From positions 1 to 32,117 of the forward strand of contig JAJCZT010000145.1 in NCBI GenBank assembly GCA_029262255.1: a DNA stretch of 32,117 bases, given 5' to 3'. Each line of letters opens with the position of its first letter. Position 1 is the stretch's first letter. The position numbers were made by a program, and so were the translations under genes. The notes below the pieces were generated by a model. That model searched no databases, was not told the DNA's origin, and saw only the letters and a list, made by a program, of their open reading frames with translations. This stretch comes from Deltaproteobacteria bacterium. Its GTDB lineage: Bacteria > Desulfobacterota_D > UBA1144 > Nemesobacterales > UBA2774. Positions 1-32,117 of this stretch are shown here, one piece after another.

Positions 1-996
1 GGCACTGCGAAAGAGCTCGGCGAAGCATTAATCATTAATCCTAATGATTTGCTAGGAACTTCCAATGCTCTCAAACAAGCGCTCACAATGCCTATAGATG
101 AGCAAAAACGAAGAATGAAAAGTATGCAAGGCAGGCTTGAGCGATACGATGTTAAGAGATGGGCTCAAGATTTTATGGATAGAATAAGTCAGATAAAAGA
201 GGTTCAAAGACAGCTCATCTCAAAAAGCCTGTCCCAATCCAGGAAAAATAAGCTTTTAGAAAGTTTTAAAAGGAGCAAAAAGGCACTACTTTTGCTCGAT
301 TATGACGGAACCTTAATGCCTTTTAATGAAAGACCCGAAAAAGTGAAGCCTGATCGTGAACTAAAGGATTTACTAGGCTCTTTATCCCGCCATTCAGATA
401 ATGAAGTTGTAATAATAAGCGGAAGGGATAGGAAAACCTTGGACAGGTGGGTTTCAAAGGTGTCAAATGCTTTAGTTGCAGAACACGGGGTATGGATAAA
501 GGAAAAAAAATCCTGGGAAACCCTCGAGATGCTCTCTGATGAATGGAAAGTTGAGATTAGACCAATTCTTGAAGTATTTGTCGATAGAACGCCGGGTTCC
601 TTTATTGAGGAAAAGGATTTCTCTCTTGTATGGCATTTCCGTAAAGTTGACCCTGCATTATCTATTGTAAGGGTAGGGGAGCTTAAGGATGTGCTTTTAC
701 ACATTACAGCCAATTTAAATGTTGGTGTACTGGAAGGGAATAAAGTGATTGAGGTTAAGAATACCGGAATAAATAAGGGAAAAGCTACTATGCATCTGAT
801 GTCTAAGGCGAGATGGGATTTCATACTGTCAGTTGGAGATGACTTGACTGATGAAGACATTTATGAAGTTCTTCCACAGTGGGCATATTCTATTAAAGTC
901 GGTTTTGGCCCGACCAAGGCAAGATTTAACTTGCCGTCATATCGGGAAGTCAGGAGGCTTTTAAAAGACATGATAGAAATAAAGCCTAAAGAGTGA
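1..996 (+). CDS. Bifunctional trehalose-6-phosphate synthase/phosphatase, C-terminal part (5' truncated)
   Basis: The frame is open from base 1, so this is the 3' end of a longer gene. The first 50 or so residues look like the end of a GT20 trehalose-6-phosphate synthase (GEALIINPND, then ALTMP and DVKRWAQDF). A trehalose-phosphatase (OtsB, HAD superfamily) domain of about 250 residues follows. Visible HAD motifs are DYDGT at nt 298-312 (nucleophile Asp and acid/base Asp), IISGRD, the motif-III region with NKGKA, and GDDLTDED near nt 835. The inferred role is two-step trehalose synthesis from UDP-glucose and glucose-6-phosphate, with the two activities fused on one chain. A separate otsB starting at TTG 49 is possible but unlikely, because that would begin inside the synthase homology. 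The aldo/keto reductase gene follows after 21 bp, probably in the same transcript. Confidence 0.9.
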   Translation, partial: GTAKELGEALIINPNDLLGTSNALKQALTMPIDEQKRRMKSMQGRLERYDVKRWAQDFMDRISQIKEVQRQLISKSLSQSRKNKLLESFKRSKKALLLLDYDGTLMPFNERPEKVKPDRELKDLLGSLSRHSDNEVVIISGRDRKTLDRWVSKVSNALVAEHGVWIKEKKSWETLEMLSDEWKVEIRPILEVFVDRTPGSFIEEKDFSLVWHFRKVDPALSIVRVGELKDVLLHITANLNVGVLEGNKVIEVKNTGINKGKATMHLMSKARWDFILSVGDDLTDEDIYEVLPQWAYSIKVGFGPTKARFNLPSYREVRRLLKDMIEIKPKE

Positions 997-1017
997 TTTA
1001 GAATTAAGGAGAAGATT

Positions 1018-2013
1018 ATGGAGTTTGTAAAAATAAAAGGGACTGATATTGAGTCCTCTCAAATAGGATTGGGAGCATGGGCTATCGGGGGCTGGCTTTG
1101 GGGAGGTAGCGAAGAGAGAGAGTCTATTGACACAATACATACAGCACTAGATAAGGGGATTACATTAATAGATACGGCTGCCATCTATGGGTTCGGCAGA
1201 TCAGAAGAAATTGTAGGTAAAGCTGTTTGTGAGTACGGCGGTAGAGATAAGATCATATTAGCCACAAAAGCGGGACTTGACTGGACTTCCGGAAAGATCT
1301 ACCGGAACTCCACTAAGTCTCGTATTTATAAGGAAGTTGAAGATTCTTTGAAACGCTTACAGACCGATTATATCGATATATATCAGATACATTGGCCTGA
1401 TTTTGAGACCCCTTTTGAAGAGGCGGCAGAGGCTATGCAAGAGCTTCACAACAGCGGTAAAATTAGGGCGATAGGGGTGAGCAATTATACTTGCGGACAT
1501 ATGGATACTTTCCGCGACATTGCTGCTCTACATACGTCTCAACCTCCCTATAATTTATTTGAGCGCGGAATAGAAGATGACATAATTCCTTATTGTGAGG
1601 AACACGGGATTACTATGCTGCTCTACGGCTCAATATGTAGAGGACTCTTGAGCGGAAGGATGACCTCTCAAACGACGTTTGAAGGAGATGATATCAGAAA
1701 GGTCGACCCAAAGTTTAAGCATCCAAGGTTTGAGCAATATTTAAACGCCGTCCAAAAATTGGACGAATTTGCACAAGAGAACTACAATAAACGGGTAATA
1801 CACCTGGCTATGCGCTGGATACTGGACAAAGCGGATTCTCATATAGCGCTATGGGGAGCTCGCCGGCCTTCTCAGCTGGAACCACTAGATGATTTCTTCG
1901 GGTGGTCTTTGGATGAGAGCGCTTTTGAAGAGATAGATAATATATTGTCAGAAACAATTAAAGACCCGGTCGGACCCGAGTTTATGGCTCCGCCTACAAA
2001 GGGTAGGTTGTAA
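1018..2013 (+). CDS. Aldo/keto reductase
   Basis: NAD(P)H-dependent oxidoreductase of the AKR (TIM-barrel) superfamily, 331 residues, full length. The catalytic tetrad is visible as Asp52 and Tyr57 (DTAAIY), Lys84 (ATKAG) and His125 (YQIHWPD). The C-terminal cofactor region includes WGARRPSQL near residue 280. A Shine-Dalgarno-like AAGGAGA lies just upstream of the ATG. The family reduces aldehydes and ketones; the substrate cannot be read from the sequence. The fold and the long WAIGGWLWGG N-terminal loop resemble the stress-related AKR11/YhdN-like group. It lies 21 bp behind the trehalose gene, which may suggest a joint role in osmotic or oxidative stress, but this is inference from position only. 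Confidence 0.9.
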   Translation: MEFVKIKGTDIESSQIGLGAWAIGGWLWGGSEERESIDTIHTALDKGITLIDTAAIYGFGRSEEIVGKAVCEYGGRDKIILATKAGLDWTSGKIYRNSTKSRIYKEVEDSLKRLQTDYIDIYQIHWPDFETPFEEAAEAMQELHNSGKIRAIGVSNYTCGHMDTFRDIAALHTSQPPYNLFERGIEDDIIPYCEEHGITMLLYGSICRGLLSGRMTSQTTFEGDDIRKVDPKFKHPRFEQYLNAVQKLDEFAQENYNKRVIHLAMRWILDKADSHIALWGARRPSQLEPLDDFFGWSLDESAFEEIDNILSETIKDPVGPEFMAPPTKGRL

Positions 2014-2022
2014 ATTTTATTC

Positions 2023-2052
2023 TTGACACAGACATTATATCAGTGAGATAAT
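2023..2052 (+). promoter_or_regulatory. Sigma-70-type promoter for the small membrane protein gene
   Basis: A perfect -35 TTGACA (2023-2028) and -10 GATAAT (2047-2052) are separated by 18 bp, just after the aldo/keto reductase stop. A strong Shine-Dalgarno AGGAGGG (2079-2085) and an ATG (2093) follow. This is one of the clearest promoter plus ribosome-binding-site sets in the window. Confidence 0.65.
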
Positions 2053-2078
2053 GTCTTTATATCACTCAGTTCTCATAT

Positions 2079-2116
2079 AGGAGGGTAAAGTAATGGATGA
2101 ATCTTTTGCTGTCTAA
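2079..2116 (+). other. Strong RBS and ATG leading into an in-frame stop (interrupted start of the next gene)
   Basis: AGGAGGG at 2079-2085 is followed at good spacing by ATG 2093. From that ATG the frame reads MDESFAV and then hits TAA at 2114-2116. The same frame continues after the stop as LYIVIYVYIAYTL directly into the ORF called at 2153. The piece after the stop reads like the N-terminal membrane helix expected for the protein, so the stop appears to interrupt a real gene near codon 8. A sequencing or assembly error would give the same picture. Confidence 0.6.
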
Positions 2117-2152
2117 CTTTATATAGTTATTTATGTTTACATAGCATATACC

Positions 2153-2419
2153 TTGATGGTAATAGCGAATAAAACCAATACCGAGAATTCTTGGTTCGCG
2201 TGGATTCCCATACTTAATCTTTACCTTATGTGTAAGATAGCGGACAAACCGGGCTGGTGGCTGATACTGTTCCTTATCCCTTTGGTAAATATTGTAGTAG
2301 CTATAATAGTGTGGATGAAAATAGCCGAGAAAATGGGCAAACCGAGCTGGCTCGGTATTCTCTGGATATTCCCACCTTTAGGGCTTATAGTGCAGGGATA
2401 TTTAGCTTTCGCTGACTGA
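2153..2419 (+). CDS. Small membrane protein, DUF5684-like (possibly a 5'-interrupted gene)
   Basis: The remaining ORF gives 88 residues with about two or three hydrophobic segments (WFAWIPILNLYLM, WWLILFLIPLVNIVVAIIVW, LGILWIFPPLGLIVQGYLAF). The pattern of WFAWIPI, CKIADKPGWW, IPLVNIVVAIIVW and a closing GYLAF resembles small DUF5684-type membrane proteins of unknown function. The TTG (2153) or ATG (2156) start lacks a good ribosome-binding site. A far better RBS and ATG exist 60 bp upstream in the same frame but are separated by TAA at 2114. The gene may therefore be a pseudogene by nonsense mutation, be expressed shortened, or be affected by a base-call error. It does not overlap the convergent HAD gene downstream, which ends 15 bp away. 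Confidence 0.6.
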   Translation: MMVIANKTNTENSWFAWIPILNLYLMCKIADKPGWWLILFLIPLVNIVVAIIVWMKIAEKMGKPSWLGILWIFPPLGLIVQGYLAFAD

Positions 2420-2433
2420 AGCTTGTCATAGAT

Positions 2434-3084
2434 CTACTCAAAGAAATTGATTAAGTCCGGGCTGATTTTGCTCAGATTTGAAACTATTAAGTCCGCGTTC
2501 TGGAATTCTTCCTGGCTTAATCTTTTATCCGGAACGGCAATACAGTACATGCCGGCTGCCTTTGCAGACCTGACGCCGTTTATCGAGTCCTCTATTGCTA
2601 CACACTCAGAGGGTTCAACTTCCAATCTGTCGGCGGTATGCAGGTAAATTGCGGGATGGGGTTTTCCGTCATCAGTACACTCTCCGGATACTACTATTGG
2701 AAAGTACTCATGAAGAGAAAACATGTCTAAAACAAAATTAATAACTCTAAGCGGTGAGCTTGAAGCTACTGCTAGCTTGAACTGATTGTCTCGAAGATCC
2801 TCTAAGAGTGGAATTAGCTCAGAGACAACTTCGAGCTCTTCTTCGTATATTGCAGTTAATATCTCAACTCTTTCAGATATAACATCTTCCACTTTTTCCT
2901 TGAGCTCAAATGTGTCAACGAGTAATTTGCCTGAATCATTCTGGTTAAGGCCCACTATCTGGTCTCTATATGTAGGGGTGTATTCAATATCTCTTCGAGC
3001 AAGCAGAATTCTTTCTGTCTTTTCCCAAAGAGGCTCGCTGTCAATCATCACACCGTCCATATCGAATATGACTGCTTTTATCAT
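2434..3084 (-). CDS. HAD-superfamily sugar-phosphatase / beta-phosphoglucomutase-like hydrolase
   Basis: 216-residue haloacid-dehalogenase-type phosphohydrolase with a C1 cap. Motif I is FDMDGVMID (Asp8 nucleophile, Asp10 acid/base). Motif II is VASSS, motif III is the lysine of GKPHP, and motif IV is IEDSINGV. Length and motif spacing fit the subfamily that includes beta-phosphoglucomutase and the hexitol/2-deoxyglucose-6-phosphate phosphatases (YniC/HxpB type). The substrate is not predictable. No clear Shine-Dalgarno sequence precedes the ATG. It is convergent with the small membrane protein gene and separated from the next minus-strand gene by a terminator-like hairpin, so it is probably transcribed alone. 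Confidence 0.85.
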   Translation of the reverse strand: MIKAVIFDMDGVMIDSEPLWEKTERILLARRDIEYTPTYRDQIVGLNQNDSGKLLVDTFELKEKVEDVISERVEILTAIYEEELEVVSELIPLLEDLRDNQFKLAVASSSPLRVINFVLDMFSLHEYFPIVVSGECTDDGKPHPAIYLHTADRLEVEPSECVAIEDSINGVRSAKAAGMYCIAVPDKRLSQEEFQNADLIVSNLSKISPDLINFFE

Positions 3085-3174
3085 GAGATAAAATTATTTC
3101 CTTACTAATCCTGGATTTACTAAAGAAGAGTCTCAAAGACTACCTACCCGAAATTAATAAAACAACTTATGTCT

Positions 3175-3236
3175 AAAAAAAAGGATTTACATACTGAGAA
3201 GTTTAAGATAGATATTGTTCTCATATATGTAAATCC
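3175..3236 (-). terminator. Rho-independent terminator of the Gly/Tyr-rich protein gene
   Basis: On the minus strand an 11-bp stem (GGATTTACATA at 3183-3193 against TATGTAAATCC at 3226-3236) encloses a second 5-bp stem (GAGAA 3196-3200 with TTCTC 3218-3222). It is followed directly by eight T (A 3175-3182 on the plus strand). It begins 27 bp after the stop of the gene at 3263-3685 and so would end that transcript. The stem is AT-rich, so its efficiency is uncertain. Confidence 0.65.
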
Positions 3237-3262
3237 CTCTTTATATCAATTCACTTTTTGAT

Positions 3263-3685
3263 TTAATGGAAAATGAACCCGAGATTTAGTGCGAAAGGAA
3301 CATATGGATAGTAGGGCTGCGGATAATAGGCATATGGTCTGTAACCGTATCCATATCCGTATCCGTAGGGTCTGTAATATGGTCTATAGTATGAATTGTG
3401 ATGCCTGTGTCGGTAAGGTCTGTAGTATCCTCTGTTACCATAATAATGTCTGCCGCCGTGGTTATTGTTATATCTGCTGCGTTTATAGCCGTGACCGCCG
3501 TAGTTCTTGTTGTGACCGCCATAGTTTTTGTTATGACCGCGGTAGTTTCTGCCCTGACCACCGTAGTTATTCCCCTGTCCACTGTAACCATGACCGCCGC
3601 CCTGGTAATTCTTTGCAAGGCTTGTCAGTGGGGCGGCTATTACAAAGGCTAAGATAACAAAAGCTGAAATTATTAGTTTCTTCAT
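3263..3685 (-). CDS. Secreted Gly/Tyr/His-rich low-complexity protein, function unknown
   Basis: 140 residues. An N-terminal Sec signal peptide is visible (MKK, hydrophobic run to about residue 20, then LTSLAKN with a plausible AlaXAla-like cleavage near residue 24). The mature part is almost entirely Gly, Tyr, His, Asn and Arg. It has tandem NYGGHNK-type repeats in the middle, an RPYYRPYGYGYGYGYRPY segment, and a short hydrophobic end (VPFALNLGFIFH). There is no Cys. Glycine/tyrosine-rich exported proteins of this type can be structural or surface components, and His-rich repeats can bind metals; neither is shown here. A Shine-Dalgarno TAGGAGAA precedes the ATG. The repeat composition also yields long open frames on the other strands, which are shadows. 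A terminator follows. Expression is probably monocistronic. Confidence 0.7.
   Translation of the reverse strand: MKKLIISAFVILAFVIAAPLTSLAKNYQGGGHGYSGQGNNYGGQGRNYRGHNKNYGGHNKNYGGHGYKRSRYNNNHGGRHYYGNRGYYRPYRHRHHNSYYRPYYRPYGYGYGYGYRPYAYYPQPYYPYVPFALNLGFIFH
3345..3368. repeat. Tandem hexamer repeat inside the Gly/Tyr-rich gene
   Basis: Four consecutive 6-bp units of the form CCRTAT/CCGTAG (CCGTAT, CCATAT, CCGTAT, CCGTAG) encode the alternating Gly-Tyr run on the minus strand. A second, longer imperfect repeat (about 24 bp, unit around TGACCGCCRTAGTT) covers roughly 3490-3600 and encodes the NYGGHNK repeats. Both could vary in copy number by slippage. Confidence 0.6.
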
Positions 3686-3833
3686 CTCAATTTTCTCCTA
3701 AAACAGCTTATGTATATATAAACCCATAGTTCAAAATAATGGTTTCAATTATTTTATTCTACGCCCACTTTTCTAATTATTTCTCATGGGATTAACGAAA
3801 TCAAGAAGAATATTTCTGATAGAGTATGGGGAG

Positions 3834-4733
3834 TTATGAATAATCAGGATGTTCGTCGGGGTCTACATGAACTGTAACTTCCGCGTTTGGTATTTCAGCT
3901 TCAATTTCTTTAATTATATCCTCTGCAAGCTCGTGCGATTTTACAAAAGTGAGCTCGTAATCCATAACTACATGGAATTCGATAAATTTTACTGATCCGG
4001 CGTTTCGTGTTCTCAACTTATGAAAGCTTCTAACTTCCGGGCGGTGTTTCATTATCATCTCTTCTATTTGTGAAACTACCTCTAGCGGAAGCTCTTTATC
4101 CATAAGTATATTGAGTGACTGCATTACAATACCCCTGGCAGACCACATAATTAAGACCGCTATAATTATTGAGATTATGGGGTCTATCAAACTGAGATCC
4201 GTAAATTTGATTATAATAAGCGCCAGAACAATCCCTATATTTGTATAAACATCAAATTGATAGTGCAGGCTGTCAGCGCTTAGCGCTATGCTATCGGTTT
4301 CTTTAGAAACCCTTTTAATGTATCTGGCTAATACGAAGCTCACTATGATAGAGAACGCGATGACGACTATCCCCAGATTAAGATCTTGAAGATTGCCGCC
4401 GTTTATGAGTCTTTCTACAGATAAATAGATTAGATAAAGAGAGGAAACCCCTATTACAAAACACTGGAATAGGCCCGCTAGTCCTTCTGCTTTACCATGT
4501 CCGAATCTGTGATCATGGTCTGCGGGTTTCTCAGACTTTTTGATGGAAAAGTAATTTACAGATGATGCTGAAAGATCGAGAAAGGAATCTACCGCTGAGG
4601 CCAGTATACTGACGGAGTTGGTTATAAACCCGAACACTAACTTCACTATAATTAAGACTATAGATACAGTAATGGATAATAGAGCTGTTCGGAGTTTTTT
4701 GTGCTTGTTTTGCTCTGGGCTGTTTTGTGACAA
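3834..4733 (-). CDS. Cation diffusion facilitator (CDF) family metal efflux transporter, FieF/YiiP-like
   Basis: 299 residues with six predicted membrane segments and a C-terminal cytoplasmic metal-binding domain. The transport-site residues of the YiiP type are present: Asp49 and Asp53 (AVDSFLDL) with His157 and Asp161 (HYQFD). The region DHDHRFGHGKAEG matches the second-site loop, and the C-terminal domain has HKLRTR, an EFHVVMD strand and HVDPDEH. The family exports Zn(II), Fe(II) or Cd(II) in exchange for protons; the D-D-H-D site favours Zn/Cd/Fe. The start is a TTG at 4733 behind a weak AGTAGGGA. The malic enzyme gene ends 25 bp upstream on the same strand, so the two are probably cotranscribed, although no functional link is obvious. 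Confidence 0.88.
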   Translation of the reverse strand: MSQNSPEQNKHKKLRTALLSITVSIVLIIVKLVFGFITNSVSILASAVDSFLDLSASSVNYFSIKKSEKPADHDHRFGHGKAEGLAGLFQCFVIGVSSLYLIYLSVERLINGGNLQDLNLGIVVIAFSIIVSFVLARYIKRVSKETDSIALSADSLHYQFDVYTNIGIVLALIIIKFTDLSLIDPIISIIIAVLIMWSARGIVMQSLNILMDKELPLEVVSQIEEMIMKHRPEVRSFHKLRTRNAGSVKFIEFHVVMDYELTFVKSHELAEDIIKEIEAEIPNAEVTVHVDPDEHPDYS

Positions 4734-4758
4734 ATCCCTACTCGCCGTTAAAGAAAAA

Positions 4759-6108
4759 CTACTTAATGCTCCATCTCTTTAATTTCTCTTGAACCTTTTT
4801 CTCTAAGTCCTCTCTGTATTCGTCAATGTCGATTTGTATTCTGGAAACGCCAGATTTCATTGCAGCCTCGGCAACTGCTACCGACTCCCAAACTAGAACT
4901 CGAGGATCAAATGGTTTGGGGACTAGGTATTCACGTCCAAATTCAAAACTTTTTTCCCCGTAAGCTTTTGCAACATTTTCATCAGCACCCTCTTTAGCTA
5001 AGTTAGCTAAAGAATATGCCGCCGCAATCTTCATTTCCTCATTAATAGCTTTCGCCCTGACATCGAGTGCCCCTCTGAATATAAAAGGAAATCCCAGAAC
5101 ATTATTAACCTGATTAGGGTAATCTGATCTGCCCGTGGCCATAATAACGTCTTTTCTGGCAGCCTTAGCGTCCGGATATGATATCTCAGGATCGGGATTA
5201 GCCATTGCGAAAATGATCGGATCATTGGCCATTGATTTAACCATTTCTTGATTAACGGCGCCGCCTGACGACAATCCGGCAAATACATCGGCTCCCTTCA
5301 TAGCATCCGCTAATGTTCTTGCTTTTGTATCGACTGCAAATCCCTCTTTTTGAGGGTTCATGTTTTCTTCTCTTCCTTTATAAATAACCCCTCGGCTGTC
5401 ACACATAATAATATTTTCTCTTTTTGCGCCCAGAGTGATAAAAAATTCCGCGCACGCTATGGCCGATGCCCCCGCGCCGTTAAATGTTATCCTAAGTTTG
5501 CCCATGTCCTTATTCACTATCTCACAAGCGTTTAATAGGGCCGCGCCTGAGATAATAGCGGTGCCGTGCTGGTCATCATGAAAAATAGGTATATCTGTCT
5601 GCTTTTTTAATTCCGTCTCTATATAGAAACACTCCGGAGCCTTTATATCTTCAAGATTAATGCCTCCAAAAGTAGGCTCTAGGTATTTAACGGTTTTTAT
5701 GATTTCATCAGGATCGGTTGCGCTGATCTCAATATCAAATGCGTCTATCCCGGCAAACCTCTTAAAAAGGACACTCTTTCCTTCCATAACCGGCTTTCCG
5801 GCTAAGGCGCCTATATTTCCAAGACCCAAAACTGCAGTTCCATTTGAAACCACACCAACAAGGTTTCCCTTGTTAGTATATTCATATACTTTGTGCGGAT
5901 CCTTATGAATCTCCAAACAAGGTTCAGCCACACCAGGAGAATAGGCCAGTGAAAGGTCCCACTGCGTTAAGCACGGCTTGGTGGGGACTACTTCAATTTT
6001 CCCTTTCTGACCACTACTGTGGTATTCAAGAGCGGCTTGTTTTATATCCTTGTCTTTATCAGCCGGGTTTGACATTAAATTAGAATCCTCCGTTGTTATA
6101 TAATTCAA
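4759..6108 (-). CDS. NAD(P)-dependent malic enzyme (MaeB-type, without phosphotransacetylase domain)
   Basis: 449 residues. It catalyses oxidative decarboxylation of malate to pyruvate with reduction of NAD(P). Visible features are LAYSPGVA with the catalytic Tyr56, the catalytic Lys111 in GKSVLFK, metal ligands in [14 protein letters not shown] and FHDDQHGTA, and a Rossmann motif [10 protein letters not shown] near residue 210. The length fits the short bacterial form that lacks the C-terminal phosphotransacetylase-like extension of the roughly 760-residue MaeB enzymes. The second Met (codon 12, MSNPADK) is an alternative start. It lies between the FmdB-type gene (36 bp upstream) and the CDF transporter (25 bp downstream), all on the minus strand. 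Confidence 0.92.
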
Positions 6109-6144
6109 ATTGGATTCGAATGTATATAATGAATTTATATCTTT

Positions 6145-6369
6145 TTAATTTCTCACGCTGCATCCACAGCTTACGGGAGTGCATCCGCAAGCGCCGCTGT
6201 ATATATCGGCTGAGGCTACTTCGCCATTCGCCTTTATTCCAAAAGGAGAGAATAGTTTCTCTAGATTTTTGCTGTTACAAGAATAGCACATAATTTTGTC
6301 ATCAGCGTCTATGACAAAAGTCTCAAACTCCTTGCTGCAATCAAGACATTTATATTCAAATATCGGCAC
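6145..6369 (-). CDS. FmdB-type zinc-ribbon regulatory protein
   Basis: Short protein of about 75 residues with the family hallmark PIFEYKCLDCSKEFE near its N-terminus, followed by CYSCNSKNLEKLFS. The two CxxC pairs would form a zinc ribbon, and a cysteine-rich tail (GACGCTPVSCGCS) follows. I chose the GTG at 6367-6369 as start because family members begin with M/V-PIFEY and a GGAGG sits 10 bases upstream of this GTG. The open frame extends to an ATG at 6399, which would add ten atypical residues. FmdB-like proteins are often called putative regulators, but their molecular role is not well defined. The gene precedes malic enzyme on the same strand. Confidence 0.8.
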   Translation of the reverse strand: MPIFEYKCLDCSKEFETFVIDADDKIMCYSCNSKNLEKLFSPFGIKANGEVASADIYSGACGCTPVSCGCSVRN

Positions 6370-6529
6370 GCTGATCGGACCTCCAAAAAATATAAGCAAC
6401 TATTATAAAATTATATGACGAGTAGTCAATCTAAATAGTTGCAGTCACTTGGAATATACAGCCCAGAATTAAAGAATCTGTAATTATAACTGGAAGTAGT
6501 TATGCTGTTAAGTCGTTTTATTGCTGTTG

Positions 6530-7282
6530 TCAGGTATCATCAAATTTCCAATAACTAATCTCGAAATCATTGCCTTCTGTGGCCAGAGCCGCTAGATAGT
6601 CAGAGTCAATTTCGATATTAATGAGCGACCATTTCGAATCTTTATTTTTCATTTGAATATGGTCGGTATGCTCAATATCAGGAGGGACTAATTGCAGATC
6701 AAATTCCTTAGTTGGAAGCCCTATTCCCATCCCCCTTGCTTTTGAATATGCTTCCTTGCGGGTCCAAAGAGTAAAAAAAGCCCAGTTCTTCTTCTTGTTG
6801 GGCTGTGAGTGATAAAACTCACCTTCTTCTTTTGAAAAGAACCTGCTCACAATTTTATCAGCTTTGTTTACCTTTCTAATGTATTCCACATCAATTCCAA
6901 TTTCTCTATTTTGAGTTATGGCATAAAGTGCCAGGTCCTCAGAATGAGATAAATTAAATCTTATGTTCTCCGGATGATATTCGGGGTCAATATTGGGTTT
7001 TCCGTATTTATTGTAAGTAAACCTTACTTCAGATGGAGACGCGTCTAAATAATGGCTAAGGCTCTTTCTTAACAATGAACGTGAGACTATAAACCTCATT
7101 CTATCTTTAGCTGATCTTAGTCTGGAGGCTCTTTGCTTCTCCTCTTGAGATAGGATTTCCATATGCAGCTTCTCTATATCTAAGACGGAGTCATATATTC
7201 TAGCTTTCCATATGTGGACTAGATTCTCTGATAGCTCTAAGTTTGCGGGACTGCTATCCCGGAGTTTGTTGATTTTCTTCAC
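6530..7282 (-). CDS. 4'-phosphopantetheinyl transferase, Sfp-type
   Basis: 250 residues, the two-lobed Sfp/AcpT type. It transfers 4'-phosphopantetheine from CoA to carrier-protein serines. The magnesium/CoA motifs are visible: IGIDVEYI with Asp131 and Glu133, and WTRKEAYSKA with Glu177 and the following Lys. FNLSHSED near residue 110 matches the substrate-binding histidine motif. No polyketide or nonribosomal peptide gene is in the window, so the carrier protein is unknown; it may serve fatty acid synthesis. The start is a GTG at 7282 with no Shine-Dalgarno sequence. A TATTAT hexamer lies only 7 bases upstream of it, so the true start could be downstream or the mRNA could be leaderless. Confidence 0.87.
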   Translation of the reverse strand: MKKINKLRDSSPANLELSENLVHIWKARIYDSVLDIEKLHMEILSQEEKQRASRLRSAKDRMRFIVSRSLLRKSLSHYLDASPSEVRFTYNKYGKPNIDPEYHPENIRFNLSHSEDLALYAITQNREIGIDVEYIRKVNKADKIVSRFFSKEEGEFYHSQPNKKKNWAFFTLWTRKEAYSKARGMGIGLPTKEFDLQLVPPDIEHTDHIQMKNKDSKWSLINIEIDSDYLAALATEGNDFEISYWKFDDT

Positions 7283-7392
7283 AGTATGAATAATACAATA
7301 TCCTAATATATTTACTAAAATCTCGGGTATTTTTACAGCTGGTTATTTAGAAAAGGCCGTTGGCGTAATTTGCAGACGTGTTAGTTTTGGTG

Positions 7393-8151
7393 TTAAAAAG
7401 TTTTCCAAAAGTCGAGTCCTATAAAATCGAGAAATCTTTGTCCGTAAATATTTAGGTAGAAGAGGTTATTTGTCAGCATCAGTAAACCTACGGCTATCAA
7501 CGTTCCTCCCACTATAATTTTATATAAATTATAATGCCGCTTTATCCACCCAAAGGCAGTCAAGGCCTTAGAAAGAGCCAGTCCTGTGAGTATAAACGGA
7601 AGACCGAGTCCAATTGAGTAGACAAATAAAAGCGCGGCCCCTTTTCCCGCCCCTTCAGATGTGCTCGCGTAAAGAAGAATTGAAGCCAGTATTGGTCCAA
7701 CACAGGGTGTCCATCCAAAGCCGAAGGCTATTCCTAAAAGGAATGTGCCGGCCAGCCCCAGATTACCTTCGGGGATGTTTAGTCTCCTTTCTCGGTATAG
7801 TTGAGGAATTTTTATGACATCCATTGAAAATAAACCGAATAAAATTATTATCACCCCTGAAATTTGAAGGAGCAGCACCTTGTTTTCCTGGATAAAATTG
7901 CCCACAAATGAGGCGCCCGCTCCAAGGGAAACAAATACAAATGAAAATCCAAGTACAAAAAGCAGACTCGGGAGGAATATCTTGGTTGCTTTTCCTTCCA
8001 TTCCCCCATCTGTAAGTTCTTCAAATGACATTTTTGAGACCATTGAGACATAGCCCGGGATTAGTGGAAGGACACAGGGCGAAAGAAAAGAGATTACACC
8101 GGCCAAGAAAGCGAACAGCCAGCTTACTTGTACTACTTCAGAGGGGTTCAT
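7393..8151 (-). CDS. CcdA-like thiol-reductant transmembrane protein
   Basis: 252 residues with about six membrane segments, DsbD/CcdA transmembrane family. It passes electrons from cytoplasmic thioredoxin across the inner membrane to a periplasmic partner. The two conserved cysteines are present in SPCVLPLIPGY (Cys26) and FGWTPCVGP (Cys150). The start overlaps the stop of the upstream TlpA-like gene by 4 bp (ATGA), which indicates translational coupling and suggests that lipoprotein is the electron acceptor. In other bacteria such pairs support cytochrome c maturation. Here they close the minus-strand run that begins with arsR, so a role in keeping arsenic-binding thiols reduced is possible but unproven. 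Confidence 0.88.
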   Translation of the reverse strand: MNPSEVVQVSWLFAFLAGVISFLSPCVLPLIPGYVSMVSKMSFEELTDGGMEGKATKIFLPSLLFVLGFSFVFVSLGAGASFVGNFIQENKVLLLQISGVIIILFGLFSMDVIKIPQLYRERRLNIPEGNLGLAGTFLLGIAFGFGWTPCVGPILASILLYASTSEGAGKGAALLFVYSIGLGLPFILTGLALSKALTAFGWIKRHYNLYKIIVGGTLIAVGLLMLTNNLFYLNIYGQRFLDFIGLDFWKTF

Positions 8152-8672
8152 TCGATAATTTCCTTTAAGTAACTTTTGAATTTTTTCTCCGCTTCATCGC
8201 CTAAAAAAGATCCATAATGTTTTACGATTATATTTCCATTTTTATCTATAAAGAATGTTGCGGGCAGCGCAACGACTCCGTACGAGTTTGAAGTTTTTCC
8301 CGATGGGTCGTACAGGTTGATATATGAAATTCCAAGCTTGTCCATAAATTTTATGGCGCTATCCTTATCGTCCATAACATCAATTCCTATAAAAATTACC
8401 CCTTTGTCTTTATACTCTCTCCAGGTCTTTTCAAAAAACGGCATCTCCAGTTTGCATGGACCGCACCAAGTTGCCCAGAAATTTACTACAACAGGTTTAC
8501 CTTTGAAGTTTTCAAGGCTTATTTCCTTCTTCTCTTTAACCGATTCGAGTGAAAAGTTTTTGGCTAAAGGAGGCCCAAGATCTGCGTTAGATGCCCCTGT
8601 TTGCTGATCGCATGATGCTATTAAAAGCAGTAGACTTAAAAAAGTTATAGTTATTAAGGTTTTATTTCTCAT
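8148..8672 (-). CDS. TlpA/ResA-like thioredoxin-fold lipoprotein
   Basis: 174 residues. A lipoprotein signal peptide ends in the lipobox LIAS-Cys21. The residue after the cysteine is Asp, which in Enterobacteria keeps lipoproteins in the inner membrane. The mature part is a redoxin/TlpA domain with FWATWCGPC (active-site Cys70 and Cys73) and the cis-proline loop [10 protein letters not shown]. The predicted role is a membrane-anchored periplasmic disulfide reductase, recharged by the CcdA-like protein encoded immediately downstream (4-bp overlap). The PiT transporter gene ends 47 bp upstream on the same strand. The target protein is not identified by sequence. Confidence 0.9.
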
Positions 8673-8719
8673 TTCAACTCCGTTAAATAATATTAACTGC
8701 GTTTCCCGGCAATACTAAG

Positions 8720-9847
8720 TTAATTTATGATCCAAAAAATAATGTACGCCAGAAGGGCTGCTACGGGAAGAGTAATAATCCAGGCAAAAATCATCTCTAG
8801 TACAGTCCTCCATTTAACAGTTTTCTTTCCATGTTTAAGTCCAATTCCGAATATGGCACCGCTTGATACATGAGTAGTTGAGACCGGCATGCCAAACCGA
8901 GATGCTAAGGTAACGAGAACTGAAGTTGTGAGGTTGGCCGCAAAGCCCTCTTGCGAAGTCATGGGAGTAACTTTCTCTGAAAGTGTTTGTGTTACTTTTA
9001 GTCCGGCTAATATGCTTCCCATGCCCATGGCAATTGCGACAATTATGAATGAAGTTGAGATCGGCAGATGCGCGCCGAGCGCTCCCGCCCCCAATGCAAG
9101 GGCAGCAATTTTAGGGGCGTCATTTAATCCTCGAGCAAAGCTGGCCATTGCTGCTGATAGCCAATGTAAAATGTCCAGAACCTCAAATTTATGAGAAGAG
9201 TCCAGAGATTGTTCACAATTTTCTTTTTGAGATGCCATCACTTTTGTTTCTGGAAGTGTTGCTACCTGTGACAAGGTTGCAGCAGATTCCCCTATGTTTG
9301 CTCTCAATGTCACGGGTTCTTTAACCTCAAGACATAAACAGTAGCGATGAAGACGAGAGGAAAGTCTTATGATCAATGGTGTAATAAGCCAGGAAATGCC
9401 CAATGCCAATAAGGGGCTAAATAATAGAGGAAGGAATATTTTCATTCCTAAAAATGACCATATTATCCCGTCAAAACCCACTGCTGCTATGCCTGCTCCG
9501 CATATTGCGCCTGCAATCGAGTGAGTTGTCGAGACCGGAAGCCCGGTTCTTGCCGTAATAATTACCCAGGCGAAAGCTCCTAAACTAATAGCTATTGGAA
9601 AGCTCTGATTTAAATCGATTGTAGATTTTATAATTCCATCCGCTGAGAATGTTCTTACTAATTCAAGTGCAAATACCGATGCAATAAGTCCGCCCACTAC
9701 AGTCCATACGGTGCCCCATATTATGGCTTTTCTATAACTTGTAACCCCGCTTCCAACCAATGTGGCAATCCCTTTGGAGACATCGTTTGCGCCGTTTGCA
9801 AATGAAAGTAGAAAGACAGCTGCAACCAACAGATAAATAATTAACAT
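8720..9847 (-). CDS. PiT-family inorganic phosphate transporter
   Basis: 375 residues, with the two internally homologous halves typical of PiT/PHO-4 permeases. The first half has FANGANDVSKGIATLVGSG and GLPVSTTHSIAGAICGAG. The second has FARGLNDAPKIAAL and GMPVSTTHVSSGAIFGIG. A cytoplasmic loop of about 70 residues with a CLC motif separates them. It would import phosphate with a cation; E. coli Pit proteins also take up arsenate. Its ATG overlaps the 3' end of the glycosyltransferase gene by 7 bp, so it is translationally coupled to the arsenosugar genes. The link to arsenic is from context only. It is shorter than E. coli PitA (about 500 residues), as in many other phyla. Confidence 0.9.
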   Translation of the reverse strand: MLIIYLLVAAVFLLSFANGANDVSKGIATLVGSGVTSYRKAIIWGTVWTVVGGLIASVFALELVRTFSADGIIKSTIDLNQSFPIAISLGAFAWVIITARTGLPVSTTHSIAGAICGAGIAAVGFDGIIWSFLGMKIFLPLLFSPLLALGISWLITPLIIRLSSRLHRYCLCLEVKEPVTLRANIGESAATLSQVATLPETKVMASQKENCEQSLDSSHKFEVLDILHWLSAAMASFARGLNDAPKIAALALGAGALGAHLPISTSFIIVAIAMGMGSILAGLKVTQTLSEKVTPMTSQEGFAANLTTSVLVTLASRFGMPVSTTHVSSGAIFGIGLKHGKKTVKWRTVLEMIFAWIITLPVAALLAYIIFWIIN

Positions 9848-10485
9848 TTGCCCTCCGCAGTTCTACCAAAACTCCGAGTTTGAGCGTTTAAGTCATCCAG
9901 GGTGTCGATATCCTTTAAGGTTTTTAGTAACTCATAATTAAGTTTCTTCTCTTTTATCCTTTCAAGTGTTTGATTGAGCACACGGTCAGTGCTCCACTCT
10001 ATCTCCCGGAAGATTTCGGGCATGTGGCTATTTAGTCCCAACAGGTAATAACCGCCGTCCTCGGCCGGGCCCAAGACTACGTCTACATTGTTAAGAGAGC
10101 TGATTGCTTGAGTTATCGTTTTGGATGAAACATCAACACAGTCAGTACCTATAATGACCGCCTTGTCAGACCCGGAAGAAAAAACCTGTGCGAACGCATC
10201 AGCCATTTTGTCTCCAAGGGTTTCACCGGCCTGAGGAGTTATTGGACATTGTTTGTCTCCAAGCCAGTTCCTGATCTCGTTTTCTTTCTCAGGCGGATCA
10301 TAGAAAATAATTGTACGATAACTGCCGGCATCTAAGAGATTCTCGATGATTTCTTTTGACATTTCTGAGTAAATTTCTGCCGCTCTCAGGGCCCCTACAT
10401 CCTTTGCAAGCCTGGTTTTTACTTTTCCGGCTTCCGGGTATTTGAGGAATATGATAAGAGTGTTTTTTTTGGTGTTATTGGTCAT
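9841..10485 (-). CDS. Arsenosugar biosynthesis glycosyltransferase, TIGR04282-type
   Basis: 214 residues, GT-A fold of the DUF2064/TIGR04282 group commonly found beside arsS. Visible motifs are an N-terminal FLKYPEAGKVKTRLA nucleotide-binding segment, IIGTDCVD (DxD-like metal site) and LGPAEDGGYYLLGL. In arsenosugar loci this family is proposed to act after ArsS, on the dimethylarsinoyl ribose. The stop codon lies inside the start of the PiT gene (7-bp overlap) and arsS ends 39 bp upstream, so it belongs to the ars operon. No convincing Shine-Dalgarno sequence is seen before the ATG. Outside an ars context the same fold could be a general sugar-phosphate nucleotidyl/glycosyl transferase. Confidence 0.82.
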   Translation of the reverse strand: MTNNTKKNTLIIFLKYPEAGKVKTRLAKDVGALRAAEIYSEMSKEIIENLLDAGSYRTIIFYDPPEKENEIRNWLGDKQCPITPQAGETLGDKMADAFAQVFSSGSDKAVIIGTDCVDVSSKTITQAISSLNNVDVVLGPAEDGGYYLLGLNSHMPEIFREIEWSTDRVLNQTLERIKEKKLNYELLKTLKDIDTLDDLNAQTRSFGRTAEGKC

Positions 10486-10524
10486 TGGCTTTGGTATATG
10501 GAAATGTGATTTGGCTTTAGGAAA

Positions 10525-11562
10525 TCAAGCCGTTGCGCCGCCGCAGCTACTTCCGGAACCGGCAGTACACCCAAAACAATGGGATCCGAACATTATTTTT
10601 CTACTCAGTAGTTTTTGGTAATCAAAATTATAGATGGTCATAGGTTCATGGTCAACTACAATATCCATCTCGAGCATTTGGTTGAAATCACAGTCGTATA
10701 TTCTCCCGTCGTGACTAACGCTTATCAGGGAGCGGCACATTACCCCTTGTGCTGAGGAAGGATTAAAGGCGTCTACCAACTTAGTCATATAGTCATCGTA
10801 GACATCTAATTTTTTTAATTGCTGTTTGAATCTATTGATAGGCATATTGGTAATTACAAAGAGGTTATTAAATTCTATGGCGTATTTTTTATTAAGCTCG
10901 CGTTTAAAATCTGCCTCCAGGCTTTGTTGTGATGCGGGAAGGAATGCGCCTACCGGATTATAGACGAAATTTAAAATCAGTCCCGTCCCCTCTTTTCCAA
11001 ACCCCTGTGCGTTAAGTAGCAAGATTGACTCAATACTCTTTTCAAATACGCCTTGGCCCCTTTGTTTATCTGTGAAGTATTCCTGGTAATAGGGAAGCGA
11101 AGAGATAACCTCTACTTTATTTTCCGCATAAAATTCAGGCAGATACTCCTTGCTCTCACCAGTTGCGGGGTTACCGTCCAATGTGACGGTCAGATTGTGT
11201 CTTGCCATCACATGTTTGTCTAATTTTCTTGCCTCGGTAACCAGGTAATCAAAGTGGGGATTTAATTCTGGCGCCCCGCCTGTAATATCCAGTTTTTTTA
11301 TCGAATCATTTAACGCGAGTATTTCAAGACAGCGCTCCACCGATTTTAAATCCATTTGCTCTTTTCTTTTAGGTGAGGCGTCCACATGGCAATGAACGCA
11401 AGTCTGGTTACATAGTTTTGTTATATTGATTTGGAGCGTTTCTATTTTTTGCGCAGCGAGATCAATGTTTTTCTGAGCGAGGGTTTTGTAGAAGTCATAT
11501 TTAGCTTCATCCCCTCTATCTTGGGCAATATCTCTTTGCTTAAGAACAGTAACTTGTGACAT
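10525..11562 (-). CDS. arsS: Arsenosugar biosynthesis radical SAM protein ArsS
   Basis: 345 residues. The radical SAM cluster motif CxxxCxxC is LCNQTCVHCH (Cys51, Cys55, Cys58), followed by DASPKRKE and the LDITGGAPELNP strand typical of ArsS. The C-terminal half carries the DUF3641-like domain with LNFVYNPVGAFLP, FNNLFVITNMPINRF, a Cys in VMCRSLISVSHDG, YDCDFNQML, and a cysteine-rich end (GSHCFGCTAGSGSSCGG) that may hold extra clusters. Known family role: coupling the 5'-deoxyadenosyl group of SAM to dimethylated arsenic, the committed step toward arsenosugars. The gene sits between the peroxidase-like gene and the glycosyltransferase in the standard order. Confidence 0.93.
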   Translation of the reverse strand: MSQVTVLKQRDIAQDRGDEAKYDFYKTLAQKNIDLAAQKIETLQINITKLCNQTCVHCHVDASPKRKEQMDLKSVERCLEILALNDSIKKLDITGGAPELNPHFDYLVTEARKLDKHVMARHNLTVTLDGNPATGESKEYLPEFYAENKVEVISSLPYYQEYFTDKQRGQGVFEKSIESILLLNAQGFGKEGTGLILNFVYNPVGAFLPASQQSLEADFKRELNKKYAIEFNNLFVITNMPINRFKQQLKKLDVYDDYMTKLVDAFNPSSAQGVMCRSLISVSHDGRIYDCDFNQMLEMDIVVDHEPMTIYNFDYQKLLSRKIMFGSHCFGCTAGSGSSCGGATA

Positions 11563-11624
11563 TAAAACTCCTGTTATCTTATTAAGACCGTTTCCTGTTT
11601 GGTCTTAATTATATATACGAAGAA

Positions 11625-11960
11625 TTAAAGCGCTCCGTTTCTTTCTAGCGCATTATGCATTTGAATTCCGTGAATTAACGTAATCCCCGCTTCCATAGAT
11701 GCTGCTACATGAATAGCTTCGGTCATCTGCTCCGGATCGGCTCCTGACTCCAGGCACTCCGTAGTGTACGCGTCGATGCAGTAAGGGCATTGTTTGACGT
11801 GTGAGACGGCAAGAGCGATCAGGGCTTTTTCCCTTTTTGAAAGAGCGCCGTCTTCCCCTACCGCCGAATTGTAGTAATCAAAGAATTTCTTCATCAAATC
11901 TTTGCTAAACTTTCCCATTTCAGGAAAGCGTTTTAAGTCCTTTGAGTCAAAATAATCCAT
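11625..11960 (-). CDS. Arsenosugar biosynthesis-associated peroxidase-like protein (CMD/AhpD fold)
   Basis: 111 residues of the carboxymuconolactone decarboxylase/AhpD-like family. The redox CxxC is QCPYCIDAYT (Cys58 and Cys61). AhpD-type enzymes usually have a histidine four residues after the second cysteine; here that position is Tyr65, so classical AhpD peroxidase chemistry is doubtful. Its place between arsM and arsS (34 and 62 bp gaps) is the usual position for the ArsS-associated member of this family. Its step in the pathway is unknown; a thiol-redox role with methylated arsenicals is plausible. The ATG follows a Shine-Dalgarno-like GGAGGC. Confidence 0.88.
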   Translation of the reverse strand: MDYFDSKDLKRFPEMGKFSKDLMKKFFDYYNSAVGEDGALSKREKALIALAVSHVKQCPYCIDAYTTECLESGADPEQMTEAIHVAASMEAGITLIHGIQMHNALERNGAL

Positions 11961-11994
11961 ATCTAGCCTCCGTTACCGTGTTTTATCCATTATT

Positions 11995-12969
11995 TTAACA
12001 GCAACTCTCGCTGTTGCCATTAGTAGCGCTCGGCGAGCAACAAGAGACCTCACGGGAATTCTTATCAGGCTCTAAGATTGTAAACATGCCTTTGTATGGT
12101 ATCTCTGAAAGTTTCTTAGCGGTGTCCGTGCAGACTTCAACGGCCTGGTTTCTTGGAAATACATGACCCTCTTCATCAATTATTACTTTGAAGGGACCGT
12201 TATAAACCGCGTGTTGGCCGATAAATACACAGCCGGCAGTTTTTTCAAACTTGTAGCCTCTTACCGTAATTGAGCAGAAATCTATGCTCTCAATATTTTT
12301 CCAGTATGTTTTGTTAAGCACCTCTATGCCGTAGAAACCGACCTGCTCTAAGTAAGACAAGAATTGATCCTCCGTCAAGGCGCCTGCTATACATTCTCCT
12401 AAAAGCTGCTCATTCTCTCTTATACTTTCAGGAATTTTTTGAGACGAGATGATGTCTGATACTACGATTCTACCGTGGTCTTTTAAAATTCTGATCATCT
12501 CTTTAAATACTTCTCTTTTATCAGGGGAGAGGTTGATTACACAGTTGGATGTTATGAGATCCACAGATTTGTTATCGACGGGTATTTCCTCTAGAAAGCC
12601 TTTTCTGAATTCAACAATATCATAGCCCAGGTTTAAGGAGACTTCGCTCTTGCTTTCATTAGCGACTTTGAGCATGTCATCGGTCATGTCCACACCGATG
12701 ATGTGTCCGTTAGCTCCGGTTTTTTTTGCAGCAATAAAGCAGTCTATCCCGGCTCCAGAGCCCAAATCTACTACAACTTCTCCCTGCTTTATCCCAGCTA
12801 GGCTCATTGGACTTCCGCATCCATAAAATCTCTCTATTACCTCCACGGGGATATGAGCAATGTCTTCTGTGGGGTAGCTGGTGGGACAACAAAGATCCTC
12901 CTTGGGTTCTTGCGCCGCTTTGCCGTAGTAATCTTTGACGAATTCTCTGGTGTTCTCTGACTTCTGCAT
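11995..12969 (-). CDS. arsM: Arsenite S-adenosylmethionine methyltransferase ArsM
   Basis: 324 residues. The SAM-binding motif is VVDLGSGAGID near residues 67-76, with GHIIGVDMTDDML following. The family's arsenic-binding cysteines appear as Cys51 (FYGCGSP), the SNCVINLSPDK cysteine and the GECIAGAL cysteine. Additional pairs are Cys27-Cys28 and two CC pairs at the C-terminus (SCCSPS, ESCC), typical of bacterial ArsM tails. It methylates As(III) stepwise to mono- and dimethylarsenic, the substrate for ArsS. A GGGAGG lies 10 bases upstream of the ATG. It is the first structural gene after arsR, 112 bp away, with an inverted repeat in the gap. The arsenic specificity is supported by the neighbours. 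Confidence 0.93.
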   Translation of the reverse strand: MQKSENTREFVKDYYGKAAQEPKEDLCCPTSYPTEDIAHIPVEVIERFYGCGSPMSLAGIKQGEVVVDLGSGAGIDCFIAAKKTGANGHIIGVDMTDDMLKVANESKSEVSLNLGYDIVEFRKGFLEEIPVDNKSVDLITSNCVINLSPDKREVFKEMIRILKDHGRIVVSDIISSQKIPESIRENEQLLGECIAGALTEDQFLSYLEQVGFYGIEVLNKTYWKNIESIDFCSITVRGYKFEKTAGCVFIGQHAVYNGPFKVIIDEEGHVFPRNQAVEVCTDTAKKLSEIPYKGMFTILEPDKNSREVSCCSPSATNGNSESCC

Positions 12970-13039
12970 TTATTTAAAGCCTCCCTAAATAAGTTGCTCT
13001 ATAGGAAAATATTACCTAATTTGTGTTTTTAAGAAGTAT

Positions 13040-13073
13040 TTCATTCCGATACATCTATCAATGTCGGAATGAA
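13040..13073. promoter_or_regulatory. 10-bp inverted repeat between arsR and arsM
   Basis: TTCATTCCGA (13040-13049) and TCGGAATGAA (13064-13073) form perfect 10-bp arms with a 14-base spacer, 8 bp beyond the arsR stop and about 70 bp before the arsM start. There is no U-tract after the hairpin on the minus strand, so a simple intrinsic terminator is unlikely. It could be an operator (ArsR-family dimers bind inverted repeats) or an mRNA hairpin adjusting arsR versus arsM expression. Confidence 0.4.
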
Positions 13074-13081
13074 CGGTAAAA

Positions 13082-13405
13082 CTAAGTTTCCTTTTTTCTC
13101 ATATCTATTAATTGGCTAAATTCTACGCTGCAACAATTAAAATCAAGCACTTTTCTTCTTTTGTTTTTTTGTTTATAAAATACTGGATGGAGTTTATACA
13201 TTACAAACTTCCCGTCTTTTTTGTCTATTACCAGCCCTGAGTTTCTAAGTACACCCAGATGATGTGATACCTGAGAGAAATCAGCGTTGATATTATCTGA
13301 GATCTCAGAAACTGAGGATTCTCCATTGAAAAGATATTCAAGGATTCTAAGACGGGTATTGTCAGCAAGGGCCTTTAAAACTTTAGCGCACTCTTGTGAG
13401 TCCAT
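13082..13405 (-). CDS. arsR: ArsR/SmtB-family arsenic-responsive repressor
   Basis: About 107 residues, winged helix-turn-helix. LKALADNTRLRILEYL and the recognition helix DFSQVSHHLGVLRNSGLV are typical. The usual ELCVCDL-type alpha-3 site is absent. Instead there is a C-terminal adjacent cysteine pair (FNCCSVEF), as in the type of ArsR known from Acidithiobacillus ferrooxidans, plus a cysteine near the N-terminus. I chose ATG 13405 because GGAG lies six bases upstream of it; the frame also offers an ATG at 13417 (MEHI-), which has no ribosome-binding site. It would repress the ars genes until As(III) binds. It is divergent from the HAD gene at 13615. Confidence 0.9.
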   Translation of the reverse strand: MDSQECAKVLKALADNTRLRILEYLFNGESSVSEISDNINADFSQVSHHLGVLRNSGLVIDKKDGKFVMYKLHPVFYKQKNKRRKVLDFNCCSVEFSQLIDMRKKET

Positions 13406-13614
13406 AATATGCTCCATTTAACTATTAGATGTAGCTCAAGTTTAAAAGATGCACAAAAATTCTGTCTTATCAAATATATATTTCTGTACGGTCGGTTAAA
13501 TTTGTGCTTATAGAAAACTTAAATAAAGATAAGTTTTTCTTCGGGCTTATTTTCATTTCAATATCATAATGTAGATTACTTTGTATTAACTGCCATATAA
13601 GGAATCGTAATATA

Positions 13615-14295
13615 ATGTTAAAGGCAATTATTTTTGATTTTGACGGTGTCATTGCGGATACGGAACACCTTCATCTTAAGGCTTTTCAGTTAACGTTCAT
13701 TGAGAAGGGAATTGAGCTTTCAGATGAAGACTATTTTGCGAACTATCTCGCTTATGACGATAAAACCCTTTTTAGGGAATTACTAAAAGATAGAAACTTT
13801 GAGCATGATGAGGCGCTTATATCTGATTTTATAAATAGAAAGTCAGAGCATTTCGAGAATGTTCTAAAGGGGAATATTCTCGTTTTGGAAGGTGTGCCGG
13901 AGTTTATCTCTAGGATTAGCGGTAAATATCCATTGGCAATTGGATCAGGCGCTCTTAGGAGCGAGATTATAGAAATACTTGAGTCCGTGGGATTAAGGGA
14001 GCACTTTGAAATTATCGTCAGTGCCGATGAGGTCATAAACTGCAAACCTGATCCTGAAGTTTTTATAGAGGCGCTTAGAAGACTAAATAATCTGGATTCA
14101 GTTTCTGAAACAATTTCGCCTCATGAGTGTTTGGTAATAGAAGATTCCACCTCCGGAATACAAGCTGCGCATTCAGCCGGTATGAAATGTCTAGCTATCA
14201 CAAATTCCTATACTGCGGAAAAGCTGTCGGAAGCAGAATTGATAGTAGAAAGTTTAAAAGCCATTTCTGTAGAAGAGTTAGAAGATTTGTTCTGA
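13615..14295 (+). CDS. HAD-superfamily hydrolase, beta-phosphoglucomutase-like
   Basis: 226 residues. HAD motif I is FDFDGVIADTE (Asp8, Asp10), motif II is IGSGA, motif III is the Lys in CKPDPEVF, and motif IV is IEDSTSGIQAA. The C1 cap lies between motifs I and II. Paralogous in architecture to the HAD gene at 2434-3084, though clearly a different sequence. The substrate is likely a small phosphorylated sugar or similar metabolite and cannot be specified. A weak AAGGAA lies upstream of the ATG. It starts a plus-strand run and is followed 50 bp later by manC. A regulatory region shared with divergent arsR lies upstream. Confidence 0.85.
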   Translation: MLKAIIFDFDGVIADTEHLHLKAFQLTFIEKGIELSDEDYFANYLAYDDKTLFRELLKDRNFEHDEALISDFINRKSEHFENVLKGNILVLEGVPEFISRISGKYPLAIGSGALRSEIIEILESVGLREHFEIIVSADEVINCKPDPEVFIEALRRLNNLDSVSETISPHECLVIEDSTSGIQAAHSAGMKCLAITNSYTAEKLSEAELIVESLKAISVEELEDLF

Positions 14296-14345
14296 GGCGG
14301 GATCCATAATTTGAGAAATACTCTAAGTCCAATTACTATTTAGCT

Positions 14346-15428
14346 ATGGAACTCTATGCTCTAATAATGGCCGGGGGAGAAGGGAAGAGGTTTTGGCCTC
14401 TAAGCAGCAAATCAAGGCCCAAACAGTTTCTTTCTCTTACGGGGGAAAAGTCGCTTCTTAGACAAACCGTAGATAGGATACTTCCTTTAATCCCTATTGA
14501 GAGGATATATATAGTAACGGGAGACGTATATGCTGAGCAGACCTTGGAGCATATTCCGGAGCTTCCAGAAGAAAATTTAATTCTTGAGCCTTATGGAAGA
14601 AATACGGCCCCATGTATTGCTTACGGAACTCTCAAAATTAAAAAAGTTAATGACGACTCTATAACGGTCGTACTGCCGGCGGATCATGTGGTGGGAGACG
14701 GCAAAGAATTTAGGGAAGCTCTTGGTTTTGCAGCGAAGGTAGCTGAGACAAAGCTTGATAACGGTGAATGCCCCTTAGTAGCTCTGGGCGTTACACCTGC
14801 CATGCCTGAGACGGGTTATGGTTATATTAAGGGACCGGATGATACGCTCGCCTCATCGGAGAACTACAGCGCATTAAGAGTTGAAAGGTTTACGGAAAAG
14901 CCTGATTTGAAGACTGCGGTTCATTTTATAGCCCAGGGAGGATATTATTGGAATAGCGGCATATTCATATGGAAGACCTCGTCCATCATTTCCGCATTCT
15001 CCGACATTATCCCGGAGTGGTATAATCATTTTGATGAAATTTTAAATAATATTGGCAGCTTATCCGAGTCAGATGCTGTCTCTAAATTCTATGGCGGGAT
15101 ATCCGGCGGGTCGATAGATAAGTTAATATTAGAGCATTCTGAAAATACTCTTGTTGTACCTATTAGTTTTCCATGGAGTGATGTAGGGAGCTGGAAAGCG
15201 CTTGATGAATATTTGAGGAGCGATGAGAGTGAAAACATTGTTCGAGGTAACGCTGTTTCTATTGATTCCTCCGGGTGTTTAGTTTTTGGTGCGGATAAGC
15301 TAATAGCGCTGGTTGGTGTACAAGACTTGGTTGTTGTAGAGTCAGGGGATTCAATTTTAGTTTTAAACAAAGATAGGTCACAGGATGTTAAAAAAGTGGT
15401 TGATGAGATTAATAAATCACGAAAATAA
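14346..15428 (+). CDS. manC: Mannose-1-phosphate guanylyltransferase
   Basis: 360 residues, nucleotidyltransferase domain of the ManC/GMP type without the C-terminal phosphomannose isomerase domain found in longer versions. The pyrophosphorylase signature is IMAGGEGKRFWPLSS followed by the RPKQFLSL lysine. Later motifs are VLPADHVV, TGYGYIKG, FTEKPD, YYWNSGIFIW and FPWSDVGSWKAL. It makes GDP-mannose from mannose-1-phosphate and GTP, for glycans or surface polysaccharide. The preceding HAD hydrolase could act on a related sugar phosphate, but that is position-based inference. A promoter for gmk starts 25 bp after the stop. Confidence 0.92.
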   Translation: MELYALIMAGGEGKRFWPLSSKSRPKQFLSLTGEKSLLRQTVDRILPLIPIERIYIVTGDVYAEQTLEHIPELPEENLILEPYGRNTAPCIAYGTLKIKKVNDDSITVVLPADHVVGDGKEFREALGFAAKVAETKLDNGECPLVALGVTPAMPETGYGYIKGPDDTLASSENYSALRVERFTEKPDLKTAVHFIAQGGYYWNSGIFIWKTSSIISAFSDIIPEWYNHFDEILNNIGSLSESDAVSKFYGGISGGSIDKLILEHSENTLVVPISFPWSDVGSWKALDEYLRSDESENIVRGNAVSIDSSGCLVFGADKLIALVGVQDLVVVESGDSILVLNKDRSQDVKKVVDEINKSRK

Positions 15429-15452
15429 TCTGATGCCAACCTCCCATCTTTA

Positions 15453-15481
15453 TTGAAAAATATCAATAAGTGTCCTAAAAT
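15453..15481 (+). promoter_or_regulatory. Sigma-70-type promoter of gmk-rel
   Basis: TTGAAA (15453-15458) and TAAAAT (15476-15481) are 17 bp apart, downstream of manC. Transcription would start near 15488 and give a leader of about 70 bases that contains the palindrome at 15516-15535. Confidence 0.55.
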
Positions 15482-15515
15482 TAATAATAAGTTAAAATTT
15501 TCAGTAGATTCAGCA

Positions 15516-15535
15516 TAAGCAGGATATCCTGCTTA
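15516..15535. promoter_or_regulatory. 20-bp perfect palindrome in the gmk leader
   Basis: TAAGCAGGAT followed by its exact reverse complement ATCCTGCTTA. It is fully symmetric with no spacer and lies 24 bp before the gmk ATG. As DNA it could bind a symmetric dimeric regulator; as RNA it would fold into an 8-bp stem with a 4-base loop just upstream of the ribosome-binding region. It is not followed by a T-run, so it is not an intrinsic terminator. Confidence 0.55.
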
Positions 15536-15558
15536 AAAAGGAATTAAGTGGATTAAAT

Positions 15559-16182
15559 ATGAGACAAGGAATTCCATTTATAGTTTCAGGCCCTTCAGGG
15601 GGTGGAAAAACTACACTTGCAAAAAGTGTTTTGGGTAAGCTCGATAATCTGAGATTCTCAGTATCTTGTACAACTAGAAAGCCCAGAGACGGCGAGGTTG
15701 ACGGGCAGGATTATAAATTTATCTCTGAGGCGGAATTTAAAAAGATGGTTCATGAGGAACGTTTTATCGAACATGCTCTGGTGCACGGCAATTTGTATGG
15801 AACCCCGGTGGATGAGTTCGAGAATGCGCGGGTCTCAGGTGTAGATCTGCTTCTTGACATAGATGTACAAGGGGCTAGTCAAATAAGAAAAAAATATCCT
15901 GAGGCTGTCTTTTGTTTTGTTTTGCCTCCTGCTCTCAAGGTACTGGAGCGGAGGTTGATTGAAAGAAGTAGTGATGGGGATATTGATATCGATAAAAGGC
16001 TTAAACGTGCGAGAGAAGAGATGGAACCCTCTATTTTGGAAGAATATGACTATATTATAATTAATGATGAATTGGATGAAGCGCTTGAGTCTTTATTTTC
16101 AATAATAGTTTCAGCAAGATGTGAAAGTAAAAGGATATTGGAGAAGGTAAAGTCAAATTTGTTAGCAGAAGAAAATGATTAG
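15559..16182 (+). CDS. gmk: Guanylate kinase
   Basis: 207 residues. The P-loop is GPSGGGKTTLAKSVL at residues 9-23. GMP-binding features follow: SCTTRKPRDGEVDGQDYKF, LYGTPVDEF and LLDIDVQGASQIRKKYP. It phosphorylates GMP to GDP and is an essential cytoplasmic enzyme. Its last 8 bp overlap the rel start, so translation is coupled, matching the functional link between guanine nucleotides and (p)ppGpp. rpoZ, often found between these two genes in other Gram-negatives, is absent here. Control may involve the palindrome in its leader. The Shine-Dalgarno is modest (AAGTGGA). Confidence 0.96.
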   Translation: MRQGIPFIVSGPSGGGKTTLAKSVLGKLDNLRFSVSCTTRKPRDGEVDGQDYKFISEAEFKKMVHEERFIEHALVHGNLYGTPVDEFENARVSGVDLLLDIDVQGASQIRKKYPEAVFCFVLPPALKVLERRLIERSSDGDIDIDKRLKRAREEMEPSILEEYDYIIINDELDEALESLFSIIVSARCESKRILEKVKSNLLAEEND

Positions 16183-18334
16183 GCTCAATGACATAATTGA
16201 CAAGGTTAATTCCTATCTTTACTTAAGTGATGAAGATGTGGAGATGATAAAGAAGGCCTATGTTTACTCTGCAAAGGTGCACTCCGGTCAAAAGCGGAGC
16301 TCGGGTGAGCCCTATCTTAGCCACCCACTGGAAGTATGCGGAATCCTCGCTCAAATGAAGCTTGATGTTTCTTCCATAATTACCGGACTTCTACATGACA
16401 CTGTCGAGGACACTCTTGCCACATCCGAGGAAATTGAGTCTATGTTCGGCAAAGAAATAGCTTTACTTGTAGAGGGCGTTACAAAAATAGGACAGATTTC
16501 CTATACCTCCAAGATAGAGCGCCAGGCTGAGGGTTTTAGGAAATTGATATTGGCAACGGCAAAGGATATAAGGGTGGTCCTTATCAAGCTTGCCGACAGA
16601 CTACATAATATGAGAACTCTGGAGCATCTCTCCCCGGATCGGCAAAAGAGAATAGCCAGTGAAACATTTGATATTTATGCCCCTCTCTCACATAGGCTCG
16701 GAATAAATTGGGTTACTACAGAGCTTGAGGATTTATCTTTTAGGTTTTTAAATCCGGGGGAGTATAAAAAGCTCTCCAGGCAGATTTCCAAGGGAAAAAA
16801 GGTATGGGAAGCGCATGTGGAGGAAGCCCAGACTATCCTTTCTAATAAACTTTCGGAATTTGATTTAAACCCTGAAATTACGGGCAGATTTAAACATATT
16901 TACGGCATTTATAGAAAAATGCAGGAACAGAACCTGGAATTTGAAAATGTTTATGACGTAATGGCGTTTAGGCTTATTACGGATTCCCTAAAAGAGTGTT
17001 ACGAGACGCTTGGAGCGGTTCACGCTTCCTGGAAACCCGTTCCCGGACGATTTAAGGATTATGTTGCTCTTCCTAAAGGAAATGGGTATCAGTCACTTCA
17101 TACAACGGTCATAGGGCCTTTTGGGGAAAGAATGGAGATACAGATAAGAACGCGCGCTATGCATGAGGTTGCGGAGTATGGTGTAGCGTCGCATTGGAAG
17201 TATAAAGAGGGCAAACTGGACGGCGTAGGTACATATGAGATATATGCTACCTTGAGACAGCTTCTGGAATGGAAGGACATTAAAGATCCTACGGAATATA
17301 TGGAGGCGATTAAGGGAGAGCTGATTGCGGATGTCGTTTATGTCTTTACTCCTAATGGGGATCTTAAAGAACTTCCGACCGGGGCTACTCCCGTGGATTT
17401 TGCGTATTCGGTACACACCGAAGTTGGAAATAAATGTACCAGGGCAAATGTTAACGGGAAATTAGTGTCGCTAAATCATCAGTTGAAGACTGGCGATACT
17501 GTTGAGATAGTTACTTCAAAAGAACAACATCCTAACAGGGATTGGCTAAAATTCGTAGTTACTTCGGGCGCTAAGACAAAAATCCGCACTTGGCTAAGAA
17601 CTGAGGAGAGAAAACAGTCCGAGATAGTTGGGAAATCCATCTGTGAGAGAAAATTTAAACAAGGCGGGCTTGATTTTCATAAGATGCTGAAAAAGGGCGA
17701 GTTTTCAAAAGCTTTGTCAGAACTAAAATTCAAGGACGTAAACGATTTGTATGTTGCGGTAGGCTTCGGCAAGATTTCAGCTAATGACCTTCTTAAAAGA
17801 GTGACTCCTGCAGAAAAGTTGGACTCAGCGACAGACAAAGAAAGAATTGAAAAAATAATAAAGGCTATTACGAGCTCTAGTGATGGCGGGGTTTTAGTCC
17901 GCGGTTATGATGATGTAATGATAAGATTTGCAAATTGCTGCTCCCCTTTACCCGGGGAAGATATAGTAGGATACATAACACGTGGAAAAGGAATAACTAT
18001 ACACAGAATTGATTGCCCAAAACTTCTTGAAGTCGATCATGCAAGAAGAATTGATGTTGATTGGGATAGCAAATTCAAAGGATCAAGACCCGCAAGAATA
18101 TTGGTGACTTGTACTGATAGACCCGGAATTCTATCAAGCATTACAAATTCATTTTCTTCCTCTGAAGTCAATATATCCAAAGCAGAAATACATTCGACAG
18201 ATGTTGATGACGCTATTGGTACTTTCGATGTGGTAGTGTCGGATCTATCTCAGCTTGAGGATGTAATAAAATCAATTAAAAAAGTAAAGGGTGTTAAGAC
18301 TGTTGAGAGAATGCAGGAACTTGAGGCATTATAA
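16175..18334 (+). CDS. Bifunctional (p)ppGpp synthetase/hydrolase, RelA/SpoT homologue
   Basis: 719 residues in the long Rel/SpoT layout. The N-terminal HD hydrolase has His50, then LLHDTVEDT with His74-Asp75, and LADRLHNMRTL. The synthetase domain spans roughly residues 240-350 (RFKHIYGIYRKM, YDVMAFRLI, GNGYQSLHT, EIQIRT). The TGS domain starts at about residue 385 (VYVFTPNGDLKELPTGATPVDFAY). The zinc-finger/conserved-cysteine region includes FANCCSPLPGE, and a C-terminal ACT domain starts with RILVTCTDRPGIL. The intact HD motif suggests an active hydrolase, and the synthetase motifs look complete, so it is probably the single bifunctional enzyme of the stringent response. It overlaps gmk by 8 bp. 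Confidence 0.95.
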   Translation: MIRLNDIIDKVNSYLYLSDEDVEMIKKAYVYSAKVHSGQKRSSGEPYLSHPLEVCGILAQMKLDVSSIITGLLHDTVEDTLATSEEIESMFGKEIALLVEGVTKIGQISYTSKIERQAEGFRKLILATAKDIRVVLIKLADRLHNMRTLEHLSPDRQKRIASETFDIYAPLSHRLGINWVTTELEDLSFRFLNPGEYKKLSRQISKGKKVWEAHVEEAQTILSNKLSEFDLNPEITGRFKHIYGIYRKMQEQNLEFENVYDVMAFRLITDSLKECYETLGAVHASWKPVPGRFKDYVALPKGNGYQSLHTTVIGPFGERMEIQIRTRAMHEVAEYGVASHWKYKEGKLDGVGTYEIYATLRQLLEWKDIKDPTEYMEAIKGELIADVVYVFTPNGDLKELPTGATPVDFAYSVHTEVGNKCTRANVNGKLVSLNHQLKTGDTVEIVTSKEQHPNRDWLKFVVTSGAKTKIRTWLRTEERKQSEIVGKSICERKFKQGGLDFHKMLKKGEFSKALSELKFKDVNDLYVAVGFGKISANDLLKRVTPAEKLDSATDKERIEKIIKAITSSSDGGVLVRGYDDVMIRFANCCSPLPGEDIVGYITRGKGITIHRIDCPKLLEVDHARRIDVDWDSKFKGSRPARILVTCTDRPGILSSITNSFSSSEVNISKAEIHSTDVDDAIGTFDVVVSDLSQLEDVIKSIKKVKGVKTVERMQELEAL

Positions 18335-18376
18335 ATATAGAGAACAAAATAGGACAAATCATATTATTTGGGAAGA

Positions 18377-18407
18377 TTGGAACATAGCAAAACATTAACG
18401 TTATAAT
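18377..18407 (+). promoter_or_regulatory. Probable promoter of lepB
   Basis: A perfect TATAAT (18402-18407) and a -35-like TTGGAA (18377-18382) are separated by 19 bp, in the 137-bp gap between rel and lepB. The long spacer weakens the call. Confidence 0.4.
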
Positions 18408-18471
18408 TTAAGCCGCACTTCTTGAATATATTGAAACAGTTTAAGAAGCCATATATACTCAAATCCCAATT

Positions 18472-19407
18472 ATGCTAAATATATTCTCAAAAGAATCCAA
18501 GGCAAGAAAAAAAACCAACCAACTTATTAAACAAACCAAAATAGTTCTTGATAAAAACCGATCAAAGCTGAATCCTGAAGCTGCAAGTATTGTGGAGCAG
18601 AAATTAGGTAATGCCGAGCGGGCTTTGGCCAGCCAGAGTTATGAAGACATATTAAAGACTACTGAGGATCTGGAAGTAGCTTCTGCGGATTATCTCTCAA
18701 AATATACTAAATCAAAACTTAGACAAAATATTGAAGCCTTAGCTTTCGCTATAATACTTGCGCTTGTAATAAGAACTTTTGTCTTTCAGCCTTTTAAAAT
18801 TCCCTCAGGCTCTATGATCCCGACACTACTGGTTGGTGATCACCTGCTTGTTAATAAATTCATTTATGGAACAAAGATTCCATTTACGGATAAGGTTGTT
18901 TTTCCTATTGATAAGATAAAGCGGGGGGATGTGATTGTATTTACGTATCCGAATAACGAAAAGGATATTTCAAAGAACGGCCTCTATTACATAAAACGGG
19001 TGGTTGGATTGCCAGGGGACGAGATAGATTTAAATGGTAGGAACCTAGTTGTTAACGGCGAGAAAGTTCCGATTGAATACGAGGGCACTTATTCGGATAA
19101 GAGAAATGGTGAGCAGTTCGATGAGTACAGAGAGGATCTTTTCGGTGATGAACATACGATAATTTTCAGGAAGGGTAAGGAAAATACCAACAGGGGAAGC
19201 TATATTCCCGTAACTAAAGTGCCTGAAGGATCTGTCTTTGTGATGGGTGATAACAGGGACAACAGTCAGGACAGCAGGTTCTGGGGTTTTGTCCCTATAG
19301 AGAATATTGCGGGTAAGGCTTTTATCATTCATTGGTCGTGGGACTTTGCAAATCCGGATATTTTGAATAAAGTAAGATGGGAAAGGATTCTTTCAGGTAT
19401 AGATTGA
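18472..19407 (+). CDS. lepB: Signal peptidase I with N-terminal helical extension
   Basis: 311 residues. It cleaves Sec/Tat signal peptides at the outer face of the inner membrane. The catalytic Ser114 is in IPSGSMIPTL and the general base Lys175 in YYIKRVVGLPGDE; the conserved GDNRDNSQDSRFWGFVP box is near the C-terminus. One membrane segment (residues about 88-105) anchors the enzyme. Before it lies an unusual stretch of about 80 charged, probably helical residues (KESKARKKTNQLIKQ, KLNPEAASIVEQKLGNAERAL) that would sit in the cytoplasm. Typical single-anchor LepB proteins begin close to the membrane segment. pyrR follows 47 bp later in the same direction. Confidence 0.94.
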   Translation: MLNIFSKESKARKKTNQLIKQTKIVLDKNRSKLNPEAASIVEQKLGNAERALASQSYEDILKTTEDLEVASADYLSKYTKSKLRQNIEALAFAIILALVIRTFVFQPFKIPSGSMIPTLLVGDHLLVNKFIYGTKIPFTDKVVFPIDKIKRGDVIVFTYPNNEKDISKNGLYYIKRVVGLPGDEIDLNGRNLVVNGEKVPIEYEGTYSDKRNGEQFDEYREDLFGDEHTIIFRKGKENTNRGSYIPVTKVPEGSVFVMGDNRDNSQDSRFWGFVPIENIAGKAFIIHWSWDFANPDILNKVRWERILSGID

Positions 19408-19454
19408 TGAAGTTGTAACAGGTAATTAAAAGTGCTTTAAAAGGTAATGTAGCT

Positions 19455-19988
19455 ATGGCTGAAAATGTTCTGATGGATTCTGAAACTATTGATCGCACAA
19501 TCGTGCGTATTACATCTGAAATACTTGAAAAAAATAAAGGCGCTAAAGAGCTTGTTGTAATTGGGATAAGGACAAGAGGCGTTCATATCGCTGAGAGAAT
19601 CGTAAACAGGATAGAGAAGCTCGAAGGGATAAGACCCCCCATGGGCACCCTTGATATAACGCTCTACAGAGATGATCTTAGACGTAAAACAGAGTGGCCC
19701 AAGGTAGAGAGGACCGAAATACCCTTTTCTGTAGAGGAAAAGGAAGTGATACTTGTTGATGATGTCGTATATACCGGAAGGACGACAAGAGCAGCACTTG
19801 AAGAAATAATGGATTTTGGAAGACCCTCTTCCATCCAATTAGCTGCTATGGTCGACAGGGGGCATAGAGAGCTCCCAATACAGCCGGATTATGTAGGTAT
19901 AAAAGTAAATACGCTTAGTTCTGAAGAGGTCAGAGTGCATTTAAAAGAAACTGACGGAAATGACGGAGTCATAGTACTGCAAGGGTAA
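19455..19988 (+). CDS. pyrR: Bifunctional PyrR: pyrimidine operon regulator / uracil phosphoribosyltransferase
   Basis: 177 residues, type I phosphoribosyltransferase fold. The PRPP-binding loop is [41 protein letters not shown] and [19 protein letters not shown] are characteristic of PyrR. In Bacillus the protein binds pyr mRNA leaders in a UMP-dependent way and also makes UMP from uracil. No PyrR-type attenuator is evident in the 47-bp gap upstream, so RNA-based control cannot be claimed here. It precedes pyrB by 1 bp, giving a compact pyrR-pyrB-pyrC operon. Confidence 0.93.
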
Positions 19989-19989
19989 A

Positions 19990-20919
19990 ATGACATTTCA
20001 GCGTAAACATATTTTGGGGCTTGAGGAGTTAACGGCGGAAGAAATAACTCTAGTGCTCGATACTGCTGAGTCCATGAAAGAAGTTTCCGAGCGTGATGTG
20101 AAAAAAGTTCCCGCGCTAAGAGGTGTTACTGTTTGCAATTTGTTCTACGAGCCAAGTACGAGAACCAGATCATCATTTGAAATTGCAGAAAAAAGACTAA
20201 GTGCAGACGTTTTAAACTTTACTTTATCCCATAGCAGCGTTACTAAAGGCGAAACCTTGCTCGATACGGCAAGAAATCTTGAAGCCATGGGTGCTGGTGT
20301 AATAGTGATTCGCCATCCCATGTCGGGTGCTCCCTGGCTTTTAGCCAAAGAACTTGATTCATCCATAATAAATGCCGGAGACGGCTCCCACGAACATCCC
20401 AGCCAGGCGCTACTTGATCTATTCACAATTAGAGAGATAAAGGGGAGAATTAAGGGGCTTAAAGTTGTGATTGTGGGAGATATTCTGCATAGCAGAGTAG
20501 CCAGATCCAACATTTGGGGACTTGTAAAGCTCGGAGCCGAGGTCAGGGTAGTCGGACCTCCGACTCTAATCCCAAAATATATTGAGAACGCGAAAGTCCG
20601 GACATTTTATAATCTGGACGATGCCATAGAAGGCGCCGACGTGATAATAATGCTCCGTATTCAGATGGAACGGCAGGAATCGGCATACTTCCCGTCTTTA
20701 AGGGAGTATTCAAGATTCTACGGACTTACACGAGAGAAATTAAAACGAGCTAGCGAGGATGTAACGGTGATGCACCCCGGTCCTATAAACAGAGGTATTG
20801 AGCTTTCTTCAGACATTGCCGATGACGCGGGATCGGTAATTCTTGCTCAGGTATCAAACGGAATAGCAGTAAGGATGGCAATGTTTTATCTGGTAGCATC
20901 TGCAGGGAGGAATGTGTGA
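19990..20919 (+). CDS. pyrB: Aspartate carbamoyltransferase catalytic subunit
   Basis: 309 residues. It condenses carbamoyl phosphate with aspartate to carbamoyl aspartate, the first committed pyrimidine step. The carbamoyl phosphate site is [13 protein letters not shown] (residues 53-64). [25 protein letters not shown] and MHPGPINRG are the other family motifs. There is no adjacent pyrI, and the PyrC encoded next appears to be an intact dihydroorotase. The ATG lies one base after the pyrR stop, and the 3' end overlaps pyrC by 4 bp, so all three are translationally coupled. Confidence 0.95.
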
Positions 20920-22199
20920 GCATACTTATTAAAGGGGGGAGAATCATTGATCCCTCGCAAGGAATTGATGAAACGGGGAATATCCTCATCGAGGACGGGG
21001 TAGTTAAATCCTATCCTAAGACAACTAAAAAATTTGAAAAGGATCCTGATGTAACTGTTATAAACGCAAAGGGAAAGGTGGTATCTCCGGGGTTTGTAGA
21101 TATCCATGTTCACCTTCGGGAGCCGGGGTTTGAACATAAGGAGACAATACGCTCCGGGTGCGAGTCTGCAGCTGCGGGCGGGTTTACGTCAATAGTTTGT
21201 ATGCCCAATACCAATCCGGTAAACGACAATGCTTCGGTTACCGAATATATTCTCTTAAAAGCGCGTACGGAAGGGATAGTTAACGTTTTTCCAATAGGGG
21301 CTATCACAAAAGGCGAGATGGGGGAAACCCTGGCGCAGATAGGAGAGATGTATGAAGCCGGATGCGTTGGAGTGTCGGATGACGGCATGCCTGTGATGAA
21401 TGCCAAGGTTATGCGGCACGCGATGGAATATGTCCAGGCATTTGATATACCTGTTATCTCCCATGCCGAGGACAAAGATCTTTCCGGAGCTGGAGTTATG
21501 AATGAGGGTGTTGTTTCAACCGAGCTTGGTCTGGCCGGAATCCCCTGCGCTTCAGAAGATGTAATGGTCTCGCGCGATATTACAGTTGCAGAGCTTACGG
21601 GAGCACGCCTCCATATCTGTCACGTTTCAACCGCGGGTTCAGTGAGGCTAATAAGAGCAGCTAAGAAAAGAGGCGTTAAAGTAACCGCCGAAGTTACGCC
21701 GCATCACTTTATATTGACCGATGAAGCGGTAGGACAATACGATACAAATGCTAAAATGAATCCTCCTCTAAGGGGCGACAAAGACAGAGAAGCTATATTA
21801 GTGGGGCTTAAGGACGGCACTCTTGATGCAATAGCGACAGATCACGCTCCGCATAGTGAAGATGAGAAGAAGGTGGAATTTGATCTGGCTCCATTTGGAA
21901 TCGTAGGGCTTGAAACGGCTTTACCACTTTCACTCAAGCTTGTGCAGGACGGTGTGCTAACTATAAATCAAATGATTAGCAAGCTTACTGATGCGCCCTC
22001 TGGAATCTTGAATTTAAATAAAGGGACACTCAAGATTGGAGCTGCGGCTGATGTTGCAGTTTGGGACCCTGAGAAAGAAATTACTGTTGACAGGGAAAGA
22101 TTCCATTCTAAAGCTAAGAACAGCCCCTTTCACGGCTGGAAGCTGCATGGATCAGTCCTATATACCATTGTAAACGGCGAAGTTGTTTACTCTGCCTGA
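20916..22199 (+). CDS. pyrC: Dihydroorotase
   Basis: 427 residues, class I-type amidohydrolase. The metal-binding HxH is [13 protein letters not shown] (His64, His66). Further motifs are MPNTNP, SDDGMPV, the HAEDKDL and [10 protein letters not shown] histidines, and ATDHAPHS with the catalytic aspartate. It cyclises carbamoyl aspartate to dihydroorotate, the third pyrimidine step. It starts with GTG overlapping the pyrB stop (GTGA). Its 3' end lies only 7 bp from the end of the convergent unknown gene, with no clear terminator between them, so transcripts probably overlap. Confidence 0.95.
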
Positions 22200-22206
22200 T
22201 CGCTAA

Positions 22207-22719
22207 TTAGTTTTCTTCCACGAAGCAAACTTCCGGATATTTTTTGCCGATAGATTTCCAGAACTCAGCTGAAACCTCATCAAGCTTGTACTCCGGATTT
22301 ATTTTGACTTGTCCGGTATCAAGGTCAATTTCAACCATAGGTTCTTCTTTGTTTGTCAGAAGCACAAATTGCCTGGGGCCTATAGCTCTATAGCTTGATG
22401 CGATATGCTGCTCAGGGTTTATATCTACTCCGACAGTCGGCTCCAGGTGTATCTGTGTTTCCGAATCATCATCTAAAGTTTCTACTTCATCTTTTATGTC
22501 AGGTACAAGAGTAGCTTCCGGGTTTATTTGTTGTGAAGTTCTTTTCTCTTGAGCCTCTGAAGATATCTGAATATCATCAGCTCCCCCCTGAACTATTCCA
22601 TTGTCTAATCCTTTACCGCCGGTTTCAATATTAATGACTACATATTCATTCTTATAAAGAAGATAAGAGCAAATTCCCAGCAAAACGCTTAGAATAAGGA
22701 TTAATGTATATCTGATCAT
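22207..22719 (-). CDS. Unknown membrane-anchored protein with repeated INPE motif
   Basis: 170 residues, no family recognised. An N-terminal hydrophobic segment (residues 4-21, YTLILILSVLLGICSYLL) would anchor or export it. An acidic, probably disordered linker follows to about residue 105. The last 60 residues (SYRAIGPRQFVLL, VEIDLDTGQVKINPEYKL, EFWKSIGKKYPEVCF) look like a small folded domain. The tetrapeptide INPE occurs at residues 65, 100 and 140. A good Shine-Dalgarno (GGGGAGAAG) precedes the ATG, which supports a real gene. It is the only minus-strand gene in this part of the window, convergent with pyrC and divergent from the MFS gene. Confidence 0.65.
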   Translation of the reverse strand: MIRYTLILILSVLLGICSYLLYKNEYVVINIETGGKGLDNGIVQGGADDIQISSEAQEKRTSQQINPEATLVPDIKDEVETLDDDSETQIHLEPTVGVDINPEQHIASSYRAIGPRQFVLLTNKEEPMVEIDLDTGQVKINPEYKLDEVSAEFWKSIGKKYPEVCFVEEN

Positions 22720-22776
22720 TTTCTTCTCCCCAATAGATCATTTGCATTACAAGACACTCCAATTGTAGAAGTATAC

Positions 22777-22797
22777 TGAGCGAAGCTCAATTTTTCT
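22777..22797 (+). terminator. Small hairpin plus T-run before the MFS gene (possible attenuator)
   Basis: TGAGC (22777-22781), loop GAA and GCTCA (22785-22789) are followed by ATTTTTCTT. The stem is only 5 bp. It lies 40-50 bp before the MFS start, so on the plus strand it would act either on transcription arriving from pyrC or as a leader attenuator of the MFS gene. Confidence 0.3.
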
Positions 22798-22841
22798 TAT
22801 TTATTTTGTGGTGTAAGTTTATTGCTCTATTCCAAGGAGCA

Positions 22842-24053
22842 ATGACTCAAAATTTGAATACTCCCGTCAGTTACTCAGAAAATCTGGAAAGACCACTTTT
22901 AAATAGAAATTTTATTTTAATTACTCTTTCCTCTTTTGTTTTCTTCTTTAATTTTCATTCGTTCATATTGCTTCCGATCAGAATCGAGGAGCTTGGCGGG
23001 AGTGTGTCCATAATAGGTTTTATTATGGGTATGGCCTCGATGGCCACGATACTAACAACGCCTACTGTGGGCATATTAGTGGACCGTTGGGGTAAAAAAT
23101 GGTTCCTTGTCGCGGGGGGGCTTGTCCTCTCTTTTACCACCATACCGTTTGCATTTTTGGACACATTGAATTTTCTTTTCCCCGTTCTTAGAGTTTTCCA
23201 TGGAGCGGCACTATCACTTTGCTTCGTCTCTGCCGGAACTCTCGTAGCTGATGTTTCGTCTCCGTCTAAAAGAAGCCAGGCAATAGGGATTTTTGGGATG
23301 TTTAGCGTTATCAACTTCGCATTGGCCCCTTTAATAGGCAAGCAAATAGTCATGAGTTACGGTTTTAAGGAGTTCTTTATTCTTGATGGTATCTTCGGTT
23401 TATTAGCTTTTTTTATCGCTATATTGATTAAAGAGCCGAAAAGAATAGCTCTAAAGGGTTTAAAGAGCAGCACCTTCATATCGGTAGTGTTTAGGAGGGG
23501 AGTGTTTATTACCACTGTTGTTATGTCGGTTGTGGGAGCGGGTTTTGTAACGGTAATTACCTTTATCCCGGTATTTGCAGGGCGGATTGGTGTTGAATCA
23601 TATGAGCTTTTTTTCATAACCTATACGGTTTCAATACTTGCTGTGAGGATTTTTGGGGGATGGATACCAGATAAGTTCGGTAAAAAAAGAGCCTCTGTAC
23701 CGGCGCTTTTTCTTTTCTCTCTGAGTATAATCGGGTTAGCTTTTGTTTCGGATTGGACAGGCCTTGTATTAGCTGGAATATTTTTTGGTCTCGGACACGG
23801 CCTTTTCTACCCTGCGCTATATGCGCTTGTTATTGATCTTTCGCCCGAGATTGACCGAGGGAAAGCAGTTTCGATATGCAGTGTATCTTTTACATTCGGC
23901 GGGATGGTAGGGGTTTTCACTTACGGTGTAGTCGCTCAGAATTGGGGGTTCCCTCTCATGTTTGAGATAACAGGTGCGGTTTGTTTTATAGGGTTTTTGA
24001 TATTCGCGTTTTTAGGAATAGATTCAAATAGCGATACGTTTGAAGGTGAATAA
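22842..24053 (+). CDS. Major facilitator superfamily transporter
   Basis: About 403 residues with roughly twelve membrane segments. The loop 2-3 MFS signature appears as GILVDRWGKKWFLVAGG, and its equivalent in the second half as GGWIPDKFGKKRASVPAL. The half-and-half organisation and length are typical. The substrate is unknown; small-molecule or drug efflux is the commonest role for this architecture. I prefer ATG 22842 (MTQNLN), which follows AAGGAG closely, over the TTG at 22806, which adds 12 residues without a ribosome-binding site. The gene stands apart from its neighbours, with its own upstream region of 86 bp. Confidence 0.88.
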   Translation: MTQNLNTPVSYSENLERPLLNRNFILITLSSFVFFFNFHSFILLPIRIEELGGSVSIIGFIMGMASMATILTTPTVGILVDRWGKKWFLVAGGLVLSFTTIPFAFLDTLNFLFPVLRVFHGAALSLCFVSAGTLVADVSSPSKRSQAIGIFGMFSVINFALAPLIGKQIVMSYGFKEFFILDGIFGLLAFFIAILIKEPKRIALKGLKSSTFISVVFRRGVFITTVVMSVVGAGFVTVITFIPVFAGRIGVESYELFFITYTVSILAVRIFGGWIPDKFGKKRASVPALFLFSLSIIGLAFVSDWTGLVLAGIFFGLGHGLFYPALYALVIDLSPEIDRGKAVSICSVSFTFGGMVGVFTYGVVAQNWGFPLMFEITGAVCFIGFLIFAFLGIDSNSDTFEGE

Positions 24054-24104
24054 CTGTTTTAAAGCATTTTTTTTAGTAATCTATAATGACAACGGATAAA
24101 TATT

Positions 24105-24515
24105 ATGTCTAATCAGCAAAATTTTAAAGATAGATTCCCTGATGTTCCCATCTGGGATCTAATGGGAATCGAGATTGTTGAAATGGGATCCGGTGAAGCC
24201 ACACTCACCATGCCTTTTGACGAAAAGCTTACAAATCCCTATGGAATAATACACGGAAGCGGTCTATTTGCCCTTGCTGATTCAGCCGTAGCAGTAGCTA
24301 TTGCAAGCATCTTAGGAGAGGGGAAGCAGTTTTTCACAATCGAGATGAAAATTAATTATCTCGAGCCCGTAACGGGTGGAATCATCAAAGCTAAAGCCAA
24401 GGTTTTAAGAGAGGGCCGGATAGTGCCTTGCGAGGCGGATGTCTACAATGAAAATAAACTTGTGGCAAAGGCCATTGCAACGTATATTATTGTTGACGAA
24501 AACAAGCAATCATAA
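24105..24515 (+). CDS. PaaI-type hotdog-fold thioesterase
   Basis: 136 residues, single hotdog domain. NPYGIIHGSGLFALADSAVAVAI is the PaaI/4HBT active-site helix with its HGG-like HGSG motif and Asp59 as catalytic acid. FFTIEMKINYLEPV and IVPCEADVYNENKLVAKAIATYII complete the fold. Such enzymes hydrolyse acyl- or aryl-CoA thioesters; the substrate is unknown. A TATAAT (24082-24087) just upstream may be its -10 box, with only a poor -35. It stands between the MFS gene and lysS with no clear operon link. Confidence 0.87.
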   Translation: MSNQQNFKDRFPDVPIWDLMGIEIVEMGSGEATLTMPFDEKLTNPYGIIHGSGLFALADSAVAVAIASILGEGKQFFTIEMKINYLEPVTGGIIKAKAKVLREGRIVPCEADVYNENKLVAKAIATYIIVDENKQS

Positions 24516-24563
24516 ATACATTAAACCTCTTAAATTAAATTCAAAAAGGAAATTGGAAAATTA

Positions 24564-24592
24564 TTGACGTTAACATCAATTTGATGTAGAAC
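24564..24592 (+). promoter_or_regulatory. Promoter of the lysS operon with internal palindrome
   Basis: TTGACG (24564-24569) and TAGAAC (24587-24592) are 17 bp apart. The spacer holds a 15-bp palindrome, ACATCAA-T-TTGATGT (24573-24587), whose last base overlaps the -10 box. A protein bound there would block the promoter. The predicted start leaves a leader of only about 8-10 bases and no Shine-Dalgarno sequence is visible before ATG 24608. Confidence 0.5.
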
Positions 24593-24607
24593 TCCTAACC
24601 TTAAATT

Positions 24608-26068
24608 ATGGAAAACGAACAGTTTGAACAAAGAAGAGCAAAGCTTGACGAGCTACGAGATTTAGGACTCAATCCGTTTGCCAACGATTTTAAACCAGCT
24701 CATTTGGCCAAAGATCTAATTTCAAAATATGGTGAGCTTTCACAAGAGGATACAGAAGGTCTTGCCGACGATTTCTCTTTAGCTGGAAGAGTTATGGCTA
24801 TAAGGGATTTTGGAAAGAGTCTATTCTTTCATATTGCCGACAGATCTGGAAGGATCCAGGGCTACATAAAAAAAGATGTAGTAGGGGAAGATGAACATAA
24901 AGCTTTTAAAAAGTTTGTTGACCTTGGCGACTTTGTTGGAATTAAAGGCAAATTGTTTAAAACAAGAACCGGAGAGTTAACTCTCAACGTTACGGAATAT
25001 AAATTTCTTACCAAGTCACTTCACCCATTGCCGGAAAAATGGCATGGACTAAAAGACGTAGAGGTTCGCTATCGCCAGCGCTATCTGGATTTAGTCTCCA
25101 ATCCGGAGATAAAAGAAATTTTTCTTACAAGAAGCAAGATAATCAAGCTTATTCGGGGATTCCTGGATGAGAGGGATTTTGTTGAGGTTGAAACCCCGAT
25201 TTTACATCCGATCGCAGGCGGTGCGGCGGCGCGTCCGTTTGAGACTCATCATAACGCGCTTGATTTGGATCTTGTTTTGAGAATTGCTCCCGAGCTCTAT
25301 CTAAAGAGGCTCGTCGTTGGCGGCATAGAGAGAGTGTATGAGATCGGAAGAACCTTCAGGAACGAGGGCGTCTCTACTCAGCATAATCCGGAATTTACAA
25401 TGATGGAGCTCTATCAAGCATATGCGACGTATGAAGATCTGATGGATATGACTGAGGAGCTAATTTGCCATATCTCTCATGAAATCAAAAACACACTAAA
25501 ATTTGAATATGGAGACGTTGAAATTGACATGACTCGTCCCTGGAAGAGGATGGATATATCGGAGTCACTAAGAGAAGAACTGGGGGAGAAGATTTTATCC
25601 GATGACAAAGAACTATTTAAGAAAGCGGACTCTTTGGGAATTGATCACAAGGGAATCAGAGGTAAGGCCATTACTGAGATTTTTGAAAGCCTTTTTGAAG
25701 AAAAACTGATTAACCCAACTTTTGTTTACGGATTCCCGCTTGATATCTCCCCGCTTGCCAGAAAAAATGAAGAGAATCCTGAAATAACCGATCGGTTTGA
25801 GCTTTATATATTTGGGCGTGAAATAGCTAACGCCTTTTCTGAGTTGAACGACCCGGTAGATCAAAAAGAAAGATTTGAGAATCAGATTGAACTAAAAAAC
25901 AAAGGTGAAATGGAAGTGCATGAAATGGATCAGGATTACGTCACCGCGCTTGAGCATGGAATGCCTCCTACAGCGGGTGAAGGTATTGGAATAGATCGTC
26001 TTGTCATGTTGTTTACAAATTCACCTTCAATAAGGGAAGTTATTTTCTTTCCTCATCTCAGACCCTAA
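24608..26068 (+). CDS. lysS: Lysyl-tRNA synthetase, class II
   Basis: 486 residues. The N-terminal OB-fold anticodon-binding domain spans about residues 55-145 ([19 protein letters not shown]). Class II motifs follow: motif 1 around [12 protein letters not shown], motif 2 [20 protein letters not shown], and motif 3 [15 protein letters not shown]. It charges tRNA-Lys. The start ATG has no visible Shine-Dalgarno sequence and lies very close to the predicted transcription start. The stop TAA shares its last base with the ATG of lolC, so the envelope genes downstream are coupled to it. The lysS-lolC-lolD-bamA-skp-fabZ arrangement seems to form one transcription unit. Confidence 0.96.
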
Positions 26069-27375
26069 TGAAATATGAATTTTTTATAGGACTTAGATAC
26101 CTCAGTTCCCGGAGAAAGCAGAAGTTTACTTCCATCATAGGGATAATTTCGATTCTAGGGGTAATTATTGGCGTAATGGCGCTTAACGTAGTTCTCGCGG
26201 TTATGGGGGGCTTTGAAGAGGAGCTAAGGGATAAGATCCTTGGTGTCAGCTCACATCTCGTTGTGCTTAGCTACGATGGGCCCATGAAGGATTACGGTGA
26301 AATAAAAGAGGATGTGCTTGAATTCCCGGGAGTTGAAGGGGCTAGCCCCTTTATTTATGGACAGGGGATGATATCTAGTGAAAGAAGCGTATCCGGATCG
26401 GTTATTAGAGGAGTTGATCCCAATACTGCCGGCAAGGTAACCAGCATTGAGCAGGCCATTGGAAACGGTACTGTAGGGAAGGGGCGATCTGGCAAAAAAT
26501 TAAATGATGAGCAGTTAAGTGAGATCGGCAACGAAGTATTATTAAAATTAAGCGCGGATACCGAATCCGGGAAACCCCCTATTCTTATTGGAAAAGAGCT
26601 TGCTGCGAACTTAGGTGTTTTAGAGGGTGACTTGGTCAATCTTGTCTCTCCATTTGGAAAGCTCGGACCATTTGGTCAAACGGCAAAGGTGAAGAAGTAT
26701 GAAGTGATAGGAATATTTGATTACGGTATGATTGAATATGATTCTTCGATATCCTATATCAATCTTGGGGATGCGATGGATTTTTTTGATATGCAAGGGC
26801 AGGTCTCCGGAGTAGAGATAAAAGTAAAGGATATATACAATGCAAAAAAAATGGGGAATGAACTCACTTCTATACTTGGTTTTCCGTATTACACCAGGAA
26901 CTGGGAAGAGGTAAATAAAAGATTATTTAAAGCGCTGCGTTTAGAGAGGATTGCAGTTGCTATTATACTGGGATTAATAATACTTGTTGCTGCTCTTGAT
27001 ATTGTTAGTACATTGACTATGGTGGTTATGGAAAAAGGAAAGGATATAGCTATTTTGCGTGCTATGGGTGCTACCAAAAGTGGGATTCTAAAAATATTTG
27101 TTACAGAAGGAATGATAATTGGAACGGTGGGAACTCTGCTTGGTACCGCAGCCGGATATGGGATTTGTTATTTGTTAAAAACCAGCGATACGGTAAGGAC
27201 ACTAATTCCGTTTGATAATAATGTCTATCCTATTTCCGACTTTCCAGTTAAAATTGAACCGTTTTATTTTATAACTGTTGCATTCTTCAGTATACTGATA
27301 TGTTTTATCGCAACATTGTATCCATCATTTCAAGCGTCTCGAAAAGATCCTATTGAGGCACTGAGGTATGAGTGA
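26068..27375 (+). CDS. lolC: Lipoprotein-releasing ABC transporter permease, LolC/LolE family
   Basis: 435 residues. One N-terminal membrane segment (IIGIISILGVIIGVMALNVVLAVMG) is followed by a periplasmic domain of about 230 residues and three C-terminal segments (IAVAIILGLIILVAALDIVS, GTVGTLLGTAAGYGICYLL, FYFITVAFFSILICFIATLYP). This is the MacB/FtsX-type permease layout. With LolD it extracts outer-membrane lipoproteins from the inner membrane. Only one permease gene is present here, as in bacteria with a homodimeric LolF-type permease, unless a second is elsewhere. The start overlaps lysS by one base and lolD follows after 3 bp. Confidence 0.93.
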   Translation: MKYEFFIGLRYLSSRRKQKFTSIIGIISILGVIIGVMALNVVLAVMGGFEEELRDKILGVSSHLVVLSYDGPMKDYGEIKEDVLEFPGVEGASPFIYGQGMISSERSVSGSVIRGVDPNTAGKVTSIEQAIGNGTVGKGRSGKKLNDEQLSEIGNEVLLKLSADTESGKPPILIGKELAANLGVLEGDLVNLVSPFGKLGPFGQTAKVKKYEVIGIFDYGMIEYDSSISYINLGDAMDFFDMQGQVSGVEIKVKDIYNAKKMGNELTSILGFPYYTRNWEEVNKRLFKALRLERIAVAIILGLIILVAALDIVSTLTMVVMEKGKDIAILRAMGATKSGILKIFVTEGMIIGTVGTLLGTAAGYGICYLLKTSDTVRTLIPFDNNVYPISDFPVKIEPFYFITVAFFSILICFIATLYPSFQASRKDPIEALRYE

Positions 27376-27378
27376 TAA

Positions 27379-28053
27379 ATGGTGATCCGAATTAAGGATT
27401 TATGGAAGGTGTTTGAAACTAGTGGTGGTCGAGTAGAGGCATTGAAGGGAATCGATTTGAATATTTCACATGGAGAAACTCTGGCAGTTGTTGGTGTTTC
27501 CGGGTCTGGCAAGAGTACTCTCTTGCACATACTCGGGACTCTTGAGCGTCCCACCCAGGGAGAAGTTTGCTACGATAGTAATAATATCTTTAGCCAAAAT
27601 GACAGAGAAATTGCAGCTTTCAGAAATAGTGAAATTGGCTTTGTTTTCCAATTCCATTATCTCCTTGCTGAATTCAGCGCACTTGAGAATGTCATGATGC
27701 CTTGTTTGATTAAAGGGATAGATTCAGAGGTGGCAAGAGAAATGGCTGTAGATATTCTGGGTAAAGTAGGTTTGGAACAAAGGCTTGAACACCGCCCGGG
27801 AGAACTGTCGGGTGGAGAGCAGCAAAGAGTCGCGATAGCTAGAGCGGTTGTATTAAAACCTAAAGTAATATTGGCTGATGAGCCTACAGGAAATTTGGAT
27901 AGGGATACGGGAGAGTCTATCCTCGATCTATTTTTGAAGCTCAATGATGAATACGGAATAACCTCAGTTTTAGTTACCCATAATATGGAAATTGCAAATA
28001 GGCTTAACAGGAGAATCAGGCTTACTGATGGAAAAATTGTTGATGCGAATTAA
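27379..28053 (+). CDS. lolD: Lipoprotein-releasing system ATP-binding protein LolD
   Basis: 224-residue ABC ATPase. Walker A is GVSGSGKST (39-47), the signature is LSGGEQQR, Walker B is VILADEPTG, and the switch histidine is in VTHN. The order lolC-lolD with 3 bp between them confirms the role: energising release of lipoproteins toward the outer membrane. The related MacB/FtsE ATPases share these motifs; the neighbouring permease decides the assignment. The 3' end overlaps the bamA start by 11 bp. Confidence 0.94.
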   Translation: MVIRIKDLWKVFETSGGRVEALKGIDLNISHGETLAVVGVSGSGKSTLLHILGTLERPTQGEVCYDSNNIFSQNDREIAAFRNSEIGFVFQFHYLLAEFSALENVMMPCLIKGIDSEVAREMAVDILGKVGLEQRLEHRPGELSGGEQQRVAIARAVVLKPKVILADEPTGNLDRDTGESILDLFLKLNDEYGITSVLVTHNMEIANRLNRRIRLTDGKIVDAN

Positions 28054-30457
28054 TAAACGCAATATTGCAGCTGTTCTTTCTTTAACTGTATCGATGTTTT
28101 TACTTGCAGTATGTCTTGGCTCTTCGTTTGGACAGGCTGCAGGAGTTGAGAAGATCGCGCTAAAAGATGCTTTAGATTGGGAAGTTGCGCAAGGTCCCCC
28201 ATCGGGTGGAAACGCTGAAATCGAAGAAGAAGGTGATTTAGATTCAAAAAATGATGAGATAATAAAAATTAAAGTGGAAGGGAACAGGAGGGTTGAAACT
28301 GAGCTTATACAGCTAAATATCACCTCCAAAGTGGGAGAGCGCCTTTCAACCGCATCGGTTAGAGAAGATATTAAGAAGATGTACAATCTTGGATCTTTTG
28401 AGGATGTTTCCGCGGAGATTGATAGGACCGCTGAGGGAATTATCTTAGTATACAAGGTTAAAGAAAAACCTATTGTTGCAGACCTTCGAATAAGAGGAAA
28501 TAAGGATGTAAAGAGTGACGATATTCTAGAGGTTGTTACTGTAAAAGAAGGGAAAATAATAGACCTCAACAATGTTAAAAAAACCCAAGAAGCTATTGGG
28601 CTATTATATTCAGAGAAAGGTCTAATAGGCACTGTTGTCGATTACGATATTGAGCCCGAAGGGGACGGCACTGTGAGCGTTACCTTTGATATAAAAGAAG
28701 GTAAAAAAGCGTATATAAAGAAAGTCATATACGTTGGTAATGAAAAACTAAAGACTAAAATAGTAAAAAAAGGGCTATATTCAAAACCCAAAGGGTTATT
28801 TTCTTTTATCTCCAGGAAGGGGGTTTATGTCCCGCGTGAGGTACAGAACGATTCTGAAAGAATAAGAACAACCTATATTGATAATGGATTTCTTGATGTA
28901 AAGGTAAGCAAACCTGAAGTAGAGTACAGCGAAGAAAAAGACGGGTATATCGTTACCTTTAAGATTAGCGAGGGAGATCAATTTACCGTTAGAAACCTTT
29001 CATTTGATGGGGATTTAATCGTCCCCGTTGAAGAATTGCAGGAGATTTTAAGACTAAAAAGCGGAGAAGTTTTCAGAGGTAGTCTCTTGGCCCGGGATAT
29101 AAGCGGGTTAACAACTTTCTATGGCAACAAGGGGTATGCTTTTGCCAATACTGAGCCCGGTTTTTCACTTGACCGCCAAGCGCTGACTGTTGATATCAGG
29201 TTTAGGATGGAAAAAGGTCCCGAGGTGCATATAAGAGATATCGATATTGTGGGAAACTACAGAACCAGAGATAAGGTTATAAGAAGGGAAATCCCCATTG
29301 AGGAAGAGCAGCTTTATAATGCCAGTGCAGTACAGGCTATAAAACCAAGAGTAACCAGGCTTGGTTTCTTCGAGGAAAATGTTGAAGTTGTTTCAGAGCG
29401 TGTTCCCGGAACTGAAGATGAATTAGATTTAAAAGTTAGAGTAGAAGAAAAGTCTACCGGATTTTTTAGTGTTGCGGGGGGATTTAGTTCGGTCGAAACA
29501 TTTATATTTGCCGGTCAGATTCAAGAGTCTAATCTCTTTGGTTACGGTAAAAGGGCTTCTTTGAATGCCCAGGTCGGCGGAGTGACCCAGCTATTTTTCT
29601 TAAACTATGCGGATCCTAATCTTTTAGATACGGATTGGACCTTAGATGCTGTAATTTTCAGGACTGATAGAACCTTCAGGGATTTTGACCGTAGCTCCTT
29701 TGGCGGCAGCCTAACAATCGGAAGAAGAATATGGAGATGGTTAAATGCGAATCTTACATACAGGATAGAAAATGTTAAGATAGGGGACATTGATAATGAG
29801 GCAAGGCTGATCATCACTTCTAATAATAGAACAATAAGCAGCGTTGGTCTCGGAATGGTCTGGGATTCGAGAAATAATTTGTTGGATCCGAGTAAGGGTA
29901 ATCTCACTAGAACAAATTTAGAGTTTGCCGGCGGACCCTTTGGTGGGAATACTGATTTTACTAAATATGTTTTATCTTCACGGCAGTGGTTTGATCTGTG
30001 GTTAAATACGGTATTTACTGTAAGAGCAAGATATGGAATAATAGCCTTTCGAGATAATGGAAATGATCTTGTCGTAGGGGAAAGATTCTTTCTTGGAGGT
30101 CCAAATTCATTAAGAGGGTTTGGCTTTAGAAGGGTTGGTCCTCGTGTTCCAACCGAAGATGGGGATTTTGTCATTATTGGTGGTGTTCAGGAGCTCTTGT
30201 TTTCGGCCGACTATGTATTCCCCGTTATTCCCTCAGTCGGTTTAAGAGGAGTAGTGTTTTTCGATATGGGTAATGCGTTTAATGATGGCGTAGATCTCAC
30301 TGTTAATCCATCGGATCTTAGAAAGGATGCTGGATTCGGAATTAGATGGATTTCTCCTTTGGGACCTCTGAGGCTTGAATTAGGTTTCCCTCTTGGGGAT
30401 AGATTGGAAGACGAAAAATCTTATGAAATACAGTTTACCGTAGGAACCTTATTTTAA
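28043..30457 (+). CDS. bamA: Outer membrane protein assembly factor BamA
   Basis: About 804 residues. A signal peptide (RINKRNIAAVLSLTVSMFLLAVCLGSSFGQA-, cleavage near residue 32) is followed by a short linker, five POTRA domains to about residue 430 (starts such as IIKIKVEGNRRVE, IVADLRIRGNKDV and VHIRDIDIVGNYRT), and a 16-strand barrel. The barrel has the conserved LRGF loop motif (GPNSLRGFGFRR) and ends in a phenylalanine-type C-terminus (FTVGTLF). It folds beta-barrel proteins into the outer membrane. I chose ATG 28043 because it gives a clean signal peptide; ATG 28028 and an upstream start at 27992 would add residues and overlap lolD further. Confidence 0.94.
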   Translation: MRINKRNIAAVLSLTVSMFLLAVCLGSSFGQAAGVEKIALKDALDWEVAQGPPSGGNAEIEEEGDLDSKNDEIIKIKVEGNRRVETELIQLNITSKVGERLSTASVREDIKKMYNLGSFEDVSAEIDRTAEGIILVYKVKEKPIVADLRIRGNKDVKSDDILEVVTVKEGKIIDLNNVKKTQEAIGLLYSEKGLIGTVVDYDIEPEGDGTVSVTFDIKEGKKAYIKKVIYVGNEKLKTKIVKKGLYSKPKGLFSFISRKGVYVPREVQNDSERIRTTYIDNGFLDVKVSKPEVEYSEEKDGYIVTFKISEGDQFTVRNLSFDGDLIVPVEELQEILRLKSGEVFRGSLLARDISGLTTFYGNKGYAFANTEPGFSLDRQALTVDIRFRMEKGPEVHIRDIDIVGNYRTRDKVIRREIPIEEEQLYNASAVQAIKPRVTRLGFFEENVEVVSERVPGTEDELDLKVRVEEKSTGFFSVAGGFSSVETFIFAGQIQESNLFGYGKRASLNAQVGGVTQLFFLNYADPNLLDTDWTLDAVIFRTDRTFRDFDRSSFGGSLTIGRRIWRWLNANLTYRIENVKIGDIDNEARLIITSNNRTISSVGLGMVWDSRNNLLDPSKGNLTRTNLEFAGGPFGGNTDFTKYVLSSRQWFDLWLNTVFTVRARYGIIAFRDNGNDLVVGERFFLGGPNSLRGFGFRRVGPRVPTEDGDFVIIGGVQELLFSADYVFPVIPSVGLRGVVFFDMGNAFNDGVDLTVNPSDLRKDAGFGIRWISPLGPLRLELGFPLGDRLEDEKSYEIQFTVGTLF

Positions 30458-30474
30458 ATTCAAGGAGGCAAGAA

Positions 30475-30978
30475 ATGAGATTATTCTTTGCAGTGTTAAG
30501 TACCTTATTGTTGGTGTCTAGTTTTGCTTACGCCCAAGGTTCAAAAGTTGGGTATGTAGATCTTCGTCGTGTTGTAACAGATTCAAGAAATGGTAAAGCA
30601 GCTTTTTCAGCGGTTGAGGCTCAGTTTGGTCCAAGGGGTAAAGCCTTGGAAAATAAAAGAAAACAGCTTGAAGCAATGGAGCAGGATTTTATCAAGAACG
30701 CTGCTGTTATGAATGAAGCTTCAAGAAAACAAAAAGCGGAGCAGATTGATAGGCTGAAGAAAGATTTTACGAGATCGTTAGAGGATTTTCAGTACGAGTT
30801 GAAGAAAAAGGATTTTGAGCTCTCTCAGAGCATATTAAAGGATATTGAGGGTATTCTTCAGTCAATTGGTCAGTCCGAAGCATATACCGTTATTCTTGAG
30901 AGTGGGGGACTTGTTTATGGTAGTCCATCTGCCGATATAACGGATAGGGTTATAAAAGCTTACGACGCTAAGCAATAA
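30475..30978 (+). CDS. skp: Periplasmic chaperone, Skp/OmpH family
   Basis: 167 residues. A signal peptide is followed by cleavage near SFAYAQG. The mature start GSKVGYVDLRRVV is the family signature. The middle is a long charged helical pair (residues about 50-125, KRKQLEAMEQDF, QKAEQIDRLKKDF, ELKKKDFELSQ) that forms the tentacle coiled coil, and the C-terminus has SEAYTVILESGGLVYGS. It holds unfolded outer-membrane proteins on the way to BamA. An excellent Shine-Dalgarno AGGAGG lies six bases before the ATG, 17 bp after bamA, consistent with high expression. Confidence 0.93.
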   Translation: MRLFFAVLSTLLLVSSFAYAQGSKVGYVDLRRVVTDSRNGKAAFSAVEAQFGPRGKALENKRKQLEAMEQDFIKNAAVMNEASRKQKAEQIDRLKKDFTRSLEDFQYELKKKDFELSQSILKDIEGILQSIGQSEAYTVILESGGLVYGSPSADITDRVIKAYDAKQ

Positions 30979-31011
30979 TTTCTATTCATACTATTTAGGT
31001 TATAGGGAGTT

Positions 31012-31458
31012 ATGAATATTTTAATGGATAAAGAAGAAATAAAGGGTTATATTCCGCATAGAGAACCATTTCTTTTTGTTGATAAAGTGCTTGAGTTCGA
31101 TCCGTATTCAAGAATCTTGGCCGTTAAAACTTTTCGGGCAGAAGAAGAGTTCTTTAAGGGGCATTTTCCTGGGCATCCCGTAGTACCTGGTGTCATATTG
31201 GTAGAAGCGCTCGCACAAGCTGCGGCTGTGCTTATTAGTGCTTCGTTTGCGCAGGACGAAAAGGCCGATAATCTGGAAGGATGTTATTTAATGGGTGTTG
31301 ATAAGGCGAAATTCAGAAAGGTTGTTAATCCCGAAGACGAGATTCAACTTCAAGCTGAAGTGCTTAAATTCCGATCCAAAATAATTACTTTTAAGGCTAG
31401 TGCTTATGTGGGCGGTTCGAAGGCTGCTGAAGCTGAATTTATGGCTACGTTCTATTGA
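31012..31458 (+). CDS. fabZ: 3-hydroxyacyl-ACP dehydratase FabZ
   Basis: 148 residues, hotdog fold. IPHREPFLFVDKV and KGHFPGHPVVPGVILVEALAQ are diagnostic; the catalytic pair is His51 and Glu65, 14 residues apart as in characterised FabZ. It dehydrates 3-hydroxyacyl-ACP in fatty acid elongation and supplies acyl chains for lipid A and phospholipids. It closes the envelope operon. A GGGAG sits very close to ATG 31012; the second ATG (31024) is a possible alternative start. Confidence 0.95.
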   Translation: MNILMDKEEIKGYIPHREPFLFVDKVLEFDPYSRILAVKTFRAEEEFFKGHFPGHPVVPGVILVEALAQAAAVLISASFAQDEKADNLEGCYLMGVDKAKFRKVVNPEDEIQLQAEVLKFRSKIITFKASAYVGGSKAAEAEFMATFY

Positions 31459-31481
31459 TTGTCCTATATTCATGAATACGG

Positions 31482-31511
31482 TTGACAATAGTGAACATTC
31501 TATGTTAAAGT
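31482..31511 (+). promoter_or_regulatory. Promoter of the tRNA operon
   Basis: A perfect TTGACA (31482-31487) and TAAAGT (31506-31511) are 18 bp apart, 23 bp after the fabZ stop. It would give a leader of roughly 135 bases before tRNA-Thr. Other AT-rich hexamers nearer the tRNA could serve as additional promoters. Confidence 0.55.
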
Positions 31512-31562
31512 ATCTGGTTTTATAATTGAGGGCGAATTCTACCTGATTATGTTTTTATGGAG

Positions 31563-31596
31563 AATCTTTAAGAAATCTATATAAAATCTTTAAGAA
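31563..31596. repeat. Direct repeat in the tRNA operon leader
   Basis: AATCTTTAAGAA occurs at 31563-31574 and again at 31585-31596, a 12-bp perfect repeat with a 22-bp period, between the promoter and the first tRNA. Confidence 0.6.
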
Positions 31597-31654
31597 TTCT
31601 GGATAAATAGTATATATTCTGTATAGATATGTAGCATATAATGGGTTTCGGGCA

Positions 31655-31729
31655 GCTGGCGTAGCTCAGTGGTAGAGCAGCTGATTTGTAATCAGCAGGC
31701 CGGGGGTTCAAATCCCTTCGCCAGCTCCA
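31655..31729 (+). tRNA. tRNA-Thr (anticodon TGT)
   Basis: 75 bases including an encoded CCA. Acceptor GCTGGCG pairs with CGCCAGC. The D arm contains GTAGCTCAGTGGTAGAGC. The anticodon stem GCTGA/TCAGC holds loop TTTGTAA with anticodon TGT, and the T arm is GGGGGTTCAAATCCC. It reads ACA (and other ACN by wobble). First of a four-tRNA cluster. Confidence 0.95.
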
Positions 31730-31734
31730 GATGC

Positions 31735-31774
31735 GTCATGCTTAGACTAAAAATGTCATGCTTAGGCTAAAAAT
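31735..31774. repeat. 20-bp tandem duplication between tRNA-Thr and tRNA-Tyr
   Basis: GTCATGCTTAGACTAAAAAT (31735-31754) is followed directly by a second copy (31755-31774) differing at one base (A to G). Confidence 0.8.
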
Positions 31775-31799
31775 AATGTTGAAAAGTATATTTATTTTG

Positions 31800-31882
31800 G
31801 GGGAGGTGGCTGAGTGGTCAAAAGCAGCAGACTGTAAATCTGCCGGTGTAAGCCTACGTAGGTTCGAATCCTGCCCTCCCCA
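31800..31882 (+). tRNA. tRNA-Tyr (anticodon GTA)
   Basis: 83 bases with a long (class II) variable arm. Acceptor GGGGAGG pairs with CCTCCCC, discriminator A. The anticodon stem GCAGA/TCTGC holds loop CTGTAAA with anticodon GTA. The T loop is TTCGAAT. CCA is not encoded. Confidence 0.94.
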
Positions 31883-31883
31883 T

Positions 31884-31913
31884 AGTTTTAAGTTTGAAAG
31901 TTTTAAGTTTGAA
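31884..31913. repeat. 15-bp perfect tandem duplication between tRNA-Tyr and tRNA-Gly
   Basis: AGTTTTAAGTTTGAA occurs twice back to back (31884-31898 and 31899-31913), starting 2 bp after tRNA-Tyr. Confidence 0.8.
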
Positions 31914-31979
31914 TTTAGTGGATTTTTGCAATCATTTAGTTTAATTGTTAGGTTGGTTGAATTTTTTAATGTTCTAATA

Positions 31980-32053
31980 GCGGGAGTAGCTCAGTTGGCT
32001 AGAGCATCAGCCTTCCAAGCTGAGGGTCGCGGGTTCGAATCCCGTCTCCCGCT
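31980..32053 (+). tRNA. tRNA-Gly (anticodon TCC)
   Basis: 74 bases. Acceptor GCGGGAG pairs with CTCCCGC, discriminator T. The anticodon stem TCAGC/GCTGA holds loop CTTCCAA with anticodon TCC. The T arm is GCGGGTTCGAATCCCGT. CCA is not encoded. Confidence 0.95.
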
Positions 32054-32066
32054 CAAAGGCTGTTTT

Positions 32067-32117
32067 GCCCACGTAGCTCAGCCGGTAGAGCACATCCTTG
32101 GTAAGGATGAGGTCAGC
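32067..32117 (+). tRNA. tRNA-Thr (anticodon GGT), 3' truncated by window end
   Basis: Starts with GCCCACG, D arm GTAGCTCAGCCGGTAGAGC, anticodon stem CATCC/GGATG with loop TTGGTAA and anticodon GGT. The sequence ends in the variable region. The order Thr-Tyr-Gly-Thr matches the tRNA cluster that precedes tuf in many bacteria. Confidence 0.9.

Follow-up and report, generated by a model that had tools for sequence, protein, structure and literature searches.

A probable nonsense allele of a small DUF5684 membrane-protein gene in an uncultured deltaproteobacterial genus

Results

Layout of the locus

The window analysed here is a stretch of 32,117 nucleotides (contig JAJCZT010000145.1, assembly GCA_029262255.1) from a Deltaproteobacteria bacterium whose genome (G000) is assembled in 187 contigs. 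At 1-996 it holds the 3' part of a gene resembling those for bifunctional trehalose-phosphate synthase/trehalose-phosphatase, truncated where the contig begins. Further downstream, an interrupted DUF5684 gene lies between two conserved neighbours:

1018..2013, + strand: aldo/keto reductase gene, the conserved upstream neighbour
2023..2052, + strand: sigma-70-type promoter TTGACA-N18-GATAAT (-35 TTGACA at 2023-2028, -10 GATAAT at 2047-2052), retained in front of this gene in 8 of the 9 copies checked
2079..2085, + strand: Shine-Dalgarno AGGAGGG, assigned from sequence
2093..2113, + strand: first seven codons (MDESFAV) of the DUF5684 gene from ATG 2093, an ordinary N-terminus
2114..2116, + strand: in-frame TAA at codon 8, where 6 of 6 orthologues have Leu or Ile
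2117..2419, + strand: remainder of the DUF5684 gene, 100 open codons (rest of helix 1 and the Pfam domain) and TGA
2153..2158, + strand: TTG 2153 followed by ATG 2156, the earliest standard in-frame starts past the TAA
2434..3084, - strand: HAD-family phosphatase-like gene, the conserved downstream neighbour

An earlier note on this DNA had taken TTGACA/GATAAT, AGGAGGG and ATG 2093 as a start, followed by a TAA at 2114 after seven codons and then by an open frame; the coordinates are right, the promoter is conserved, and the frame stays open from 2117 to 2416 up to the terminal TGA at 2417-2419. The ORF list enters the 3' part as 2153-2419, beginning at TTG 2153 with ATG 2156 as the codon directly after, and a restart at these codons, 36 and 39 nt past the stop, means the loss of residues 1-20 or 1-21. 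A gene caller would probably set the start there and report a shortened protein of 87-88 residues. By eye, 2153/2156 lack a Shine-Dalgarno sequence, and ATG 2133, which lies between the stop and these codons, is out of frame. Both other frames past ATG 2093 are closed by stops within about 30 codons, so that a frameshift bypass was rejected, and since TAA is the terminator of 15 of the 27 window ORFs with listed ends, a reassignment of TAA is unlikely and a changed genetic code was likewise rejected. TAA also rules out selenocysteine and pyrrolysine.

The DUF5684 protein

By profile score the 88-residue ORF is a member of DUF5684 (PF18936; E 2.5e-16, 60.5 bits versus a curated cut-off of 27.4), and the match begins at residue 14 of the restart product, in which the domain is whole. 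The window frame on both sides of the TAA aligns with all 108 residues of the intact protein from the related genome G002, the TAA being the one stop in the alignment. The earlier note described a helix ahead of an 88-residue ORF; the homologues show the two as one protein of about 108 residues and not as separate parts. A helix ahead of the profile region, which is our own criterion and not one of Pfam, is encoded past the TAA and present in the intact homologues, and it is lost if translation begins at 2156.

With 20 sequences as input, AlphaFold modelled the G002 protein at a mean pLDDT of 94.0 and placed helix 1 at residues 2-27; six close sequences alone gave a poor model (mean pLDDT 61.8). 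As ATG 2156 is codon 22, a start there drops 20 of the 26 residues of helix 1. Like its relatives, the window protein retains all 13 invariant columns of their 20-row alignment, including P39, N42, P53, W55, W56, P63, and N66; unlike the intact relatives, which are uninterrupted, its gene is broken by the TAA at codon 8. No paper in the literature collection searched uses the term DUF5684, the G002 protein had no NCBIfam match at E <= 0.001, and at the same threshold its confident model matched nothing in the PDB, where the best E was 4.0. In the organism's own genome, 93% complete as assembled, neither a protein search (E <= 10) nor PF18936 (E <= 1) found a second copy.

Start, helix and residue at the stop position in relatives

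Within a family set of 16 genomes, own genome counted, nine match the protein at E <= 0.001. Seven copies are intact (one each in G002, G003, G009, G010, and G013, two in G005), and in all of them an ATG matches 2093, an in-frame stop lies closely upstream, the gene has zero internal stops, and the frame reads through the upstream helix. The earlier note had proposed to look up the residue that homologues carry in place of the TAA; it is Leu in two and Ile in four of the six orthologues, i.e., intact orthologues have a sense codon there, as is characteristic of a nonsense pseudogene, with the qualification that three additional codons directly before this position make the placement of the first G005 copy less certain. 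Phe stands there in the second G005 copy, a paralogue at 52% identity. A change of one base in a leucine codon could have given the TAA. The two DUF5684 genes of G005 stand in tandem (L048, G005:C69, 4986-5693), their products having 79% and 52% identity with that of the window.

A wider genome scan yielded 22 loci, five of which are G002, G003, G010, G013, and the broken G004 copy again. In all 17 remaining, more distant loci (L023-L035 and L037-L040; 13 of them included in the 20-row alignment) an open hydrophobic stretch lies 5' of the DUF5684 region and a start codon lies ahead of this stretch, the starts in relatives being placed from open frames. Homologues that begin at 2156 and lack the helix, a prospect raised in the earlier note, were found neither among the seven intact family copies nor among the 17 distant loci. 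The methionine at 2156 is replaced by Gln in three of the six orthologues, and several of the 17 distant-locus proteins also have Met at this position.

Conservation of the promoter and ribosome-binding site

The promoter agrees with 11 of 12 consensus positions, with an 18-nt spacer and TG ahead of the -10. Promoter statistics by themselves are modest: four promoter-like sites were found in 1900-2600 versus 1.9 expected, and the 18-spacer pattern with at most two mismatches occurs twice in the window versus 4.67 expected, i.e., it is not enriched, the site at 2023-2052 being the sole mismatch-free one. Judged by sequence comparison, it is conservation that raises this promoter above chance. 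TTGACA-N18-GATAAT stands 5' of the gene in eight of nine copies checked (window, G002, G003, the broken G004, the first G005 copy, G009, G010, and G013), the second G005 copy being the one without it; the nine do not include G001, which retains TTGACA alone. In these eight copies the pattern is letter-perfect across three genera, even though the synonymous sites of the gene are near saturation in most pairs. By eye, GGAGG or GGAGGG was seen just 5' of the start in G002, G003, G004, the first G005 copy, G009, G010, and G013.

Broken copies within the genus

Seven genomes of the genus, own genome counted, were searched, and six of them hold the locus with reductase and phosphatase genes full-length and stop-free. 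In the seventh, G006 (83% complete), all three genes went unmatched: the DUF5684 gene at E <= 0.001, the reductase at E <= 1e-80, and the phosphatase at E <= 1e-40. Among the six, the gene is intact in G002, G003, and G005 and broken in G000, G001, and G004, by the TAA in G000, by deletion of the 5' half and the -10 region in G001, where TTGACA joins nearby to a tail of about 55 matching codons that opens with ATG, and by an internal deletion with a frame change in G004; G001 and G004 are also draft assemblies, so that their lesions could partly be assembly faults. With two further genomes carrying different lesions, the gene seems dispensable in this genus. When the ORFs of G002 were compared with stretches of the other genomes, suspect cases numbered 2 of 16 in G001 and 1 of 10 in G004, the DUF5684 gene among both, 1 of 8 in G005 (a different ORF), and 0 of 12 and 0 of 6 in two G003 stretches. 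In other genera, the gene is intact in all three genomes of g4 and g5; g2 and g3 gave a gene match in none of six genomes, and the reductase (E <= 1e-80) is present in five of these six.

Further variation was seen beside the conserved neighbours. In G002 (L042, 10274-12632), ORFs of 285 and 498 aa without a window match lie between the phosphatase and the next shared gene. The G001 counterpart of window ORF 3834-4733 (L046, about 6287-7890) is matched at both ends only, which suggests that another gene has been lost or replaced there.

Constraint on the codons past the stop

Between the window and G002, codons 9-108 give a dN of 0.10 and a dS of 1.75. Relative-rate comparisons over these codons gave window-only to G002-only counts of 3:9, 3:8, 4:5, and 3:6 (outgroups G005, G010, G013, and G009), window to G003 counts of 3:12, 3:11, 5:9, and 4:8 (same outgroups in the same order), and window to G005 counts of 6:11, 8:8, and 7:7 (outgroups G010, G013, and G009). 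An excess on the side of the window appears in none of these 11 comparisons, two of which are ties, and signs of relaxed selection were thus not found; the claim made here is therefore one of a nonsense allele and not of a decayed pseudogene. Codons 9-21 show a window excess in no comparison and codons 22-108 a slight one in three of 11 (4:3, 8:6, and 7:5). In the tree the window groups with G002 and G003 at weak support (74/84). Apart from the stop, the window residues absent from the six orthologues are Ile 17, Phe 93, and Gln 101, and Phe 93 and Gln 101 may be regarded as the only hint of drift. A window lineage without overall acceleration means that the stop is very recent, or an error, or harmless to the product.

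As a control on neighbouring genes, the window was checked against ORFs from the syntenic stretch of G002, with a minimum length of 80 aa. Of 32 tried, two had no match and 30 were compared, a number that is an upper count of real genes because the ORFs were chosen mechanically and at least one is antisense. An internal stop was found in one of the 30 window ORFs, the DUF5684 gene; another ORF (139 aa, 51% identity) was matched over 77% of its length and had no stop.

Discussion

The small membrane-protein gene at this locus is most likely a nonsense allele, and it seems dispensable. To the reading that a DUF5684 gene of 108 codons, encoding a small integral membrane protein, has been hit at codon 8 by a recent nonsense mutation, we assign a probability of roughly 70%. 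Intact homologues share the ATG and the helix and have Leu or Ile in place of the TAA, which bears out the fresh nonsense mutation that the earlier note had listed among its options. Promoter, ribosome-binding site, and remaining codons are intact, and the gene is thus probably transcribed. A transcript would be made from the conserved promoter, ribosomes would begin at 2093 and end after seven residues, and, apart from a possible weak and accidental re-initiation at 2153/2156, no full-length DUF5684 protein would arise, and any N-terminally truncated form only in traces. The stop is presumably real in the organism and of recent origin, and it would abolish a protein that the genus can apparently do without. 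The comparison with a young nonsense pseudogene, as generally understood, holds for the intact promoter and Shine-Dalgarno sequence, the single internal stop, the intact orthologues in sister species, and the further broken alleles in the genus; it differs in that the window codons past the stop are without measurable decay, so that the stop is either very young or not real. A point against a recent nonsense mutation is that unrelaxed codons 9-108 would be equally expected from a gene that is still translated or from a sequence error. No new mechanism is revealed by this locus and the biology is ordinary; the notable part is the parallel losses, in which one small membrane-protein gene is broken in three different ways within one uncultured genus while its neighbours stay put.

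The alternative with the next best standing, though a good deal less probable, is that the organism's gene is intact and the TAA comes from an error in sequencing or assembly, or from a minor strain variant taken into a draft consensus. A one-base discrepancy within an otherwise intact gene has the look of an error, the genome is a draft in 187 contigs, and constraint past the stop is normal, codons 9-108 being unaccelerated. However, in the comparison with G002, 29 of 30 window ORFs are free of an internal stop, which indicates that base errors are uncommon in this contig, and in two more genomes of the genus the gene is broken by deletions and not by base-call errors.

It is rather unlikely that the stop is tolerated through re-initiation at TTG 2153 or ATG 2156, yielding a functional protein of 87-88 residues. 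Termination-reinitiation is reported in archaea and bacteria, and, according to the introduction of one paper, the usable restart distance had received no systematic study until then (PMC6728339). The two starts lie 36 and 39 nt past the stop, the Pfam match would be retained whole, and constraint over codons 9-108 is not lost. Yet neither start has a Shine-Dalgarno sequence that we could see by eye, the out-of-frame ATG 2133 in between could divert ribosomes, every homologue examined has its start codon further upstream and an open helix after it, the model predicts that 20 residues of helix 1 would be gone, and the Met at 2156 is a Gln in half of the six orthologues. A more specific proposal, for which we see only a slim chance, is that the TAA is real and fixed and that a shorter form, made by a restart at 2153/2156 lacking a Shine-Dalgarno sequence, is under selection. 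If this were true, the original N-terminus would have become a translated leader, a transmembrane helix would have been trimmed with the protein's function kept, and the G001 tail of about 55 matching codons from its ATG would be a second trimmed form.

Hardly credible is a programmed event, with the membrane protein under the control of a conserved leader peptide or of stop-codon readthrough: the layout alone (strong promoter, short ORF, stop, long open frame) speaks for it, against which the seven intact family copies are all open at this position, the RNA at 2059-2200 folds with a z of only -0.79 (40 of 200 shuffles as good), TAA serves as the ordinary terminator of 15 of 27 listed window ORFs, and the other frames are closed. 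The window resembles a leader peptide or upstream ORF with re-initiation, as generally known, in having a short ORF between a Shine-Dalgarno sequence and a longer ORF; it differs in that these seven codons share the frame of the longer ORF and encode the N-terminus of the protein itself, and that relatives have no separate ORF there. A regulatory leader peptide was therefore rejected, the short ORF being separate in none of the seven intact copies, and the leader with re-initiation suggested in the earlier note finds no support as a designed feature, as the relatives examined are all free of this stop and use the seven codons as an ordinary N-terminus. Stop-codon recoding was rejected as well, the stop not being conserved in homologues and no RNA structure standing out.

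Two minor observations concern the promoter sequence. A search of the own genome for TTGACA-N15-TGAGATAAT returned two perfect matches, one of them 2023-2052, and two with one mismatch, the reversed control returning one; the second perfect match (L069, 1501-1530; G000:C140:10198-10227) lies directly 5' of a 276-aa ORF which by eye resembles a multi-helix membrane protein. The imperfect palindrome TGAGATAATGTCTTTATATCA at 2044-2064 overlaps the -10, is similar by eye in G002, G003, and G004, has one match as a pattern in the own genome, and is a possible candidate operator.

Follow-up and report, generated by a model that had tools for sequence, protein, structure and literature searches.

A six-gene run in a bacterium whose lineage is close to Ca. 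Dadabacteria raises two questions: whether it encodes an arsenosugar-type pathway, and why a gene for a PiT-family transporter forms its last member. The window (i.e., the whole 32,117-nt stretch of DNA that was analyzed) carries on its minus strand, as one tight block at positions 8720-13405, arsR, arsM, a gene for a TIGR04169 peroxidase-like (AhpD/CMD-like) protein, arsS, a gene for a TIGR04282 glycosyltransferase (GT) and the PiT gene. The first five genes are separated by gaps of 112 (arsR-arsM), 34 (arsM-AhpD), 62 (AhpD-arsS) and 39 nt (arsS-GT), the GT and PiT genes overlap by 7 bp (9841-9847), and a GGAGGG sequence lies immediately 5′ of the PiT ATG. A preliminary description of this DNA had listed the same genes, strand and overlap and had reported that arsB, acr3, arsC and arsP are absent from the window; the ORF translations agree with it on each of these points. 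The locus is not a chance arrangement, since the arsM-AhpD-arsS-GT block is conserved family-wide at the same chromosomal site. Conservation of gene order within the taxonomic order was rejected as a sign of function because the entire neighborhood is static. A ResA-like lipoprotein thioredoxin and a CcdA/DsbD-type membrane protein (7393..8672, minus strand) are conserved downstream of the PiT position in the family and in most order relatives, with PiT present or not, and this pair is probably outside the arsenic module.

The first gene, arsR (13082..13405, minus strand), is preceded by an SD sequence (GGAG) ahead of the ATG at 13405 and encodes a 107-aa ArsR/SmtB metalloregulator (NF033788, 81.2 bits against a cut-off of 55 in a profile search; PF01022). 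Candidate As(III)-site cysteines are C6 and a vicinal C91-C92 pair, the latter also encoded in relative G009; no third ligand was identified. The gene is intact in the window and G009, present as a near-intact frame in G001, decayed in G006 and G003, and absent from G002 and G005. Upstream lies a box, TGCATCTTTT-N9-CTACATCTAAT (13424..13453, minus strand), that is retained 5′ of arsM in the genus relatives G002, G003 and G005, even those without arsR, and is a probable promoter or control element of the operon. In addition, a perfect 10-bp inverted repeat, TTCATTCCGA-N14-TCGGAATGAA (13040..13073, minus strand), occurs between arsR and arsM; none was expected from shuffled sequences, and G006 has a shorter form of it. 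Scans for sigma-70 promoters and terminators gave no more matches than in shuffled sequence.

The product of arsM (11995..12969, minus strand; 324 aa) best matches the As(III) S-adenosylmethionine methyltransferase profile PRK11873, with 243.3 bits falling just below the curated cut-off of 263. Its C51, C143 and C193 align with the three As(III)-binding cysteines of solved ArsMs (5evj, 4kw7/4fr0; E 6e-41), its SAM-binding core is as in those structures, and it has a CC pair at the C-terminus. It does not belong to the arsenosugar-ArsM type described by NF038099, reaching 172.8 bits where 400 are required. The next three minus-strand genes all encode proteins that score above their cut-offs: the AhpD/CMD-like "arsenosugar biosynthesis-associated peroxidase-like protein" (11625..11960; TIGR04169, 158.9 bits against 120), ArsS (10525..11562; TIGR04167, 414.7 against 300), which is a radical SAM enzyme (PF04055) with a DUF3641 C-terminus (PF12345), and the TIGR04282 "arsenosugar biosynthesis glycosyltransferase" (DUF2064; 9841..10485; 213.2 against 134). 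ArsS has a CNQTCVHC cluster motif (CxxxCxxC), kept in all order relatives checked, and a Cys-form C-terminus without Sec, HCFGCTAGSGSSCGG. The nearest solved structure to the GT is 3cgx, and the protein also matches CofC nucleotidyltransferase profiles.

At the level of protein families, these matches support the proposal in the preliminary description that this is an arsenosugar-type gene set. Its accompanying claim that the locus is complete found no support: the window lacks a TIGR04283 glycosyltransferase and any adenine- or nucleoside-cleaving enzyme (phosphorylase or hydrolase), and the full set leading from As(III) to an arsenosugar is not found there. Other ArsS loci carry TIGR04283, DUF547 and TVP38/FAD genes, joined in some cases by a phosphorylase of the purine or methylthioadenosine type; a phosphorylase was found in 7 of 80 ArsS loci and on a plasmid of Acinetobacter portensis. 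To our knowledge, no genes have been assigned to the arsenosugar steps after ArsS. The enzyme itself was characterized in the Synechocystis ArsM-ArsS arsenosugar pathway (Cheng et al., 2021, as cited in PMC12159101). The window shares with that pathway an ArsM-family protein, an ArsS equivalog above cut-off and the TIGR04169 and TIGR04282 proteins; it differs in its ArsM type, in the attached PiT, and in that its locus has neither TIGR04283 nor a nucleoside-cleaving enzyme. The window locus is a further example of known ArsS-type arsenosugar loci.

Genome-wide family searches revealed no ArsB or ArsP, and the sole Acr3-like match, on C24, scored 37 bits where the cut-off is 282.8 and was rejected as a member of the PanS/BASS family. 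Two arsC genes do occur outside the window, one of the Grx type (TIGR00014, 108.2 against 106.05) and one of the Trx type, located between pstB and phoU (TIGR02691, 132.9, below the cut-off of 174.3). The preliminary description, which had viewed the run as something other than classical efflux detoxification and had suggested looking for arsC, acr3 and arsP elsewhere in the genome, gains from the lack of ArsB, Acr3 and ArsP and loses by the presence of arsC twice. Deliberate synthesis of organoarsenicals and detoxification cannot be told apart from sequence.

The last gene (8720..9847, minus strand) encodes a 375-aa PiT-family protein (PHO4, PF01384; 243.6 bits against 33.7) with a predicted structure that matches TmPiT (6l85, TM 0.76). 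In the place of the two GANDVAN-type signatures it has GANDVSK and GLNDAPK, variants found clade-wide, and its inter-repeat loop contains a thiol triad (C170/C172/C211). Phylogenetic analysis placed it in a 27-member clade (support 100/100), in which 21 of 26 members have the CxC...C triad, as compared to 0 of 27 other PiTs. Likewise, 19 of the 27 sampled clade members adjoin ArsS, ArsM, fusion or GT genes versus 0/27 other PiTs, and the linkage persists when the count is limited to members from outside the order that were found solely through a PiT search (7/12, against 0/27 of the other PiTs; Fisher 5e-5). Same-clade PiTs adjoin ArsS or ArsM in several further phyla or families. The Acinetobacter portensis plasmid, the one useful match of a plasmid search with PiT, carries an island with the order arsS-TVP38/FAD-DUF547-TIGR04283-TIGR04282-methyltransferase-PiT, together with mtnP; it has ArsS, TIGR04282, an ArsM-like methyltransferase and a same-clade PiT in common with the window, whereas TIGR04283, DUF547, TVP38/FAD and the MTA phosphorylase are found only in the island, whose run has no ArsR. 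The genome's second PiT, CysP-like and adjacent to an APS reductase, is probably a sulfate permease, which leaves the operon PiT as the only one without such an assignment. PiT family members such as CysP also carry sulfate, and for this reason the substrate of the operon PiT is not proven.

Linkage to PiT is patchy. Within the family, 7 of 12 assembled junctions after the GT gene are empty and 1 is decayed; most members of the genus and family do without PiT, which is therefore dispensable. As a general trait of ArsS loci the adjacency was rejected, since among 80 loci only 5 have PiT and 2 have Pst beside ArsS, and a plasmid search with ArsS also returned ArsS loci without PiT. The earlier view of PiT as part of the module was to be refuted by a lack of conserved adjacency in related genomes, and such a lack is seen across most of the genus and family; yet same-clade PiTs lie beside ArsS or ArsM elsewhere. 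In four genomes of a sister family (f4) the GT-PiT junctions are also tight, ranging from a 13-nt overlap to a 4-nt gap.

In a few relatives an entirely different phosphate importer occupies the same place, which makes dedicated import of phosphate the probable function of the last operon gene. Relative G009 has a complete pstSCAB in the PiT slot, 5 bp after the GT gene (PstC 249 against a cut-off of 196, PstA 241 against 193; PstS and PstB below NCBIfam cut-offs). In Nitrospira, pstSCAB directly follows arsS at two loci (L016, L020) and PiT does so at four (L025, L035, L051, L073). These six loci resemble the window in having ArsM, ArsS, in most cases ArsR, and a terminal phosphate importer, but their run lacks AhpD and GT, their ArsM belongs to another branch and Pst takes the place of PiT in two. 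Identity between the G009 and Nitrospira Pst cassettes is 57-68%, so that a single mobile cassette, and not two separate exchanges, may account for both cases. The arsenic island of Halomonas GFAJ-1 also places a phosphate importer with arsenic genes, although its arsenic route is efflux (acr3, mfs-gapdh) rather than an arsenosugar route, and its Pst was reported to be highly phosphate-specific (PMC5930303). Of the "phosphate or arsenate uptake" offered in the preliminary description, phosphate is favored over arsenate because pstSCAB takes PiT's slot, and the slot most likely serves phosphate import and not uptake of arsenate or organoarsenicals.

PiTs generally admit arsenate, and a PiT located in an arsenic operon, in a genome with two arsC genes at hand, could bring in arsenate as substrate for the pathway, with arsenic gathered deliberately by the cell, as in the stronger form of the preliminary reading. 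We consider this unlikely given the pstSCAB in the same slot, the reported phosphate specificity of the Halomonas Pst and the loss of PiT where arsM-arsS-GT remain; moreover, ArsR-controlled arsenate uptake without an efflux pump would be self-harm unless the arsenosugar is useful. The exchange with a phosphate ABC importer also speaks against a PiT-clade protein that moves organoarsenicals, either exporting the product or taking up methylarsenicals, with the thiol triad for trivalent arsenic. That function would suit the triad, the clade-specific residues R239, P245, H228 and N305 and a genome without a known arsenical exporter, but both PiT half-signatures and the STTH motifs are largely retained and the predicted fold is like that of TmPiT, and it too seems improbable. 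Least likely of all is that a housekeeping phosphate transporter adjoins the locus incidentally in a static gene order; the order-wide conservation around the locus and the loss of PiT in most of the family would fit, whereas members of the same PiT clade lie beside ArsS or ArsM on the Acinetobacter plasmid and in families that are not related to one another.

The reading that we prefer, with a probability of about 0.68, is an ArsR-controlled arsenosugar-type operon in a host without a recognized arsenite or organoarsenical efflux pump, with PiT as an accessory phosphate importer. For its activities, induction and products we infer the following course. Arsenate would come in alongside phosphate and be reduced by ArsC, one gene for which sits inside pst-phoU; ArsM would methylate As(III) to dimethylarsenic, ArsS would attach the 5′-deoxyadenosyl group, and TIGR04282 together with enzymes encoded elsewhere would convert the arseno-nucleoside to an arsenosugar. 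PiT, produced upon arsenic induction of the operon, would maintain phosphate entry in the presence of arsenate and may supply phosphate for arseno-nucleoside cleavage. A more speculative and rather doubtful extension makes phosphate a co-substrate: a purine/MTA-type phosphorylase would split the ArsS arseno-adenosine to arsenoribose-1-phosphate, and the CofC-like TIGR04282 protein would couple this to a nucleotide as activation for the transfer of the sugar; phosphate for the step would come through the PiT or Pst linked to ArsS, and the PiT loop triad would sense trivalent arsenic. The clade-wide PiT/Pst linkage, the phosphorylase in ArsS loci and the CofC similarity of TIGR04282 are the observations cited for it. 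The recurring phosphate-importer slot offers a concrete, cheap hypothesis on what the arsenosugar pathway needs. A role of ArsS, AhpD and GT outside arsenic metabolism, with a locus product other than arsenosugars, comes into consideration because 15 small-genome relatives retain ArsS with no ArsM detected at E ≤ 1e-15 (ArsS in 13/14 genomes of g10 and 2/2 of g9; those of their loci that were read have AhpD, GT and the ArsS cluster motif). Such lineages could use imported methylarsenicals or a diverged methyltransferase, and ArsM and ArsR are intact in the window, which leaves this role quite improbable; the ArsM-less loci provide a test of the natural ArsS substrate.

In the ArsM tree, the window protein groups with ArsM domains of PqqD-radical SAM-SPASM-ArsM fusions, which occur in f4 and in unrelated families. 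Bootstrap values nest it among them (96/97, 97/96), but an AU test does not reject monophyletic fusions without it (p 0.24), and its certain origin by fission of a fused protein was not retained. No NCBIfam model fits the whole fusion protein, and a fused relative likewise scores below the PRK11873 cut-off of 263 (249.9 bits). Searches of the open-access literature returned no paper on arsM with radical SAM and SPASM and none pairing "arsenosugar" with "inorganic phosphate transporter". The fusion is a second candidate enzyme for C-As bond formation; if this is true, surveys that count nothing but arsM and arsS would overlook some bacterial organoarsenical makers. In f4, the fusion occupies the same chromosomal site as the window locus: another radical SAM enzyme, joined to an orthologous ArsM domain (67-70% identity), takes the place of ArsS and AhpD, and the GT-PiT tail is kept.

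Six genes make up the arsenic run on the minus strand of the window, from 13405 down to 8720, and encode, in order, ArsR, ArsM, a TIGR04169 AhpD-like protein, the radical SAM enzyme ArsS, a TIGR04282 glycosyltransferase and a PHO4-family transporter (PiT). The ArsM scored slightly under its curated cut-off, aligned to solved ArsMs along its length, and in that alignment possesses their three arsenic-site cysteines. CofC nucleotidyltransferase profiles also matched the TIGR04282 protein in a profile search. The glycosyltransferase and PiT genes overlap by exactly 7 bp, with GGAGGG ahead of the PiT start. Scores and coordinates bear out the gene run and overlap given in the preliminary description; its arsenosugar-type label stands in that the run belongs to a known kind of locus, but "complete" was too strong. 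The same syntenic block recurs in L005, a contig labelled Candidatus Dadabacteria, which makes that lineage, ranked by NCBI as a class within Thermodesulfobacteriota, the probable home of the window's organism. Elsewhere on the window's minus strand are genes for a protein that looks secreted and is packed with repeats of Gly, Tyr, His and Asn (3263-3685) and for an Sfp/HetI-type 4'-phosphopantetheinyl transferase (6530-7282; HetI 191 bits, below cut-off); no carrier-protein gene cluster to accompany the latter was evident within the window.

Within the family, ManC-HAD borders one end of arsM-AhpD-arsS-glycosyltransferase and ResA-CcdA-PPT-malic enzyme-CDF borders the opposite end. The slot between the glycosyltransferase and ResA is occupied by PiT in the window and in relatives G006 and G013, whose copies are broken by contig ends, in G001 by a PiT that has lost an internal segment in frame (L113, 1992-2333), and by a complete pstSCAB in G009 (L119, 10909-14326). 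It is empty in G002, G003, G004, G007, G010, G011 and G015, and cut by a contig end in G005 and G014. The arsR gene is a pseudogene in G006 (L114, upstream of arsM), a remnant in G003, and absent from G002 and G005, and the upstream box TGCATCTTTT..CTACATCTAAT is retained despite this decay or loss. Given the variable slot and the decaying arsR, arsR and PiT are accessory, and arsM-arsS-glycosyltransferase is the core. The internally deleted PiT of G001 and the arsR pseudogene of G006 show accessory genes decaying within the genus.

A different arrangement was observed at the same site in a sister family of the same order (f4), where an ~840-aa PqqD-radical SAM-SPASM-ArsM fusion (L193, 3163-5688; L194, 6534-9065; L195, 193-2703; L196, 6054-8555) is followed by TIGR04282 and PiT, with HAD on one side and ResA-CcdA-ME on the other in genome G022. 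Neither ArsS nor AhpD was found at the f4 fusion site; no ArsS match occurred in the genomes of G018, G028 and G032, and in G022, G030 and G034 the ArsS search returned nothing beyond weak radical SAM matches. The fusion, for which no fitting NCBIfam model was found, is present in nine or more genomes beyond the order (fusion proteins of other families: L206, L207, L210, L267-L272), and several of these copies adjoin TIGR04282, TIGR04283, DUF547 or TVP38/FAD genes, the accessory set of ArsS loci. Window ArsM is 67-70% identical to the fused domains of f4 and 56-62% to those of unrelated families; its identity to the free ArsMs that the same searches recovered does not exceed 47%. In the ArsM tree it was nested among the fused domains, but an AU test did not reject sister groups. 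Judged from sequence, the fusion is an apparent stand-in for ArsS, and the simplest reading is that a single kind of locus uses either ArsS plus AhpD or the radical SAM/SPASM half to form the C-As bond. Small-genome relatives (1.2-1.9 Mb) also keep ArsS: 13 of the 14 in genus g10 and both in g9. In the loci read (L128, L129, L131, L132), AhpD and the glycosyltransferase lie at the same site and the cluster motif is intact, but no ArsM match at E<=1e-15 was found in the ArsS-bearing genomes; either methylated arsenic is imported or ArsS has another role there.

The preliminary description suggested phosphate or arsenate uptake for PiT. The key observation is the in-place exchange of PiT and pstSCAB, seen in G009 and also in Nitrospira, where arsM-(arsR)-arsS ends in PiT (L025, L035, L051, L073) or pstSCAB (L016, L020). 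PiT and Pst are unrelated transporter types whose common substrate is phosphate, with arsenate as a contaminant, and the Pst systems of an arsenic-island strain were reported to be highly phosphate-specific (PMC5930303). The position is therefore better read, from gene content, as a phosphate-import slot, and arsenate uptake is disfavoured. At 57-68% identity, the Pst cassettes of G009 and of Nitrospira may stem from a single mobile cassette.

A possible reason for a phosphate importer is suggested by phosphorylases. Purine- or MTA-type enzymes, which require phosphate, were encoded in 7 of 80 ArsS loci, three tightly inside the run (L030, 1867-2679; L077, 2733-3548; L078, 1922-2740) and the others next to ArsS in L076, L061, L056 and L052. 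The product of ArsS, a 5'-substituted adenosine, resembles MTA. The phosphate required by such enzymes may explain the slot, although the window has no phosphorylase gene. A plasmid search with PiT gave one match of the same kind, in Acinetobacter: an ArsS-type arsenosugar island near transposition genes on the mobilizable A. portensis plasmid pJNE5-X3_NDM-1 (L287), in which mtnP, encoding methylthioadenosine phosphorylase, adjoins the ArsS-PiT run.

When the window PiT was used as query against 387 genomes, 11 matches were found outside the order. In a 54-PiT tree, one 27-member clade (support 100/100) comprised these matches, the Acinetobacter plasmid PiT, the PiTs of the order and the ArsS-linked ones. 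Direct adjacency to ArsS, ArsM, the fusion or TIGR04282 was seen for 19/27 clade PiTs versus 0/27 others, counting flanks of ~1.4 kb (the second, non-clade PiT of genome G110 is ~2 kb from its locus); five clade members had been found via ArsS and form a biased sample. Among clade members found outside the order via PiT alone, 7/12 were linked versus 0/27 (Fisher 5e-5, a value that overstates independence because the rows are mutually related); two unlinked members come from genomes (G125 and G293) that encode the fusion at another place. Clade PiTs share R239, P245, H228 and N305 (window numbering), and 21/26 versus 0/27 others possess, in the inter-repeat loop, a CxC and a third cysteine 35-56 residues on. 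The AlphaFold model of the window PiT (mean pLDDT 78; loop 43-74), whose only good fold match was TmPiT, places the CxC within a short predicted strand and C211 beside another. Such putative three-thiol sites are reminiscent of sites that bind As(III), for example in the ArsR of plasmid R773.

Genome-wide searches of the window's genome (2.12 Mb, 187 contigs, 93% complete) found no ArsB, ArsP or true Acr3, in keeping with the earlier view that the run is not classical efflux, but arsC is present twice outside the window; arsenate reduction is thus provided for and efflux is not. The genome's other PiT protein, CysP-like and encoded next to APS reductase, is a probable sulfate permease; the operon PiT is the only one without that probable function. 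The thioredoxin-type arsC (L291, 5621-6046, on contig C82) lies between pstB and phoU in the order pstS-pstC-pstA-pstB-arsC-phoU, and its product scored 132.9 bits against TIGR02691, under the 174.3 cut-off, with the CTHNSARSQ and CDNAKQSCP motifs present. The glutaredoxin-type arsC on contig C29 was barely over the TIGR00014 cut-off. Its end occurs on two contigs (C29:356-679 and C159:4-108) with identical translations, probably as an assembly overlap.
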